Below are positions 1-64,000 of a stretch of DNA of 64,000 nt, piece after piece. The stretch is from [Eubacterium] eligens ATCC 27750 (GTDB lineage: Bacteria; Bacillota; Clostridia; Lachnospirales; Lachnospiraceae). A model generated the notes under the pieces. The model did no database searches and was not told the origin of the DNA. It saw only the letters and a program-made list of their open reading frames with translations. The stretch's first letter is position 1; each line of letters begins with the position of its first letter. The stretch spans positions 1,185,001 through 1,249,000 of the forward strand of contig NC_012778.1 of the NCBI RefSeq assembly GCF_000146185.1. Direction: 5' to 3'. The translations under genes were made by a program, and so were the position numbers.

Positions 1-614
1 ACAGCCAGGCTGCAAAGAACGAGATGATTTATGCATCACTTAAGAAGGTTGCAGAAAGCAAGGGACATACAGTTGATAATTATGGTATGTACTCAGCTGA
101 TGATAAAGCACAGCTTACATACGTACAGAACGGTATCCTTGCTGCTATTCTTTTAAACAGCGGTGCTGCTGACTTTGTGGTAACAGGTTGCGGTACTGGT
201 GAAGGTGCTATGTTAGCACTTAACTCTTTCCCTGGAGTTCTCTGTGGACATGTTGTTGATCCTTCAGACGCTTATATGTTCATGCAGATTAACGACGGTA
301 ACGCTATTGCTCTTCCATTTGCAAAGGGCTTCGGATGGGGTGCAGAGCTTAACCTCACATACATCTTTGAAAAGCTTTTCGAGGGTGAACCAGGTGGCGG
401 ATATCCTAAAGAAAGAGTTGTTCCTGAACAGAGAAACAAGAAGATTCTTGATGGCGTAAGAGCTGTTACTCTTAAGCAGGATCTCGTAGAAGTTCTTAAG
501 GAGCTTGATCAGGATCTCGTTAAGGGTGCTGTTGCAGGTGAGAAGTTTGAAGAGCTTTTCTTTGCTAACTGCAAGGATGAGAAGATTGCTGAGTATGTTA
601 AGACTCTCAGATAA
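1..614 (+). CDS. RpiB/LacA/LacB-family sugar-phosphate isomerase, 5' truncated
   Basis: The reading frame is open from the window edge (codons run in frame from base 3), so the true start lies upstream; the ATG at 24 is internal because residues SQAAKNE precede it in frame, as expected near the N-terminus of this family. The motif VVTGCGTGEGA carries the Cys and GCGTG loop of RpiB-type aldose-ketose isomerases, and the GHVVDPSDAYMF segment is family-typical. About 203 residues are visible, longer than minimal RpiB (about 150) because of a C-terminal extension, so this is the long RpiB/LacAB subfamily. The exact sugar phosphate cannot be read from sequence. A strong bidirectional hairpin terminator follows 20 bases after the stop. 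Confidence 0.85.
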   Translation, partial: SQAAKNEMIYASLKKVAESKGHTVDNYGMYSADDKAQLTYVQNGILAAILLNSGAADFVVTGCGTGEGAMLALNSFPGVLCGHVVDPSDAYMFMQINDGNAIALPFAKGFGWGAELNLTYIFEKLFEGEPGGGYPKERVVPEQRNKKILDGVRAVTLKQDLVEVLKELDQDLVKGAVAGEKFEELFFANCKDEKIAEYVKTLR

Positions 615-633
615 TTAATTCTGCATTGTACTT

Positions 634-669
634 AAAAAGGTGTCTCCGTTAATCCGGAGACACCTTTTT
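634..669. terminator. Bidirectional intrinsic terminator between isomerase and bioY
   Basis: GGTGTCTCCG (639-648) pairs with CGGAGACACC (655-664) around a 6-nt loop. A-runs and T-runs flank both sides, so the hairpin can stop the rightward isomerase transcript and the leftward bioY transcript. Confidence 0.9.
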
Positions 670-679
670 CTTTTACTTA

Positions 680-1237
680 TTATGCTGCTTTCTGTATAAA
701 ACCAGCTTTAGTTATTGCATATCTTACTGTCTTTCCAAGAAGTGTTGCAATAACTATCTTAACAATATCAAATCCGATAAATGGATATACACATACTGTA
801 AGTGCATATGTGACTGAACATTTCATAAGGTATACAAACCATACCGTACCAAATGCGTATGCAACAGCAGTTCCAACTACCCAGCCAAGCATTGTAAGAA
901 AAATATTTCTGTGTGAAAGCTCAATCACAGCTCCTCCAATAAGTGCCATGAATATGAAACCTATAAGATATCCTCCTGTTGGTCCAAGAAGCTTTCCTAA
1001 TCCACCAGCAAATCCTGAAAATACAGGAAGTCCTACAGCACCAAGCAGCAGATATATTCCATAGCTTCCTGTTCCTGCCCATATGCCCAGTACAAATACT
1101 GTGAAATAAATCACAAGATTAGTAAGAGATATTGGAATCTGACCAATTGGAACTGAAAGTGGTCCAAGAATACATGTAACTGCTGCCATCATAGCCATAA
1201 ATGTCAGCTGATAAATAGTAACCTTTTTACTTTTCAT
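680..1237 (-). CDS. bioY: Biotin transporter BioY (ECF S component)
   Basis: 185-residue hydrophobic protein with about six membrane segments. The N-terminal half has the BioY pattern: a first helix with AMMAAVTCILGPLSVPIGQIP, then ISLTNLVIYF, and a glycine-rich GPTGGYLIGF segment that is typical of the biotin-binding S component. It would import biotin either alone or with a shared ECF energizing module encoded elsewhere. The start at 1237 (MKSKKVT) was chosen because AGAGGA lies just upstream; a longer reading to 1294 would run into the promoter. Transcription probably starts from the promoter at 1280-1308, which is overlapped by a BirA-like operator, so biotin-dependent repression is likely. 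Confidence 0.93.
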   Translation of the reverse strand: MKSKKVTIYQLTFMAMMAAVTCILGPLSVPIGQIPISLTNLVIYFTVFVLGIWAGTGSYGIYLLLGAVGLPVFSGFAGGLGKLLGPTGGYLIGFIFMALIGGAVIELSHRNIFLTMLGWVVGTAVAYAFGTVWFVYLMKCSVTYALTVCVYPFIGFDIVKIVIATLLGKTVRYAITKAGFIQKAA

Positions 1238-1279
1238 AATTAAAGTCCTCTTTTCAAATGTAGTAATACAACATTTGTT

Positions 1280-1332
1280 ATTGTACACACTCAAAAAGCT
1301 ATTGTCAACCTATTATTAATTCAAGTTGACAT
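1280..1332 (-). promoter_or_regulatory. bioY promoter with overlapping BirA-type operator
   Basis: On the minus strand TTGACA (1303-1308) and TACAAT (1280-1285) are separated by 17 bases. TTGTCAAC (1302-1309) and GTTGACAT (1325-1332) form an inverted repeat with a 15-base spacer, closely matching the known BirA operator layout (TTGTnAACC, about 15 bases, GGTTnACAA). One half-site covers the -35 box, so BirA-biotinyl-AMP would block RNA polymerase. Confidence 0.75.
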
Positions 1333-1357
1333 TCAGTTAACATTACATTTTACAATG

Positions 1358-1777
1358 CTATTGTAATATATACTGTATCATTCCCGGTCCAAGCTCTGGT
1401 GTCGGCCTTGCGATAAATCCATGCTTTTCATAGAATATCTCTCTTCCCTTGGCACACATCAGACAAAGCATCATTCTTGTGCCATCCTGAGTAATTCCTT
1501 TGACATAATCTATTATATGTTCTATAAGCATGCTTCCTATGTGCTTACTCTGATATTCCGGTATTATTATTAAATCCTGGATATAGCTGATTACAGACAT
1601 ATCTCCAACCACTCTGCCCATTCCTATAGGCTTGCCATCATCATATACTGTGAATACTTTCACGCTGTTATCCAATGCTCTCTGAGCCTGATTTTCATCC
1701 AACTTAATCCAGCCAACCTGTTTTCTTAATGAAAGATATATATTAACATCTCTCATATCTTCTACTATTCTTATCAT
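1358..1777 (-). CDS. GNAT-family N-acetyltransferase
   Basis: 139 residues. The acetyl-CoA-binding motif A is visible as DLIIIPEYQSKHIGSMLIEH (about residues 68-87), preceded by a beta strand with GMGRVVGD and followed by the FYEKHGF motif typical of the C-terminal part of GNAT domains. It would transfer an acetyl group to an amine of an unknown small molecule or protein; nothing in the sequence identifies the substrate. It stands alone between bioY and the divergently transcribed pectinesterase, 102 bases upstream of the latter. Confidence 0.85.
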   Translation of the reverse strand: MIRIVEDMRDVNIYLSLRKQVGWIKLDENQAQRALDNSVKVFTVYDDGKPIGMGRVVGDMSVISYIQDLIIIPEYQSKHIGSMLIEHIIDYVKGITQDGTRMMLCLMCAKGREIFYEKHGFIARPTPELGPGMIQYILQ

Positions 1778-1847
1778 AATCTCTATTTCCTACAAATTTT
1801 TTAACGAATCGAATTATACTCGCTTTATTTATTAATGTCCAGTGTGC

Positions 1848-1872
1848 TATAATAGCAAAAAAATATCGGAGG
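1848..1872 (+). promoter_or_regulatory. Extended -10 promoter and RBS of the pectinesterase gene
   Basis: TGC precedes a perfect TATAAT (1848-1853), forming an extended -10 element; no clear -35 is seen. CGGAGG follows immediately before the ATG at 1880, giving a short leader of about 20 bases. Confidence 0.6.
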
Positions 1873-1879
1873 TACTCAC

Positions 1880-2821
1880 ATGATTACTGTAGCTAAAGAT
1901 AATTCCGGAGATTTTAATTCTATCCAGCAGGCTGTTGATTCAATTCCAGCCGGAACCCCTGAAACTATCTATATCAAAAAAGGAATATATAAAGAACGCG
2001 TTGAAGTCAGAAAGAATAATATATCATTTGTTGGTGAAAGCACTGATGATACTATAATAACAGAAAGCTATTATGCAAGAATGATTATGCCTGATGGCTC
2101 TAAACGTGGAACTTTCCGTTCTTATACATTTTTCGTCTACGCAGACAATTTTACTGCCAGCAATTTAACTTTTGAAAATGCAGCCGGATTCGGTGATGAA
2201 TTTGGCCAGGCGATTGCAGTATATGCCGAAGGGGATAACATAACTTTCAGGAACTGCAAAATTCTCGGTCATCAGGATACTCTGTTCACCGGTCCTCTTC
2301 CAATGAAAGAAAAGCAGCCTGGTGGTTTCACCGGACCTACAATTGACGGAATACGCCGTGTTGTCCACCAGTTATATGAAGACTGCTACATTGCAGGAGA
2401 AATTGATTTTATATTTGGAAGTGCTACTGCTTACTTTAAAAACTGCACCCTTTTTGCACTGAACAGAAATCAGGAAATCAATGCTTTCTATACAGCACCT
2501 TCTACATATGAAGGACAGGCTTTTGGTTATGTATTTGAGAGCTGTACATTTACAGGTAACTGTCCTCCAAAAAGTGTTGCTTTAAGCAGGCCATGGAGAA
2601 TACATGCCAAAACAGTTCTTCTTAACTGCAGCTATTCCGATCAGATAATTGATGAAGGATTTACTGACTGGAACAAGCCCGAATCGCATGAAACTGTATA
2701 TTATGCAGAATACAACGGACATGGAGAAGGTTTTAAGCCTGAAAAAAGAGCAGCTTATGTTCATCAGTTAAATGAATCAGAAGCTGCCCTCTATACTCTT
2801 GAAAATGTTATGAATTCCTAA
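1880..2821 (+). CDS. Pectin methylesterase (CE8), apparently cytoplasmic
   Basis: 313 residues forming the right-handed beta-helix family CE8, which removes methyl esters from homogalacturonan. The catalytic set is visible: Gln110 in QAIAV, Gln132 and Asp133 in QDTLF, Asp176 in DFIFG, and Arg237 with Trp239 in SRPW. There is no signal peptide: the protein begins directly with ITVAKDNSGDF, the start of the catalytic domain. It therefore probably de-esterifies imported oligogalacturonides inside the cell, as known for other gut Firmicutes and Bacteroidetes pectin users (inference). GGAGG lies 8 bases before the ATG. The final codons overlap the stop of the convergent lipoprotein gene by four bases, with no terminator between them. 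Confidence 0.93.
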   Translation: MITVAKDNSGDFNSIQQAVDSIPAGTPETIYIKKGIYKERVEVRKNNISFVGESTDDTIITESYYARMIMPDGSKRGTFRSYTFFVYADNFTASNLTFENAAGFGDEFGQAIAVYAEGDNITFRNCKILGHQDTLFTGPLPMKEKQPGGFTGPTIDGIRRVVHQLYEDCYIAGEIDFIFGSATAYFKNCTLFALNRNQEINAFYTAPSTYEGQAFGYVFESCTFTGNCPPKSVALSRPWRIHAKTVLLNCSYSDQIIDEGFTDWNKPESHETVYYAEYNGHGEGFKPEKRAAYVHQLNESEAALYTLENVMNS

Positions 2822-3537
2822 TTAATTGTTAATGAACCAAGCGATGTTCCAGATGATGTTGCCGTCATAGAAGACCCGGCTACTAAACTGGCATCGCTTT
2901 CTTTTACCTGAAAAAGTACCACAACATCTTTACTTGCACCTGCTGCAAGACTTACATTTTTCAATGCTGTTATATCATTCTTCAATATTGATGCATAATT
3001 ACCTACACCAGTTCCTCCAACTTCAAGTTTAAATGTTACATTACCTGAAGAATTGAGTGTTACTGCCTGTCCACTTGTATTAGTAAGTGTAAGTTCAACT
3101 GCAACCACCTTATATCCTTGCTGTGCAGGCACAGATACATAATCATCCAATGGATAAGCACTTCCTGTAACATAATCCTTATATCTGACTGTTACACCAT
3201 TAAGTCCTAAAACTGCCGGAAGATTCCCCATTAAATCTGTTGACGCTGTTCCTGCTGCATTAGAAGCAGAAGGTTTATGTGAATTAACAGACTGACTCTG
3301 TGATGGTGTCTGTGTACTGCTGTTAGTACCTGCAGTTGTTGTAACACCTGTCTTCTGCGCAGTATTAAGCTTCTGGTACTTCCATTCATTATCATATGAA
3401 TACTTAAGAAGTGTTCCTGCTATATATTCTGCTACAAGGTCATTCTCTTCATTAGTCAGTGATATATCATTCTTACCACAGCCTGTAAGTGCTGCCATAC
3501 ACAATAGTACAAGCAGACCCGTTAAAAATTTTTTCAT
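2818..3537 (-). CDS. Lipoprotein of unknown function, C-terminal Ig-like (DUF4352-like) domain
   Basis: 239 residues. The N-terminus is a lipoprotein signal peptide ending in the lipobox LTGC (Cys20), so the mature protein would be attached to the outer face of the membrane. Residues about 60-100 are a low-complexity Ser/Thr/Gln linker. The C-terminal part (about 115-239) has the beta-strand pattern VVAVELTLTN followed by DVVVLFQV, which resembles the Ig-like DUF4352 fold; that assignment is tentative. It lies downstream of a kinase/regulator pair on the same strand, 89 bases away. The role is not known. Confidence 0.75.
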   Translation of the reverse strand: MKKFLTGLLVLLCMAALTGCGKNDISLTNEENDLVAEYIAGTLLKYSYDNEWKYQKLNTAQKTGVTTTAGTNSSTQTPSQSQSVNSHKPSASNAAGTASTDLMGNLPAVLGLNGVTVRYKDYVTGSAYPLDDYVSVPAQQGYKVVAVELTLTNTSGQAVTLNSSGNVTFKLEVGGTGVGNYASILKNDITALKNVSLAAGASKDVVVLFQVKESDASLVAGSSMTATSSGTSLGSLTIN

Positions 3538-3626
3538 ATATTGTTCCTCAAACTCTTTAAAAAATTATTATTGTAGTTCATGATAAATAAATACATTTTC
3601 TAAACACTAATAACAATTATATCATA

Positions 3627-5261
3627 TTATGATTTACAATCAAGATTAAACCAGAATTCTACACCATCAGATACATTTCTGACACCATATTCCTGCCCCA
3701 TTGAATCCATAATAGCCTTTACAATAGACAGTCCTATTCCATTACCTCCATATTCTCTTGTTCTCGCTTTATCAGTCTTGTAGAACTTCTCCCATATTCT
3801 TTCAAGATCTTCATCAGCAATATTCTTTCCACTATTATATACAGTAACGGTAATAGTTCCTCCATTCTCTGATTTTTCAGTTCTCACCTCAATTGCACGC
3901 TTTCCATCACAGTGATTAAGTGCATTAGATATATAATTAGTAAGCACTTCCTCTGTCTTGTATTCATCAGCCCACACATAATTATGCTCATTACGGTTAT
4001 CAAATACTATACTCATATTCTTTTGTCCCGCTCTTATTGCATTGGCATCTGCTACAGAAGCAATAAGCTCATTAATATCAAATCTCTCCATCTCAGGCTC
4101 ATCATTTCCGAATTCAATCTGATTAAGTGTAAGAAGTCTCTTAACCATTGTATTCATCTTGTTTGCCTCGTCCATAATAACATCACAATAAAATTCCATG
4201 CTTTCAGGATCATCTGTTATGCCTTCCTTAAGCCCCTCAGCATATCCTTGTATAAGTGCAATAGGAGTCTTTAACTCATGAGATACATTTGAAAGAAAAT
4301 CTGTTCTCATTATCTCAAGCTTTTCTTTTTTATCAATATCTTTCTTAAGTTCAAGGTTAGCCTTCTTAAGCTCAGCAATATTCTGTTCAAGCTTCTCAGA
4401 CATATTGTTCATGCTCTTTCCAAGCAGACCAATCTCTCCCTTATCACTTCCCTCATATCTTGCATCAAAATCCATCTCTGACATCTTCTCAGCAATATTA
4501 GAAAGCTGCTTAATCGGTCTGGTAATATATGTTGATACTACAAATGCTGCAATTATACCAACAGCAAGAATTGCTCCTCCAACATACTTAATAAGAGTTG
4601 TCGATATATTTACATTATCTTTTATTCCCTGGATAGGAGTTCTTAATATAATTGAATATCCATTGTCAAGTGTACCCCATATCTCAAGATAGTAATCTCC
4701 AAGCCTTTCATCATACACCTTCTGTAATGTGTAATTATCATTGGAGCTTATAATTGTCCTGTTCTCAACAAGTGATGTACCAGACATATCAATAATATCT
4801 TCCAGACGCTTTCTATGATCTTTCTTATCATCCTTGTCTGCCGGGTTATCTGAATCATCTTCCTGTTCCTTAGGTTCCGGTGCTTTATCAGGTGAACCAT
4901 TATTCTTAAAAATATCTCCATTAAATATACTCATGCGAAGACGTTCCATCATTGAATCATCTCCCTGAGTACTTACATATATGGTACACCAGCTGCTGTC
5001 AACTACAAGCACAGATATTCCCTTTGCTGTAGATATGTTCTCCATATCAGCACACATAGTATCTTTATCTATCTGTGAATCAGTATATTTCTGCATGATT
5101 TCATTGACATTCTCATAAGAATTAATCATGCTCTTCTGCTTACGGTTCATATACACTTTCTCAGAAAAAATGCTGTTAAATCCAATAAGCATAGCCACAA
5201 GACATGTAACAGTAACTACCAGAAGAAGTGTAATCTTAAACTTAATTGAATGTATCTTCAT
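3627..5261 (-). CDS. Sensor histidine kinase
   Basis: 544 residues. TM1 spans about residues 9-30 and TM2 about 223-246, enclosing an extracellular sensor of roughly 190 residues. That sensor includes an unusual Asp/Lys/Glu-rich, probably disordered stretch at about 127-150. A HAMP domain follows, then the HisKA dimerization helix with the phospho-acceptor His328 in NVSHELKTP, and a HATPase domain with N and G boxes ending in GNGIGLSIVK. It is encoded 27 bases after its response regulator, so the two form one operon. The acidic insert could bind cations or cationic peptides, but no ligand can be assigned. Confidence 0.93.
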   Translation of the reverse strand: MKIHSIKFKITLLLVVTVTCLVAMLIGFNSIFSEKVYMNRKQKSMINSYENVNEIMQKYTDSQIDKDTMCADMENISTAKGISVLVVDSSWCTIYVSTQGDDSMMERLRMSIFNGDIFKNNGSPDKAPEPKEQEDDSDNPADKDDKKDHRKRLEDIIDMSGTSLVENRTIISSNDNYTLQKVYDERLGDYYLEIWGTLDNGYSIILRTPIQGIKDNVNISTTLIKYVGGAILAVGIIAAFVVSTYITRPIKQLSNIAEKMSEMDFDARYEGSDKGEIGLLGKSMNNMSEKLEQNIAELKKANLELKKDIDKKEKLEIMRTDFLSNVSHELKTPIALIQGYAEGLKEGITDDPESMEFYCDVIMDEANKMNTMVKRLLTLNQIEFGNDEPEMERFDINELIASVADANAIRAGQKNMSIVFDNRNEHNYVWADEYKTEEVLTNYISNALNHCDGKRAIEVRTEKSENGGTITVTVYNSGKNIADEDLERIWEKFYKTDKARTREYGGNGIGLSIVKAIMDSMGQEYGVRNVSDGVEFWFNLDCKS

Positions 5262-5288
5262 CTTTAATTGCCTTCCTTATACGCAGAA

Positions 5289-5966
5289 TCAGTCAACAAT
5301 GAACTTGTAACCCATACCCCAGATTGTCTTGATGTAATCACCCTTCTCACCCATTTTCTTTCTTAATTTCTTAACATGGGTATCTATAGTTCTTGCATCT
5401 CCATAGTAATCATAATTCCATACATTATTAAGAATCTTCTCTCTAGACAACGCAAGCCCTTTATTCTCAACAAAATAAGTAAGCAGTTCAAACTCCTTAT
5501 AGCTTAACTCTATCTCTTCACCATCAATCTTAACGATATGTGCTGCTTTATCTATAGTAATTCCACCAATCTCAATTATCTCGTTGCTGTCAACACCATA
5601 TGCACGTCTTATAATTGCATCAACTCTGGCTGTAAGTATCTTGGGTGAAAATGGCTTGGCAATATATTCGTCAGCTCCACATTCAAAGCCTTGTAGTTCA
5701 TCCATCTCCTCGCCCTTTGCTGTAAGCATTATAATAGGAACTTTAGAATCCTTTCTTATCTGCCTGCACACTTCCCATCCATCCATTCTTGGCATCATAA
5801 CATCAAGAATTATAAGTGCAATATCTTTATTCTCCATAAATGTATCTACAGCTTCTACACCATCAGCCGCTTCAATAACAGCATATCCTTTTCTTGTAAG
5901 GAAATCACTTACAAGCTTTCTCATTCTGCTTTCATCATCTACTACTAAAACCTTCATCTTATCCAT
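5289..5966 (-). CDS. OmpR/PhoB-family response regulator
   Basis: 225 residues. The receiver domain has the acidic pair Asp10/Asp11, the phospho-acceptor Asp55 in LIILDVMMP, the Thr in MLTAKG and Lys104 in AKPF. The C-terminal winged-helix domain (about 130-225) has the KEFELLTYF helix and the DTHVKKLRKKMG recognition region. The ATG at 5966 follows GAGGAT at suitable spacing. It pairs with the downstream kinase gene. A 94-base gap separates it from the coiled-coil protein gene upstream. Confidence 0.95.
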   Translation of the reverse strand: MDKMKVLVVDDESRMRKLVSDFLTRKGYAVIEAADGVEAVDTFMENKDIALIILDVMMPRMDGWEVCRQIRKDSKVPIIMLTAKGEEMDELQGFECGADEYIAKPFSPKILTARVDAIIRRAYGVDSNEIIEIGGITIDKAAHIVKIDGEEIELSYKEFELLTYFVENKGLALSREKILNNVWNYDYYGDARTIDTHVKKLRKKMGEKGDYIKTIWGMGYKFIVD

Positions 5967-6060
5967 ATGTAATCCTCACTTTCACGGTGAATTAATTATC
6001 TATATACTATCTGATAAATATGTTTAAAATGTGTACTCTGCTCATATATTTATATTATGA

Positions 6061-6708
6061 CTACTTTGTTGACTGCTGTGATGATGATTTTAAAGACTGC
6101 TTTGATTCAAGTTCCGCTTCCCTTGAATTAAGCTCTTTCTCTTTTTCCTTTAACTTGGCTTCCTTAGATTCAAGCTCTGTCTGCCATGAAGAATACTTAT
6201 TCTGTACATTCACTTCATAATTAATGACATTAGAATTAGAGCCTGTCTTAAGAATAAAAAACATTGCAATTAACGCAATAACAAGAAACACATTTACAAT
6301 CATAATTCTCATAAAATTGTTCTTGTACTTTGCCACCTGAATTGAGAGAGTATGCAGCTCACTTCTATGCTCATTTCTTTCACGTCTTCTGTCAATCGCA
6401 ATCTGTGTTTCACTCTTTACCGGAATCGGCTTAATCTTATCATCTGGAATATCTGGTGAATTATACAGAAACTGCTGTAAATTCTTGAGATAATTTAGTC
6501 CAATGGATGTATAAAATAACTGTCTGTCAATTATCTTATTATACAACACATACACCTGTTTCGGATCTTTACTGTCCGTCTTTCCAGACAGATACTTAAT
6601 AGCATTCATCTCATCTTTTGCTTCCTGCGCTTCCTGCTTCGTCTTAAAAGTATATCCGCCGACAACAAAGCCTTTTTCCTTATTATTAACATTTTTATTA
6701 TCGCTCAT
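6061..6708 (-). CDS. Membrane protein with C-terminal coiled coil, unknown function
   Basis: About 215 residues. The N-terminal part (to about 100) is soluble and begins with a short motif FVVGGYTFKTKQEAQEAKDE. One membrane helix (about 137-155, IMIVNVFLVIALIAMFFIL) follows. The C-terminal tail contains a Glu/Lys-rich coiled coil (about 178-208) and a Ser/Gln-rich end. I do not recognise the family by name. An in-frame GTG at 6717 is an alternative start; the ATG at 6708 is preferred although its GGAG is only 3-4 bases away. It lies between the HD-domain gene and the response regulator, all on the same strand. Confidence 0.7.
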   Translation of the reverse strand: MSDNKNVNNKEKGFVVGGYTFKTKQEAQEAKDEMNAIKYLSGKTDSKDPKQVYVLYNKIIDRQLFYTSIGLNYLKNLQQFLYNSPDIPDDKIKPIPVKSETQIAIDRRRERNEHRSELHTLSIQVAKYKNNFMRIMIVNVFLVIALIAMFFILKTGSNSNVINYEVNVQNKYSSWQTELESKEAKLKEKEKELNSREAELESKQSLKSSSQQSTK

Positions 6709-6761
6709 AAACTCCACTTCCCACGCACATTTTTGTTAATTGTAACATTAAATCTCATTAT

Positions 6762-7247
6762 CTACAAACCAAACATCTCCTGGCATATCTTTTTGCCGCT
6801 TTCCGTCTTAAAAATGTTATTATATGCTTTCAATGCTGCATCCTTTGTAAGATTATCATCGCATATGTTAACTAAGAAATCCGCCTCAACAAGTATCTGA
6901 TAATCAATGCCGTCAATATTATTGTAAGTATGGTGATGTCCTATCAGATACTGCACTCTTTCTGATACTTCACTGTCAAAGCCAAGCCTGTCAAGAAGTC
7001 CTGCGGCAATAGCAGGACCTTCTTTTTCCTGCAGTTTTCCTCCGCACTCACCATATTTTTCTTCACATGTATGAATCCCGATATCATGTGTGAGTGCCGC
7101 TGTTTCAATTATAAAAAGACATTTGTCATCAACATTTTCCATCTGTGCAATCAGCTTTGCATAGCTGTGAACCTTGCAAAAATGCTGTATTCTTTTAGCG
7201 TCTCCTTTATATAATTCAATCATTGCCATATGAAGTCTGTTAATCAT
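6762..7247 (-). CDS. HD-domain phosphohydrolase
   Basis: 161 residues. The metal-binding HD signature is visible as His27 in FCKVHSYA, His54-Asp55 in LTHDIG, the IGHHHTY cluster near 103 and Asp in EADFLVN near 122. Such proteins hydrolyse phosphate esters of nucleotides or related compounds; the substrate is not evident. Only 11 bases separate it from the upstream LUD-domain gene, so the two are probably co-transcribed. Confidence 0.85.
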   Translation of the reverse strand: MINRLHMAMIELYKGDAKRIQHFCKVHSYAKLIAQMENVDDKCLFIIETAALTHDIGIHTCEEKYGECGGKLQEKEGPAIAAGLLDRLGFDSEVSERVQYLIGHHHTYNNIDGIDYQILVEADFLVNICDDNLTKDAALKAYNNIFKTESGKKICQEMFGL

Positions 7248-7258
7248 AGTGTCTCCTT

Positions 7259-7885
7259 TTAATAACCAAGTGTATCATTTACAAGTATTACATGTATTCT
7301 TCCGACATGGCGTGAATATCTTGTAATCAGGAACTGGCAGCATAATGTGTCTGGTGATTTGCAGTCAAAGCATTTTCCGGTTGTCTTGCAGGGTGTCTTG
7401 ACATCAAAATTCTGTGCATTAGTTGGTGCAGCTATATTTCTTGCACGCTTCATTGCCGAATCGAGGTCTGAACAGACTTTATTCATTCCAACTATGAAGA
7501 TTACCTTCTTTGGTCCCTGCGCTATGCATGAAACACGGTTAGAATTGCCATCAATATTGACAAGTATTCCATCACTTGTCATCGCATTTGCACTTGATAA
7601 GAACACATCAGCGTCATATGAAGCCAGAAGTCCCTCTCTTGGAGTCATCTTAGAGCGGTCTATATAATTGTAATTGCCCTCCTTCAAAGCCTTCACAAGT
7701 CCAATCTCCTGTGCACTGTGACAGCCGCCCATAGCAATTGTGCTTTCCTCGTCAATTAACTCCAAAGCCTGCTTTAAAGCTGCTTCTTTATCCTCTGCAT
7801 AATATCCTGACATATTTCGTGACTGTAAGCCATTAATTACAGTCTGTGCCAGTACTTCATTTCTTTTCTTTACATTTTCGTCCAT
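7259..7885 (-). CDS. LUD-domain (LutC/YkgG-like, DUF162) protein
   Basis: 208 residues. The sequence has the LUD fold pattern, with STIAMGGCHSAQEIGLVKAL and the ADVFLSSANAMTSDGILVN motif; the latter is typical of proteins annotated as lactate utilization or DUF162. The C-terminal portion holds a cysteine cluster (CKTTGKCFDCKSPDTLCC) that could bind metal or an Fe-S centre. No other lutABC genes are adjacent, so a role in lactate oxidation is not supported by context. The start at 7885 was chosen because GGAGG lies 8 bases upstream; an in-frame extension to 7936 has no ribosome binding site. Confidence 0.85.
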   Translation of the reverse strand: MDENVKKRNEVLAQTVINGLQSRNMSGYYAEDKEAALKQALELIDEESTIAMGGCHSAQEIGLVKALKEGNYNYIDRSKMTPREGLLASYDADVFLSSANAMTSDGILVNIDGNSNRVSCIAQGPKKVIFIVGMNKVCSDLDSAMKRARNIAAPTNAQNFDVKTPCKTTGKCFDCKSPDTLCCQFLITRYSRHVGRIHVILVNDTLGY

Positions 7886-7981
7886 GCTTGTATCCTCCAG
7901 TCTATGTAAATATTTAGTATGCTTATTATAGCACAAATTCTTTTACTTCCTTTATGCTTCATAACAAAATAAATGTAGTTC

Positions 7982-8953
7982 TTATGAGTTATCAATAACA
8001 TTTTCTATATAAAATTTAAGGAAATCATGTATCTCCATATTATATTCTTTCTCAAATCTTTTTCTAACATTTTCTTCCAGTTCCGATCTTTCGTGAAATG
8101 AATCTTCATAATATCTGACCATGCTTTCAACTACATTCTGACAAAATGGTGTTCTGTTATGTATTCCATTTAATTTTTTATCATCCCAGTTAAAACCATA
8201 TGTAACGCCATACTCTTTTTCTTTGTACAAAATACAATAATTATAGTCGCCGCCATCTTGGGTCAATATTGTAGATGTAAAGTTTGTAAGGGTCAATACA
8301 ATATCTCTGTTAGCTTCATAGACTCCATAAATAATATTTATATTATGGCTTTCAAGATTGAAATCCTCAAATTTTCTGTTACCTATCAGTTGTCTTCTCT
8401 GAGTATCTGTCAATTCAACCAGACTTAAATCTATGCTTATTTCATCACTATCAATATTATTGTCGCTGTTTACCTGATCTTTATCTTGTATAAAGCACTT
8501 AGGATTTTCAGAAATTCTTTGCAGATTCGCAACAAATAACTGAAGATGTTCCCGTTGAAACTTTAAATCTGTGCCAAACTGTCTGTTGACCGCTGCCATT
8601 TTTACAGATATTTTTCCATATTGTGATTCACCATCAAATTTTATCTCCTTACCGCCAAGAACATTTTCAACTTCAACATTTTTTATACTATCATTCTTTA
8701 TGATATAACATTTATAAAACTTTCCCCACAAGTCAAACACAGCAATTAGAACATTTTCATCAGTTGTCGTGACAAATGCCTTACAATCAGATATGGAATG
8801 TCCATGGTGCATTATAATATAAGATATCCTGTCTCCATCTGGTTCTTCCATATCAACCAGAATCTCATCTCCGTGTGTAAACTCATCTTCTTTTAAAACT
8901 TTAGAAAATGTATCTTTATATAATTGTGTACAAAACACATTTTTAAATCTCAT
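7982..8953 (-). CDS. Hypothetical protein, 323 residues
   Basis: I do not recognise this family. The protein is soluble and acidic, with no signal peptide or membrane segment. A Glu/Asp-rich middle (about 163-178, SDNNIDSDEISIDLS) separates two parts. The C-terminal half has DYNYCILYKEKEYGVTYGF and ends in a helical tail. AGGGG precedes the ATG. It lies alone between the LUD gene and the flavodoxin gene, with about 50-100 bases on each side, on the same strand as both. Confidence 0.65.
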   Translation of the reverse strand: MRFKNVFCTQLYKDTFSKVLKEDEFTHGDEILVDMEEPDGDRISYIIMHHGHSISDCKAFVTTTDENVLIAVFDLWGKFYKCYIIKNDSIKNVEVENVLGGKEIKFDGESQYGKISVKMAAVNRQFGTDLKFQREHLQLFVANLQRISENPKCFIQDKDQVNSDNNIDSDEISIDLSLVELTDTQRRQLIGNRKFEDFNLESHNINIIYGVYEANRDIVLTLTNFTSTILTQDGGDYNYCILYKEKEYGVTYGFNWDDKKLNGIHNRTPFCQNVVESMVRYYEDSFHERSELEENVRKRFEKEYNMEIHDFLKFYIENVIDNS

Positions 8954-9002
8954 ATTCTACCCCTGACTAATATCATAAACCTGCCATATTATTGTATAAT
9001 TT

Positions 9003-9476
9003 CTACTTGATACTCATAACAAACTTTTCAAGCTTCTCCTGATTATCCTTTGCAGCATTACTATTGCGGTCTGCTAACGCAACCTGATTTTTTAGATTCT
9101 TAAGACTCTTTGACAGCTGCAGAAGGCATCTGTCATTGTCACCACCACCGCTGAATGTAAACACAGCATCAATTTTATCTGCCACGCCGTAATTTTTTAT
9201 AAATGTGTTGACCGGAGACGCCGGCATACCTGCCCATACCGGCATACCTAATATAATTTCATCATAATAATCTATGTTATCCGGAACACCTTTTATCTTA
9301 GGTCTTCTTCCAAATGTTGACTGCATTCCTCCAACAATCATCTGCCTCACTGTATTCTTAGGTAATGGCTTAACTAAATCTATCTCAAAGATTTTTGCTC
9401 CCAACTTTCTTGCAATAACCTTTGCAGCTTCCTTTGTATTTCCTGATAATGAATAATAAACAACAGCTCTGTTCAT
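9003..9476 (-). CDS. Flavodoxin-like protein
   Basis: 157 residues with one flavodoxin-like domain. The FMN phosphate-binding loop is SLSGNT (residues 9-14) directly after the first beta strand (AVVYY). The ring-binding loop is GMPVWAGMP near residue 80, and FTFSGGGDND near residue 110 completes the site. It would carry FMN and act in electron transfer or as a small quinone/NAD(P)H reductase. The upstream side has a good AAGGAGGAG ribosome binding site. Beyond its start lies the 62-bp repeat region. Confidence 0.88.
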   Translation of the reverse strand: MNRAVVYYSLSGNTKEAAKVIARKLGAKIFEIDLVKPLPKNTVRQMIVGGMQSTFGRRPKIKGVPDNIDYYDEIILGMPVWAGMPASPVNTFIKNYGVADKIDAVFTFSGGGDNDRCLLQLSKSLKNLKNQVALADRNSNAAKDNQEKLEKFVMSIK

Positions 9477-9550
9477 AGCTGGCTCCTCCTTACTTATGTG
9501 ATTGTACTTATTTTACGCTATTGAGTATTGTGTGGCAAGTGTACCTGGTG

Positions 9551-9846
9551 TTTTGGACTTTCTCGTACCTTACATTCTCTTCAATGTCCAATCTGCCACG
9601 CTTTCTCATCCCTTTTGGACTTCAGCATACCTTTCCTCCGCTTCAACGTCCAATCTGCCACGCTTTCTCATCCCTTTTGGACTTCAGCATACATTAACTC
9701 CGCTCCAACGTCCAATCCACCGCTCTTGCTCATCCCTTTTGGACTTCAGCATACCTTAACTCCGCTTCAACATCCAATCCACCGCTCTTGCTCATCCCTT
9801 TTGGACTTCCTCGTGCCATATCTCCGCTTCAACGTCCAATCTGCCG
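9551..9846. repeat. 62-bp tandem repeat, about 4.8 copies
   Basis: The word TTTTGGACTT recurs at 9551, 9613, 9675, 9737 and 9799, exactly 62 bases apart; copies 2-4 are near-identical and the first and last diverge. Each unit contains TTGGAC and, about 30 bases later, its complement GTCCAA, so every unit could fold as a hairpin. The array is richer in GC than its surroundings and fills the space between the flavodoxin gene and the tmRNA locus. The reading frames across it are side effects of the 62-bp unit and are not called as genes. Confidence 0.9.
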
Positions 9847-9868
9847 TGTATCCACCTCCCCCACAAAA

Positions 9869-9948
9869 GGGAGTCGAATTCTTCGCTCCGCTCCGGTCGG
9901 CGCAAAACCGAGGTCCACCGGACCTCGTGCGCCCCTGTCCAAAAACCC
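9869..9948. repeat. Interrupted direct copy of the tmRNA 3' end
   Basis: GGGAGTCGAA (9869-9878) and CCCCTGTCCAAAAACCC (9932-9948) match the contiguous tmRNA segment at 10054-10080 except for one base. In this copy they are split by a GC-rich 53-base insert. The insert holds a perfect hairpin, CGAGGTCC (9909-9916) with GGACCTCG (9920-9927). It looks like a duplicated tmRNA 3' end that was later interrupted. Confidence 0.6.
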
Positions 9949-9976
9949 GGCTACGCCATGTTTTATCCATTAATAA

Positions 9977-10060
9977 GACTCCCCTCTGGTCCATAGGAAA
10001 AAGGGAGCGAAGAAGCTCACGCTTCCTCACTCCCTTTTTCCTATGGACCAGAGGGGAGTC
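9977..10060. repeat. 84-bp hairpin joining the tmRNA terminator to an inverted copy of its 3' end
   Basis: Perfect 31-base arms (9977-10007 and 10030-10060) flank an inner stem, GAAGC-TCAC-GCTTC. Reading leftward, the inner part (AAAAAGGGAG ... CTCCCTTTTT, about 9998-10039) is the tmRNA intrinsic terminator. The outer 17 bases of the right arm are the T-arm and acceptor 3' strand of tmRNA itself; the left arm is their inverted copy. Confidence 0.8.
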
Positions 10061-10379
10061 GAACCCCTGTCCGAAAACCCATTCCCTGTTCTTCTACTAT
10101 CATAGTTGATTGTTTAACATTCCCTCCGGTACACGAGAATCAACACCCTTGCACCTTTAGTAGCTTCATGATACGACCAGCATCTCAAAGCTTTGATACT
10201 GTCGTTTCCTACATGTTCGAAGCCTGGGTCTTAAAGTGTAGGTGCTTTAAGTCAGACTGCTGCAATTAGGCAGCGTATGCTAAATTATCGTTAGCGTTTA
10301 TATTTAAGTTTGGATTTTGACGCTTTCCTGCGGATAGCTTCACCAGCTTCAAGATCCCCGTCGAAACCTTTACTAGCCC
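10044..10379 (-). ncRNA. ssrA: Transfer-messenger RNA (tmRNA)
   Basis: The tRNA-like ends are clear on the minus strand. The 5' GGGCTAG (10379-10373) pairs with CTGGTCC (10051-10045) as the seven-base acceptor stem, the discriminator A is at 10044, and CCA is not encoded. GTTTCGAC follows the 5' strand, and the T-arm is AGGGG-TTCGACT-CCCCT. The tag reading frame (10295-10266) starts at GCT and encodes ANDNLAYAA followed by TAA, a normal hydrophobic proteolysis tag. Length is about 336 nt, within the usual range. The partner gene smpB lies directly upstream on the same strand. Confidence 0.96.
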
Positions 10380-10407
10380 GTGTGTAAGCAGTTTTATCTG
10401 CTTATTT

Positions 10408-10436
10408 ATATTAACATTGGCATAATGCCAAGTCAA
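10408..10436 (-). promoter_or_regulatory. ssrA promoter
   Basis: TTGACT (10431-10436) and TAATAT (10408-10413) are separated by 17 bases on the minus strand. The expected transcript starts about 20 bases before the mature 5' end. The leader contains a small hairpin, TAAGCAG ... CTGCTTA, which would be removed by RNase P. Confidence 0.8.
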
Positions 10437-10468
10437 TGAACTTGTTATTCAAAACTGATAAAATATTT

Positions 10469-10951
10469 CTAAAATCTGAGATTCTTATTCTTGAATTCCT
10501 TCTGTGCATCTCTTATCTGGTCTTTCTTTGCAATAGAATCTCTCTTGTCAAAGTTCTTCTTACCTTTTCCAAGACCAATTTCCATCTTCACCTTTCCCTC
10601 TTTCAGATATACCTGAAGAGGAACAAGTGTGTAACCTTTAATTGTAAGTTCACCAGTAAGCTTATTAATCTGATTCTTGTGAAGAAGCAGCTTCTTAGGT
10701 CTTAAAGGATCTTTATTGAATATGTTTCCCTTCTCATATGGTGTAATATTCATACCTAATACATACACTTCGCCATTCTCAATCTTGATATAAGATTCCT
10801 TAATTGAGCACTTACCTGCTCTGATTGATTTAACCTCAGTGCCGTGAAGTACCATGCCCGCCTCGTATTTCTCTTCTATAAAATAATCAAAATAAGCTTT
10901 CTTATTGTTCGCTATAAGTCTGTTTCCAGATGCGCTTGTTTTTGATGCCAT
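10469..10951 (-). CDS. smpB: SsrA-binding protein SmpB
   Basis: 160 residues, the usual length. SmpB binds the tRNA-like domain of tmRNA and delivers it to stalled ribosomes. The family N-terminus ([16 protein letters not shown]), the central [18 protein letters not shown] and the [20 protein letters not shown] segments are all present. The basic C-terminal tail ([20 protein letters not shown]) enters the mRNA channel. The start at 10951 (MASKTSASG) was chosen because GGAG sits 7 bases upstream. It is 18 bases downstream of rnr and is followed by ssrA, a common functional cluster. Confidence 0.97.
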
Positions 10952-10969
10952 GTCAGTCTCCATTCTATT

Positions 10970-13090
10970 CTATGCAAATGCAAAATCAATTGTTCTTAGT
11001 ATCTTATCGGTGCCTATAACCACAACCTTAACCTTCTGTCCGAGCTTATAACTTCTGTTCCCAAGTTCTCCTACCATCTCATAGTGTTCCTCGTCAAATG
11101 TATAGAATCCCTTCATATTATTGATAGAAACCATGCCCTCGATAGTGTTTGGAAGTTCAACATATACGCCCCACGCGGTAACACCCGAAACAACTCCATC
11201 AAATGTTTCTCCAACAAACTGTTCCATATACTCAGCCATTTTAAGCTTGTCTGTATCTCTTTCAGCATCTGCCGCACGCCGCTCCATCGCACTTGTCTGG
11301 ACAGCAACATCCGGTAATATTGCATCATAATGGGCAGCTCTCTTAGGACTTAAACCTCCGTGAAGATTCTCCTTGATAATTCTGTGAATCTGGAGATCAG
11401 GATATCTTCTGATAGGCGATGTGAAATGACAGTAATACTTGGCAGCGAGTCCAAAATGTCCTACACATTCAGTAGTATACTTAGCTTTCTTCATAGAGCG
11501 GAGTGTCAGTCTGCTTATAAGATTCTCAGCATCAGAACCCTCTATCTCAGAAAGAAGCTTCTGAATCTCCTTAGGTCTTAAATCATCAGTAAGTCTTAAT
11601 GTATAACCAAAGTTATTAATAAATGTGGCTAACTTACGCATTTTTTCAGGATCAGGATTCTCATGAGTTCTATATAGAAATGGCATATCCTGCCAGAAAT
11701 AATCCTCTGCAACAGTTTCATTAGCAGCAAGCATAAAATCTTCAATAATCTTAGTTGCTACATTTCTGTCATACGGCTTAATATCAGTCGGGTGGCCATT
11801 CTCATCAAGTATAATCTTACTTTCAGGGAAATCAAAATCAACCGAACCTCTTGCAAATCTCTTCTTTCTAAGAAGCTCCGCAGCCTCTTCCATCATATGA
11901 AACATTGGAACAAGCTCTTTATACTTCATAATTTCATTAGTATCATTATCTACAAGAATCTTTTTTACGCTTGTATAGCTCATTCTTCTGTCTACATTAA
12001 TAACAGTTTCACATATTCTATGTCCAACAATATTTCCCTTTTCATCAATATCCATAAGGCAGCTGAGTGCCAGTCTGTCTTCTCCCTGATTAAGTGAACA
12101 TATCCCATTAGATAACTTATGCGGTATCATTGGAATAACACGGTCTACAAGGTAAACACTCGTACCTCGTTTAAGTGCCTCTTTATCCAGCGCACTTCCC
12201 TCTGTAACATAATGACTTACATCCGCAATGTGGACACCTAGATGATATACAGGTCCTTCTTTCGAGATAGATACTGCATCATCTAAATCCTTCGCATCCT
12301 CACCATCTATAGTAACCATCTGAACATTTCTTAAATCAACTCGTCCAGCCTTATCCTTTTCACTGACAACATCAGGAATATCATTAATTGCCTTCTTAAC
12401 TGATTCAGGAAACTCCACTAGTAAATCATATGCCTTGATAATAGACATTATGTCCACACCCGGGTCATCTATATGTCCAAGTACTTCTGTGACCTTCCCC
12501 TGTGGATTCTTACTCTGGCTGCCGTAATCACTTATAGAAGCAACTACCTTAGAACCTTCAACCGCTCCATTCATGAATTCCTGCGGTATAAATATATCAC
12601 AGTTAATCTTTGCATTATCAGGAATAACAAAACCATACGTTCTGTTCTTCTGGAATGTTCCGACAACTTCCTTAACCTCATGCTCAACAATAGCAACAAT
12701 CTTACCTTCAGCCCTCTTACCGCCATTCTTCTCAGTAGTTATCACAACCTTGACTTTATCATGATAGAAAGCATTCATCGTGTCATTAGCCTTAACAAAT
12801 ATATCATCTTCCCTGTCAGGTATTACTACAAAACCAAAGCCCCTGCTTGTGCTTTCAAATGTTCCGACAAGTGCTACATTTTCAGGCTTCATATACTTAC
12901 CCTTCTTTGATACACCTATTGTTCCATCTGCAACAAGACTGTCAAGCACTTCCATAAGTTCTGAACGCTTAGCTTTCGGAATATCGAGAAGCATAGCGAT
13001 TTCTTTAGCTTTCATTGGAACATACAGTTCATTATTAAGAATCATATCAGTAAGCATCTGTCTTCGCTGTTTAAATATATCCTTCTCCAT
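10970..13090 (-). CDS. rnr: Ribonuclease R
   Basis: 706 residues. A short N-terminal winged-helix region is followed by two cold-shock-like RNA-binding domains (about 70-210). The RNB catalytic domain has the Mg-binding motif DGEDAKDLDDA at 262-272, and a C-terminal S1 domain spans about 625-700. It is a processive 3'-5' exoribonuclease that degrades structured RNA and, with tmRNA-SmpB, the mRNAs released from stalled ribosomes. The adjacency to smpB and ssrA supports that partnership. A secG terminator lies upstream, so rnr probably starts a new transcript. Confidence 0.97.
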   Translation of the reverse strand: MEKDIFKQRRQMLTDMILNNELYVPMKAKEIAMLLDIPKAKRSELMEVLDSLVADGTIGVSKKGKYMKPENVALVGTFESTSRGFGFVVIPDREDDIFVKANDTMNAFYHDKVKVVITTEKNGGKRAEGKIVAIVEHEVKEVVGTFQKNRTYGFVIPDNAKINCDIFIPQEFMNGAVEGSKVVASISDYGSQSKNPQGKVTEVLGHIDDPGVDIMSIIKAYDLLVEFPESVKKAINDIPDVVSEKDKAGRVDLRNVQMVTIDGEDAKDLDDAVSISKEGPVYHLGVHIADVSHYVTEGSALDKEALKRGTSVYLVDRVIPMIPHKLSNGICSLNQGEDRLALSCLMDIDEKGNIVGHRICETVINVDRRMSYTSVKKILVDNDTNEIMKYKELVPMFHMMEEAAELLRKKRFARGSVDFDFPESKIILDENGHPTDIKPYDRNVATKIIEDFMLAANETVAEDYFWQDMPFLYRTHENPDPEKMRKLATFINNFGYTLRLTDDLRPKEIQKLLSEIEGSDAENLISRLTLRSMKKAKYTTECVGHFGLAAKYYCHFTSPIRRYPDLQIHRIIKENLHGGLSPKRAAHYDAILPDVAVQTSAMERRAADAERDTDKLKMAEYMEQFVGETFDGVVSGVTAWGVYVELPNTIEGMVSINNMKGFYTFDEEHYEMVGELGNRSYKLGQKVKVVVIGTDKILRTIDFAFA

Positions 13091-13151
13091 ATCCCTTATA
13101 TCCCTTTCTTACCATTAAAATATCCGAATTTCACCAGATTGCTCGTAAAAG

Positions 13152-13192
13152 TAAAAAACACTCTTAAGAAATTATCCGTTTCTTAAGAGTGT
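13152..13192 (-). terminator. secG terminator
   Basis: ACACTCTTAAGAAA (13158-13171) pairs perfectly with TTTCTTAAGAGTGT (13179-13192) around a 7-nt loop. On the minus strand the stem is followed by a T-run. It lies just after the secG stop. Confidence 0.9.
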
Positions 13193-13199
13193 CCGTAAT

Positions 13200-13475
13200 T
13201 TAGAAATTAAAATTAAGTATAACTGCTATAACAATAAAAAGAATTACAAGAATCTTGGTTATCTTAACAAGCTTGCCCTCCATTGAACGGCCCTTGTTCT
13301 TACCCCAGTATGAATCAGCAGCACCACTAATTGTTCCTGACAATCCGTTCTGCTTACTTTCCTGCATAAGAATTATTATTGCTAAAGCTATACAAATTAC
13401 CACAAATACTCCCATTAAACCAATTCTTAATACATCTCCGACAGACATATGAAACAATGGAATTATCTTATTCAT
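13200..13475 (-). CDS. secG: Preprotein translocase subunit SecG
   Basis: 91 residues with two membrane helices (about 12-32 and 68-88) joined by the SecG-typical linker MQESKQNGLSGTISGAADSY. SecG is the small non-essential subunit of the SecYEG channel. The start at 13475 (MNKIIPLF) has AGGA at good spacing; an in-frame extension to 13499 has none. In many Firmicutes secG precedes rnr and smpB, as here, though a terminator separates them. Confidence 0.95.
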   Translation of the reverse strand: MNKIIPLFHMSVGDVLRIGLMGVFVVICIALAIIILMQESKQNGLSGTISGAADSYWGKNKGRSMEGKLVKITKILVILFIVIAVILNFNF

Positions 13476-13603
13476 ACTATCCTCATTCCTGCGCATCATG
13501 CGCTTTTTATTACATAATTATGCCAATACGGCAACATAGGTCATTCTATCACAAATAAACATTTTGTGCAAGAAAAATCAATAAATTAATTTCAACCATT
13601 CAA

Positions 13604-15154
13604 TTAGTTCTTCTTCACAAGAAGAGACTCACCTGTCATCTCAACTGGTTTCTCAAGTCCCATAATTTCTATAAGTGTAGGAGCGATATCACATAATCTT
13701 CCACCCTCACGAAGTGTATAATTCTCATCATAATTAACAAGAATAAATGGAACAGGGTTAGTTGTATGTGCTGTATGTGGAGCTCCTGTTTCGTAATCAA
13801 TCATCTTCTCAGCATTACCGTGGTCTGCACAGATGAAGAGAACTCCGTCAACATCCTTTACTGCATCTACAGCCTTGCCAACAAGCTCATCAACCTTCTC
13901 TACAGCCTTGATTGCTGCTGGGATAACACCTGTATGCCCAACCATATCAGGATTAGCGAAGTTGATAATAATAACATCATATTTGTCAGACTTTATAGCC
14001 TCAACTAAGTCCATACCTACTTCCGGAGCACTCATCTCTGGCTTTAAGTCATATGTTGCAACATCCTTAGGTGAGTTAACGAGTAATCTGAACTCATCAA
14101 CATTAGGGTCTTCAACACCGCCATTAAAGAAGAATGTAACATGTGCATATTTCTCTGTCTCAGCAAGTCTTAACTGCTTCTTTCCATGATTAGCAAGGAA
14201 TTCACCAAATGTGTTCTTAATAATCTCTTTCTTGAATGCAACCTTCTTGTTAGGGATTGATTCATCATAATCCTTGAAACATACAAATGTTAATGGAATA
14301 AATCCTGTCTTTCTTTCAAATCCTGTAAACTTATCATCGCAGAACGCTCTTGTCATCTCTCTTGCACGGTCTGGACGGAAGTTAAAGAATATAACAGAAT
14401 CATTAGCCTTAACTAATGAAAGTGGCTGACCATCTTTACAGATAACTGTTGGCTCAACGAATTCATCTGTCTTACCATTATCATATGACTCCTGAAGTGC
14501 CTGTGTAGCTGACTCGGCCTTAATGCCATCACCTGTTACAAGTGAATCATAAGCCTTTTCTACTCTGTCCCAGTTATTATCTCTGTCCATTGCATAGTAA
14601 CGACCTGATAAAGATGCGACCTTACCAACTCCGATTTCTGCCATCTTATTCTCAAGTGTCTCAACAAATCCCTTAGCTGAAGCTGGAGGTGTATCTCTTC
14701 CGTCAAGGAACGCATGAACATATACTTTAGACACTCCCTGCTGCTTTGCCATCTCTAAAAGTCCATATACATGGCTTAAATGACTGTGAACACCACCATC
14801 TGATAAAAGTCCGAAAAGGTGAAGATCCGAATCATTCTTCTTGCAGTTCTCCATTGCCTCAAGTAATTCTTCGTTCTTAAAGAATGTACCATCTTCAATA
14901 TCCTTAGTAATTCTTGTAAGATCCTGATAAATAATTCTACCAGCACCAATATTCATATGACCAACTTCTGAATTACCCATCTGTCCGTCTGGAAGACCTA
15001 CAGCAAGTCCTGAAGCATATCCCTTCTGGAACGGGCATTCCTTCATAAGCTTATCCATAACAGGAGTGTTAGCCATAGCAATAGCATTACCCTCTGTTCT
15101 ATCATTTAAACCATAACCATCAAGTACCATTAAAACTACTGGTTTTTTACTCAT
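13604..15154 (-). CDS. gpmI: 2,3-bisphosphoglycerate-independent phosphoglycerate mutase
   Basis: 516 residues, typical of the Mn-dependent GpmI family of the alkaline-phosphatase superfamily. Asp12 in VLDGYG and the phospho-accepting Ser62 in GQMGNSEVGH bind metal and substrate. Further metal ligands are visible in FLDGRDTPP, NFANPDMVGHTG and CADHGNAEKM. It interconverts 3- and 2-phosphoglycerate in glycolysis. The start at 15154 (MSKKPVVL) follows AAAGGAG; the in-frame extension to 15253 overlaps the tpiA terminator and is not real. It is the last of a gap-pgk-tpiA-gpmI series. Confidence 0.97.
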   Translation of the reverse strand: MSKKPVVLMVLDGYGLNDRTEGNAIAMANTPVMDKLMKECPFQKGYASGLAVGLPDGQMGNSEVGHMNIGAGRIIYQDLTRITKDIEDGTFFKNEELLEAMENCKKNDSDLHLFGLLSDGGVHSHLSHVYGLLEMAKQQGVSKVYVHAFLDGRDTPPASAKGFVETLENKMAEIGVGKVASLSGRYYAMDRDNNWDRVEKAYDSLVTGDGIKAESATQALQESYDNGKTDEFVEPTVICKDGQPLSLVKANDSVIFFNFRPDRAREMTRAFCDDKFTGFERKTGFIPLTFVCFKDYDESIPNKKVAFKKEIIKNTFGEFLANHGKKQLRLAETEKYAHVTFFFNGGVEDPNVDEFRLLVNSPKDVATYDLKPEMSAPEVGMDLVEAIKSDKYDVIIINFANPDMVGHTGVIPAAIKAVEKVDELVGKAVDAVKDVDGVLFICADHGNAEKMIDYETGAPHTAHTTNPVPFILVNYDENYTLREGGRLCDIAPTLIEIMGLEKPVEMTGESLLVKKN

Positions 15155-15216
15155 AATGTGATTCTCCTTTAAATGTATTCTAATTAATTGCCTATAGCAT
15201 GATAGCACATTTGTAA

Positions 15217-15266
15217 AAAAAATCAAAGACCTTGTCTTGAATATTATCATCAAAACAAGGTCTTTT
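15217..15266 (-). terminator. tpiA terminator
   Basis: AAAGACCTTGT (15225-15235) pairs with ACAAGGTCTTT (15255-15265). On the minus strand the hairpin is followed by a run of eight T. Confidence 0.9.
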
Positions 15267-15275
15267 CATGCTTAT

Positions 15276-16025
15276 TTACTTATTATAATTAACTATATCC
15301 GCAAAATCCGGCTTGAGACTTGCACCTCCTACCAGTCCACCATCAATATCAGGCTGGGCAAAAAGCTCTGCTGCATTAGAAGCATTAACACTTCCTCCAT
15401 AAAGAATCCTTATCTGATCCGCTGTTTCTTTATCATATAACTCTTCGAATACAGTTCTTATAAATCCACATACTTCCTGTGCCTGCGCTGTAGTTGCAAC
15501 CTTTCCTGTTCCAATAGCCCAGATTGGCTCATAAGCAACTATTGTATGAAGCACCTGCTCTTTAGTAACACCAACATATGCTTCTACTATCTGTTCTTTA
15601 ATGAAATCAAGTGTAATCCCTTTTTCTCTCTGTTCAAGTGTCTCTCCACAACAAAGAATTGGGATAATTCCATGTTCAAGTACCTTATGCATCTTGAGAT
15701 TAAGCACTGTATTACTTTCATTAAAGTACATTCTTCTTTCTGAATGTCCTATGATAACATGGCTTACCCCGGCATCAACAAGCATCTCAGGCGATAACTC
15801 ACCGGTAAATGCTCCTTTCTCCTGATAATATACATTCTCTGCACCAATATGTATATTAGATCCTTTCACTGCCTCCACTACAGGTACAATGTCAATAGAT
15901 GGTACACAGAACACAACATCAACATCCGGATTATTAACATTCGGTCTCAATTCAGTAACGAGCTTAACTGCCTGGCTTGGTGTCATATTCATCTTCCAAT
16001 TGCCTGCTATTACTTTTCTTCTCAT
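15276..16025 (-). CDS. tpiA: Triosephosphate isomerase
   Basis: 249 residues, the usual length. Active-site elements are all present: Asn/Lys in AGNWKMN (Lys11), the catalytic His in IIGHSERR, the Glu in [12 protein letters not shown] and the phosphate loop [10 protein letters not shown]. It interconverts dihydroxyacetone phosphate and glyceraldehyde 3-phosphate. The ATG at 16025 was chosen because GGGGAGG lies 7 bases upstream; an in-frame GTG at 16040 falls within that site. A good promoter (16116-16144) and its own terminator make it monocistronic. Confidence 0.97.
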
Positions 16026-16115
16026 TCTACGCCTCCCCACAGGAAATTATCCATAATAACATATATATGGACAATCCTATTAAATTATTCCGATATAACT
16101 ATCCTAGTAAAATAG

Positions 16116-16144
16116 ATAATAGCATACTTTGGTACATATTTCAA
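16116..16144 (-). promoter_or_regulatory. tpiA promoter
   Basis: TTGAAA (16139-16144) and TATTAT (16116-16121) with a 17-base spacer on the minus strand, downstream of the pgk terminator. Confidence 0.7.
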
Positions 16145-16167
16145 GTATAGTTTGTGAAATAAATAAC

Positions 16168-16207
16168 AAAAAATCCAGACCCTACTTAACAAAAATAAGG
16201 TCCGGAT
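16168..16207 (-). terminator. pgk terminator
   Basis: On the minus strand ATCCGGACC pairs with GGGTCTGGAT (one G-U pair) and is followed by a T-run. It lies about 36 bases after the pgk stop. Confidence 0.85.
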
Positions 16208-16243
16208 TAAAATATAATTATATAACTATGTCAGTAAAATTAA

Positions 16244-17437
16244 TTACTTATCGTTAGCTGCAACTACGCCTGGAAGTTCTTTACCTTCAAGGAATTCAAG
16301 AGATGCTCCACCACCTGTAGAGATGTGTGTCATCTTATCTCCAAATCCTAAGTTGTTAACAGCAGCTGCTGAATCACCACCACCAATGATTGTTGTAGCA
16401 TCTTTAAGCTGTGCAAGTTCTTCTGCAACAGCAATTGTTCCTGCTGCGAAATTAGGGAATTCAAATACTCCCATTGGTCCATTCCATACTACAGTCTTGG
16501 CATCCTTTAAAGCTTCCTTGTAAAGCTCACATGTCTTAGGTCCAATATCCATACCCATGTCATCATCTGCCTGATGTCCTGCTTCTACGACATGTGAAGG
16601 AGAATCATTGCTGAATTCCTTAGCTACAACTGTATCGATAGGAATAAGCATTTTAACGCCCTTTTCTTCAGCCTTCTTCATCATTTCCTTAGCAAAATCA
16701 AGATAATCATCCTCTACTAATGACTTACCTACATTACCACCATGTGCCTTCTGGAATGTATAAGACATACCACCACCGATAATAAGTGTGTCAACCTTAT
16801 CAAGAAGATTATTGATAACTGAAATCTTAGAAGAAACCTTTGAACCACCAAGAATTGCAACGAAAGGTCTTACAGGATTATTAACTGCATTTCCAAGGAA
16901 ATCAATTTCCTTCTGCATAAGATATCCAACAACAGCTGTATCAACAAACTGTGTAACACCTACATTAGAACAATGCGCTCTGTGAGCTGTACCAAATGCA
17001 TCATTAACAAATACATCTGCAATAGAAGCTAAATCCTTAGAAAATGCTTCACCGTTCTTAGTCTCTTCTGGTCTGAATCTTGTATTTTCAAGAAGAATAA
17101 CATCTCCATCATTCATTGCAGCAACAGCTGCTCTTGCATTATCGCCTACAACAGTATCATCTGCTGCAAACTTAACTTCCTGACCAAGAAGTTCTGAAAG
17201 TCTCTTTGCAACTGGTGCAAGAGAAAATGCAGCATCTGGTCCCTTTGGCTTTCCAAGATGTGAACAAAGAATAACCTTTCCTCCATCAGCAATAAGCTTC
17301 TTGATTGTTGGAAGAGCAGCTACAAGTCTTGTTTCATCTGTAATTCTGCTTCCATCTAAAGGTACATTAAAATCACATCTGCATAATACTCTTTTGCCCT
17401 TTACATTGATATCATCAATAGACTTTTTATTAAGCAT
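16244..17437 (-). CDS. pgk: Phosphoglycerate kinase
   Basis: 397 residues, the usual length. Signature elements are visible: [12 protein letters not shown] near residue 20, HLGKPKG near 62, the substrate-binding [13 protein letters not shown], the hinge [11 protein letters not shown], and the nucleotide site GGGDSAAAV. It makes ATP and 3-phosphoglycerate from 1,3-bisphosphoglycerate. The start at 17437 (MLNKKSIDD) has GGAGG 8 bases upstream. The gene lies between terminators of its own and of gap; no strong promoter was recognised in the 50 bases between, so some read-through from gap is possible. Confidence 0.97.
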
Positions 17438-17486
17438 ATTAATATCCTCCATATAATACATAAAATAGCTACATATACAGCTTTAT

Positions 17487-17519
17487 AAAAAACCGGAGAA
17501 TAGTCATACCATTCTCCGG
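17487..17519 (-). terminator. gap terminator
   Basis: CCGGAGAAT (17493-17501) pairs perfectly with ATTCTCCGG (17511-17519). Six T follow on the minus strand. Confidence 0.92.
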
Positions 17520-17537
17520 CAAAAACAATCTAAATGA

Positions 17538-18566
17538 TTAGTTTAATTCAGCGAAGTACTTAATTGTTCTAACCATCTGGCTTGTGTATGAGTTCTCATT
17601 ATCATACCAAGAAACAACCTGAACCTGGCAACCACCGTTTGGAAGTTCATTAACCATTGTCTGAGTAGCATCAAATAATGAACCAAATCTCATACCAACG
17701 ATATCGCTAGATACAATCTGCTCTGTATTGTAACCGAATGACTCTGTTGCAGCAGCCTTCATAGCAGCATTAACTTCATCAACTGTAACCTTCTTAGCAA
17801 CTACAGCATTAAGAATTGTTGTAGAACCTGTAGGTGTTGGAACTCTCTGAGCAGCTCCAATAAGCTTTCCGTTAAGTTCTGGGATAACAAGACCAATAGC
17901 CTTAGCAGCACCTGTTGAGTTAGGAACGATGTTGCAAGCACCTGCTCTAGATCTTCTTAAATCACCCTTTCTCTGTGGTCCGTCAAGGATCATCTGGTCA
18001 CCTGTGTAAGCATGAATTGTACACATAATACCTGACTCGATTGTTGCACAATCGTTAAGTGCCTTAGCCATAGGAGCTAAACAGTTTGTTGTACAAGAAG
18101 CAGCTGAGATAATCTGATCATCTGCTGTAAGTGTCTCATGGTTTACATTGTAAACGATAGTCTTAAGGTCATTTCCAGCTGGAGCTGAGATAACTACCTT
18201 CTTAGCACCTGCATTAATATGAGCCTGTGCCTTAGCCTTAGATGTATAGAATCCTGAACACTCAAGAACTACATCAACACCAATCTCTCCCCATGGGCAG
18301 TTATTAGCATCTGGCTCTTTGTAAATCTTGATAGTCTTACCTTTAACTGTGATTGTACCAGCCTCATCATCAGCTGTTACCTGATCTTCCTCACCGAAGT
18401 TAACATATCTTCCCTGTGATGAGTCATACTTTAAAAGATGAGCAAGCATCTTAGGGCTTGTTAAATCGTTAATAGCAACTACCTCATATCCTTCTGCACC
18501 AAACATCTGTCTGAATGCAAGTCTACCGATACGACCAAAACCATTGATTGCAACTTTTACTGACAT
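17538..18566 (-). CDS. gap: Glyceraldehyde-3-phosphate dehydrogenase (NAD type)
   Basis: 342 residues. The Rossmann motif GFGRIGR opens the protein. Asp34 in AINDLT is the residue that favours NAD over NADP. Catalytic Cys158 is in [10 protein letters not shown], and the substrate-binding [17 protein letters not shown] segment is intact. It oxidises glyceraldehyde 3-phosphate in glycolysis. AGGAGG precedes the ATG, and a 17-base-spaced promoter lies about 65 bases upstream. Confidence 0.97.
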
Positions 18567-18629
18567 AAAAACAATTCCTCCTAAAATGAATTTTTATAAC
18601 ATAGTTTGTTAAAATTTCAACTACCGTGT

Positions 18630-18658
18630 ATTTTACATAAGAAGAAGCAAAATATCAA
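18630..18658 (-). promoter_or_regulatory. gap promoter
   Basis: TTGATA (18653-18658) and TAAAAT (18630-18635) with a 17-base spacer on the minus strand. The leader is about 55-60 bases. The remaining AT-rich upstream sequence to 18782 shows no other feature. Confidence 0.7.
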
Positions 18659-18782
18659 GGCTTTCTTCCCATTTTTTACATTTTTGCACTTTTTTCAATA
18701 ATAACTCATTATCAATTAGTCATTTTGACGAAATTTTAACAAATTCTGTATCCAATATTATCTACTTAACACTAATCTCTGC

Positions 18783-20561
18783 TTAATACTGGCTTAAAGG
18801 AAACATTTCTTTGTATTCCTCAAAATATTTATCAAAATTAGTTCCATTATCTTTCTTGAGATTAATAAGATACTCATGTGTATCAAACACATTTAACTCA
18901 AGCTCAATAATCGCAACTGCCACGTTAGAACAATGGTCAGCAATTCTCTCGAAATCTGTAAGCAGATCATTAAATATAAAGCCCTGATGAAGTGTACATT
19001 CACCTTTCTGGACACGCTTGACATGATTCATCTTCATTTCATCACAATATATGTCAACGAGTTCTTCTAACGGCTCTGTCTTATAGGCATATTCAACCTT
19101 GTTCTGTTCAAATGCATCTATTACATTTCCAACTATTTCTTTCATAATTAGTGACATCAGTTCAACATCTTCAACAGCACAATCAGAAAACCTAAGCTTT
19201 TCATTAAACAGTTCTGCTGCTGCCTGTGATATGTTAACAGCATGGTCACTTATTCTCTCAAAATCAGAAATTGTATGGAGAAGCTTTGAGACCTCCTTGT
19301 TCTGTCCAGAAGTAAGCTCCTGCTGTGTAATCTTTACAAGATAAGTTCCAAGCTTATCTTCATATCTGTCAACCTTATCTTCTCTTCTCTGAATCTTGTC
19401 ATATTTTTCCTGCGAAAATGTATCCAGTAGTTCCATGGAACGAATAAGATTTTTCTGTGCCATATGTGCCATTGAACAAAGAACTGACTTAGCCTGTTCA
19501 ATAGCAACTGTAGGATGAGCAATAAATCTGTCATCAAGTACACTGATTTCAACAATATCTTTATCTTCCTCATCAACAACCTCCTTGAAAATTGCACATA
19601 CCATCTTTTCAAGGAATCTGATGAATGGAAACAGTACAGCAACTGTTGCAACTCTGAATAAAGAGTTCACAAATGCTATCGAAACAGTTGTCATCGTTCT
19701 GTCCATAAATGAAAAATGCACAAAATGATTAACACTATAAAATACTACTGCCCATATTAAAGCACCAAGTGCATCAACAAGAAGATATACAAATGCTGTT
19801 CTCTTACCATCTGTAGTCGCACCAAATGAAGAAATGATAACAGGCATGGCAGCTCCGACAGCAATACCCATTATAATAGGCAGTGCTACTGAAAATGAAA
19901 TAGCTCCTGTAACTGATAAAGCCTGAAGAATACCAACTGTAGCAGATGCACTCTGCAAAACAGCAGTAACCAAAAGTCCTATAAGTATTCCTATAAATGG
20001 ATTAGAAAACTTAGTAAGCATATCAATAAATGCCGGCTCAGATCTTAATGGTGCAACTGCTGCACTCATGTTCTGCATTCCTACCATAAGGATACAGAAA
20101 CCTATCATAATATCACCTATATGCTTCTTAGTGGGGTTCTTACAGACCATCCTGAACATGATTCCGATAACACCAATAACAGCAGCAAGAACCTCTGTTG
20201 AAAGTAAGTCTACCCATCCGGCACCACCACTGATATCAGAAAGACATAATACCCATCCAGTAACAGATGTACCTATAATTGCGCCCATAATAATACCGAT
20301 AGCCTGTTTCATTTTAATCATACCGGCATTAACAAAACCAACAACCATAACAGAAGTTGCCGACGATGACTGGATAATTGCCGTAACACCTGTACCAAGC
20401 AGTACTCCCTTAAGAGGTGTATTACTTAATCTGTACAGAATAACTTCCAGTTTGCCACCAGCCACTTTCTTTAATCCATCTCCCATAAGCTGCATTCCAA
20501 AAAGGAAAAGCGCTATTCCTCCGAGAAGAATAATCACAATGTGTATCAATTCAAAACTCAC
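18783..20561 (-). CDS. Na+/phosphate cotransporter (NptA type) with PhoU-like C-terminus
   Basis: About 592 residues. Two homologous transport repeats each carry the Na/Pi signature: QSSSATSVMVVGF in the first and LQSASATVGILQAL in the second. The C-terminal 230 residues are a soluble PhoU-like helical domain (KVDRYEDKLGTYLVKITQQE, with ISDFERISDHAVNI and DFERIADHCSNVA repeats). It would import phosphate using the sodium gradient. The start is called at the GTG at 20561: GGAG sits 5 bases before it, and the protein then begins SFELIHIVIILLGGIALFLFG as in relatives. An in-frame ATG at 20630 has no ribosome binding site. Confidence 0.92.
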   Translation of the reverse strand: MSFELIHIVIILLGGIALFLFGMQLMGDGLKKVAGGKLEVILYRLSNTPLKGVLLGTGVTAIIQSSSATSVMVVGFVNAGMIKMKQAIGIIMGAIIGTSVTGWVLCLSDISGGAGWVDLLSTEVLAAVIGVIGIMFRMVCKNPTKKHIGDIMIGFCILMVGMQNMSAAVAPLRSEPAFIDMLTKFSNPFIGILIGLLVTAVLQSASATVGILQALSVTGAISFSVALPIIMGIAVGAAMPVIISSFGATTDGKRTAFVYLLVDALGALIWAVVFYSVNHFVHFSFMDRTMTTVSIAFVNSLFRVATVAVLFPFIRFLEKMVCAIFKEVVDEEDKDIVEISVLDDRFIAHPTVAIEQAKSVLCSMAHMAQKNLIRSMELLDTFSQEKYDKIQRREDKVDRYEDKLGTYLVKITQQELTSGQNKEVSKLLHTISDFERISDHAVNISQAAAELFNEKLRFSDCAVEDVELMSLIMKEIVGNVIDAFEQNKVEYAYKTEPLEELVDIYCDEMKMNHVKRVQKGECTLHQGFIFNDLLTDFERIADHCSNVAVAIIELELNVFDTHEYLINLKKDNGTNFDKYFEEYKEMFPLSQY

Positions 20562-20753
20562 GAAAGCTCCTATCTGCGCATAAAAGTCAAGGTCGGACAG
20601 CGTAGTTGGTACTTCTACATCTATGCGCATTCACATAATCAGAATTTATACGCTGTCTTCTTAATAATATCAATACTAATAATCATTTTCAAGGAAAAAT
20701 TACCTGTATTTTACATTAGTTTACATGTTCTACATAAACATCAAAAATATCAA

Positions 20754-20781
20754 TTGCGGATTAATTATGTTTATGTATAAT
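20754..20781 (+). promoter_or_regulatory. Promoter of the PHP phosphatase gene
   Basis: TTGCGG (20754-20759) and TATAAT (20776-20781) with a 16-base spacer. The start codon is about 50 bases downstream. Confidence 0.6.
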
Positions 20782-20830
20782 GTATATTGACATTTAAGCA
20801 TATGACTAATATTTGATGGAGGACATTACT

Positions 20831-21640
20831 ATGCTGTTATCAGATTCACATATACATACTATGTTCTCTTCTGATTCAGAGGAGAACCCTGTAAATGTTG
20901 TTAACAATGCTATTTCACTGGGATTTAAACACATCTGTTTTACCGACCATAATGACTTTGATGCTCCTTTAGAAGATGGAAAAGTCATGTTTAACCTTGA
21001 TTTTCCGGAATACATTAAGTATTTCCAGAATCTGAAAGAATCATACAAAAATAAAATCAATATTCACATAGGTGTTGAACAGGGACTTATGAGAAGTGTC
21101 GCAGACAGAGTCAATTCATACGATTCTGCAAAACAGCTTGATTTTATAATAGGCTCGTCACATCTTGTATATGGAGAAGATCCCTACTACCCTGAATTCT
21201 GGGAGAAACGTTCTACAAAGGATACTGTTTTAACTTATTACGAAAGTATTCTTGATAATCTTGGCTGTTGTCACAACTTTGATGTGTATGGTCATCTTGA
21301 TTATATTGCAAGATATATTCCTGCCAATTCTTACGCATATGACTGGCATGATTTTGATGATTTAATTAATACCATCCTCAAAACAATCATTGAGAAAGGC
21401 AAAGGTATTGAAATCAACACTGCCGGTCTTAAATACGGAATGCCTGAACCTAATCCATGCCTTGATATTGTTAAAATCTATCACAACCTCGGAGGAGAGA
21501 TAATCACTGTAGGTTCTGATGCACACGAAGTTAAGTTTTTTGCTTACAGATTTGATGTCGTGTCAGATATGCTTAAAAACGCGGGGTTTAATTATTACAC
21601 CATATTTAATGAAAGAAAGCCTGAGTTCATCAGATTATGA
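20831..21640 (+). CDS. PHP-domain histidinol-phosphatase (HisJ/HisK type)
   Basis: 269 residues forming a PHP-superfamily metallophosphatase. Metal ligands are visible in SDSHIHTMFSSD at the N-terminus, FTDHND near 43, GVEQG near 83, GSSH near 110, VYGHLDY near 153 and GSDAHE near 230. Members usually dephosphorylate histidinol phosphate in histidine synthesis, but no other his gene is near, so another phosphoester substrate is possible. The start at 20831 (MLLSDSHIHT) has GGAGG 8 bases upstream; in-frame TTG and ATG codons just before it overlap that site. The terminator stem begins inside the last codons. Confidence 0.88.
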   Translation: MLLSDSHIHTMFSSDSEENPVNVVNNAISLGFKHICFTDHNDFDAPLEDGKVMFNLDFPEYIKYFQNLKESYKNKINIHIGVEQGLMRSVADRVNSYDSAKQLDFIIGSSHLVYGEDPYYPEFWEKRSTKDTVLTYYESILDNLGCCHNFDVYGHLDYIARYIPANSYAYDWHDFDDLINTILKTIIEKGKGIEINTAGLKYGMPEPNPCLDIVKIYHNLGGEIITVGSDAHEVKFFAYRFDVVSDMLKNAGFNYYTIFNERKPEFIRL

Positions 21641-21660
21641 TGAGCTCAGGCTTATTTTAT
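21617..21660. terminator. Terminator overlapping the phosphatase stop codon
   Basis: AAGCCTGAG (21617-21625) pairs with CTCAGGCTT (21645-21653), with TCATC/GATGA continuing inward. The TGA at 21638-21640 lies within the hairpin. A T-rich tail follows on the plus strand; the same stem may also end the convergent GH13 transcript. Confidence 0.85.
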
Positions 21661-21684
21661 ATACATGTATCTTATCTGCACCTT

Positions 21685-22995
21685 CTACATACATCTGTAA
21701 AATCTGAAGCTGTAAGATGGAAGAACTATTTTTCCAGATAATTCTTCTTTCTTACCTGTTATAAGATTAAGTGCATCTGCACATTCTGTATCAAAGTACG
21801 CTGTGTACTCATTCTCATCAGCATTAATTGCTACAAGCACTTTTTCTCCATCTGCTTCCCTTTTGAATACATATTGTCTGTTTGTAAGCACTTTCTTTGT
21901 GTAATCACCATAGCTTAATGCCCTGCTGTTATGATACATTTGTCCTAATGAACTTATTGTATCAGTCAGCTCGTTGTATTCCGGCTTATCAAACGCCGGA
22001 CGCAGAATATTGTCATTGCCGCTGCCCTTAACTGCCTCGCAACCCCATTCACTTCCATAATATATACATGGAATTCCCGGCATACCGAACATAAGGGCAT
22101 ATATAAGCGGCAGATGTGCTTTGTTAGTAAGTGTGCTGGCAATCCTTGAAACATCATGGTTATCAACAAATGTAAGCAGATGTTTTCCTGTATACAGACA
22201 CCATGGTTCTTTTCCAAACTGCCTTTCTATGCTGTGTGCAATCTCGAACATATTCATTGAATTAAAGCTTGAGTACAGTCCCTTATAGCACTCATAATTA
22301 GTTGCACTGTGCAGGCACTCATCACCCACAATTGTGTTGTAATCACCGTGAAGCATTTCTCCTACAAGGAAAAACTCCTGCTTCATCTGGTCTGTCTCGT
22401 ATCTTAAACGCTTCATAAAATCCCTGTTAAGGCAGTACGCAACATCAAGTCTTATTCCATCAATATCAAATTCATTAACCCAGCCACGCACCGACTCAAT
22501 AAGGTAATTAACCACATCCTGATTGTTCAGATTGAGCTTCACAAGATTGTAATATCCTTCCCATCCCTCATACCAGAAGCCGTCATTATATGGTGAATTG
22601 CCATCAAAGCTGATGTTAAACCAGTCCTTATAGGCAGAATCCCATTTTTTCTCACATACATCCTTAAATGCAAAGAAGCCCCTTCCGACATGATTAAACA
22701 CACCGTCAATGACTACCTTTATTCCTGCCTCATGCAGCTTTGACACAAGCTCTGCAAAATTCTTATTAGTTCCTATTCTTTTATCTATCACACGGTAATC
22801 CCTTGTATCATAGCCATGATAATCGCTCTCAAAAATTGGAGAAAAATACACCGCATCAGTTCCTAACTTCTGCAAATGCGGTATCCAGTCTGCAAATTCT
22901 GATATGCATCTGTTCATCACCCCGTCGTTGTCTCTTAATCCATCACAAAATCCAAGTGGAAATACCTGATAAAACACCGCTTCTTCGTACCACAT
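21685..22995 (-). CDS. GH13 alpha-amylase-family glycosidase, cytoplasmic
   Basis: 436 residues. The TIM-barrel motifs of GH13 are in order: DGVFNHVG near 97, GIRLDVA with nucleophile Asp184, LVGEMLHG with acid/base Glu213, and FVDNHD with transition-state stabiliser Asp281. A short C-terminal beta domain follows. There is no signal peptide, so it acts on imported maltodextrins or related alpha-glucans. The exact specificity (cyclomaltodextrinase, neopullulanase or alpha-glucosidase type) is not clear, and the N-terminal CBM34-like domain of neopullulanases is absent. The upstream neighbour on the same strand is a cysteine desulfurase 37 bases away, functionally unrelated. Confidence 0.9.
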   Translation of the reverse strand: MWYEEAVFYQVFPLGFCDGLRDNDGVMNRCISEFADWIPHLQKLGTDAVYFSPIFESDYHGYDTRDYRVIDKRIGTNKNFAELVSKLHEAGIKVVIDGVFNHVGRGFFAFKDVCEKKWDSAYKDWFNISFDGNSPYNDGFWYEGWEGYYNLVKLNLNNQDVVNYLIESVRGWVNEFDIDGIRLDVAYCLNRDFMKRLRYETDQMKQEFFLVGEMLHGDYNTIVGDECLHSATNYECYKGLYSSFNSMNMFEIAHSIERQFGKEPWCLYTGKHLLTFVDNHDVSRIASTLTNKAHLPLIYALMFGMPGIPCIYYGSEWGCEAVKGSGNDNILRPAFDKPEYNELTDTISSLGQMYHNSRALSYGDYTKKVLTNRQYVFKREADGEKVLVAINADENEYTAYFDTECADALNLITGKKEELSGKIVLPSYSFRFYRCM

Positions 22996-23032
22996 ATTAT
23001 TTTAACCTCCGTAACTGTCTGATATATTAATA

Positions 23033-24163
23033 TTAAGCCAATTCCCGCAGTCTGGCAACATCTTTCTTAATACACTCAACCACATAATCAGCTTCCCTGT
23101 GTGTAATTGTATGGTTAATTGTCAGTCTTAGTGAACCTTCTGCTATTTTTTCATCAAGTCCAAGTGCAAGAAGGACATGTGATGGCTTTCCTGAATTAGA
23201 TGTACATGCTGAACCTGCAGACACGCATATCCCCTGCTTATTAAGCATTACAACAAGCATTCCGCCATTAACATACTGAAAGCTGAAATTCATATTACCT
23301 GTAACGCGGCATTCCCTGCTTCCATTAAGCCTTGAATAAGGAATTTCTCTTAGTATTCTCTTAATCATATAGTCACTAATTCTCTTTTCCTGCCTTGCCC
23401 TGTCAGAAAGAGTTTCATAAGCAATTCTTGCTGCTGTTGCAAGTCCTGCAATCCCAGCTACATTTTCAGTGCCTGCCCTAAGTCCGTTCTCCTGTCCGCC
23501 TCCATGCATGAACCGTTCTGGCTTTCCGCCCCTGACATACAGAAATCCTACGCCCTTTGGTCCGCATATCTTATGTCCGCTTACATTTAAGAAATCCACA
23601 CCCAGCTTTTTCACATCAACATCAATATGTCCAAATGCCGCCACTGCATCAGAATGAACCTTTGCACCATACTCATGCGCAATTTCACATACATTTTCTA
23701 TCGGCTGGATAGTTCCAATTTCATTATTAGCAAGCATAACTGACACTAAAAATGTATCATTTCTAATCATTTTTTCTAACTGTTCCAGCTTAACAATTCC
23801 CTGCTCATCAACTGGTGCAAATGTGACATCTATTCCATAATTCTTAAGCCACAGTGCCGATTCCGTCACCGCATGGTGTTCTATTGAACTTACTATTATA
23901 TGTCCCTGTTTTCTTTTCAGACTCTCTGCTTTAACTGCCCAGTTATCCCCTTCCGTTCCACCAGAGGTGAAAAATATTTCATTTCTGTCAGCATTTATTA
24001 TATCTGCAATAATACCTCTTGATTCCTCTACAACATTTTTAGCTTTTTCAGACAACCTATACACACCTGACGGGTTTCCATAATCTCCCAAAAGATATGG
24101 AAGCATTGCTTCAGCCACTTCTTTTCTGATAGCAGTTGTCGCCGCATTGTCCATATATATCAT
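23033..24163 (-). CDS. Cysteine desulfurase (NifS/IscS family)
   Basis: 376 residues, a PLP-dependent class V aminotransferase-fold enzyme that takes sulfur from cysteine for Fe-S clusters or thio-modification. It starts IYMDNAATT. Visible elements are TSGGTEGDN, the His in SIEHHAV, Lys198 in SGHKICGPKG, which holds PLP, and the sulfur-accepting Cys320 in SAGSACTSNSG, a short group I-type loop. One oddity: the segment equivalent to HTDAVQA in NifS reads HSDAVAA, so the conserved Gln that contacts the PLP ring oxygen is Ala. No iscU, thiI or mnmA gene is adjacent, so the acceptor is unknown. Confidence 0.92.
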   Translation of the reverse strand: MIYMDNAATTAIRKEVAEAMLPYLLGDYGNPSGVYRLSEKAKNVVEESRGIIADIINADRNEIFFTSGGTEGDNWAVKAESLKRKQGHIIVSSIEHHAVTESALWLKNYGIDVTFAPVDEQGIVKLEQLEKMIRNDTFLVSVMLANNEIGTIQPIENVCEIAHEYGAKVHSDAVAAFGHIDVDVKKLGVDFLNVSGHKICGPKGVGFLYVRGGKPERFMHGGGQENGLRAGTENVAGIAGLATAARIAYETLSDRARQEKRISDYMIKRILREIPYSRLNGSRECRVTGNMNFSFQYVNGGMLVVMLNKQGICVSAGSACTSNSGKPSHVLLALGLDEKIAEGSLRLTINHTITHREADYVVECIKKDVARLRELA

Positions 24164-24245
24164 TATATTTCCGCCCTGTAATTCCTTATAATATTGTATT
24201 CAGGCAGGGCATATATTGTTAATAAGTCTATCTGCGGTATCTGCT

Positions 24246-25754
24246 ATGAATAATAAATTATCCTTAAAAGGTGGCATATTCAAATCCGCCATAATCCTTA
24301 CATTTGCCGGCATTCTATCAAAATTGCTCGGGTTTTATTTTCGAATACTTCTCACTAATTATACAGGTGCTGCAGGAGTCGGACTTTTCCAGATGTGCAT
24401 GCCTCTTATTGCGCTTGCATTTGCAGTATGCTGCAGTGGATTTTCTGTAGCTGTTTCAAAATATTCAGCATCATCTCCATCTCTAAAATGGCTTTTCTGC
24501 GTATTAAAGATTACTATTTCTCTTTCAATTGCCGTTATGCTTTTATTTCTTATATTCAGCGATTTCATTGCAAACCATATATTTATGGAAAGCCGCTGTG
24601 AGGGAATAATCCGTATAACTGCAATCTCTCTGCCATTCATGTGCATACATAACTGCTTGTCTAATTACTATTACAGTCAGAAGGAATCTTTTCTGCCAGC
24701 CTCCTCACAGCTTGTCGAACAGCTTGTGCGTATTGGCACTATTATACTTTATGTGCGCATAAAAAATGTATCAACAATATCCATTGCTGACGCTGTTACC
24801 GGTAATATATTCGGTGAATTTGCAGCTGCCACATACTGTGCTATTCCGCTGTTTTTCCGTTCCATTCATAATAAAAGCATGATGCAGAAGCTCTCCTGTT
24901 CACTCCGTGAATACAGATATATTGTTAAATATGCATTTCCAATTAACGCCAATCAGACTGTTCTGCATCTGCTTGAGGGTGCGGAAGCAATTCTTATTCC
25001 TGCAATCCTGTGCATGCATGGACTGACCAAAGATAACGCGATAAGCCAGTTTGGTATACTTACAGGAATGGCTCTTCCTCTGGTGCTTTTCCCATGTACG
25101 GCAGCTAATTCATTTGCACTTATGCTTCTTCCAAAGGTATCTGATGAAAGTTCGAATGTCCTGTCTGACCATCTTGCTGTGACAGTAAAAAGAACAGTTT
25201 CCATGTGTTTAAGTCTCGGCATTATAAGCATATTTTTATTCATTAACTATGGTGCGCGCCTCGGTGCAATGATGTTCCACGAAGACTCTGTATACATATA
25301 CACCTGCATTCTTTCATGGCTGTGTCCTTTCCTCTACTTAAAAATCAGCCTTACAAGCGTGACTAATGGCATGGGACATACCGCCCTTACATTCATAATT
25401 AATATAACCGGAATTATCATCCGGCTTGCCTGTGTATTTCTGCTTATTCCAAAGCTTGGCATAACCGGTTATCTGTATGGTGTTCTTATTAGCAACATAT
25501 GCATGAGTCTGCTTTACATTTTTAATATATACAAGAAGCTGAACATCCAGCCAGACCCGTTTGGCAGTATAATTGTGCCATTATGTATTGCGGTCATATC
25601 TATATTTTCATCAAGAATTATATGCCGCATTGTATTTGGTCTTATAATAAAAGAAGCAGAAGAATACACTCTCCTGCTTACCGGTGCCGCCATATGCTGC
25701 ATTGTATATATTATTCTCTTTATTCATGAACAATCGGAACAGCGTCCTTTATAG
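24246..25754 (+). CDS. MOP-superfamily lipid flippase (SpoVB/MurJ-like)
   Basis: About 502 residues with roughly 13-14 membrane helices. The N-terminus (LKGGIFKSAIILTFAGILSK, then LLGFYFRILLTNYTGAAGVG) is characteristic of the SpoVB/polysaccharide-transport branch of the MOP flippases. These proteins move lipid-linked precursors such as lipid II or wall polysaccharide units across the membrane. The ATG at 24246 gives the family N-terminus but its ribosome binding site is weak; an in-frame TTG at 24216 follows AGGG and is an alternative. The 3' end overlaps the convergent 105-residue protein gene by 35 bases. Confidence 0.85.
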   Translation: MNNKLSLKGGIFKSAIILTFAGILSKLLGFYFRILLTNYTGAAGVGLFQMCMPLIALAFAVCCSGFSVAVSKYSASSPSLKWLFCVLKITISLSIAVMLLFLIFSDFIANHIFMESRCEGIIRITAISLPFMCIHNCLSNYYYSQKESFLPASSQLVEQLVRIGTIILYVRIKNVSTISIADAVTGNIFGEFAAATYCAIPLFFRSIHNKSMMQKLSCSLREYRYIVKYAFPINANQTVLHLLEGAEAILIPAILCMHGLTKDNAISQFGILTGMALPLVLFPCTAANSFALMLLPKVSDESSNVLSDHLAVTVKRTVSMCLSLGIISIFLFINYGARLGAMMFHEDSVYIYTCILSWLCPFLYLKISLTSVTNGMGHTALTFIINITGIIIRLACVFLLIPKLGITGYLYGVLISNICMSLLYIFNIYKKLNIQPDPFGSIIVPLCIAVISIFSSRIICRIVFGLIIKEAEEYTLLLTGAAICCIVYIILFIHEQSEQRPL

Positions 25755-26037
25755 ACGGTGCCGCTTTCCAATAGTCAAGTCTGGATTCGTACTGCTGCCT
25801 TATCCATTCCACGGCAGCAAGACGACCATCTTCTGTCAGTTCAAATATCTCTGTTGTCTTATCTTCTTCCTTAACAGCACATGAAGCATATGGCCCGCGC
25901 CACACGCACGCAGAAAGCTTTAAATCAGGCTTTTCTCCTGTCTGCTTAAGCATATATCTCATTCCATTGTGCTGTCCTGTATACACACCCTTGTATTTGA
26001 AGAAATTAAGTGGCATTATTCCATTCGGATCAATCAT
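25720..26037 (-). CDS. Conserved hypothetical protein, 105 residues
   Basis: I do not recognise a named family. The protein is soluble; visible features are MPLNFFKYKGVYTGQHNGMR, the LSACVWRGPYASCAV segment and the acidic C-terminal half. The start at 26037 was chosen because AAGGTG lies 6-7 bases upstream. Its ATG overlaps the stop of the upstream membrane-protein gene in ATGATTGA, a sign of coupled translation. The 3' end runs 35 bases into the convergent flippase gene. Confidence 0.7.
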   Translation of the reverse strand: MIDPNGIMPLNFFKYKGVYTGQHNGMRYMLKQTGEKPDLKLSACVWRGPYASCAVKEEDKTTEIFELTEDGRLAAVEWIRQQYESRLDYWKAAPSIKDAVPIVHE

Positions 26038-26506
26038 TGCCATCACCTTCCACACCATTATTATTCTTTATAAGCTTCTCATTATAAAATGCGCCACCTA
26101 AATACATAATTCCTATTACAACCGGAAGGCATATAAGAATCAGCATGTTACCAGTTATTGAATACTTAGATACCACAAATACTATTATTAAATCAACAAC
26201 TCCTGCTATAGTCATAACAATTCCATAAACTTTGATTTTATTAACTGCATCAACAGCACCTATATTGGTCATTCCATAAAATCCTGCAATTGCAAAGTAA
26301 ACTCCCTCAACAATAACTGCTAAAAATGCTATGTTCAGCAGCCTAACAATCATATATAATGCCTTTCCCTGCTCTGTTGTTGAAAATGAATATAGATCCG
26401 ACATAATATAAAACGCATAAAATGCCATTATAATCCCCATCGTTACCGCAAGCATTGATGCTAATTTAAGAATTCTGCACTTTGACTTTTTTGTTACTAC
26501 GCTCAT
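26030..26506 (-). CDS. Small membrane protein, four predicted helices, unknown function
   Basis: 158 residues with four hydrophobic segments at about 13-32, 51-71, 90-110 and 118-137 and a polar C-terminal tail. No named family was recognised. CGGAGA precedes the ATG. It sits 30 bases after a 44-codon small gene and overlaps the next gene by 8 bases, so the three probably form one operon driven by the promoter at 26840-26868. Confidence 0.72.
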   Translation of the reverse strand: MSVVTKKSKCRILKLASMLAVTMGIIMAFYAFYIMSDLYSFSTTEQGKALYMIVRLLNIAFLAVIVEGVYFAIAGFYGMTNIGAVDAVNKIKVYGIVMTIAGVVDLIIVFVVSKYSITGNMLILICLPVVIGIMYLGGAFYNEKLIKNNNGVEGDGND

Positions 26507-26536
26507 ATTCTTATCTCCGTTTCTGATGATTAATGA

Positions 26537-26671
26537 TTATAACATGGCATTGGCGATTTTTAAAGGGTGGGATGTATACATCCCGTATGAAGCTAATTCT
26601 GCATCGTAATCTGTAATATTTCCCTCTTTTATCATTTTTAATAATTCTTCTAGTACTTGTTCTTTTGACAT
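26537..26671 (-). CDS. Small protein, 44 residues, unknown function
   Basis: An ATG at 26671 follows AGGAG with 7 bases between. It opens 44 codons, beginning MSKEQVLEELLKMIKEGNIT and ending NAML before TAA. The N-terminal 18 residues look like an amphipathic, acidic helix. Near the 3' end the coding strand holds a perfect 16-base palindrome, GGGATGTATACATCCC (26569-26584). It lies between a structured RNA leader and the membrane-protein gene and shares their strand. No function is assigned; the good ribosome binding site and the operon position are the evidence that it is real. Confidence 0.6.
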   Translation of the reverse strand: MSKEQVLEELLKMIKEGNITDYDAELASYGMYTSHPLKIANAML

Positions 26672-26712
26672 TGTGTTCTCCTGTATAAGCCCATTACAGC
26701 TATCTTATAAAT

Positions 26713-26811
26713 AAAAAAGCATAATTATTATTGGATGGGCGGTGTATCCATCATCTCAGGTACTCCGAAGAGTGTGTCGGGAACCATTTCCGACCTCAAT
26801 AATAACTATGC
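26713..26811 (-). ncRNA. Candidate structured RNA or leader element (four-way junction) ending in a U-run
   Basis: On the minus strand GCATAGTTATTATTG (26811-26797) pairs with CAATAATAATTATGC (26733-26719), 15 base pairs with one G-U, followed by six U. Inside are three hairpins: GTCGG/CCGAC (26776-26780 with 26790-26794), ACTC-TTCG-GAGT (26762-26773) and GATGG/CCATC (26734-26738 with 26748-26752). A strong promoter starts about 20 bases upstream. It may be a stand-alone small RNA, a terminator-type leader, or a mobile palindrome; no known riboswitch consensus was recognised. Confidence 0.55.
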
Positions 26812-26839
26812 TAATTAACAGTATATTCTTTATCATAAA

Positions 26840-26868
26840 AATATATACATTATTTTATGTTTTGTCAA
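26840..26868 (-). promoter_or_regulatory. Promoter of the structured leader and small-protein operon
   Basis: TTGACA (26863-26868) and TATATT (26840-26845) with an exact 17-base spacer on the minus strand. Confidence 0.8.
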
Positions 26869-26938
26869 CACCTATCTGTTTCAATCTTTCATATATTTAT
26901 TTCAATAGTTCAACAAAACAAAAGTATCTACACCCCTC

Positions 26939-27871
26939 TTAAATACAGTAATTATCATAACTTTCATTAAGGTCATAAGGAGTTATCTGGTATACATAAT
27001 AATTCAACCAGTTAGTATAGAGATTGTTGGCGTGGCTTCTCCATGAGAGCAATGGTTTTCTGTTGCAGTCGTCATCAGGATAATAATTTACCGGAAGGTC
27101 AGGCTCAATTCCTTTGTCAATATCACGCTTATATTCCTGATCAAGAGTTAATCTGTCATATTCAGGGTGTCCCATAACAAAAATCTCTTTCCCGCCATCA
27201 CCAAGAACAATATATATTCCTGCCTCATCTGAATCTGCAAGTACTTTAAGTCTTGGATTGTCAAGAATCTGCTGTCTGCTTGCCTGTGTATATCTTGAAT
27301 GTGGTGCCATGAATACATCATCAAAGCCTCTTACTAAAGGCTCTTTTCTATTCATAACCCTGTGCTTGTACACACCTGACAGCTTCTTCGGAAGTAATTC
27401 CTTCTTAATACCATAATGGTAATACAATCCTGCCTGCGCACCCCAGCATATATGAATTGTTGATGTAACATGCTTATTAGACCACTCCATTACTGTTATA
27501 AGTTCATCCCAGTAATTAACCTCTTCAAAGTCAAGCTTCTCGACAGGTGCTCCCGTAATAATCATTCCATCATAATTATTATTCTTAATTTCTTCAAAAG
27601 TCTGATAAAACTTTTTAATATGTGAAGCTGAGGTATTCTTTGAAACATGTGATGACATCTGTAAAAATGTAACATCTATCTGTAAAGGTGTATTAGATAA
27701 ACCTCTTAAAAGCTGTAATTCTGTATCCTGCTTTATAGGCATAAGATTAAGAACTATTATCTCCAAAGGTCTTATATTCTGTGAAATAGCTCTGTTTTCG
27801 TCCATGACGAATATATTTTCTTCTTCCAATTCTGCTTTAGCTGGTAAATCACTCTGAATCTTAATTGGCAT
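26939..27871 (-). CDS. metA: Homoserine O-acetyltransferase (MetA family)
   Basis: 310 residues of the MetA family, which acylates homoserine as the first step of methionine synthesis. The catalytic Cys142 is in HICWGAQAG, with His235 and Glu237 in GHPEYD completing the triad. Position 111 is Glu (in TGAPVEKL). In characterised MetA enzymes Glu at this position goes with acetyl-CoA use and Gly with succinyl-CoA, so an acetyltransferase is predicted despite the common succinyltransferase label. AAGGAA precedes the ATG. It follows ligA by 75 bases on the same strand. No SAM riboswitch or T-box was found upstream. Confidence 0.93.
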   Translation of the reverse strand: MPIKIQSDLPAKAELEEENIFVMDENRAISQNIRPLEIIVLNLMPIKQDTELQLLRGLSNTPLQIDVTFLQMSSHVSKNTSASHIKKFYQTFEEIKNNNYDGMIITGAPVEKLDFEEVNYWDELITVMEWSNKHVTSTIHICWGAQAGLYYHYGIKKELLPKKLSGVYKHRVMNRKEPLVRGFDDVFMAPHSRYTQASRQQILDNPRLKVLADSDEAGIYIVLGDGGKEIFVMGHPEYDRLTLDQEYKRDIDKGIEPDLPVNYYPDDDCNRKPLLSWRSHANNLYTNWLNYYVYQITPYDLNESYDNYCI

Positions 27872-27946
27872 TACTGTTCCTTCTTTCTGTTATCATTGCT
27901 GTCTGATTATATCATATCATCTTTAATAACTGCATAAAAATTTTCT

Positions 27947-29977
<2,031 letters not shown>

Positions 29978-30021
29978 TTATATATCGACTATTAAAATCT
30001 GCTTATATAAGCTTTTACTGC

Positions 30022-30732
30022 TTACTTATATATCTTCTCATAAAGTGTATTAAGCTCTTTACCGTCCAGTTCCCTGTACTCACCAGTCTTTAAATCCCCT
30101 AATTCCACATTCATAATCCTTATTCTTGTCAGTTTAGTTACACTATATCCACATTCCGCACACATTCTTCTTATCTGTCTGTTAAGCCCCTGTGTAAGAA
30201 TAATTCTGAATGTCCTGTCTGATATCTTTTCCACAACACATTTTCTTGTAGTTCTGTCGAGTTCCTTAAGATATATCCCCCCTGACATTCTCTTTATAAA
30301 GTCTTTGTTTATTGGTTTATTAACTGAAACGATATATTCCTTCTCATGACCATTAACGGAACGAAGCAGCCTGTCCATCATATCACCATCATTAGTAAGC
30401 AGAATAAGACCATCAGACTCTTTATCTAATCTGCCCACAGGGTATATGCGTTCCTTATATCCGATAAAATCCACTATGTTATTCTTTCCCTGTTTATCAG
30501 TTGTTGTACATACAATTCCTACAGGCTTATTAAAAGCTATGACTACCTGTGGTGGTGTGCTGTTGTCAACTTTCCTGCCATCAACACATATAATTGTATT
30601 GTCGTCTACCATCTCACCCATAGCTGCAATCCTGCCATCAATTGTGATACGTCCTTCCTGTATCATTCTGTCAGCTTCACGTCTTGAACAGATTCCATGG
30701 GCACTGAGATATTTATTAATACGCTCTGACAT
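30022..30732 (-). CDS. RluF/RsuA-family pseudouridine synthase
   Basis: 236 residues. An N-terminal S4 RNA-binding domain (RINKYLSAHGICSRREADRM) is followed by the catalytic domain with the active Asp in VGRLDKESDGLI. The conserved GLNRQIRRMC motif is near the C-terminus. The pattern TTRKCVVEK and the overall spacing fit the RluF branch, which in Escherichia coli modifies 23S rRNA; the exact target here is inferred. The start at 30732 (MSERINKYL) has GGAGG 5-6 bases upstream; an in-frame extension to 30801 is not needed. Confidence 0.92.
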   Translation of the reverse strand: MSERINKYLSAHGICSRREADRMIQEGRITIDGRIAAMGEMVDDNTIICVDGRKVDNSTPPQVVIAFNKPVGIVCTTTDKQGKNNIVDFIGYKERIYPVGRLDKESDGLILLTNDGDMMDRLLRSVNGHEKEYIVSVNKPINKDFIKRMSGGIYLKELDRTTRKCVVEKISDRTFRIILTQGLNRQIRRMCAECGYSVTKLTRIRIMNVELGDLKTGEYRELDGKELNTLYEKIYK

Positions 30733-30823
30733 GTTTCCTCCAATTCTTATCATCATTGTTGATAAGTTCAAATCAAAATACAGATGTATTAATTCTAACA
30801 AAAGAAAAAAATTAATTCAATTG

Positions 30824-30852
30824 TTGCGGGTTTTAATTTAATAATGTATAGT
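30824..30852 (+). promoter_or_regulatory. Promoter of tRNA-Arg
   Basis: TTGCGG (30824-30829) and TATAGT (30847-30852) with a 17-base spacer. The transcript would start about 20 bases before the mature tRNA. Confidence 0.65.
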
Positions 30853-30881
30853 ATATAAGCATATAAATTATTATATGTTGT

Positions 30882-30955
30882 GTACATGTAGCTTAGCTGG
30901 ATAAAGCGTTCGCCTCCGGAGCGGAAGATCGTGGGTTCGAATCCCATCATGTACA
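30882..30955 (+). tRNA. tRNA-Arg (anticodon CCG)
   Basis: GTACATG (30882-30888) pairs with CATGTAC (30948-30954) as the acceptor stem, with discriminator A at 30955. The D-arm is GCTT...AAGC, the anticodon stem TTCGC/GCGGA encloses loop CTCCGGA, and the T-arm is GTGGG-TTCGAAT-CCCAT. The anticodon CCG reads CGG arginine codons. CCA is not encoded. Length 74. Confidence 0.95.
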
Positions 30956-30969
30956 TTTTAATGAATATG

Positions 30970-31866
30970 TTACATAGTTATCAGTCTTTCATTTCTGTTA
31001 TATTCATACACATTATCAGAAAGTATTTCATCTGCTGCCACGCCTTCTGTATTAACTTCTCTTACCATATTAACAAGTTCATTTTTTTCAAATATAGGCA
31101 GCTTTGGAAGAAGAATGACTTCATGAATAGATGATGGAAGAATATACAAATCTTTACCAAGCTTTTGTGCAAAATCATATAAAACATTATCATAAAGAAT
31201 ACAGGCAGCACCATTTATCTTTGTTTCATTAGTAAGCACATACATATCCGATGGCACATAATCCTTTAAATCAACTTCCTTACCATCTACACTGACACCA
31301 CATTTGTCAAAAAGAGCTGACATTGAACTTATTCTGGAATGTAGCAAATCCGGGGTATTCTTTAATGCTGCTTTATACACATCATCAATCGTTACATTCC
31401 AGTTTTTAAGATTATTATTATATATTAGTGCTGTTGCACTCTTTCCACCACAATTATCCAGCAGGCAGTAAAATACAACCGCCAGATCAAGTATTCGCTT
31501 GTGTGGTACCTGTTCAAGAAGTTTCTCATTACTTTTATAATTAACAATCTTATAAACTATCTTATCCTTTATTGTGTCAAAATTCTTAAGAATATTAACA
31601 TCAAATGTTATGTTATCCCTGTTTTCTCTGTATATAGTCTCAATCTGTCTAATAATTTTTTTAATATTCTCTCCCTGAATATACATTTCATAAAAACTAT
31701 CAAGATAAATAGTTGGCGCTATATCCCTGTCCTTTTCCATAATAACAAGTCCGTCCATCTCCCTGCCATTATTCTTAATCACATGATTAATAGTAATCTT
31801 TCCACCTTCTCCTGCGATATACGCCGCATTCTCCTTAATATACTCTACAAAATCCTTATACTCCAT
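30970..31866 (-). CDS. DUF5688-type protein
   Basis: 298 residues, soluble, no signal peptide. The N-terminus (MEYKDFVEYIKENAAYIAG) and the central LLHSRISSMSALF and ACILYDNVLYDFA segments resemble the DUF5688 family that is common in Lachnospiraceae. No function is known for it and no catalytic motif stands out. The 3' end comes 14 bases from the convergent tRNA gene. There are about 120 bases between its start and the short tandem repeats near 31989. Confidence 0.75.
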   Translation of the reverse strand: MEYKDFVEYIKENAAYIAGEGGKITINHVIKNNGREMDGLVIMEKDRDIAPTIYLDSFYEMYIQGENIKKIIRQIETIYRENRDNITFDVNILKNFDTIKDKIVYKIVNYKSNEKLLEQVPHKRILDLAVVFYCLLDNCGGKSATALIYNNNLKNWNVTIDDVYKAALKNTPDLLHSRISSMSALFDKCGVSVDGKEVDLKDYVPSDMYVLTNETKINGAACILYDNVLYDFAQKLGKDLYILPSSIHEVILLPKLPIFEKNELVNMVREVNTEGVAADEILSDNVYEYNRNERLITM

Positions 31867-31988
31867 ATACTGTTCCCTTTCAAAATTTCTATCCCCTTGC
31901 GCATGGAAATTAATAAATGTTTTGTACGGGTAAAATGTTATACTTAGCCCAGATATTTGTCAACAATATATATAGTATTGTAATAATC

Positions 31989-32085
31989 ATGTCGCGAACG
32001 GTATGATTTATGTTGTAAACGGTATATAAAATGTCGTATTCGGTTGATTTCCCGTCGTCAAAAAAAATTCAGCCAAATACGACAT
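31989..32085. repeat. Three 21-bp tandem repeats plus an inverted copy
   Basis: ATGTCGCGAACGG, ATGTTGTAAACGG and ATGTCGTATTCGG begin at 31989, 32010 and 32031, exactly 21 bases apart. The third copy also has an inverted partner ending at 32085 (AAATACGACAT), forming an imperfect hairpin of about 17 base pairs with an A-rich loop. It lies just downstream of pepD. It could be a weak terminator, an operator array or a small mobile palindrome. Confidence 0.65.
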
Positions 32086-32115
32086 ATACAAGATATAGTT
32101 TTATTAAATTATTTA

Positions 32116-33558
32116 CTATGAAAGCTGCTTTAATACATTCAGAATAAGCTCCCATATTCTTTGTGTCGAAGCAATATCCAGTTTTTCTTTTACAGTATGA
32201 ATATCAATTATATCAGGACCAAAAGATACACAGTCCAGACCATCAATCTTGGCAGCCATGATACCGCATTCAACACCTGCATGCATTGTTTCCACAGATG
32301 CCTCTTTATCAAAAAGCCTCTTATAAGATTCACACAACATATCCCTGATTGCTGAATTCTTCTTAAATTCCCATGCCGGATAAACACCTTTAAGTTCATA
32401 AGTTCCACCAAGATATTCAGTCATTTTTCCAACCTTATCAGTAAGATATTCTTTTTCACTCTGCGAACTGCTCCTTATTAAGTAGGTTGCTGCAAATGTT
32501 TTCTCAGCCAGCTCTGTAACTCCCAGATTAAGTGAAGTCTGCACCAGACCCTTAATATCATTACTCATCTTAACAACGCCATCAGGTATAAAATTAAGCA
32601 CATTTATAAGCATCTGTGTTGTCACATCATCACATGCCAAAGCACTGCCTTCACATTCACAATTCACCTTGATGGTAAGCTGTGGGTCAGTAACCGAATA
32701 CTCATCTTTCAAAACATTTGCAGTATTATTAAGAAGCTCTGCAACCTTATCTGCTTCCTGTGTCATTATAACCGCATTTGCAAATGGAGCTATAGAATTA
32801 TCTTTTTCACCACCCGATATGCTTACAATATTCACACATTCTTTAACAGCAAAAAGAAGACGTCCCATCAGAATATTTGCATTAGCTCTCTGGCATATTA
32901 TATCTGTTCCAGAATGTCCACTTGTAAGGCCATTAATTTTAATAGACATCTGTGTTCCTGTAATATCCGATTTTTTCAATGGATAAGAAGCCTCTAAAGT
33001 TGCTCCCCCAGCACATCCTGAAAGGAATATCCCCTCCTCCTCAGAATCTATATTAAGCATAATTTTACCTTCAAGACAATCAGTATTAATTGCCTCAGCA
33101 CCAAGCATTCCAATTTCCTCGTCTACTGTAAACACAGCCTCAATCGGCGGATGACACACATCCTTGCTGTCTAATATGGCAAGTGCATAAGCAACTGCAA
33201 TTCCATCATCAGCACCTAATGTTGTCCTGTCAGCCTTGACATATCCATCATCTATATACAGGTCAAGACCTTCTTTTTCCATATCTTTAACCTTATCATT
33301 CGTTTTGACGGCAACCATATCAATATGTCCCTGCAAAATAACAGGTGCAGCCTTGCTCTCACAGTTACTTGCCGGCTTTTTTATTATCACATTGTAACTT
33401 TCGTCCTGATTAAACCACAGATTTCTCTTGCGTGCAAATTCACACAGATAATCACTTATCTGCTTTACATTGCCTGAACCATGTGGAATTGCACATATCT
33501 GTTCAAAATATTTAAAGACAGCCTGTGGCTGTAAATCTGCTAAAATGTTGTTACTCAT
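32116..33558 (-). CDS. pepD: Aminoacyl-histidine dipeptidase PepD (M20)
   Basis: 480 residues, a two-domain M20 metallopeptidase. Zinc ligands and catalytic residues are seen at His78 and Asp80 in LQGHIDMV, Asp117/118 in LGADDGIA and Glu147/148 in TVDEEIGM. A dimerization domain is inserted between the two halves of the catalytic domain, beginning near residue 200. It splits dipeptides and some tripeptides in the cytoplasm. AGGAGG lies just before the ATG. The leader immediately upstream is the long palindromic element at 33576-33837. Confidence 0.95.
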   Translation of the reverse strand: MSNNILADLQPQAVFKYFEQICAIPHGSGNVKQISDYLCEFARKRNLWFNQDESYNVIIKKPASNCESKAAPVILQGHIDMVAVKTNDKVKDMEKEGLDLYIDDGYVKADRTTLGADDGIAVAYALAILDSKDVCHPPIEAVFTVDEEIGMLGAEAINTDCLEGKIMLNIDSEEEGIFLSGCAGGATLEASYPLKKSDITGTQMSIKINGLTSGHSGTDIICQRANANILMGRLLFAVKECVNIVSISGGEKDNSIAPFANAVIMTQEADKVAELLNNTANVLKDEYSVTDPQLTIKVNCECEGSALACDDVTTQMLINVLNFIPDGVVKMSNDIKGLVQTSLNLGVTELAEKTFAATYLIRSSSQSEKEYLTDKVGKMTEYLGGTYELKGVYPAWEFKKNSAIRDMLCESYKRLFDKEASVETMHAGVECGIMAAKIDGLDCVSFGPDIIDIHTVKEKLDIASTQRIWELILNVLKQLS

Positions 33559-33575
33559 ATTTTACCTCCTTTGGG

Positions 33576-33837
33576 TGTGGTGGTGATGGGACGGCAGGAT
33601 ATGTGGTGCAGGCGTGAGGCTCAGGGTTTCACTGTCTGGATACTGTGGGATTATGCGTATGTGTTTTGTAAGACGGACGCAACCGGTGCATACTCGCCAT
33701 CCATGGCTCGGATGCACCTTTCCCGCACCTCGTGTGCGGGAATTGCTACACTGTAAGGCATAATCCTCTCAGTATCCGCCAGCTCCACATTCGCCTCACA
33801 CCTGCACCACATATCCCGCCTGTCATCTCCACCACAC
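33576..33837. repeat. 262-bp imperfect palindrome with two internal hairpins
   Basis: The outer arms (33576-33656 and 33758-33837, about 80 bases each) are imperfect inverted repeats; shared blocks include GATATGTGGTGCAGG, GGATACTG and GGATTATGC. The centre holds GGTGCAT (33685-33691) with ATGCACC (33712-33718), and CCCGCAC-CTCGT-GTGCGGG (33722-33740). GC is higher than in the flanks. No open reading frame with a ribosome binding site was seen. It fills the gap between the spoIIP terminator and the pepD ribosome binding site. Confidence 0.8.
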
Positions 33838-33858
33838 ATTATAGGGAAAATGTGAAGT

Positions 33859-33890
33859 AAAAACAAGATGCGCTTCGCTGTCTTGTTTTT
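33859..33890 (-). terminator. spoIIP terminator
   Basis: AAAAACAAGA (33859-33868) pairs with TCTTGTTTTT (33881-33890), so the minus strand ends in a T-run. It lies 25 bases after the spoIIP stop. Confidence 0.8.
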
Positions 33891-33914
33891 GTGGTGGCAC
33901 ACCCACTATATCCC

Positions 33915-35021
33915 TCACTCCTCATATGCCTTCTCCCCACCGAGCAGCCTGTCGAGCATATCTGCCACTGGGACCATCGCATTTTTGACCTCTGTACTTG
34001 TATTAGTCTGTGCTCCTGCTTCTATAAGCATCGACCTGCCCTTCATATGCAGACAGTAACGATATGCATTAATATAAATATTCCGTAACAGCCCCGGATA
34101 ATACGCTTCTCCTAAAAGATACATCTGAAGACTCATTGCCAGATTATCATCTCTGTTTGCATTGTAAAGATAGCCTATATCTCCTTTTGCCTTGCTGTAG
34201 CTTATTCCATTAAAAAACATTACCTTCGACATTATTACTCCATTTTCTTCGGTTACAAGTCTTGTAGTATCTGGAACACCATCCCTGTGAAGGTCTATTA
34301 CAACCTCAATTGACGGATTTTCTTTCAGTATTTTTGCCACATTTTCTTCTGCATATGTATAAGCCTTGCTTCTGTCAAGCTTCCCATCAACATAATCATA
34401 CACACTCGTATCATGATAAACATTGTAACCATATGTATTAGTGAGTATATCTGTTAGATAATCTCCAACACCAACTATTGTTGTAGACGTATCTCCCTCA
34501 ACCGTATCCATAAATCCCTCCTGTGAATGTGTATGAAATATAAGAATCTGTGGAGAATCCGCATTTTTCTCCAATGACAGGTCTTTTGCCAGAAATTCCT
34601 CCGGACGCATTATCTGTGTTGTCAGGCTTGTGATAGAGGTAACTGTATAGAACTTCATAAGAAAATCATAATTTTTTAAATCTGCAATATTATAAACATT
34701 TCCAGCTGCATTTTCCTGTAAAGGCCAAGGACAAACTGCAGCACCTGCCTCCACAACCCCCTCTTCCGTCTGTGTAGCAGGTTTTTTATCCTCCTCAGCC
34801 ATACTAAACATATTTTCCGAATCAACCCACACAGAACGGGCATTTTCATCATAATTATCTTCAAAATATGTCTCTACAGGAAACAATGTCTTAACTGCAT
34901 TTTCATAAATTCTGTTCTGAATATAATATATTAAATTAAAACTATAATTCATCATTATTACCATAAGCATTAAGCCCATGAATATAAACATATACACAGG
35001 CCTGTACTTTCTATCACCCAT
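33915..35021 (-). CDS. spoIIP: Stage II sporulation protein P
   Basis: 368 residues. One membrane anchor (about 10-33) is followed by a linker and the SpoIIP amidase/endopeptidase domain. Zinc-site residues are His163, His165 and Glu168 in IFHTHSQEGF, with DLHRDG near 250 and IEAGAQTNTSTE near the C-terminus. With SpoIID and SpoIIM it cuts peptidoglycan so that the mother cell can engulf the forespore. It is 41 bases downstream of gpr, the arrangement known in Bacillus. Confidence 0.95.
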   Translation of the reverse strand: MGDRKYRPVYMFIFMGLMLMVIMMNYSFNLIYYIQNRIYENAVKTLFPVETYFEDNYDENARSVWVDSENMFSMAEEDKKPATQTEEGVVEAGAAVCPWPLQENAAGNVYNIADLKNYDFLMKFYTVTSITSLTTQIMRPEEFLAKDLSLEKNADSPQILIFHTHSQEGFMDTVEGDTSTTIVGVGDYLTDILTNTYGYNVYHDTSVYDYVDGKLDRSKAYTYAEENVAKILKENPSIEVVIDLHRDGVPDTTRLVTEENGVIMSKVMFFNGISYSKAKGDIGYLYNANRDDNLAMSLQMYLLGEAYYPGLLRNIYINAYRYCLHMKGRSMLIEAGAQTNTSTEVKNAMVPVADMLDRLLGGEKAYEE

Positions 35022-35062
35022 ATATCCTCCTTGCTTTTCATTACCATTATATTGTATTCACA

Positions 35063-35878
35063 TCAGCCATGAATATGAACACCAACACGGTTAATTGCTT
35101 TGGATATTATGATACTTATGTTTCTAATGTCTGAATCAATGTCCTTCGGGGTTACATACATTTTTCCTGCCCCCTGAATAATGCCTTCTGCGTCTATAAC
35201 AGTAGGCACGCCAATTGCAAGCACAGGAACACCTATATTGTCTTTTGTTATTCCTATTCTGTGATTTCCAACACCTGAGCCAGGATTAATTCCCTGGTCA
35301 GAAAGCTGTATGGTACTATTTAATCTGTTCACACTTCTTGCAGCAAGAGCATCTATCGCAATGCATACATCCGGCTTTATCTGACTTACAACGCCTTTAA
35401 TAATTCCTGCAGTTTCAATACCTGTCTGTGCCATAACTCCCGGACTAAGTGTGCACACTCCCGTCTCATCGCCCTCACTTATCTTAATACAAATGTTATC
35501 TACAACCTCAGGACCTAATGAATCCGATGTTATATTTCTGTTGCCAAGTCCGATAACAAGAATTTTTTCCGGCTTTACATTTTTATTCATGCGCTTTAAA
35601 AGCTTAAATATATAGCCTGTCAGTGTCGATATAACCTCTTTTGCATATTCTTCGTCTCCGCCTGTAATATCATCAGCCTCTATTGTAAGATAAGTTCCTT
35701 TGGGTCTTCCTATCGCGGCTTCGCCCAAATGATTTGTCACCTGCAATTCTGTGACCTTCACTCCCATTCTTGATTTATTGCTTTCTCTTAATCTTATTCC
35801 TCGCAGCTTTCCTGTTCCATTCATTGCTTCTTCATTTGCCTCTACTGCAAGGTCAGTTCTTACAACTATATTATCCAT
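35063..35878 (-). CDS. gpr: Germination protease Gpr (A25)
   Basis: 271 residues. The N-terminus VRTDLAVEANEE contains the propeptide-cleavage region of this family, and KILVIGLGNRNITSDSLGP and CIAIDALAARSVNRLNSTIQ carry the conserved active-site segments. Gpr degrades small acid-soluble spore proteins when spores germinate. The protein is about 100 residues shorter than Bacillus Gpr, though the core motifs are complete. A candidate forespore-type (sigma-G-like) promoter lies upstream. The divergent neighbour is rpsT, as in Bacillus. Confidence 0.94.
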   Translation of the reverse strand: MDNIVVRTDLAVEANEEAMNGTGKLRGIRLRESNKSRMGVKVTELQVTNHLGEAAIGRPKGTYLTIEADDITGGDEEYAKEVISTLTGYIFKLLKRMNKNVKPEKILVIGLGNRNITSDSLGPEVVDNICIKISEGDETGVCTLSPGVMAQTGIETAGIIKGVVSQIKPDVCIAIDALAARSVNRLNSTIQLSDQGINPGSGVGNHRIGITKDNIGVPVLAIGVPTVIDAEGIIQGAGKMYVTPKDIDSDIRNISIIISKAINRVGVHIHG

Positions 35879-35900
35879 TTTTCACATCACCTCCCCAACA

Positions 35901-35930
35901 TATTGTGTAGAAAAATGAAATTTTTATACC
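35901..35930 (-). promoter_or_regulatory. Possible sigma-G-type promoter of gpr
   Basis: GGTATA (35925-35930) and CACAATA (35901-35907) with a 17-base spacer on the minus strand resemble the forespore consensus (GnATA and CATnnTA) rather than the vegetative one. The match is partial. Confidence 0.4.
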
Positions 35931-35948
35931 AAAATCTTCATTTGGTTC

Positions 35949-35977
35949 TTGACATATAGATGTTTGTACTATAAAAT
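35949..35977 (+). promoter_or_regulatory. rpsT promoter
   Basis: TTGACA (35949-35954) and TAAAAT (35972-35977) with a 17-base spacer. It leaves a leader of about 80 bases. Confidence 0.75.
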
Positions 35978-36065
35978 GTGTGAGTATGTTTACATTAGAT
36001 CGTCCGTGTCCGGCTTTAATGCGAAACAGATATTATTATTGAATTATGATTTGGAGGTGTACGGA

Positions 36066-36329
36066 TTGGCTAACATTAAATCTGCTAAGAAGAGAGTAAT
36101 TACAAGTCAGGTAAGAGCTGAGAGAAATAAGGCGGTTAAGTCTAGAGTTAAGACTTATATCAAGAAGGTAGAGGCTGCTGTTGCTGCTGGTGACAAGGCT
36201 GCTGCTAACGAAGCTCTCCCTGTTGCTATAGCTGAGATCGAGAAGGCTGCTTCTAAGGGAATCTTCCACAAGAACGCTGCTGCAAGAAAAGTATCTCACA
36301 TTACTAAAGCTGTTAACGCAATGGCTTAA
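36066..36329 (+). CDS. rpsT: 30S ribosomal protein S20
   Basis: 87 residues, the usual length, beginning with the family N-terminus (M)ANIKSAKKRV and ending KVSHITKAVNAMA. It binds 16S rRNA early in subunit assembly. The start is a TTG at 36066, with GGAGG (36053-36057) 8 bases upstream; no ATG or GTG in frame gives a sensible protein. The codon choice resembles the UUG start of Escherichia coli rpsT, which is linked there to translational autoregulation. A strong terminator follows. Confidence 0.96.
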   Translation: MANIKSAKKRVITSQVRAERNKAVKSRVKTYIKKVEAAVAAGDKAAANEALPVAIAEIEKAASKGIFHKNAAARKVSHITKAVNAMA

Positions 36330-36347
36330 TAAGAATTTTAATAATTT

Positions 36348-36392
36348 AAAGAACCCGGTGCTGACACCCACTCGCACCGGGTTCTTTTTTAT
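36348..36392. terminator. rpsT terminator, also at the holA 3' end
   Basis: AAGAACCCGGTGC (36349-36361) pairs with GCACCGGGTTCTT (36374-36386), followed by T on the plus strand. The convergent holA stop codon (36389-36391) lies in the T-run. Confidence 0.93.
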
Positions 36393-37363
36393 TTGCTGTA
36401 TTTAATTATAATAAGTTCTACTCCCAGCCTGTCATTAAGCCTTCCCTGCTTAACTGCTTCTTCTGTTTTCGCACATTCATTCAATGCATCCAACAGTGTA
36501 TTCATCTCAAAATATTTTGCCTGTGCCTGATATTTACCGACAACAAATGGTGCTGCTCCTATCTTTGATGCAATCTCTTTACCTGAAATACCCCTTGACA
36601 TAAGATCCTTCACCTGTAATATTCCGTTAAACTGTCTTACTATAAGATAAAGTATTCTCATAGGAGGTTCTTTTAATTCCAACAAATCATAATATAAATC
36701 AAGTGCCTGCTGTTGTTTCTTATTCGCAATTGCACTTATCATATCAAATATATGGCTTGTTGTCTGTGTTGCACATACTTTCTCTACATCTTCTGCTGTC
36801 ACAACATTCCTTCCCTGACAATAACTTACAAGCTTCTCTATTTCCTGCCTTATATAATCCATGCCTGCACCTGTCTTATCAAGTATCAAATCACAGGCTT
36901 CCCTGCTTATTTTAAGATTATCCTTAGCAAGAAGCCCTGCTATCCATTTTTCAAGAGTAGCAGTTGTCTGTGGCTTCATCTCGCATACATATCCCACAGA
37001 ATCAACTGCCTTATATACCTTATTACGCTTGTCCACATCTTTTTCTACCATAACAATAACAAGATAATCAGGAATATGTTTAATATAATCTGCAAGCTCG
37101 TCATTAGAACTTTTCAAAAAACCGGTATTTTCCATTATAACAAGTCTCTTCTGGGCAAAAAAAGGCAGCGTTTCACACACATCAATTATATCCTTAACGC
37201 TGGCATTATCCGAATCATAATATGAATAATTCATAGTATCATCACCAGCTATAGCATTCTTTAATCTGTCTCTGTACTGCTTCTTAAGATACTCTTCCTC
37301 TCCATACAGAAGATATACACTCTTAAATTCGCCCTTTTTAATATCATCACTTATGACCTTCAA
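36389..37363 (-). CDS. holA: DNA polymerase III subunit delta
   Basis: 324 residues. The N-terminus (VYLLYGEEEYLKKQYRDRL) and the FAQKRLVIMENTGFLK segment match the HolA family, with three domains: two AAA-like and a C-terminal helical collar containing ELKEPPMRILYLIVRQF. It is the clamp-loader subunit that opens the beta clamp. It lies 95 bases downstream of comEC and convergent to rpsT, the same gene order as Bacillus yqeN-rpsT. No promoter was recognised in the gap, so it may be transcribed with comEC. Confidence 0.95.
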   Translation of the reverse strand: MKVISDDIKKGEFKSVYLLYGEEEYLKKQYRDRLKNAIAGDDTMNYSYYDSDNASVKDIIDVCETLPFFAQKRLVIMENTGFLKSSNDELADYIKHIPDYLVIVMVEKDVDKRNKVYKAVDSVGYVCEMKPQTTATLEKWIAGLLAKDNLKISREACDLILDKTGAGMDYIRQEIEKLVSYCQGRNVVTAEDVEKVCATQTTSHIFDMISAIANKKQQQALDLYYDLLELKEPPMRILYLIVRQFNGILQVKDLMSRGISGKEIASKIGAAPFVVGKYQAQAKYFEMNTLLDALNECAKTEEAVKQGRLNDRLGVELIIIKYSK

Positions 37364-37458
37364 ACCTGCTGCCTCCGTTTCTAATCTTAAACAATAGTAT
37401 CAGATATGTACAAGTGGTTCAAGTTGAAAATATTTTATCATAGCATGCTATGCATCTT

Positions 37459-39879
37459 CTATTCTTTTTGCTCACCAAACACTTCAATCGCATATGAATC
37501 TTCCCATACCCGCACCATAATCTCTCCTCTGTCATCAGTCCTGTACACCTTCGTACCTGCCTCTTTTAATCTCTGCAAAGTCTCATTATGCGGATGTCCA
37601 TATGAATTATCCACTCCACAGGATATCAGTGCAGTTTCAGGCTTAACAAACCTTAAAAAATTCTCTGAACTTGCACCTCTGCTGCCATGATGCCCAGCTT
37701 TTAATACATTTATGCCAGACAGCTTCTGCAAATCCACCACACTGTCTGACTTTCTGGCATCCTGTATCAGACATTTCTCTGCTTTACTCTCTGCATCTCC
37801 TGTCATAAGCATGGAAAATTTTCCAAATGATATAAGATAGACTGCTGAATAGTCATTAGCTGATTCATAATTGTAGTTCTTACATGGATGTACACAGCTT
37901 ATACTAAGATTACCTGCTGATAAAGCATCTCCCCTGCACGCGTATAAAACATTTATTCCTACTCTGTCAGCCATTTTCCTGATTTCCAATAATGTTTCAT
38001 CCGTATCGTTAATATGCGGCAGAACAATGTTTTTTATTTCAAATGTATTATCACACATATCAATAAGTTCGTATATTCCACTTATGTGATCCTTATCGGG
38101 ATGACTCACAAATACATAATCAAGACTCCGTACCCCGGCATATTTCAGATAAGTATATATCCTGTACCGTCCAATATTCTTCTTGCTTGTACTCCCTCCA
38201 TCAAATAAAGCATTGAAGCCATCACTTGTCTGCAAAACTATTGAATCTCCCTGTCCCACATCAAGCATACTTATCTTCATTGAACAGCCTGTATTATATC
38301 TTAACTGTATAGTAATAATCAAATACAATATTGCAGGCAGTACATTTCTATATTTCCCTGAAATACCGGAAAATACTTTCATATAATAAATCACACACCA
38401 TACAATAAGAAACACATAATACAAAACAACCGCTTTTTCCGGAGGATGACCTGTTACTATAACTGCACCTGATGAACCTGATGCCTTTTCACACAACCAG
38501 CTATATAAGTCAAGAATGTACTCTCCGGCACCTGCAGTCCATATCGCAGCTTTCATTGATATAAGTCCCATAATTCCTGTTAATATCCCACTTACCATAA
38601 TAACTGACATCAACGGTATAACTACTATATTAAGCAAAAGACTTATAATGGCAATCTGTCCTGACATGCTTAAAACAACAGGAAGCGTTGCAATCTGAAC
38701 ACACAAGCCTGTAATCAGCATATCTATGATATTGTGGTATATAAACATTTCTGTAATGGATACCATTTTCTTTTTTCTGAAAAAAAGCATAATTGTTTCT
38801 TCATTAGAAAAAATCGGCTTTACAAATATAATTCCTGCCATAGCAAGAAATGACATTAAAAAACCTGCGTTACTTATACAATAAGGATTTCTGATAATTA
38901 GTATTACAACCGCCAATCCAAGCGTATTAGCACCATCACTTGTTCTGCCAAGCACATCTGCAAGCATAAAAACAAGAATCATAATGACAGCACGCCCGGC
39001 AGACACGCTGTTTCCTGTAATATACAGATAGAAAAGCATTATAACGCTGCTTAACACTGCCGCCTGTATTACGCTTATAATTTTTTTCAGCATCCTGTAT
39101 ACCAGCATACCAACCATCGTTATATGAAGTGCACTGATTGCAAGAATATGTGATATTCCGTTTTTCTTGTATAACTCCTTAATCTCATCATCCAGAACAC
39201 TCCTGTCCCCAAGCACAATCGCCCTCATGGTACCTGCATTCTTTTGTGTAAATGTATTAACATATACATTTTTTATTGAATCAGCTATATTTAACAGGCT
39301 TGCTTTTAAAGTTCCTTCGCATGGTGTTATATTAACAGTTTTATTAAAAATCCCCTGATAATTAATACCATCTGATGTATAATAAGCTCTTGCATTAAAC
39401 TGGCCTTCATTTGTTGGTTCTTCAAAATCCTTTAGTTTTACTCTCACCCAGATATAATCACCAGCATGACAGAATGAATCTTCCGAATATATAATAATTC
39501 CAGATTTTACCGATTCATTAACCTTTTCATCATTATTTTTCCAGTCAGGAATGAGCAATGCATTATTAAGCCTTGTTGCATAACTGTTACCACCTTTTAT
39601 TACAGACACTGCTTCGCCTTTTATATATGCGTAACAGTCCTGCGTCAGCTTTCCCTGATAACGCATCCCCCTGCTGTAATATTCAGTTCTTATTACCATA
39701 ATTGGAAAAATCAAAACAAACAGAATGTAAAACAATGGTGTTTTACTGTATTTATAGAATATAAAATAGCAAGCAATAATTATAACGCCTGCTGACAATA
39801 CAATATATCCAGATGAATATATTGACAAATACGCAGCAGCCAGTCCGATAACTGCTGCAACAAAAAAAGGTCTTTTCAA
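37459..39879 (-). CDS. comEC: DNA internalization channel protein ComEC/Rec2
   Basis: 806 residues. An N-terminal DUF4131-type region and the multi-helix competence domain (about 210-490, containing ISHILAISALHITMVG) form the DNA channel. The C-terminal metallo-beta-lactamase-like domain (from about 530) has MLDVGQGDSIVLQ, FVSHPDKDHISG and LKAGHHGSRGA, the nuclease-like motifs thought to degrade one DNA strand during uptake. The start is a TTG at 39879 with AAAGGAAA upstream. It is the last gene of the run that begins with comEA. Confidence 0.94.
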   Translation of the reverse strand: MKRPFFVAAVIGLAAAYLSIYSSGYIVLSAGVIIIACYFIFYKYSKTPLFYILFVLIFPIMVIRTEYYSRGMRYQGKLTQDCYAYIKGEAVSVIKGGNSYATRLNNALLIPDWKNNDEKVNESVKSGIIIYSEDSFCHAGDYIWVRVKLKDFEEPTNEGQFNARAYYTSDGINYQGIFNKTVNITPCEGTLKASLLNIADSIKNVYVNTFTQKNAGTMRAIVLGDRSVLDDEIKELYKKNGISHILAISALHITMVGMLVYRMLKKIISVIQAAVLSSVIMLFYLYITGNSVSAGRAVIMILVFMLADVLGRTSDGANTLGLAVVILIIRNPYCISNAGFLMSFLAMAGIIFVKPIFSNEETIMLFFRKKKMVSITEMFIYHNIIDMLITGLCVQIATLPVVLSMSGQIAIISLLLNIVVIPLMSVIMVSGILTGIMGLISMKAAIWTAGAGEYILDLYSWLCEKASGSSGAVIVTGHPPEKAVVLYYVFLIVWCVIYYMKVFSGISGKYRNVLPAILYLIITIQLRYNTGCSMKISMLDVGQGDSIVLQTSDGFNALFDGGSTSKKNIGRYRIYTYLKYAGVRSLDYVFVSHPDKDHISGIYELIDMCDNTFEIKNIVLPHINDTDETLLEIRKMADRVGINVLYACRGDALSAGNLSISCVHPCKNYNYESANDYSAVYLISFGKFSMLMTGDAESKAEKCLIQDARKSDSVVDLQKLSGINVLKAGHHGSRGASSENFLRFVKPETALISCGVDNSYGHPHNETLQRLKEAGTKVYRTDDRGEIMVRVWEDSYAIEVFGEQKE

Positions 39880-39912
39880 GTATTTCCTTTCTGGAAATAA
39901 CCGTAGATATAA

Positions 39913-40833
39913 TTATTTTTCAACAATTTCATTATTCATGTAAAAAATACCATCAAGACTTATAACATCACGATACATAAGATTAGAATTACCATTTACA
40001 AGAATCTTTACACCATCAATTCCATCAAGCCCGACAAGTGAATCAACTAAAGAATATAAAGTAACATTACTCTTAGCATTAACCATATCAGATGCAAATT
40101 CAGAACTAAAATTCACATAACATATCCTGTCTATAACTGATATACTTAACAACTTGGTACTTGATGGTACCGACTGATAATATCCTCTCTCCTCCGGTCC
40201 GCTGATAATCTGTTCCACAACTACCTTTTCCAGAGAAACATTTTTGTTGTAACATATTTTTTTCTTAGTCTTTATAAGAGCATCACCTGTTTTATTTGCA
40301 TAATACAGATTAATTGTAACCCACTTCACATCAGCCACAGCACCTTCTGAGGAATCGATAAAATCTTCTGCGCTCATATTACCTATATTGCTTCCGTCCT
40401 CATATACAGCATCCTTACCATCAACATAAAATCTTACATAAGTAACGCCTTCTATCTGACATAATTCTTTTACAACAGCAGCCCTGTACAGAACCTCTGT
40501 TGAAGGCTTCATATCATAATAACTGCTGTCAAAATACACATTAACATATATACTGTCAAATTCAACTGTCGGAGAATTGACATTAACAGGCTTAATAACA
40601 CTACATTCCTTACTACTTTCAGAATTCATGCTATCCAGCAGACGCTGTGCTATAACATACTGGTCATTTTCATCTATAAATATAACATTTTCAAGCAGAG
40701 ATGTTCCCTGATTATTCGCATAATAAACTTTATATGCTGTCCCATGCTGCTTCTGGGTACAGGCAGACACCATAAACATTGGAACCATAATAGCAATCAC
40801 GCATAATATTGCTGATGATATTTTCTTAGGCAT
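39913..40833 (-). CDS. GerMN-domain lipoprotein
   Basis: 306 residues. The signal peptide ends in a lipobox, VSAC (Cys25). Two GerMN-type domains follow: one around residues 45-165 with IYVNVYFDSSYYDM, and one around 170-290 with VTINLYYAN and ICYVNFSSEFASD. GerMN domains occur in spore germination protein GerM and in the actinobacterial kinase partner LpqB. Here the gene is 27 bases downstream of a sensor kinase and 33 bases upstream of comEC, so a kinase accessory role at the outer membrane face is plausible but unproven. Confidence 0.85.
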   Translation of the reverse strand: MPKKISSAILCVIAIMVPMFMVSACTQKQHGTAYKVYYANNQGTSLLENVIFIDENDQYVIAQRLLDSMNSESSKECSVIKPVNVNSPTVEFDSIYVNVYFDSSYYDMKPSTEVLYRAAVVKELCQIEGVTYVRFYVDGKDAVYEDGSNIGNMSAEDFIDSSEGAVADVKWVTINLYYANKTGDALIKTKKKICYNKNVSLEKVVVEQIISGPEERGYYQSVPSSTKLLSISVIDRICYVNFSSEFASDMVNAKSNVTLYSLVDSLVGLDGIDGVKILVNGNSNLMYRDVISLDGIFYMNNEIVEK

Positions 40834-40860
40834 ATTTACAGTTCTCCTTTCCTGACAGCA

Positions 40861-42351
40861 TTATTGTACTTCTACATAATTAAGAGGTACTCTCATTGTA
40901 AATGTAGTTCCTATATTTTCCTCACTATGAACTTTTATTGTTCCATGGTGTAAAAGTATTATATTTCTCACAATAGCAAGTCCCAGTCCTGTTCCACCTG
41001 TTTCTCTTGACCTTGCCTTATCAACCCTGTAGAATCTCTCAAATATCTTATTCTGGCTTTCCTCTGGTATTCCTATTCCTGAATCTTCAACTCTTATATA
41101 GAAATACTGATAATCCGCATTTAAAGATACATGTACCCAGCCATCATCTACATTATATTTTATAGCATTCTCTACAAGATTAGATATAACCTGAGTCATT
41201 TTAACTTCATCTATCTGTGCAACTACTGGTCTGAAGCTCTCAAACAGCAGTTCAATATTCTTCTTCTGGGCTATAGGCTTAAGTCTTTTAAGTGTCATCT
41301 CAAGTAATTCATTCATATTAACTGAGGTAATATTAAGTGTTGCTGTTGTCTTATCCATCCTTACCAGAGTAAGCAGATCTTCAATAATCTTACTCTCTCT
41401 GTCAATTTCAGTGACAATATCCTGCATAAATTCCTGATATACTTCAATCGGAACATTCTCTTGTGTGTTAAGAGACTCCGCAAGGACCTTTATCGAAGTA
41501 ATAGGTGTCTTAAGTTCATGTGACACATTTGAAACAAATTCTGCTCTTGACTGGTCTGTCTCATTAGCCTTGTCCATAATTCCATTAAAATCCTCTGCTA
41601 TCTCACGGATTTCAGTATATCCCTTCAGAGGAATACGCTCATCATTATGGCCTGCATTAACATTAGCCATTATATCTATTATTCTTCTTACCGGTCTGTT
41701 AAGAAAATGTAACAAAACAATTAATGCTATAAGACATATTGTAATAATTATAACCTTAATATTATTATTCTGACTATTCACATTCATAAACAATGAATCA
41801 ATTTCCGTATAATCAAGGTCTGCAACAAGTACTGCAATAAAATCACCTTCATCATTATATACAGGTGTTACAGCCTGTATATCTCCAGACTTATAATCAT
41901 ACACTGTGCTGGTTTTATGACTGACAACAGTATCAAAAACCTTTGAATTAATTATGGTCTTCCCATAATCTGTTGAATAAGTATCTGCATAAACATTATA
42001 ATTCAAATCAACGATTCTTATTCTTATCTGGTTCATTGCTGAATAACTGTTAAGCCTGCTTCCCATGCCAGACAATTCAGCATCATGAAGTCCTGCATAG
42101 CCTGCATACTCAGCCGCAATAAGAATTGCTTCATTCTGTACAACCGCCTTCTGTCGTGTTATTACAGACTCTTTATATATATACTCAAAGCCTTCAAATG
42201 TACCTATAACAGCTGCAGTTATTATAACTGCACTTACAACAAACTGTATTACTGTATATCTTCTTATAAATTTCAGAAAATTATCAAAAATTCTTATCCA
42301 TACGATTTTTCTACGATTAATTTCCTTTTTATTTTTATTTTTATTAAACAT
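40861..42351 (-). CDS. Sensor histidine kinase in the comEA-comEC run
   Basis: 496 residues. TM1 (about 32-54) and TM2 (about 199-216) enclose an extracellular PDC/Cache-like sensor. HAMP follows, then HisKA with His278 in NVSHELKTP, then HATPase ending in GGTGLGLAIVRNI. There is no PAS domain between HAMP and HisKA. Overall it resembles WalK/PhoR-type wall-stress kinases. The ATG overlaps the end of the regulator gene by 8 bases, so translation is coupled. The downstream GerMN lipoprotein may sense with it. Confidence 0.94.
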   Translation of the reverse strand: MFNKNKNKKEINRRKIVWIRIFDNFLKFIRRYTVIQFVVSAVIITAAVIGTFEGFEYIYKESVITRQKAVVQNEAILIAAEYAGYAGLHDAELSGMGSRLNSYSAMNQIRIRIVDLNYNVYADTYSTDYGKTIINSKVFDTVVSHKTSTVYDYKSGDIQAVTPVYNDEGDFIAVLVADLDYTEIDSLFMNVNSQNNNIKVIIITICLIALIVLLHFLNRPVRRIIDIMANVNAGHNDERIPLKGYTEIREIAEDFNGIMDKANETDQSRAEFVSNVSHELKTPITSIKVLAESLNTQENVPIEVYQEFMQDIVTEIDRESKIIEDLLTLVRMDKTTATLNITSVNMNELLEMTLKRLKPIAQKKNIELLFESFRPVVAQIDEVKMTQVISNLVENAIKYNVDDGWVHVSLNADYQYFYIRVEDSGIGIPEESQNKIFERFYRVDKARSRETGGTGLGLAIVRNIILLHHGTIKVHSEENIGTTFTMRVPLNYVEVQ

Positions 42352-43033
42352 TAAAGTAATATCCTACTCCCCACTTTGTATGAACATACTTAGGTTCACT
42401 TGGATTATTCTCAATCTTTTCCCTAAGTCTTCTCATGTGGACATCCACGGTTCTTGCATCTCCTGTATAATCCTGTCCCCATACAGCCTTTAACAGGTTG
42501 TCACGGCTATACACTTTTCCCGGATTAACAGCAAGTATCTCCAGCAAGTCAAATTCTTTTGCAGTAAGATTGATTTCCTTATCTGCAATATATAGACTTC
42601 TGCTGTCACAGTCAATTTTCATATCTCCTGCTTTTATCACATTACTTTTCTGTTCCTTTTGGGTTATTGATGAATTACGCCTTAAAATAGCTTTCATTCT
42701 TGCTTTCACTTCAAGAATATTAAAAGGCTTTGTTATATAATCATCCGCTCCATAATCAAGTCCCAGAATTTTATCCATGTCATCACCTTTTGCTGTCAGC
42801 ATAATGATAGGAACATTAGAAAATTCCCTTATCTGCTGGCATACTGATAATCCATCCAGTTTAGGAAGCATAATATCGAGAAGGATAATGTCATATTTGT
42901 TGTTTCTGACATATTCAAGAGCCTCTTCCCCGTCATATGCACAGTCAACCTCACTGTAATCCTGCATAAGACTGAATTTAAGTCCCTTAACTATCATTTT
43001 CTCATCATCAACAACCAATACTCTGCCTGCCAT
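42344..43033 (-). CDS. OmpR/PhoB-family response regulator in the comEA-comEC run
   Basis: 229 residues. The receiver has the DDE acidic motif, the phospho-acceptor Asp in IILLDIMLPKLDG, and MLTAKG and ITKPF motifs. The winged-helix domain ends with the DVHMRRLREKIE and KWGVGYYF segments, close to WalR/PhoP types. The start at 43033 (MAGRVLVV) has AGGAG nearby; an in-frame GTG at 43060 would overlap comEA and its own ribosome binding site. It is 19 bases downstream of comEA. Confidence 0.94.
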   Translation of the reverse strand: MAGRVLVVDDEKMIVKGLKFSLMQDYSEVDCAYDGEEALEYVRNNKYDIILLDIMLPKLDGLSVCQQIREFSNVPIIMLTAKGDDMDKILGLDYGADDYITKPFNILEVKARMKAILRRNSSITQKEQKSNVIKAGDMKIDCDSRSLYIADKEINLTAKEFDLLEILAVNPGKVYSRDNLLKAVWGQDYTGDARTVDVHMRRLREKIENNPSEPKYVHTKWGVGYYFNV

Positions 43034-43052
43034 ATCCTTCTCCTTTTTCTTT

Positions 43053-43658
43053 TTATACACTTATATAATTCTTAATTTTATTAAATGCGGACTCTTTTAT
43101 CCCGGATACCTTCATTATATCCTCAATCCTGTCAAATCTGCCATTAGTATTCCTGTAATTAATTATGTCTGCCGCTCTTGAACTTCCAATTCCCGGAAGA
43201 GTCATAAGCTCATTCTCCGTTGCCCTGTTAATATTAACCAGTCCTGAGGTTGACACTGTACCATCAGTTTCTGATATATGTTCACTTTCACAGGGTATAT
43301 ATACCCTGTCACCATCAGAAAGAATACCAGCCATATTAAGAGCTGCTGTGTCAGCGCATTCAGCCATACCACCTGCCATCTGTACTGCCTCATACATTCT
43401 TGTTCCTGCAGCACATTTTATAACTCCTGGTTCAAGCACATCTCCACATACATATACATATATATCATTCTCTGCCTGCACTTCATCCGTGCATTCTTCA
43501 TTCTCTGTGTCTGCCTGTGTTATTATAACTGTATTCCCATACTCACGCTTCTTCTGTCCGGCAGAAAAATATACAGTTCCTGTAACCAGCAATACAACTG
43601 CGCACATACAGTATTTAACAGTTTCTTTATGTTTAACAAATATTCTTTTATAATTCAT
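43053..43658 (-). CDS. comEA: Competence protein ComEA (DNA receptor)
   Basis: About 201 residues. One N-terminal membrane anchor (about 18-35), a SLBB domain (about 68-125, DIYVYVCGDVLEPGVIK) and a C-terminal double helix-hairpin-helix (NINRATENELMTLPGIGSSR ... RIEDIMKVSGI) that binds double-stranded DNA at the cell surface. The start at 43658 (MNYKRIFV) has AAGGAG 7 bases upstream. The promoter at 43711-43739 probably drives the whole comEA to comEC run. Confidence 0.95.
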   Translation of the reverse strand: MNYKRIFVKHKETVKYCMCAVVLLVTGTVYFSAGQKKREYGNTVIITQADTENEECTDEVQAENDIYVYVCGDVLEPGVIKCAAGTRMYEAVQMAGGMAECADTAALNMAGILSDGDRVYIPCESEHISETDGTVSTSGLVNINRATENELMTLPGIGSSRAADIINYRNTNGRFDRIEDIMKVSGIKESAFNKIKNYISV

Positions 43659-43710
43659 GTACAATCTCCTTAACTTACAGGTCAAGGAAATTCCCTTTGC
43701 GTACCTTTAT

Positions 43711-43739
43711 ATTTTACAGAATTGTTACAACGAATACAA
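43711..43739 (-). promoter_or_regulatory. Promoter of the comEA run
   Basis: TTGTAT (43734-43739) and TAAAAT (43711-43716) with a 17-base spacer on the minus strand. Confidence 0.65.
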
Positions 43740-43759
43740 GCCTAATTTTAGTTTAAATG

Positions 43760-43788
43760 TTTACACATTTTTTGTTCTTTGGTAAAAT
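43760..43788 (+). promoter_or_regulatory. Promoter of the YfhO-family gene
   Basis: TTTACA (43760-43765) and TAAAAT (43783-43788) with a 17-base spacer, divergent from the comEA promoter about 20 bases away. GGGAGG precedes the ATG. Confidence 0.65.
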
Positions 43789-43818
43789 GTTACTATTATC
43801 GGCTAAGGGAGGAAAGCC

Positions 43819-46545
43819 ATGACATCTTCAAAGAAATCAATTCTTAATTCTAATCTGACTTATGTAATAGCATTTGTGCTTCCTTTAATTATGATGGCAG
43901 CACTCTATTATACCCGGGAAATATTTCCATGGGGAAGCGACTGCTATCTAAGATCAGACATGTATCACCAGTATGCCCCTTTCTTTTCGGAATTGTGGCA
44001 CAAGATAAGGAATGGTGAAAGTCTTACCTATTCATGGGATATTGGTATGGGAACCAACTTTACATCATTATATGCGTATTATCTTGCCAGTCCTGCGAAC
44101 TGGTTTATTGTATTATTTCCGCAGAAATATATGATTGAAATTATGAATTCCCTTATCATATTAAAAATTGCCGGCAGCAGTCTTGCAATAACATATTACA
44201 TAACCAGACATTTCGATACTAAAAACTGTGTGGCTGCTCTGTTTGGCATGTTCTATGGAATGTCCGGATTCATTGCAGCATACAGCTGGAACATCATGTG
44301 GCTTGACTGCGTAATATTATTACCACTAATAATGCTTGGTCTTGAACGACTTGTTAATGAAAATAAATGTATCTTCTACTGTATAACACTGGGATTATGT
44401 ATATTTACCAACTATTATATTTCAATCATGGTATGTATTTCTGTTGTTATTTACTTTATCATACTTATGATTTCATATAATGGTCCGGTAAGCATATTAC
44501 AATATGTAAAGAAATTCATTAATTTCTGTATATATTCACTCCTCGCAGGTGGACTTGGTGCCTGCCTTTTACTGCCGGAATTTTATACATTTTCTTTATC
44601 TGCATCAAGTGACACTTCATTTCCTGCACAGTTAAAATCATATTTCAGCATACTTTCAATGCTTACAAGGCAGCTTATTAATGTTCCTGTCCATCTCGGA
44701 CTTGAACATTTTCCTAACATATATTGTGGTGTTGCTGTATTTTTGCTTATTCCGCTCTATGTTATGTGCAAAAAAATCAATGCCCGTGAAAAAATTGGAA
44801 AATGTATAATTCTTCTGATTTTCTTAACAGCATTTAACCTCAATATACCTAATTATATATGGCACGGACTGCATTTTCCAAACAGTCTTCCATGCAGACA
44901 GTCTTTTATCTACATATTTTTTGTTCTTACTATGTGTTTTGAGGCTGTATATAATATAAAAGAGTTATCTAATAAACAGATTGGTACTTCATTATGGATT
45001 TCAATCGGTCTGCTTGTTCTTTTTGAACAGTTATTTATGGCGGATGGAAGTACTTATTCATTCAAGATTGCATATGTAAGTGGAATATTCATATTGTTAT
45101 ATGCTCTTCTTATGTTTATTAACAATAATGCAAAGCTTAAAATACCGCTTGTACTTCTGCTTACATTTTCTGTATCAATCATAGAATGTACTCTTAATAT
45201 GGATTCGACAGGTATCGGTACAACGAGCCGTACATCATATCTTCTTGATTATGATGCAGTAAAGACTGTTACTAAAACAGTTGCTGATAACGACGATTCA
45301 TTTTACCGTATGGACAAGCTTTTTGGTGCAAGAACCAAAAATGATGGTGCATGGCATAATTACAAAACTGTATCCACATTTTCTTCTACATGTAATGCAG
45401 GTATGTCAAAACTATTCAATTATCTTGGTTTAGAGAATTCAACCAATGCATATGGATGCAATGGTCTCACAGAAGTAACTGATATGATATTCTCTGTTAA
45501 ATATACCATAAGCAACAAGCTTCTTGCAGAAAGTAATTTAAGAAGCTACTATACAGGAAGTGACGGTGAGTTCATATATAAAAATAATTATACTCTTCCG
45601 ATAGGATTTGCTATTAATGAACAGTCTGCTTCCAAAATGAATTTCATGACTGCCAATAACGGTATTGAAAACCAGAATCTTATGATTCAGAATATGACAG
45701 GGATAAGTGATGTATTCACTGTAGTTGATGAATTTCCTAACGAATCAGACTGTACTATAAAGCCACAAAAAGATGGACATTTGTATCTTATAGCTGCCAA
45801 CCAGTCCGTTGATTACATAACCGTAACGCTTAATAATTCAGACAAATCTTATTCTTACAGTAACTTAAAGAGTAATAACAGAATTATTGATGTAGGTTAT
45901 ATCACAAAATCTGACACAGTGGAAGTTACCGCCGAAACAGGTATGAATCTTACTGCTTATATGCTTGATTCTGATAAGTTAATCAAGGCTTACAATATTC
46001 TCAATGCAGAAAGTTATCAGGTTGATTCATATACAGATACTCATTTTAAAGGATCAATCAGCTTATCTTCTGACAAGACTGTTCTGTTTTCTATTCCGTA
46101 CGATGCCGGATGGTCTGTATATGTTGATGGCAAACGTGTAGATACATTTGTATGGAAGAACGCTTTGTTATGTGTTGATGTTCCAGCCGGAACACACTCA
46201 CTTGAATTAAGGTATGTTCCACACAATTTAATATTGGGTTGCGTTTTAACTGCATTTAGCATTATTATATTGATTGGCATATATGTGTCTGCCCGTCTTA
46301 TAAGGAACGGCAGAATACATACTTATAACTGGCCTGTTTTCATCAGAAAGTATCTTGAACTTCCTGTTATAGAATCTGTTGCAGAATCTCATTCTGATAA
46401 TGAGGACTACAATTTCCTTAATAAGAATATACAAGAAACTATTCTTGATGAAATGAATGATTTTGATAATCTCGAATCTCCGGATTTCGAAGATGATACA
46501 TCAGATTATAATTTAAAAGACAATGAAACCAAGGAGGATTTATAA
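43819..46545 (+). CDS. YfhO-family membrane protein
   Basis: 908 residues with about 12-13 membrane helices in the N-terminal two thirds, a large extracytoplasmic beta-rich domain (about 480-800) and a final helix near 812-832. The motif SDMYHQYAPFFSELW near residue 50 and the IPYDAGWSVYVDGK segment near 755 are YfhO hallmarks. These are GT-C-type proteins linked in Bacillus and Listeria to glycosylation of lipoteichoic acid or lipid-linked sugars. The last 60 residues form an acidic cytoplasmic tail. The TAA is directly followed by the argH ATG, so the two are coupled. Confidence 0.9.
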   Translation: MTSSKKSILNSNLTYVIAFVLPLIMMAALYYTREIFPWGSDCYLRSDMYHQYAPFFSELWHKIRNGESLTYSWDIGMGTNFTSLYAYYLASPANWFIVLFPQKYMIEIMNSLIILKIAGSSLAITYYITRHFDTKNCVAALFGMFYGMSGFIAAYSWNIMWLDCVILLPLIMLGLERLVNENKCIFYCITLGLCIFTNYYISIMVCISVVIYFIILMISYNGPVSILQYVKKFINFCIYSLLAGGLGACLLLPEFYTFSLSASSDTSFPAQLKSYFSILSMLTRQLINVPVHLGLEHFPNIYCGVAVFLLIPLYVMCKKINAREKIGKCIILLIFLTAFNLNIPNYIWHGLHFPNSLPCRQSFIYIFFVLTMCFEAVYNIKELSNKQIGTSLWISIGLLVLFEQLFMADGSTYSFKIAYVSGIFILLYALLMFINNNAKLKIPLVLLLTFSVSIIECTLNMDSTGIGTTSRTSYLLDYDAVKTVTKTVADNDDSFYRMDKLFGARTKNDGAWHNYKTVSTFSSTCNAGMSKLFNYLGLENSTNAYGCNGLTEVTDMIFSVKYTISNKLLAESNLRSYYTGSDGEFIYKNNYTLPIGFAINEQSASKMNFMTANNGIENQNLMIQNMTGISDVFTVVDEFPNESDCTIKPQKDGHLYLIAANQSVDYITVTLNNSDKSYSYSNLKSNNRIIDVGYITKSDTVEVTAETGMNLTAYMLDSDKLIKAYNILNAESYQVDSYTDTHFKGSISLSSDKTVLFSIPYDAGWSVYVDGKRVDTFVWKNALLCVDVPAGTHSLELRYVPHNLILGCVLTAFSIIILIGIYVSARLIRNGRIHTYNWPVFIRKYLELPVIESVAESHSDNEDYNFLNKNIQETILDEMNDFDNLESPDFEDDTSDYNLKDNETKEDL

Positions 46546-47922
46546 ATGAAATTATGGGGTGGACGATTCACCAAAGAAACTAATGAGCTTGTCAACAACT
46601 TCAACGCATCAATTTCATTTGACCAGAAGTTCTATAAGCAGGATATTGAAGGAAGTATTGCACATGCTACTATGCTCGGCAAGCAGGGAATTATTCCTGA
46701 AAGCGAAAGTGAGCAGATTGTAGAAGGTCTTAAGGGAATTCTTGCTGATATTGAATCAGGAAAGCTTGAAATCACTGATGAATACGAGGATATCCATACA
46801 TTTATGGAGGCTACTCTTATTGAGAGAATCGGTGATGCCGGAAAGAGACTTCACACAGGACGAAGCAGAAATGACCAGGTTGCTCTTGATATGAGACTTT
46901 TCACAAGACAGGAAGTTCTTAATACTGATGCTGAGCTTAAAGAGCTTATGGCTGTTATCTTAAGAATCATGAAAGAAAATACACATACATTTATGCCTGG
47001 TTTTACTCATCTTCAGAAGGCACAGCCTGTTACTGTTGCTCATCATTTCGGTGCATATTTCGAAATGTTCAAGCGCGACAGAAGCAGACTTCACGATATA
47101 TATGAAAGAATGAATTACTGCCCTCTTGGTGCAGGCGCACTTGCAGGAACAACTTATCCATTAGACAGAGAACTTACTGCTTCTCTTCTTGGTTTCTACG
47201 GCCCAACACTCAACAGTATGGATTCTGTTTCTGACAGAGATTATCTTATTGAATTCTTATCTGCATTATCAACTATCATGATGCATTTAAGCCGTTTCTC
47301 TGAGGAAATATGCATCTGGAATTCTAATGAATACAGATTCATAGAACTTGATGACGCTTTCAGTACAGGAAGCTCTATTATGCCTCAGAAGAAGAACCCT
47401 GATATTGCAGAGCTTGTAAGAGGTAAGACAGGCAGAGTATATGGTGCTCTTATAAGTCTCCTTACAACAATGAAGGGTATTCCTCTTGCTTACAATAAAG
47501 ATATGCAGGAAGATAAGGAATTATCATTTGACGCATTTGACACAGCTAAAGGTTGCATCAGCCTTTTCAAGGGCATGATTGATACTATGAAATTCAACAA
47601 CAAGAGAATGGAAGCTTCAGCAAAGAACGGCTTCACTAATGCTACTGATGCTGCTGACTATCTTGTTAAGAAGGGGGTTCCTTTCAGAGAAGCCCACGGT
47701 ATTGTCGGTCAGCTTGTTCTTATGTGCATTGAGAAGAATATCGCACTTGATGACCTTTCACTTGACGAATACAAGGCTGTAAGCCCTGTATTTGATGAAG
47801 ATATCTACGAGGCAATCAGCCTTCAGACTTGTGTAGATAAGAGACTTACTCTTGGAGCTCCTGGTCCAGAGGTTATGAATAAGGTTATTGCTATTTATGA
47901 TAAATATATGGAAGAGAATTAA
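46546..47922 (+). CDS. argH: Argininosuccinate lyase
   Basis: 458 residues, the usual length. It begins LWGGRFTKETNELV and has TGRSRNDQVA near 105. The catalytic-loop signature GSSIMPQKKNPD is near 280. It splits argininosuccinate into arginine and fumarate. The ribosome binding site AAGGAGG (46531-46537) lies inside the end of the YfhO gene, and the two genes abut. No argG is nearby. A long palindrome follows 8 bases after the stop. Confidence 0.97.
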   Translation: MKLWGGRFTKETNELVNNFNASISFDQKFYKQDIEGSIAHATMLGKQGIIPESESEQIVEGLKGILADIESGKLEITDEYEDIHTFMEATLIERIGDAGKRLHTGRSRNDQVALDMRLFTRQEVLNTDAELKELMAVILRIMKENTHTFMPGFTHLQKAQPVTVAHHFGAYFEMFKRDRSRLHDIYERMNYCPLGAGALAGTTYPLDRELTASLLGFYGPTLNSMDSVSDRDYLIEFLSALSTIMMHLSRFSEEICIWNSNEYRFIELDDAFSTGSSIMPQKKNPDIAELVRGKTGRVYGALISLLTTMKGIPLAYNKDMQEDKELSFDAFDTAKGCISLFKGMIDTMKFNNKRMEASAKNGFTNATDAADYLVKKGVPFREAHGIVGQLVLMCIEKNIALDDLSLDEYKAVSPVFDEDIYEAISLQTCVDKRLTLGAPGPEVMNKVIAIYDKYMEEN

Positions 47923-47929
47923 ATAGTAT

Positions 47930-48031
47930 TTCGGGGTCGTACAGTCTGTGAGTCAAGCATTAGTGCCAACTTTAGGTAAGCTTACATGCCGTTGTCCCTA
48001 ACGCTTAACTCACAGACACTACCACCGCGAA
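47930..48031. repeat. 102-bp imperfect palindrome downstream of argH
   Basis: GTCTGTGAGTCAAGCATTAG (47944-47963) pairs with 47998-48017 at 18 of 20 positions. The pairing continues outward imperfectly to 47930 and 48031. The loop contains the palindrome GTAAGCTTAC. There is no T-run, so it is not a typical terminator. The stretch 48032-48223 holds only a leftward terminator and AT-rich sequence. Confidence 0.75.
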
Positions 48032-48067
48032 GTACCGATTTTGATTCATGCCATATGTCTCCAGTAT

Positions 48068-48094
48068 AAAAAAAGGTATGGATAATCCCATACC
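48068..48094 (-). terminator. Terminator of the topoisomerase operon
   Basis: GGTATGG (48075-48081) pairs with CCATACC (48088-48094); seven T follow on the minus strand. It lies about 355 bases after the topoisomerase A stop, so the giant hairpin at 48224-48431 would be part of that 3' untranslated region. Confidence 0.8.
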
Positions 48095-48223
48095 ATATTC
48101 TGACTAACAAAGTGACCTCGCTGGTCAAATTATTCTTTCAAATGTAGTCTCGCCAACCCAAAAACAATTTAACTAACTATCCATTTATATTTTAGAAAAA
48201 TATACTTTTTTAAGGGTGGTCAT

Positions 48224-48431
48224 GTCGAAGAAGTGCTTCACACCATCACAACTAAATTGTAAGCTATCCGTGTGGGTGTTATGCCGCCATATACAAAAGT
48301 TCGGTGCTGGAAATCTCGTTCAAGCGAAGCGCGTTTGATTTCCAGCACCGTTATAAACTCTGTATATGGCGGCATTTACAGCCACTAGGACCGCTTACCT
48401 TAGTTGTGATGGTGTGAAGCACTTCTTCGAC
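48224..48431. repeat. 208-bp giant hairpin (nested inverted repeats)
   Basis: Perfect 32-base arms (48224-48255 and 48400-48431) enclose imperfectly paired segments. Inside these are perfect 15-base arms (ATGCCGCCATATACA, 48281-48295, with 48361-48375) and perfect 14-base arms (CGGTGCTGGAAATC, 48302-48315, with 48337-48350). The terminal loop is 21 bases. Most of the element is therefore paired with itself. It ends 18 bases from the topoisomerase A stop and shows no ribosome binding site or plausible gene. Confidence 0.9.
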
Positions 48432-48449
48432 TCTCCAACCGTTAAACAA

Positions 48450-50759
48450 CTATACTCTTATCTTAGTCCCCTTAGTATCCCTGTGTGCCGTCTTCATCTT
48501 GGCAAAGCTGATACTCTTGCCCTTATATTCCATTGTGAACTCGTCACCTTCTGTAAGCAGGAATACATCTTCTATATAATCATCTTTTGAAAGCTTGATT
48601 CCTCTTACGCCAACAGCACTCTTCTTCTTCATTGGAATATCTGTTAATGGGAACTTTAAGAACACTCCATTTTCTGTCTGTACAATTACATTCTGGTTGC
48701 TCTCGACAACCTCTTCTTCCTTGATTTCTCCATCAAGTGAGAACTTTGAATAAATCTCTACTCTTGCGTCTGTTGAATACATTCCGATAAGTTTATCGTC
48801 ATCTGCTAATTTTGTACATGCAACTGTACGCTTTGCAACCTGGAATTCTTCGCTGTCTACAAGCTTCATCATTCCCTGTCTTGTAACAAAAAGCATTTTC
48901 TGATTCTTAAGTCGTTCAAATGGAGTAATGTACACAATTATCTCCTTAGAACTGTCATAGTTACACAGATTATCAATCGGTGTGCCTTTATCTCTGAACT
49001 TAGTGAATGGCAGATCCTTTATCTTTAACTGGTGCAGATCTCCCGTATCAGTAAATATGCAGATTTTATCTGTGTTCATTACCGGAATGACATATTTGTT
49101 CTCATTAAATACAGCATCTTTATTTCTCTCAAATGCAGCCATATCAATGGTTCTTGCATATCCGAATCTGTCCATAATAAACATAACTTCCATCTCTGGA
49201 ATCTTCTTTTCCTCAAATACAGCAGCTTCTCCGTCTTCAATTACAGTTCTTCTTTCAACACCATATTCCTTTTTAATATTAAGAAGGTCAGCCTTGATAA
49301 CCTTAGCCATCTCTTTTCTGCTGCCAAGTATCTTTTCATACTTCTCAATCTTCTTGACACATTCATCATATTCTTTCTGAAGATTAAGAATTTCAAGGCC
49401 AATCAGCTTGTACAGACGCATTTCCAATATTGCGCCAGCCTGTCTTTCTGTGAAATCAAGACCTGCAGCCTGCTTTTTTGACTGCTCTGACTTAAACTTG
49501 ATTCCCTCAACATTACCATTAACAAGGCAGTCCTTAGCCATCTTAAGATTAGCACTGCCTCGTAATATCTCGATAATAAGGTCAATAATATCACATGCTC
49601 TTATAAGACCTTCCTTAATCTCCCTGTTAGCCTTCTCCTTTTCAAGAAGTGTTGTGTACTTTCTTGTAGCAAGCTCATACTGGAAATTAATGTGGTGTTT
49701 TATTATATCCTTAATACCTAAGGTCTCAGGTCTTCCATCAACGATAGCCAGCATATTTACGCCAAATGTATCTTCCAACTTGGTCTTCTTGTAAAGAAGA
49801 TTTTCAAGATTCTTGACATCAGCGTTCTTCTTAAGTTCAAGGACAATTCTTATTCCTTCCTTAGAAGATTCATTGGAAATGTCGACAATATCGGTAGTTT
49901 TCTTAGTCTCTATAAGGCTTACAACATCAGATATAAATTTACCTATGTTAGCACCAATCATTGTATATGGAATCTCTGTAATAACAAGCTTGTCCTTCTC
50001 AGAACGGTTCTTGGCAGGCTCGAATATGACCTTGCCTCTTAACTTAATCTTACCTGTTCCAGTCTCATATATTGCACCAAGCTCGCTTTTATTAATTACA
50101 ATTCCGCCTGTAGGAAAATCCGGTCCAGGGCAGAGCTGCATAAGCTCGTCTGTTGTGATATCCTCATTATCCATATATGCACATACTGCATCAACAACCT
50201 CTGAAAGATTGTGTGGAGGGATATTAGTTGTCATACCAACCGCAATACCATCTGCACCATTTACAAGCAGATTAGGTACTCTTACAGGAAGAACCTCAGG
50301 CTCTTTTTCTGTCTCATCAAAGTTAGGCACGAAATCCACAACATTTTTATCAAGGTCAGCAAGATATACGTCCTGTGTGAACTTTTTTAACTTAGCTTCT
50401 GTATATCGCATAGCGGCAGCTCCGTCACCTTCGATAGAACCGAAGTTTCCGTGTCCGTCAACAAGAGCCATACCCTTCTTAAAATCCTGTGAAAGTACAA
50501 CGAGTGTCTCATATATTGAACTGTCACCATGTGGATGGTATTTACCCATTGTATCACCAACGATACGTGCAGACTTTCTGTGAGGCTTGTCGTAATTAAG
50601 CCCCAACCGGTCCATGGCATACAGCACTCTTCTCTGTACCGGCTTTAAACCGTCTCTTACATCAGGAAGTGCTCTTGCTGTAATAACACTCATGGAATAA
50701 TCTATATAGGACTTCTGCATAACCTCAGAATACTCAGTCCTTATAATCTTCTCAGCCAT
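48450..50759 (-). CDS. Type IIA topoisomerase subunit A (ParC/GyrA)
   Basis: 769 residues. The catalytic Tyr119 lies in AAAMRYTEAK, and the quinolone-determining region reads GDTMGKYHPHGDSSIYE with Ser80 and Glu84, the susceptible residues. The C-terminal beta-pinwheel is present, but I see no GyrA box (QRRGGKG), and the subunit is shorter than usual GyrA. That favours a topoisomerase IV-like enzyme that unlinks chromosomes. The gene is 18 bases downstream of its B-subunit partner, away from the dnaA region. The GyrA label remains possible. Confidence 0.85.
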   Translation of the reverse strand: MAEKIIRTEYSEVMQKSYIDYSMSVITARALPDVRDGLKPVQRRVLYAMDRLGLNYDKPHRKSARIVGDTMGKYHPHGDSSIYETLVVLSQDFKKGMALVDGHGNFGSIEGDGAAAMRYTEAKLKKFTQDVYLADLDKNVVDFVPNFDETEKEPEVLPVRVPNLLVNGADGIAVGMTTNIPPHNLSEVVDAVCAYMDNEDITTDELMQLCPGPDFPTGGIVINKSELGAIYETGTGKIKLRGKVIFEPAKNRSEKDKLVITEIPYTMIGANIGKFISDVVSLIETKKTTDIVDISNESSKEGIRIVLELKKNADVKNLENLLYKKTKLEDTFGVNMLAIVDGRPETLGIKDIIKHHINFQYELATRKYTTLLEKEKANREIKEGLIRACDIIDLIIEILRGSANLKMAKDCLVNGNVEGIKFKSEQSKKQAAGLDFTERQAGAILEMRLYKLIGLEILNLQKEYDECVKKIEKYEKILGSRKEMAKVIKADLLNIKKEYGVERRTVIEDGEAAVFEEKKIPEMEVMFIMDRFGYARTIDMAAFERNKDAVFNENKYVIPVMNTDKICIFTDTGDLHQLKIKDLPFTKFRDKGTPIDNLCNYDSSKEIIVYITPFERLKNQKMLFVTRQGMMKLVDSEEFQVAKRTVACTKLADDDKLIGMYSTDARVEIYSKFSLDGEIKEEEVVESNQNVIVQTENGVFLKFPLTDIPMKKKSAVGVRGIKLSKDDYIEDVFLLTEGDEFTMEYKGKSISFAKMKTAHRDTKGTKIRV

Positions 50760-50777
50760 TTTCTACTCCTTTAGCTT

Positions 50778-52694
50778 TTACGCATCAATCTCAGCTTCAT
50801 TAGCATGCGTATATATAAATTCTCTTCTAGGTGGTACATCTGTACCCATAAGCATTGCTGTAACCTCAGTTGCAAGCCTTGCGTCCTCAATCTCAACCTG
50901 CTTTAAAATTCTTGTTTCAGGATTAAGAGTTGTCTCCCATAGCTGGTCAGGATCCATCTCTCCAAGACCTTTGTATCTCTGAAGTGTAAATGTTCCTGAC
51001 GTATGCTTCTTTCTGTAATCCTCAAGTGCCTTGTCATCATATAGATATTCACCCTCGCCCTTCTTAGGAACAACCTTGTAAAGAGGTGGTGTAGCAATAT
51101 ATACATGTCCCTGATTAATAAGCTCAGGCATGAATCTGTAGAAAAATGTAAGAAGCAGTGTATCAATATGTGCTCCATCCACATCGGCATCAGTCATGAT
51201 AATAATCTTATTATATCTTAATCTGCTAATATCAAAGTCATTACCGTAGCCCTCTAAGAATCCACAGTTGAATGAATTAATCATTGTCTTAATCTCGGCA
51301 TTGGCAAGTACCTTATCAATACTTGCCTTTTCAACATTAAGAATCTTACCTCTGATTGGAAGAATTGCCTGAGTTCTTCTGTTTCTTGCAGTCTTTGCTG
51401 AACCTCCGGCTGAATCTCCCTCTACAATGAATACCTCACATTCCTCCGGATTCTTACTCTCACAATTAGCAAGCTTTCCGTTGCTGTCTATAGAGAACTT
51501 CTGCTTTGTAAGCATATTTGTCTTGGCCTTTTCTTCTGCTTTTCTTATCTTCGCAGATTTTTCAGCGCATGCAATTACAGCGTTAAGATCGTCCAAATGT
51601 CTGTCGAAATAAAGCTGTACCTCGTCACCTGTTACATTTGCAACAACTGTACCAGCATCCGGATTATCAAGCTTGGTCTTGGTCTGTCCCTCAAATCTTG
51701 GCGCAGGATGCTTAACTGCAACAACTGCAGTCATACCATTTCTTACATCAAGACCTGTAAAATTCGCATCCTTATCCTTTAAGATGCCAAGTTCTCTCGC
51801 ATACTGGTTGATAATCATTGTAAACTTGGTCTTAAAGCCTGTAATATGCGTTCCACCCTCCTGAGTGTATATGTTATTACAGAAGCCAAGAATATTTTCC
51901 TCAAATTCATTAACAAACTGAAATGCTACTTCAACCTCAATATCTTCCTGCTTCTTCTTAAAGTAGACGATATCGCATACTGTCTCTTTGCCATTGTTAA
52001 GGTCTTTGATATATGCCTTAAGTCCGTCAGGCTCATGGAAAGTTTCCTTATCCTCGCTGCCCTTTCTCTTATCTTCAAACTCAATTGTAAGCCCCGGATT
52101 AAGATATGCAGTCTCATGAAGCCTGCTCTTTATCGAGTCTGCTTTGAATCTTGTCTTTTCAAATATTTCTCCATCAGGAAGAAATGTAACAGTTGTACCA
52201 GTATCATTTTTTCTGCATGTACCAATCTTTTCAAGCGGCGCTGTTGCTTTTCCACGCTCGTATCTTTGCTTGTACACTCCACCGTCAACTCTTATCTCAA
52301 CCTCAAGCCATACAGAAAGTGCATTAACAACAGACGCACCAACTCCATGAAGTCCTCCTGATATCTTATATCCGCCATCTCCGAACTTACCGCCTGCATG
52401 AAGTACTGTAAATACAACCTCAACCGCAGGTATTCCGGCTTTAGGGTGTATTCCTATAGGAATGCCTCGTCCATTATCCTTGATAGTTGCTGTTCCATCA
52501 TCATTAAGAGTTACATTTATCTGTGTACAAAAACCTGCTAGATGCTCATCCACTGAATTATCCGCAATCTCATATATAAGATGATTAAGTCCCTTAGTTC
52601 CAACACTTCCAATATACATACCCGGTCTCATTCTTACCGCTTCAAGACCTTCCAGTATTGATATACTGTTAGCATCATATTTATTAGCTGCCAT
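50778..52694 (-). CDS. Type IIA topoisomerase subunit B (ParE/GyrB)
   Basis: 638 residues. The GHKL ATPase domain shows EIADNSVDE, IKDNGRGIPIG and GGLHGVGASVVNALS. The TOPRIM domain shows VEGDSAGGSAKTARNR, the PIRGKILNVEKA segment and MTDADVDGAHI. It works with subunit A to pass DNA duplexes through one another using ATP. The gene is tightly packed in a run with maf, rlmH and a parvulin (17 bases after the parvulin gene). Confidence 0.9.
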   Translation of the reverse strand: MAANKYDANSISILEGLEAVRMRPGMYIGSVGTKGLNHLIYEIADNSVDEHLAGFCTQINVTLNDDGTATIKDNGRGIPIGIHPKAGIPAVEVVFTVLHAGGKFGDGGYKISGGLHGVGASVVNALSVWLEVEIRVDGGVYKQRYERGKATAPLEKIGTCRKNDTGTTVTFLPDGEIFEKTRFKADSIKSRLHETAYLNPGLTIEFEDKRKGSEDKETFHEPDGLKAYIKDLNNGKETVCDIVYFKKKQEDIEVEVAFQFVNEFEENILGFCNNIYTQEGGTHITGFKTKFTMIINQYARELGILKDKDANFTGLDVRNGMTAVVAVKHPAPRFEGQTKTKLDNPDAGTVVANVTGDEVQLYFDRHLDDLNAVIACAEKSAKIRKAEEKAKTNMLTKQKFSIDSNGKLANCESKNPEECEVFIVEGDSAGGSAKTARNRRTQAILPIRGKILNVEKASIDKVLANAEIKTMINSFNCGFLEGYGNDFDISRLRYNKIIIMTDADVDGAHIDTLLLTFFYRFMPELINQGHVYIATPPLYKVVPKKGEGEYLYDDKALEDYRKKHTSGTFTLQRYKGLGEMDPDQLWETTLNPETRILKQVEIEDARLATEVTAMLMGTDVPPRREFIYTHANEAEIDA

Positions 52695-52711
52695 TATTAA
52701 TTACGCTCCTC

Positions 52712-53710
52712 TTACTTTCCAAAATATGTGTTAAAAATATCTTCAAAGCAGCTATCTAATGTGTAACCATCTCTGATACTTAATTTTTTCCACGCATTGT
52801 TATTAAATTCCATATAAAGACCGGCTTCATATTTTTCGAAATCAGCATTAAACTTCTCTAACTTTCTTTTTTCAAGAATAGCCGTCTTATTAACCTCTGT
52901 CTTAGCTTTATCATTATCTGATGTACATCTGATAATATAATATCTGCCCTCTGCTTTAACAACCTTACTCATTTCACCTGTTGCTAAATCAAAAGCTGCT
53001 TTTTCAAATGTGCTGTCCATTTCACCACGCTTTAACTCATACTCATATTCGCCATCTGCATTACATTCTTTTGCAACTGCAAAAAATGAACTTCCTGAAT
53101 TAACAAGATTATATGCTTTATTAATCTCTTCCTCAGAATCTGAAACAATATACTGAATATCAATAACTCTAGCTTCATCAGCACTTACTTCTATATCCAT
53201 TTCAGAAGTTATATCTGAATATAATTTTTTTGCAATTGCAAATTCTGTGAACATATCACTAAGTTTTTTCTTAGTAATCCCAGTATTACTAATCTGCGTT
53301 TCAGAAAGACCATTATAATATGCATCAACAGCCTTGCTAACTGAATCCTTCTCATCTCTTCCAAGGACTACTCCCTTTTCTTTTGCCTTTGCATTCATTG
53401 CCTTGACACGCATAAGCTTACTCTTTATCTGATCTTTTATATAACTTTCGAAATCTGCATCACCAACATTTTCTTTCCAGATACTGCTGCCAAACATTTC
53501 CTCATATTCTTTTTTTACATCTGACATAAGTATTTCTGCTTCACATGTATATGTCACTTTCTGACCTGTAGTTTTTATAAGCTCGTCATCCTTCATTCCC
53601 ATAGTAAAATATACTGGTTTTCCATTAAAAAACCTGATATATCCTGTTATAAGAAGCGCAACTACAAGAAATACTGCTATAATTACAATTGTTTTCTTTC
53701 TTCTTTTCAT
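52712..53710 (-). CDS. Membrane-anchored parvulin-type peptidyl-prolyl isomerase
   Basis: 332 residues. One N-terminal membrane segment (about 7-26) is followed by a SurA/PrsA-like helical region (about 55-170) and a parvulin-type domain. The latter is about residues 185-275, with VIDIQYIVSDSEEEINKAY and FDLATGEMSKVVKAEGRYYI. It probably helps exported proteins fold outside the membrane. There is no lipobox, unlike PrsA. It lies between rlmH and the topoisomerase genes with 16-17-base gaps, so it is co-transcribed. Confidence 0.85.
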   Translation of the reverse strand: MKRRKKTIVIIAVFLVVALLITGYIRFFNGKPVYFTMGMKDDELIKTTGQKVTYTCEAEILMSDVKKEYEEMFGSSIWKENVGDADFESYIKDQIKSKLMRVKAMNAKAKEKGVVLGRDEKDSVSKAVDAYYNGLSETQISNTGITKKKLSDMFTEFAIAKKLYSDITSEMDIEVSADEARVIDIQYIVSDSEEEINKAYNLVNSGSSFFAVAKECNADGEYEYELKRGEMDSTFEKAAFDLATGEMSKVVKAEGRYYIIRCTSDNDKAKTEVNKTAILEKRKLEKFNADFEKYEAGLYMEFNNNAWKKLSIRDGYTLDSCFEDIFNTYFGK

Positions 53711-53726
53711 AATCCATCCTCTTTAA

Positions 53727-54206
53727 CTACTTGTGATATGGCTCATTCTTCATAATCCTGTAAGCCCTGTATATCTGTTCCAAAAGAATAACTCTCATAA
53801 GCTGATGTGGAAATGTCATTTTTGAAAAACTCAGCTTATAATCTGCCCTTTTTAGGACTGCATCTGCCAGTCCCAAAGAGCCTCCTATTACAAATGTTAT
53901 GTTGCTTGTTCCGTCTATTCCAAGTCTGTCAATCTTTTCTGATAGTTCAACAGAATCAAGCATTTTTCCTTCTATTGCAAGTGCGCATACATAAGCATCA
54001 TCTTTAATGGCAGAAAGGATTCTCTCCCCTTCCTTGTTCTTAATCTGCTCGTTGACAACATCACTTGCATTATCCGGTGTTTTCTCATCAGGCAGCTCTA
54101 CAATATCGAGCTTACAATATCTTGAAAGTCTCTTGGAATACTCATCTACCGCCTGGGTATAAAATTTTTCTTTAATCTTACCTACACATACAACCGTAAT
54201 ACGCAT
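53727..54206 (-). CDS. rlmH: 23S rRNA (pseudouridine1915-N3)-methyltransferase RlmH
   Basis: 159 residues, the exact family length. The SPOUT knot has [16 protein letters not shown] and the invariant C-terminus [20 protein letters not shown] through NEPYHK. It methylates the pseudouridine in helix 69 of 23S rRNA. The upstream gene stops 5 bases before its start. Confidence 0.97.
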
Positions 54207-54211
54207 ATGTA

Positions 54212-54475
54212 TTATCCTTCCACAAAGAAATATCCGCCATTATCAAGTTTGAATACTTCTAACTGCTCAAGAAGCTCATCATTACTTAATTCAGATACAT
54301 CCATTCCTTCATCATCCATAACTTCTCTTAACTCTTTAATATCCTTGCAGTATACTGCCATGCAATCCTCTAAGAATTCCTTTGCTTCGTCTAAATCATA
54401 TGCAACAGGCTCATCAAAAAGCTGTTTCTGGTCTCTTAAAAATACCTTTGCGCATTCATCAATATGCTTATCCAT
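54212..54475 (-). CDS. Small acidic protein, 87 residues, unknown function
   Basis: I do not recognise a named family. The protein is strongly acidic and mostly helical ([21 protein letters not shown]), ending in [18 protein letters not shown] precedes the ATG, and it sits between the HAD phosphatase and rlmH genes with gaps of 13 and 5 bases, which is good evidence that it is expressed. Confidence 0.75.
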
Positions 54476-54488
54476 AACTTAAGTCTCC

Positions 54489-55271
54489 TTATCTTATCTC
54501 CTTAAATTGTTCTCTTAATGTTCCTTCTACCCATCCTGTTATGAAACGCCCATGTTTCTTAACATCATCTACAGCTTTCTCCATAACATATGAGTAATAC
54601 ACATTGTCAAGCATTGCAATATCATTATAGTTATCACCAAATGCCATACATTCTTCAGGTTTTAGTCCAAAATACTGCTGAACCTGCTCAATTCCTCTTC
54701 CTTTATTAACATTAGTGTCCATAAGGTCTAAGTAAAGTTCTCCCGATACAAGTACTGAAGCCTTATCACTCCATTTGTTAATAAAATGCTCTTTAGAGTT
54801 CTTAATTCCTGTCATATCACATACAGCTATCTTTAATATATCCTCATCAATGTCTGTAAACTTATCGACTAATGTTGTATGGTAATTGACCACCTTGGTC
54901 ATTCTGTAATAATATTCTTCTGACTTAGGTTTAATATATGCCGTATGTTCTCCTGATACAAGCACCTCACAATTTGGCTGTTCAATTACATCCTCAATTA
55001 TCTCTAATGCAAGTTTCCGCTCCATTGGAGTCTTACCAATAGTTTTTCCCCTGTATTCTACAAGAGCACCATTCTCCGCAATATATGCAAGCCTATCACT
55101 GACAACTCCAAAAAGTCTCTTAAGACTCGTTATCTGCCTGCCACTAGCCGGTGCAAATATAACTCCATTATCAACAAGCTTATTAATATACTGTACCGCA
55201 GATTCATCAACACTCTGCGCTCCATTTAGAAGCAATGTCCCATCAAGGTCACTTGCTACGAATTTAACCAT
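54489..55271 (-). CDS. Cof-type HAD-IIB phosphatase
   Basis: 260 residues. HAD motif I is SDLDGTLL with Asp8 and Asp10. Motif II is near 43 (ASGRQITSLK), and the C-terminal MAFGDNYNDIAML is motif IV. The type IIB cap lies between them. Members dephosphorylate sugar phosphates, FMN or PLP with broad specificity; the substrate here is not evident. It is 11 bases downstream of maf. Confidence 0.92.
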   Translation of the reverse strand: MVKFVASDLDGTLLLNGAQSVDESAVQYINKLVDNGVIFAPASGRQITSLKRLFGVVSDRLAYIAENGALVEYRGKTIGKTPMERKLALEIIEDVIEQPNCEVLVSGEHTAYIKPKSEEYYYRMTKVVNYHTTLVDKFTDIDEDILKIAVCDMTGIKNSKEHFINKWSDKASVLVSGELYLDLMDTNVNKGRGIEQVQQYFGLKPEECMAFGDNYNDIAMLDNVYYSYVMEKAVDDVKKHGRFITGWVEGTLREQFKEIR

Positions 55272-55282
55272 ATATTTTCTCC

Positions 55283-55846
55283 TTAAAATACTTTAAGCTC
55301 ATGTACAAGTCTTGCTACAGGCAGACCGACAACATTATTATAGTCGCCTTCAATACCCTTAATGTATGCTGCAAATTTCCCCTGAATACCATATGCACCA
55401 GCCTTGTCCATAGGCTCTCCTGTATTTATGTAATCCCCGATTTCTTCATCCGTCATATCATATACCCATACATCAGTTTTTTCGTAAAAGCTTACATTCT
55501 TGTGTGCACTGCATATAGTTACTCCTGTATACACCTGATGAATCTCACCCTCTAAAGACTTAAGTATTCTGAATGCATCCTCTTCATCCTCCGGCTTGGT
55601 AAGAATCTCTCCCTTATGGTAAACAATAGTATCTGCACCTATGACGATTACAGAATCCTCTTTATCAGCATATTGCTCTAATACAGACTGTGCCTTAATA
55701 GCAGATAACTCTCTTACATAATCTTCAGGCTCCATCTCTTTAATATTCTCATCTGCATCACTTGTAACAACAGTAAAATCAAGTCCTACCTGACTCATTA
55801 ATTCTCTTCGTCTTGGTGAACCCGATGCAAGTATCAAACGTTTCAT
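55283..55846 (-). CDS. maf: Maf-family nucleotide pyrophosphatase
   Basis: 187 residues. The family signature LILASGSPRRRELM begins the protein, and VIGADTIVYHKGEIL carries the catalytic Asp; the QGKFAAYIKGIEGDYNNVVG motif follows. It hydrolyses non-canonical or pyrimidine nucleoside triphosphates and affects septum formation in Bacillus. It is the first gene of the seven-gene run that ends with the topoisomerase A gene; a promoter lies about 70 bases upstream. Confidence 0.95.
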   Translation of the reverse strand: MKRLILASGSPRRRELMSQVGLDFTVVTSDADENIKEMEPEDYVRELSAIKAQSVLEQYADKEDSVIVIGADTIVYHKGEILTKPEDEEDAFRILKSLEGEIHQVYTGVTICSAHKNVSFYEKTDVWVYDMTDEEIGDYINTGEPMDKAGAYGIQGKFAAYIKGIEGDYNNVVGLPVARLVHELKVF

Positions 55847-55914
55847 AAAACTTCCATCTCCTTGTTCTTCACTGTATTTTGTGTTCAGAGCCTATTTCGA
55901 CTCATACATATTGC

Positions 55915-55944
55915 ATTATAACATAAAAAAACAGCGTGCTTCAA
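55915..55944 (-). promoter_or_regulatory. Promoter of the maf to topoisomerase run
   Basis: TTGAAG (55939-55944) and TATAAT (55915-55920) with an 18-base spacer on the minus strand, close behind the terminator of the surface-protein gene. Confidence 0.65.
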
Positions 55945-55956
55945 TACCACTTCAAC

Positions 55957-55984
55957 AAAAAAGGCACAACATTACTGCTGTGCC
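55957..55984 (-). terminator. Terminator of the surface-protein gene
   Basis: GGCACA (55963-55968) pairs with TGTGCC (55979-55984); six T follow on the minus strand, 22 bases after the stop. Confidence 0.85.
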
Positions 55985-56006
55985 CCTCTGATATCATTAA
56001 CATTTA

Positions 56007-57551
56007 TTATCTTTTATCGTTCTTTTTGCTTATCACAATAACAGTTCCAGAGATAACAGCTGCTACCACAAGAATCACGATATATACCCATACATGATTA
56101 TTATCACCAGTCTTTATGACCTCTTCATCAGCCGCAACTTCACCTGTTTTTCTGACTCTTGAGCCATCAACAGTCTCATTCTCTTTTCCTGTAACCAATT
56201 CCTCATCTCCTGCAACTTCACCTGTCTTCTTTATAACCTGTGCTGATGAAGTTGTATGTTCTTTTGTCTGTTTATTAAAATCAACTGTTGTTTCATTTGG
56301 CTTTGTTGGCTTAGTTTCCTTACCTGCATCAATCGTTGTCTTATTCGACTTTGTTGTTTCCTGTGCAGCTGTTGTCTCATCAGCCTGTGTTGTCTCCTGC
56401 GCAGCTGTTGTCTCATTCGACTTTGTTGTCTCCTGTGCAGTTGTTGTCTTATCAGCCTGTGTTGTCTCTGATGAAGACTCTGCTGCAGAAGTTGTTTCCT
56501 TCTGTGTTGTCTCCTGCTGCTGATTGTCCGATATAAAATGCATTTGTCCATTAACATTAACAAATGACTTAGAAAGTGTTCTTCCGTTACATGTAGATGT
56601 TAAAGTAACATCTGCTTTTGGTGCAACAACTATACCACATACCTCACCTATATTAATATGACCCGTTACATTAACAGCATTAAATATAACAGTATCTGAT
56701 ATATCAATATCTGTTAATCCACCTGTATTCTTACCATTAATACTGAATCTTTTAATATCTGCATCACCATCACCGCCAAGCAGATTGATAATAACAAACT
56801 GTCCTTGTGCTTTATTTGTTATATTGAGCTGTCCTTCTCCATAATAAGATGTAACCTCTTTTCCCTGCCAGTCAATATAATTATTAGCATACATATTTAC
56901 CACTACAATCTGCTTATTCTTAAATGAAGAAAGATCAATCTTTCTCTCATCATATGCACTAATAACTATATCAGCCTCAGAATCCGGCGTATCTGCATAT
57001 ACCTTGAAATTATCATATACATTATCAAGTGCTGCAGTTACATCCATATAGTCCTCTGCATAATAAACATTGATTGTATCCTTACAGTTAGCGACATTAA
57101 TAACAGCACCCGTTCTTTTCCCATCTGTATCCTTAATATAATATTTATTCTCTCTAGGTTCATAATCATAATCAGTTCCAAGTACAAGATTATTAAACGC
57201 ATTCCTATCCACATTCACTTCTGATGAACCTGAATTATCGAAGCTCCTGATATATGTTGTTCCAACACTCATGTCAAGCCATGCACTCATCCACTGATCT
57301 GTTATTACAAGCTTGTTAGTAGCGAAACATGTCTGATTGTGATTAGCGTTCTTAAACTCTTCAGCAACTACACCATATGGTTTTGCTGTTCCAAGCAATT
57401 CATTAAGAATATCCTGTGTTTTTGAATATGCACCAGCTCTTATGGATGTACCTGTAATCACAGAACCCGCAACCACTGCAACTGTAAGAACACCAACTGC
57501 TGCCTTCTTAACCTTTGCACTCAAACCATTTAATCGTTTTCTAAAAAGCAT
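56007..57551 (-). CDS. Cell-surface protein, choice-of-anchor-A-like domain, Thr-rich repeats, sortase-like tail
   Basis: 514 residues. A long signal peptide (about 1-42) is followed by a globular domain (about 50-345) that resembles choice-of-anchor-A surface proteins, with FVIINLLGGDGDADIKRFS and GHINIGEVCGIVVAPKADV segments. A Thr-rich stalk with 12-residue repeats (about 360-405) follows. Two KTGEVA-DEE motifs come next. The C-terminus has EVIKTGDNN, a hydrophobic helix and the basic end KKNDKR, resembling a sortase sorting signal although not canonical LPxTG. Ligand or adhesion target is unknown. Confidence 0.82.
   Translation of the reverse strand: MLFRKRLNGLSAKVKKAAVGVLTVAVVAGSVITGTSIRAGAYSKTQDILNELLGTAKPYGVVAEEFKNANHNQTCFATNKLVITDQWMSAWLDMSVGTTYIRSFDNSGSSEVNVDRNAFNNLVLGTDYDYEPRENKYYIKDTDGKRTGAVINVANCKDTINVYYAEDYMDVTAALDNVYDNFKVYADTPDSEADIVISAYDERKIDLSSFKNKQIVVVNMYANNYIDWQGKEVTSYYGEGQLNITNKAQGQFVIINLLGGDGDADIKRFSINGKNTGGLTDIDISDTVIFNAVNVTGHINIGEVCGIVVAPKADVTLTSTCNGRTLSKSFVNVNGQMHFISDNQQQETTQKETTSAAESSSETTQADKTTTAQETTKSNETTAAQETTQADETTAAQETTKSNKTTIDAGKETKPTKPNETTVDFNKQTKEHTTSSAQVIKKTGEVAGDEELVTGKENETVDGSRVRKTGEVAADEEVIKTGDNNHVWVYIVILVVAAVISGTVIVISKKNDKR
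56334..56472 (-). repeat. 36-bp (12-residue) in-frame repeats in the surface-protein stalk
   Basis: The unit TTAAQETTQADE (variants TTTAQETTKSNE and TTAAQETTKSNK) recurs about three and a half times in register. The DNA repeats keep a 36-base period, so copy number may vary between strains. Confidence 0.85.
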
Positions 57552-57676
57552 TACTATCCCTCCAAAATTTCTGAACCAATAGTTTCCCCTTAACTATATT
57601 TCTTTCCCCTCCGAGCGTATAATATCATTAGTACCAAAGTACCGCATCCCCCCTTTTTGTGGGGTTAACTTTACAT

Positions 57677-57740
57677 AAAAAAAATAACTCATGCCCCGGG
57701 CCACTATCATTCTAGTATATGTCCAGGACATGAGTTATAT
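57677..57740 (-). terminator. leuA terminator
   Basis: ATAACTCATG (57684-57693) pairs with CATGAGTTAT (57729-57738), with further imperfect GC pairing inward. A run of eight T ends the minus-strand transcript. The rest of the 57552-57766 gap is the surface-protein leader; no clear promoter was seen. Confidence 0.88.
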
Positions 57741-57766
57741 TACAAATCATTTAATTAAACAATAAA

Positions 57767-59428
57767 TTATGCCTCAATACTTCTGTTCATTGCTGACTCT
57801 AATGCATCAATAGAAGCTCTGATAATATCGTGATCAATACCAATACCAAAGTAATTCTTACCATCTTCTCCTGTAATACCAACATACGCAATAGCACTTG
57901 AATCAGATCCCTTCTTTAATGAATGTTCTTCATAACAGAAAATATCACAAGGCTTTCCAAAATGTTCTGAAAGAGCATTGCTTACTGCATCAAGACGGCC
58001 ATTACCACCGTTCTCAACATTGCTCTTCTTTCCGTTTTCATCAATAGTCACAACAGTCTGGATACCGTTAATCTGCTTAAAATGTACTTCCGTAATCTTA
58101 AATACCGGTGTGTACTTTTTATATCTCTTCTCGAAAATTTCAAGAACTTCATCTGGTGAGAGTTCCTTATGATGTACATCAGAAACATCCTTAACTGCAT
58201 ATCCTAAATCTTCTCTCATAGCCTTAGGAACTATCATTCCATAATTATGCTCAAGGACATATGCTACACCGCCCTTGCCTGACTGGCTGTTAATTCTGAT
58301 AACATCTGAATCATATGTTCGTCCGACATCTTCTGGATTAATTGGAAGATATGGAACTGTCCATTTATTAGGATCTTTTTCAATTCTGTAATGCATTCCC
58401 TTAGATATAGCATCCTGATGTGAACCTGAGAAAGCTGCAAAAACAAGCTTACCACACCATGGATGACGGTCATCAATCTTCATCTGTGTGAGTCTTTCAA
58501 ACACTTCTGCAAGATGTGGCATATCAGAAAGATCAAGCTCAGGATTAACACCCTGCATATACATATTCATAGCAAGTGTAATAATATCTACATTACCTGT
58601 TCTCTCACCATTACCAAAAAGTGTTCCCTCAATTCTGTCTGCTCCTGCAAGAAGTCCTAACTCTGCATCAGCAACACCTGTCGAACGGTCATTATGTGGA
58701 TGAAGAGAAATAATAACATTTTCTCTGTTGTGCATGTACTTAGACATATATTCAATCTGGCTTGCAAATACATGCGGAAGTGACATCTCAACTGTAGCCG
58801 GAAGATTGATGATACATTTCTTATCAGGTGTTGGCTGCCAGATATCAACAACAGCGTTGCACACTTCAAGCGCATACTCCGGCTCAGTTCCTGTAAAGCT
58901 CTCCGGACTGTATTCAAAAAGGAAGTTTCCACCATCAGCTTCTGCAAGCTCCTTTAATAACTTAGCACCTTCAATAGCAATCTGTTTAACCTCTTCTTTA
59001 GACTTCTTAAACACCTGCTCTCTCTGAGCTAACGAAGTAGAATTATATACATGAACGATTGCTCTTGGAGCACCCTTTACAGCTTCAAATGTCTTCTTAA
59101 TAATATGTGGTCTTGCCTGTGTAAGTACCTGTATTGTAACATCATCAGGAATCATATTCTTCTCAATAAGTGTACGGCAGAATTCATATTCTGTCTCAGA
59201 AGCTGCAGGGAAACCTATCTCAATTTCCTTAAATCCGACTTCAACTAACATCTGGAAGAATTCCAGCTTTTCATCAAGGCTCATAGGTTCAACAAGAGCC
59301 TGGTTACCATCTCTTAAATCAACCGAACACCAGATTGGTGCCTTATCAACATACTCCTTGTTAACCCAGTCATTGCACTTAACCGGTGGCATAAAATAGC
59401 CTCTTTCATACTGTCTGTAATCAAACAT
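57767..59428 (-). CDS. leuA: 2-isopropylmalate synthase
   Basis: 553 residues, the long LeuA form. The catalytic signature SVDLRDGNQALVEPM begins near residue 36, the metal-binding HPHNDRSTG is near 245, and FGNGERTGNVD follows. The C-terminal regulatory domain (about 430-553) binds leucine for feedback inhibition in this family. It condenses acetyl-CoA with 2-ketoisovalerate as the first committed step to leucine. Expression is controlled by the T-box leader upstream. No leuBCD genes are in the window. Confidence 0.96.
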   Translation of the reverse strand: MFDYRQYERGYFMPPVKCNDWVNKEYVDKAPIWCSVDLRDGNQALVEPMSLDEKLEFFQMLVEVGFKEIEIGFPAASETEYEFCRTLIEKNMIPDDVTIQVLTQARPHIIKKTFEAVKGAPRAIVHVYNSTSLAQREQVFKKSKEEVKQIAIEGAKLLKELAEADGGNFLFEYSPESFTGTEPEYALEVCNAVVDIWQPTPDKKCIINLPATVEMSLPHVFASQIEYMSKYMHNRENVIISLHPHNDRSTGVADAELGLLAGADRIEGTLFGNGERTGNVDIITLAMNMYMQGVNPELDLSDMPHLAEVFERLTQMKIDDRHPWCGKLVFAAFSGSHQDAISKGMHYRIEKDPNKWTVPYLPINPEDVGRTYDSDVIRINSQSGKGGVAYVLEHNYGMIVPKAMREDLGYAVKDVSDVHHKELSPDEVLEIFEKRYKKYTPVFKITEVHFKQINGIQTVVTIDENGKKSNVENGGNGRLDAVSNALSEHFGKPCDIFCYEEHSLKKGSDSSAIAYVGITGEDGKNYFGIGIDHDIIRASIDALESAMNRSIEA

Positions 59429-59491
59429 TCCTAAAACCTCCTGAAAAAATATATATGGTTAATAAGTAAAAGCTTTCTCAAAGATAAGCAT

Positions 59492-59790
59492 AAAAAAATC
59501 TTTCGTCCATGGGTAATTCTACCCAAAGAGACGAAAGACATAATCTCACGCGTTACCACTCTTCTTCATAGCTATGCTATGCACTCACTGAATACGTATA
59601 ACAAATGTGTTATATTATATTCTGTCCACTATAACGGTTGGCTTCCGGCTACTCCTACTTCTCATGATGATTTCAGGTAGCAGCTCCAAGGCGAGTTCAA
59701 TAAGTTCCTTCGACTGCCTCGCACCATCCGGCAGTTCTCTGACTCTGGTTCCTATCTAATAGTCCTCTTCACAGCATTTACTTATTATGT
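59492..59790 (-). promoter_or_regulatory. Leucine T-box riboswitch with terminator
   Basis: The conserved T-box core is AGAGTGGTAACGCG (59562-59549), followed by the terminator TCTTTCGTC/GACGAAAGA (59499-59507 with 59530-59538) and a seven-T run. A long stem I lies upstream. A CTC at 59693-59695, in TGAACTCGCC, is a plausible leucine specifier codon. Uncharged tRNA-Leu would open the terminator and let leuA be read. Confidence 0.9.
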
Positions 59791-61158
59791 ATGCTTATTA
59801 TACTTGTCATTTTTTACAAAGTCAAGCATAAATTCAAGTTCTTCTTTGGAAATATTCTTATCAGAATATCTGGCTTTTTCATAACTTCTTGTAATTTTTT
59901 CAGCAGTCGCAGCATTTGAAGTAATATTATTTCTTGTGATATCCGCAGGCTGCATATAAACCAAACTGTTTGCAGCCATCTTTTCTTTTCTTTTTCTCTT
60001 ATCCGGCATCGCAGCCTTTTTAAATGCTTTTCTATATTGCATATTAACCGCAAGATTGTTTTTCTCCACAGCATGCTTAGACCTTCTGATTTTTCTTTCA
60101 TGCCTGCCTGTTCCTATGAATTCAACCTCATCTCCATTATCATCCCTTGATTCCTTGAACTTTCTCGCATATCTTACAACAACATATATAGCAGCAATCA
60201 ATAACCCTGTAATAATAACCACTGTGAAAGCAACGAAAACTGCCTGCATAACAGGATTATCCGCATAATCTTTTATCTCTGTTTCGTCATACAAAGAATC
60301 ATCCTTATTGATCGGTTGAGTTGGCTGCTGAGGCAGAGCTTCGTCATTTTCCTTCATAAGCATAAGCAGCAATTTAAGAAGCGGTCTGAATACTACACCT
60401 AAGATACTTCCCATCAGTGCAAATATATTACCACCATCTCCTCTATAGAACAGAAGCATTCCCATTATCATTAGTACAGCTACAACAGCCGCAGTCACCA
60501 TATTAATACCAGTTATTCTTCTTGCTGGAAATTCAGATTTACCTGTATTACTTATAAATAAATCATTAACTCCTTTAAGCTGATTCCCTATAAGGCAAAG
60601 AATTATAAAAAGGGCAAACATCAATGATTCAAAACTTACAAGTTTTGTACTGCCATTCTGTCCGCCAAGTGTACTTCCAACAATCATAACAATGCAATAC
60701 ACCACTGACATTCTCTCTGTAGTCTGCATTACCGCTTTCTTTTCATCATCATTAACATCTTCTGTTTTAGTGCTGAACCGCGACTCCTTCATATATTCAG
60801 TTTTTCTTACATTAGCAATCCTTACACTTACAGATCGTACACATACAACAAACGCACTTACAAAATATGCCGTACTTTCAGCATCTGTTCTTCCAAGCAT
60901 AATTGCTGCTGCAATAAGTACTATATGAATCGTTACAAAAAGAAACAACGACTTTATATATCTTCTTACAAAAAATGTAATAACTACAGGAATAGTAACC
61001 AGTGTGGCATATAAAATATATTCATCAGACTTTTTAACAACCCCTAGAATTATCATTGCAGCAAATGCCATAAAAACAACACACTGACTAAGTAATTCCA
61101 CAACTGACCGCGCCGCATATAATGTTTTATTTCCTGAACGCGCAACAGACTCACTCAT
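59785..61158 (-). CDS. Membrane protein of a MoxR-DUF58 operon, unknown function
   Basis: 457 residues. Multiple membrane helices occur in the N-terminal 270 residues and one more at about 311-328, followed by a long basic cytoplasmic tail. It is encoded 11 bases after the DUF58 gene. In such operons the next gene is often a transglutaminase-like or DUF4129 protein. The tail (YEKARYSDKNISKEELEFML) resembles the end of DUF4129, but no transglutaminase Cys-His-Asp triad is visible. The function is unknown. The leuA promoter overlaps its 3' end. Confidence 0.75.
   Translation of the reverse strand: MSESVARSGNKTLYAARSVVELLSQCVVFMAFAAMIILGVVKKSDEYILYATLVTIPVVITFFVRRYIKSLFLFVTIHIVLIAAAIMLGRTDAESTAYFVSAFVVCVRSVSVRIANVRKTEYMKESRFSTKTEDVNDDEKKAVMQTTERMSVVYCIVMIVGSTLGGQNGSTKLVSFESLMFALFIILCLIGNQLKGVNDLFISNTGKSEFPARRITGINMVTAAVVAVLMIMGMLLFYRGDGGNIFALMGSILGVVFRPLLKLLLMLMKENDEALPQQPTQPINKDDSLYDETEIKDYADNPVMQAVFVAFTVVIITGLLIAAIYVVVRYARKFKESRDDNGDEVEFIGTGRHERKIRRSKHAVEKNNLAVNMQYRKAFKKAAMPDKRKRKEKMAANSLVYMQPADITRNNITSNAATAEKITRSYEKARYSDKNISKEELEFMLDFVKNDKYNKHT
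59797..59825 (-). promoter_or_regulatory. Promoter of the T-box-leuA transcript, inside the upstream gene
   Basis: TTGACT (59820-59825) and TATAAT (59797-59802) with a 17-base spacer on the minus strand. The whole promoter lies within the last 14 codons of the 59785-61158 gene. Confidence 0.8.
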
Positions 61159-61169
61159 ATTGCTTCTCC

Positions 61170-62300
61170 TTACTTAACTTCCCATCCAACCGGCTCAAAA
61201 TCACATAATTCCAGTCCATAATCATCTCCTGGAAAATGTGGTACAATCCATACCATATCTGCCTGAATCCTGCTGATTTTATTAATAACACTCTGCAATT
61301 TCTTTCTTCTGCTTGCAGAGATTAAAACATATACATATTCACTTTCTATTCTCATATTATCCGGCTCAAGAATTTTTTCAAGCATAGCAGAGTATTCTTC
61401 CATAGCAATTCCTGTATCAATTCTTGCAAGTGCAGTATTAATATTATTGAGATGTCCTGTTCCAGAACCATTATTTATTACAACCGGACTCTTTGTATCA
61501 ACATCACATCCATTGCTGAGCATTGAAACATTTATTCCACATGCAATTAGCATCTGTGATATTCCTGCTGCAATACTTATAGCCTGTTCGTCAACTGCAT
61601 CATACCTCAACACTCCGTCTTCTTCGAGATTTAGCAGAATGCATACATTTCTGCTGACAGACTCATCATATTCATTAACCATAAGATTGCCGGTTCTTGC
61701 CGTTGCTTTCCAGTTGACATTCTTAAGGCTGTCATTACTGGTATAGTCTCTTATCCCCCTGAATACAAATGGATCTTCCAGCATATATTTTTTCCGTTCT
61801 GCTTCTCCTGTAATCCTGCTGTTCACTGATTTTAACACTGTCGGGTCTGCCGGTTTTGGATATACTGTTATTTCACAGTTATTACCAGCCTTTAGAACAT
61901 TAATTTCATTCATAAACAAGCCAGAGAATACAATCTCAAGACCTGAAATGCGGTAAACGCCCCTTCTTGTGCACCTGACAGGAACCTTTCTTGTAATTCT
62001 CTGATTAGAAAGAAGAGAAAACACATCATTACGGTAAGTCTTATCCGATACGCTTGAATTAGTATCTGCACCTGTAAAAAGCAATTCTCTTGCAGCCTGA
62101 AATTTAAGATTAATACAAGGAAGTGGCAGTCTCTTGGCATTAGTAACAACTTCCGTAATATTAACAATATCATCCTTAACCACATGCTTTTTATCAAATT
62201 CAAGACTCACTGTAAGATTTTTATTCCAGTTATATCTGTACACAAGCTTTACAGCAAGGTACACAATCAGTACACCTAAAAGCATTAACAAAACATTCAT
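61170..62300 (-). CDS. DUF58-family protein
   Basis: 376 residues. Two membrane segments at the N-terminus are followed by a beta-rich domain and the DUF58 signature FRGIRDYTSNDSLKNVNWKA with TGNLMVNEYD, then a von Willebrand A-like segment. DUF58 proteins are encoded with MoxR ATPases and are thought to be chaperone or assembly partners at the membrane. Its ATG shares one base with the MoxR stop (TAATG), so translation is coupled. Confidence 0.92.
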   Translation of the reverse strand: MNVLLMLLGVLIVYLAVKLVYRYNWNKNLTVSLEFDKKHVVKDDIVNITEVVTNAKRLPLPCINLKFQAARELLFTGADTNSSVSDKTYRNDVFSLLSNQRITRKVPVRCTRRGVYRISGLEIVFSGLFMNEINVLKAGNNCEITVYPKPADPTVLKSVNSRITGEAERKKYMLEDPFVFRGIRDYTSNDSLKNVNWKATARTGNLMVNEYDESVSRNVCILLNLEEDGVLRYDAVDEQAISIAAGISQMLIACGINVSMLSNGCDVDTKSPVVINNGSGTGHLNNINTALARIDTGIAMEEYSAMLEKILEPDNMRIESEYVYVLISASRRKKLQSVINKISRIQADMVWIVPHFPGDDYGLELCDFEPVGWEVK

Positions 62301-63235
62301 TATCTATTCCAATCTTCAGTAGGAACTGCTGTTTTCGAGACAACATTGCCTATGATCTGTTCTTTATTATCTCTGTTCATAAAACCAGCCTGTAAAACAA
62401 GTCTGTGTGCCCATACATATGGTGCCAAAATCTTAATATCCTCTGGCACAACATAATCTCTGCCTGCGACATACGCATATGCTCTTGCAGCATTCAGCAT
62501 GCCAAGTGTTCCTCTTGGACTGACACCTGTTAATACATTTTCTTCATTTCTTGTCATTCTTGCAAGTTCAACAATATACTCAATAAGCACCGGATGAATG
62601 TATACATTCTTAACATCTTCCTTCATTGCTATAATATCCTCACATGTTGCCACTTTTTCAAGAGTTATTTCCGGATTAGAAGTAAGGAATCTGTTAAGAA
62701 TGAGTACCTCATCATCTTTTTCCGGGTAGCCCATATTAATCTTCATAAGGAATCTGTCAAGCTGTGCCTCTGGAAGCTGATATGTTCCTGCTGTTTCAAT
62801 TGGATTCTGCGTTGCAATTACTATAAAAGGTTCTGCCAGTTTAGAATATTCTCCATCAACAGTAACCTGATGTTCTTCCATACACTCAAGAAGTGCCGAC
62901 TGAGTTCTCGGTGTTGCCCTGTTAATCTCATCAGCAAGAATAACATTAGCAAATACAGGACCTCTTCTGAATACGAACTCCCCCTCTTTCTGGTTATACA
63001 CATGTACGCCTGTTATATCAGACGGCAAAAGATCTGGTGTAAACTGAATTCTTGAAAATTCACCATCTATACTTTTGGCAAATGATTTCGCCATCATAGT
63101 CTTTCCTGTTCCCGGAACATCTTCAAGAAGAACATGTCCACCGGCAATAATACTTGTCAGAACCAGTTCTGAAACATTTCTCTTACCCACAATCACCTTA
63201 CTTACATTATCTAATATATCTGAAGCCTTACTCAT
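62300..63235 (-). CDS. MoxR-family AAA+ ATPase
   Basis: 311 residues. Walker A is DVPGTGKTMMAK near residue 45, Walker B is ANVILADEINRATPRTQSAL, and the GVSPRGTLGML sensor segment is near the C-terminus. MoxR ATPases act as chaperone-like machines for partner complexes, here probably with the DUF58 and membrane proteins downstream. The start at 63235 (MSKASDIL) has GAGGAGG just upstream; the in-frame extension to 63301 lacks a site. Confidence 0.95.
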   Translation of the reverse strand: MSKASDILDNVSKVIVGKRNVSELVLTSIIAGGHVLLEDVPGTGKTMMAKSFAKSIDGEFSRIQFTPDLLPSDITGVHVYNQKEGEFVFRRGPVFANVILADEINRATPRTQSALLECMEEHQVTVDGEYSKLAEPFIVIATQNPIETAGTYQLPEAQLDRFLMKINMGYPEKDDEVLILNRFLTSNPEITLEKVATCEDIIAMKEDVKNVYIHPVLIEYIVELARMTRNEENVLTGVSPRGTLGMLNAARAYAYVAGRDYVVPEDIKILAPYVWAHRLVLQAGFMNRDNKEQIIGNVVSKTAVPTEDWNR

Positions 63236-63349
63236 AATACCTCCTCGTAACACGAAATTTAAACTCAGATAATTATAACAAAAACACTGCCAGAACAGCA
63301 AGTGTCTGACAGTGTTAATAGGTTAAATAATTATGAACTTTTGATGAAT

Positions 63350-63805
63350 TTAATTATCTGTAGGCATCTCCTGATTAACATCAATACCTCTTGGAGCAAC
63401 AGGTGTTGAGAACACAATCTGTGTACTTGTTCTTCCGAACTTCTGAAGCTGGCCGATAAATGTATCAAGTTCCATGGTACTTGGGAACATAACCTTTAAT
63501 AGCATTGAATAATTACCTGTTACACAGTTGCATTCAACAACATTAGGGCATGATTTGATAAATGGATAGAAATCCGGTTTCTGTACAGGAGCAACTTCAA
63601 GATTAATAAACGCAGTAATATGATATCCCAGCTTTAACTGATTAATCTTAACTTCATAACCTTCAATAATTTCTTCCTTCTCAAGCCTTTCAATTCTTGC
63701 TGAAACCGCAGGTGATGAAAGGAAAACATTTTCGGCAAGAGCCTTTAAAGGCATCCTTGCATTCTGCTGTAATAATGTAATTATCTTCTTATCGATTTTA
63801 TCCAT
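63350..63805 (-). CDS. Lrp/AsnC-family transcriptional regulator
   Basis: 151 residues. The N-terminal helix-turn-helix is clear (MPLKALAENVFLSSPAVSAR, then IERLEKEEII), and the C-terminal RAM effector domain (about 65-145, with CVTGNYSMLLKV) binds small molecules such as amino acids. It would regulate amino-acid or nitrogen genes; the targets are unknown. The start at 63805 (MDKIDKKI) has GGAGG 9 bases upstream. A terminator-like hairpin lies between its promoter and the start. Confidence 0.94.
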   Translation of the reverse strand: MDKIDKKIITLLQQNARMPLKALAENVFLSSPAVSARIERLEKEEIIEGYEVKINQLKLGYHITAFINLEVAPVQKPDFYPFIKSCPNVVECNCVTGNYSMLLKVMFPSTMELDTFIGQLQKFGRTSTQIVFSTPVAPRGIDVNQEMPTDN

Positions 63806-63857
63806 GGTGTTAACCTCCAGATTATAATATTCATTGTTTAATGCTATTAATTTAACC

Positions 63858-63902
63858 AAAAAAGGAGACAATCCTAGCGTTGCTGCTAAAATCGTCCCCT
63901 TT
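63858..63902 (-). terminator. Hairpin terminator upstream of the Lrp gene (possible attenuator)
   Basis: AAAGGAGACAAT (63861-63872) pairs with ATCGTCCCCTTT (63891-63902), including two G-U pairs when read from the minus strand, with TAGC/GCTA inside. A T-run ends it. It lies between the promoter at 63927-63955 and the gene, so it is either an attenuator or the end of a short RNA. Confidence 0.8.
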
Positions 63903-63926
63903 GACTTAAATTATTAACTTATGCAT

Positions 63927-63955
63927 AATATACACCTTACATAATAAAATAGCAA
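63927..63955 (-). promoter_or_regulatory. Promoter upstream of the hairpin and Lrp gene
   Basis: TTGCTA (63950-63955) and TATATT (63927-63932) with a 17-base spacer on the minus strand. The predicted start is about 20 bases before the hairpin. Confidence 0.65.
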
Positions 63956-64000
63956 GTCTTTTTTCTTTATTTTCATTGCTTTTATACATAATTTTTGTTA

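Follow-up and report, generated by a model that had tools for sequence, protein, structure and literature searches.

The comEA and comEC genes of [Eubacterium] eligens ATCC 27750 enclose genes for a response regulator, a sensor kinase and a GerMN lipoprotein, which raises the question of what this module senses and whether it serves DNA uptake. The locus occupies positions 39,913-43,658 of a 64,000-nt stretch of contig NC_012778.1 (GCF_000146185.1), hereafter the window. All five genes lie on the (-) strand in the order comEA (43053..43658), regulator (42344..43033), kinase (40861..42351), lipoprotein (39913..40833) and comEC (37459..39879), and the first gene past comEC is holA (36389..37363, (-) strand; TIGR01128, 302.5 bits). 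The order and the gaps of 19, -8, 27 and 33 bases given in the initial annotation were confirmed by these coordinates, and its gene identities agree with the Pfam and NCBIfam matches.

The comEA product contains SLBB and HHH_3 domains (Pfam) and exceeds the cut-off of the NCBIfam ComEA HHH region model, with 116.2 bits for the full comE model being below the cut-off of 152.35. ComEC, read from a TTG start, comprises the Pfam domains Competence, DUF4131 and Lactamase_B and passes the ComEC_Rec2 model (278.9 bits, cut-off 190.05). The regulator (ATG start) is of the OmpR type, with REC and Trans_reg_C domains. The kinase consists of a Cache-like ectodomain between two transmembrane (TM) stretches, followed by HAMP, HisKA and HATPase; its outer dCache_1 match reached 24.6 bits, under the cut-off of 45, and no cytoplasmic PAS domain was matched with Pfam. 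Its best curated match was PnpS (269.8 bits, cut-off 400), narrowly ahead of WalK (266.8 bits, cut-off 725), whose profile aligned over positions 366-593 of 594 only. The top fold match of the kinase model (mean pLDDT 74.2) was the WalK-YycH model 9a5d (E 1e-27), with a TM-score of only 0.43. In the lipoprotein, PF10646 (Germane) was found twice (E 2.8e-34) and no other Pfam domain was found; its lipobox cysteine (VSAC, codon 25, 40759..40761, (-) strand) is conserved without exception across an alignment of 43 sequences that includes the one from the window.

The arrangement had been regarded as unusual, but it is not peculiar to this strain. Comparison of the neighbourhood across Lachnospiraceae revealed the module at the same place in relatives, and the five-gene order was the commonest arrangement in the regions examined (49/64, which is not a random draw, as 60 of the regions were taken among the best GerMN matches listed and on long contigs). 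A further 12 of the 64 retain kinase, GerMN and comEC in that order, the operon being split ahead of the kinase, and comEC remains last in all 12. The kinase immediately precedes the GerMN gene in 64/64 regions, split loci included, although the regions were selected by their GerMN gene and a kinase without one would escape this sample. Gene content, gene order and a steady kinase-GerMN pairing are directly supported by the regions examined. The regulator search covered seven of the 12 split genomes; the regulator was located in six, each time beside comEA, and one guessed place held nothing. In all eight regions fetched from genomes in which regulator and GerMN gene are apart, comEA stands directly ahead of the regulator; L262 and L263 belong to two additional genomes, outside the set for which the GerMN neighbourhood was retrieved.

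Such persistence would be expected if the module were a dedicated competence regulator, its lipoprotein and kinase sensing the wall or incoming DNA and its regulator activating comEA and comEC. Both the comEA-regulator adjacency in the separated regions and the position of comEC in the split loci fit this explanation, as does a secretion/pilus-type ATPase encoded in the genome (PF00437, 471 bits). Outside Lachnospiraceae, regulator, kinase and GerMN gene occurred together in 22 of the 37 regions fetched, a set biased to tandem-GerMN matches. There comEA precedes the module in ten cases from seven families, again in favour of a competence role, but it is missing in the other 12, and comEC follows in none of the 22. 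Moreover, of seven genomes that gave no match for the module regulator, five keep comEC (G039, G178, G187, G199 and G117), with comEA and comEC adjoining and nothing between them in G039; it is missing in G091 (98% complete) and G174 (76%). As the regulator is also the sister of an envelope regulator in our tree (see below), we consider a dedicated competence role unlikely, and direct control of competence by the module is weakly supported. The direct tie between wall sensing and DNA-uptake genes proposed earlier is weaker than suggested; the association with comEA and comEC is best read as mainly inherited gene order.

The five genes had also been proposed to form one transcript from a promoter ahead of comEA, placed at 43711-43739. 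This element, TTGTA-N18-TAAAAT (43710..43739, (-) strand), has hexamers and spacing that recur in relatives. The pattern TTGTA-N18-TA[CA]AAT was found upstream of comEA in 23/61 Lachnospiraceae regions (three of these being the window and the closely related L003 and L004) vs 0/428 other genes in the same loci, the latter being the fair control because the pattern was derived from the tested sequences themselves. Shuffled sequence gave a mean of 0.06 and a maximum of 1 (200 shuffles). A looser form occurred in 24/61 regions vs 4/428 other genes, and in 0/10 class regions. The strict pattern is missing in 38/61 comEA upstream regions, and a generic sigma-70 scan did not include the comEA promoter among its calls. 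The promoter position is supported by this conservation, and a comEA promoter is common to part of Lachnospiraceae. Ahead of the other genes of the Lachnospiraceae loci the strict pattern was absent (regulator 0/50, kinase 0/60, GerMN 0/60, comEC 0/57), as a single transcript would lead one to expect. On the (-) strand, terminator-like sites were located within comEA (one) and within comEC (three, one of which begins 20 bases into the gene), and none within the four intergenic gaps. Judged by tight gaps, a partly conserved promoter and gaps free of terminator-like sites, comEA, regulator, kinase, GerMN gene and comEC probably share one transcript.

A whole-genome scan with the promoter pattern returned nine matches at seven places, the module's own promoter included, which only slightly exceeds the four of a reversed control. 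Two of the other six places are just ahead of genes and four are inside open frames. One is directly upstream of a DUF1653 gene, with a D-Ala-D-Ala ligase gene next in line, and may serve as a weak lead for envelope targets, not as a result; another is between DegV and TetR-like genes. WalRK controls wall hydrolases via TGTWAH-N5-TGTWAH, and a direct repeat matching this consensus perfectly (TGTAAC-N5-TGTAAA, 43713..43729, (-) strand) overlaps the module's own promoter. We rejected this weak indication as evidence of targets, since the box is rare among Lachnospiraceae regions (4/61, namely the window, L003, L069 and L091; shuffles mean 0.1, maximum 1) and is not enriched in the genome (70 matches, with the reversed pattern giving 71). 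De novo motif discovery was likewise discarded; it picked up only coding sequence of an upstream membrane-protein gene.

In the regulator phylogeny, a branch with support of 99/99 sets the 56 module regulators apart, and the 30 canonical WalR (100/95) form their sister group. In NCBIfam the window regulator matches YycF/WalR best (271.6 bits, cut-off 340), ahead of MtrA (237.8 bits, cut-off 300), and it is the top YycF match of its genome. The best 30 YycF matches in Lachnospiraceae all carry the module residues and none the WalR residues; at the signature positions the window regulator has H instead of T (residue 199) and W instead of R (residue 221), so its targets may differ from those of WalR. 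Taken alone, these matches could describe a simply diverged WalRK ortholog. This is contradicted by canonical WalR being also present in 17/22 module genomes outside Lachnospiraceae (ten placed in the tree, seven resting on scores of 326-336 bits); as the two coexist in separate clades, they are paralogs, and simple divergence is highly improbable.

No WalR above the cut-off of 340 bits was found in the Lachnospiraceae sample (0/200 genomes, best 284.3 bits), a cut-off that only 23/118 class genomes pass. Full-length WalK matches (444-540 bits) were obtained in 6/6 outside genomes vs 0/6 Lachnospiraceae, and none of the 12 passes the cut-off of 725. The module probably fills a vacant WalRK place in Lachnospiraceae. 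Three genomes that are 98-100% complete (G039, G091 and G178) have neither a GerMN gene nor a module regulator match, and their best matches are also not WalR; neither module nor WalRK is thus needed everywhere. PMC9210968 describes WalRK as a system that all Firmicutes possess and that could be targeted by antibiotics, and PMC10804942 mentions an unknown kinase sensor cluster found mostly in Lachnospiraceae. A literature search of limited depth found no description of the module or of WalRK loss in Lachnospiraceae.

The model of the lipoprotein (pLDDT 84.8) gave B. subtilis GerM (6gzb) as top fold match (E 4.5e-16), with a whole-chain TM-score of only 0.37 and 14% identity. It might accordingly be the sporulation protein GerM, placed next to the kinase by chance; the tandem GerMN domains and the fold match agree with this, and the window includes genes that resemble gpr and spoIIP by sight. 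However, the lipoprotein gene adjoins the kinase in every Lachnospiraceae region and in the 22 outside cases, and does so through operon splits. In the 14 outside regions that lack the module, GerMN proteins reach lower scores against the Lachnospiraceae model (60-147 vs 141-297 bits, the ranges touching). The kinase ectodomain spans 132-169 residues in 62 of the 64 regions (L035 and L044 could not be measured), but in G061, which lacks GerMN, the kinase is kept with its outer domain gone and ~10 residues left between the TM stretches. Kinase and GerMN look coupled because of this joint loss, which is a single case. Among the eight Lachnospiraceae genomes without GerMN, six have no module regulator match (three of these are 70-76% complete); in G129, also without GerMN, the gene next to the regulator encodes a hydrolase and not a kinase, which was checked at that place only. 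G084 retains the kinase outer domain with no adjoining GerMN gene and a weak GerMN match elsewhere in the genome. In addition, the survey PMC7924749 reports no GerM in the non-sporulating Lachnospiraceae group listed there together with Eubacterium eligens. An incidentally placed GerM is quite improbable.

We favour, with somewhat better than even confidence, the reading that the module is a WalRK-like three-component envelope sensor, composed of a WalR-sister regulator, a PAS-less Cache-type kinase and an outer-leaflet tandem-GerMN lipoprotein. The lipoprotein would contact the kinase outer domain and tune the kinase/phosphatase balance according to wall state, and the phosphorylated regulator would control envelope genes much like WalR. 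The steady pairing and the one joint absence bear indirectly on modulation of the kinase by the lipoprotein. Counting against this reading are the rare and unenriched WalR-type box, the slight excess of promoter-pattern matches, the three near-complete genomes with neither system, the outer domain kept in G084, the PnpS match of the kinase and the two deviating regulator residues. In Lachnospiraceae the module may have taken over the place of a lost WalRK, and the comE genes would ride its transcript through old gene order, co-expressed and at most candidate targets. More tentatively, and at slightly less than even confidence, Lachnospiraceae would have lost WalRK, and the old GerMN-coupled sister lodged among the comE genes would have become the main regulator of wall homeostasis in these bacteria, with wall control and DNA-uptake genes on one transcript. 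If so, one of the main human gut families would be without WalRK and hold a sister system instead, which would show where wall control resides there. It would also supply a GerMN lipoprotein with a signalling partner that can be put to the test, and open a way to probe MtrAB-LpqB-like lipoproteins outside actinobacteria.

Actinobacterial MtrAB-LpqB has the same gene types and order, regulator, kinase and GerMN lipoprotein, and LpqB itself combines GerMN with a propeller. The match to this system made in the initial annotation stands for gene types and order but not for descent. If the module were a clostridial MtrAB-LpqB with a common three-gene ancestor, this would account for the shared order, the kinase without PAS and the score with the MtrA model; yet MtrA falls outside the grouping of module regulators with WalR (98/94, with one MtrA row and long branches), scores are below the MtrA and MtrB cut-offs, and the lipoprotein has Germane domains only, no second domain type being found. 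Such descent is very improbable. WalRK/YycFG, with YycH-YycI, resembles the module in its sister regulator clade and in WalK being the top fold match of the kinase model. The C. difficile operon walA-walR-walK-truA2, according to PMC9210968, likewise encodes a WalK without PAS and includes a lipoprotein. In contrast to WalRK, the module regulator forms a separate clade that coexists with WalR and differs in its signature residues, both proteins are under the curated cut-offs, GerMN stands in place of YycH/I or WalA, and the module is embedded among comE genes. With B. subtilis GerM the module lipoprotein shares tandem GerMN domains, and GerM is its top fold match, but it adjoins a sensor kinase and is distant in identity and whole-chain TM-score. 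In the Bacillus comEA-comEB-comEC operon, as in the present locus, comEA comes first and comEC later, with holA next, but here three signalling genes are in the place of comEB.

The initial annotation had placed a response regulator, a sensor kinase and a GerMN lipoprotein between comEA and comEC, and re-checking the window confirmed its coordinates and gaps. On the minus strand, comEA is followed by genes for an OmpR-type response regulator, a sensor kinase and a tandem-GerMN lipoprotein, and then by comEC and holA, the first five spaced by 19, -8, 27 and 33 bases. The genome has only two GerMN matches, both inside this single lipoprotein. Beyond holA and rpsT, on the same strand, adjoin what we take, by sight, to be genes for a SpoIIP-like protein (33915-35021) and a GPR spore protease-like protein (35063-35878).

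GerMN was present in 192 of 200 Lachnospiraceae genomes. Sixty of the 192 places, on long contigs, were fetched, and 64 regions were scored after adding those of two relatives, Eubacterium sp. AF22-9 and an uncultured Eubacterium, and the family regions L188 and L189. Across these regions, picked by their GerMN gene, the neighbourhood comparison suggested in the initial annotation found the full order comEA-regulator-kinase-GerMN-comEC in 49/64 (median gaps 13.5, 0, 5 and 10 bases). Twelve were split loci with kinase-GerMN-comEC alone, and three carried comEA-regulator-kinase-GerMN, one of them stopping at a contig end. A DegV-like gene (labelled by sight) preceded the kinase in 9/12 split loci; the regulator lay immediately 3' of comEA in all six split genomes where it was located, and likewise in two further genomes. 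Upstream of comEA, a small membrane protein of DMT/YdcZ appearance (labelled by sight) was frequent in family loci, e.g., L058 4231-4662 and L051 3870-4304, and its tail was found in 34 open frames of the fetched loci; in the window a divergent YfhO gene occupies this slot. In Eubacterium sp. AF22-9 (L003 9950-12201), comEC forms two overlapping frames, a frameshift either in the gene or in the assembly.

A further 39 regions were fetched for outside comparison (filler L190 excluded), two from the family and 37 from outside it. Regulator-kinase-GerMN was found in 22/37 outside regions. Because comEA preceded 10 of these 22 modules, in seven families by the tool's labels, and comEC followed none of the 22, the three signalling genes are more widely spread than their comEC link, and probably older. 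G251, which belongs to the same order, has a kinase beside a regulator that shares 64% identity with that of the window; its GerMN-comEC pair lies at a separate place, and it also carries canonical WalRK. Two genomes (G229 and G230; regions L169 and L170) carry two consecutive GerMN protein genes 3' of the kinase, the second of ~480 residues, and there the module regulator is the genome's best YycF match.

The promoter upstream of comEA is common to 23/61 family regions, which makes co-expression of comEA, comEC and the module likely. The initial annotation had raised a direct link of wall or envelope sensing to DNA-uptake genes as an unusual arrangement. Five genomes (G039, G178, G187, G199 and G117) retain comEC despite having no module regulator match; in G039 (L295 3546-6290) comEC directly follows comEA with no signalling genes between, and neither a GerMN nor a module regulator match was found. 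We read the comE link mainly as inherited gene order, with real co-regulation also possible. The promoter pattern occurs at six other places in the genome, one of them (L276 1501-1620; G000:C1:615176-615205) ~35 bases upstream of a DUF1653 gene, with a D-Ala-D-Ala ligase gene next in line. This is a weak lead to envelope targets, since the reversed pattern also gives four genome matches. At G000:C1:794955-797212 the genome has two matches to secretion/pilus-type ATPases, scoring 471 and 155 bits, with a WalR-type box 55 bases beyond the second.

The module is real, common in Lachnospiraceae and spread over the class, and is best read as a three-component system sister to WalRK; our literature search found no description of it. 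In a tree of 94 regulators, with family module rows subsampled (25 of 52), the module regulators formed one group of 56 rows (99/99) neighbouring a group of 30 canonical WalR (100/95), and six other regulators from the window's genome fell outside both. Canonical WalR occurs alongside the module in 17/22 outside genomes (exceptions G228, G229, G230, G264 and G287), as read by matching the YycF search to the outside module list, and 10 of these 17 were placed in the tree. The two regulators are paralogs.

Canonical WalRK was not found in the Lachnospiraceae sample, which we consider the most interesting point and one that goes beyond the initial annotation. No regulator in the 200 family genomes reached the YycF cut-off of 340 bits (top score 284.3), and a diverged WalR scoring under the module may escape such a search; class WalR score up to 363 bits. 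As the cut-off is strict, passed by just 23/118 class genomes, the argument is borne by the tree and the residues. At ten chosen positions, all 30 best family YycF matches carried the module residues GQDYLIRYHW (three with one change), and none carried the WalR set IKELRNYFTR. Three family matches beyond the module (L284-L286), one being its genome's best, were of other types, as were the best matches of five genomes without module regulator (L287-L291). Full-length matches to the WalK model (444-540 bits, all below its cut-off of 725) were obtained in 6/6 outside versus 0/6 family genomes. PMC9210968 states that WalRK occurs in all Firmicutes.

Kinase and lipoprotein appear to be coupled. The kinase ectodomain measured 132-169 residues (median 146) in 62/64 module kinases. 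In G061 (L292 547-5321), which has no GerMN match, the order is comEA-regulator-kinase-comEC, and the kinase lacks the outer domain, with ~10 outside residues. In G129 (L297 3057-6198) an alpha/beta hydrolase gene follows comEA and the regulator in the kinase's slot, and the GerMN search found no match in the genome. G084 is a counter-case, retaining the ectodomain with no adjoining GerMN and a weak match elsewhere. The lipobox cysteine was unchanged across 43 aligned lipoproteins. The best fold matches were GerM for the lipoprotein model and the WalK-YycH model for the kinase, both with significant E-values and low whole-chain TM-scores (0.37 and 0.43).

For C. difficile, PMC9210968 describes a WalK that lacks PAS; it also describes the lipoprotein gene walA as species-unique, with a predicted propeller domain. 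The initial annotation had likened the module to the actinobacterial MtrA-MtrB-LpqB system, whose LpqB is called a likely periplasmic modulator of MtrB in PMC12338722. The likeness holds for a possible working mode but not for descent: in a smaller tree that included a single MtrA and a single RegX3, both long-branched, the module grouped with WalR (98/94).
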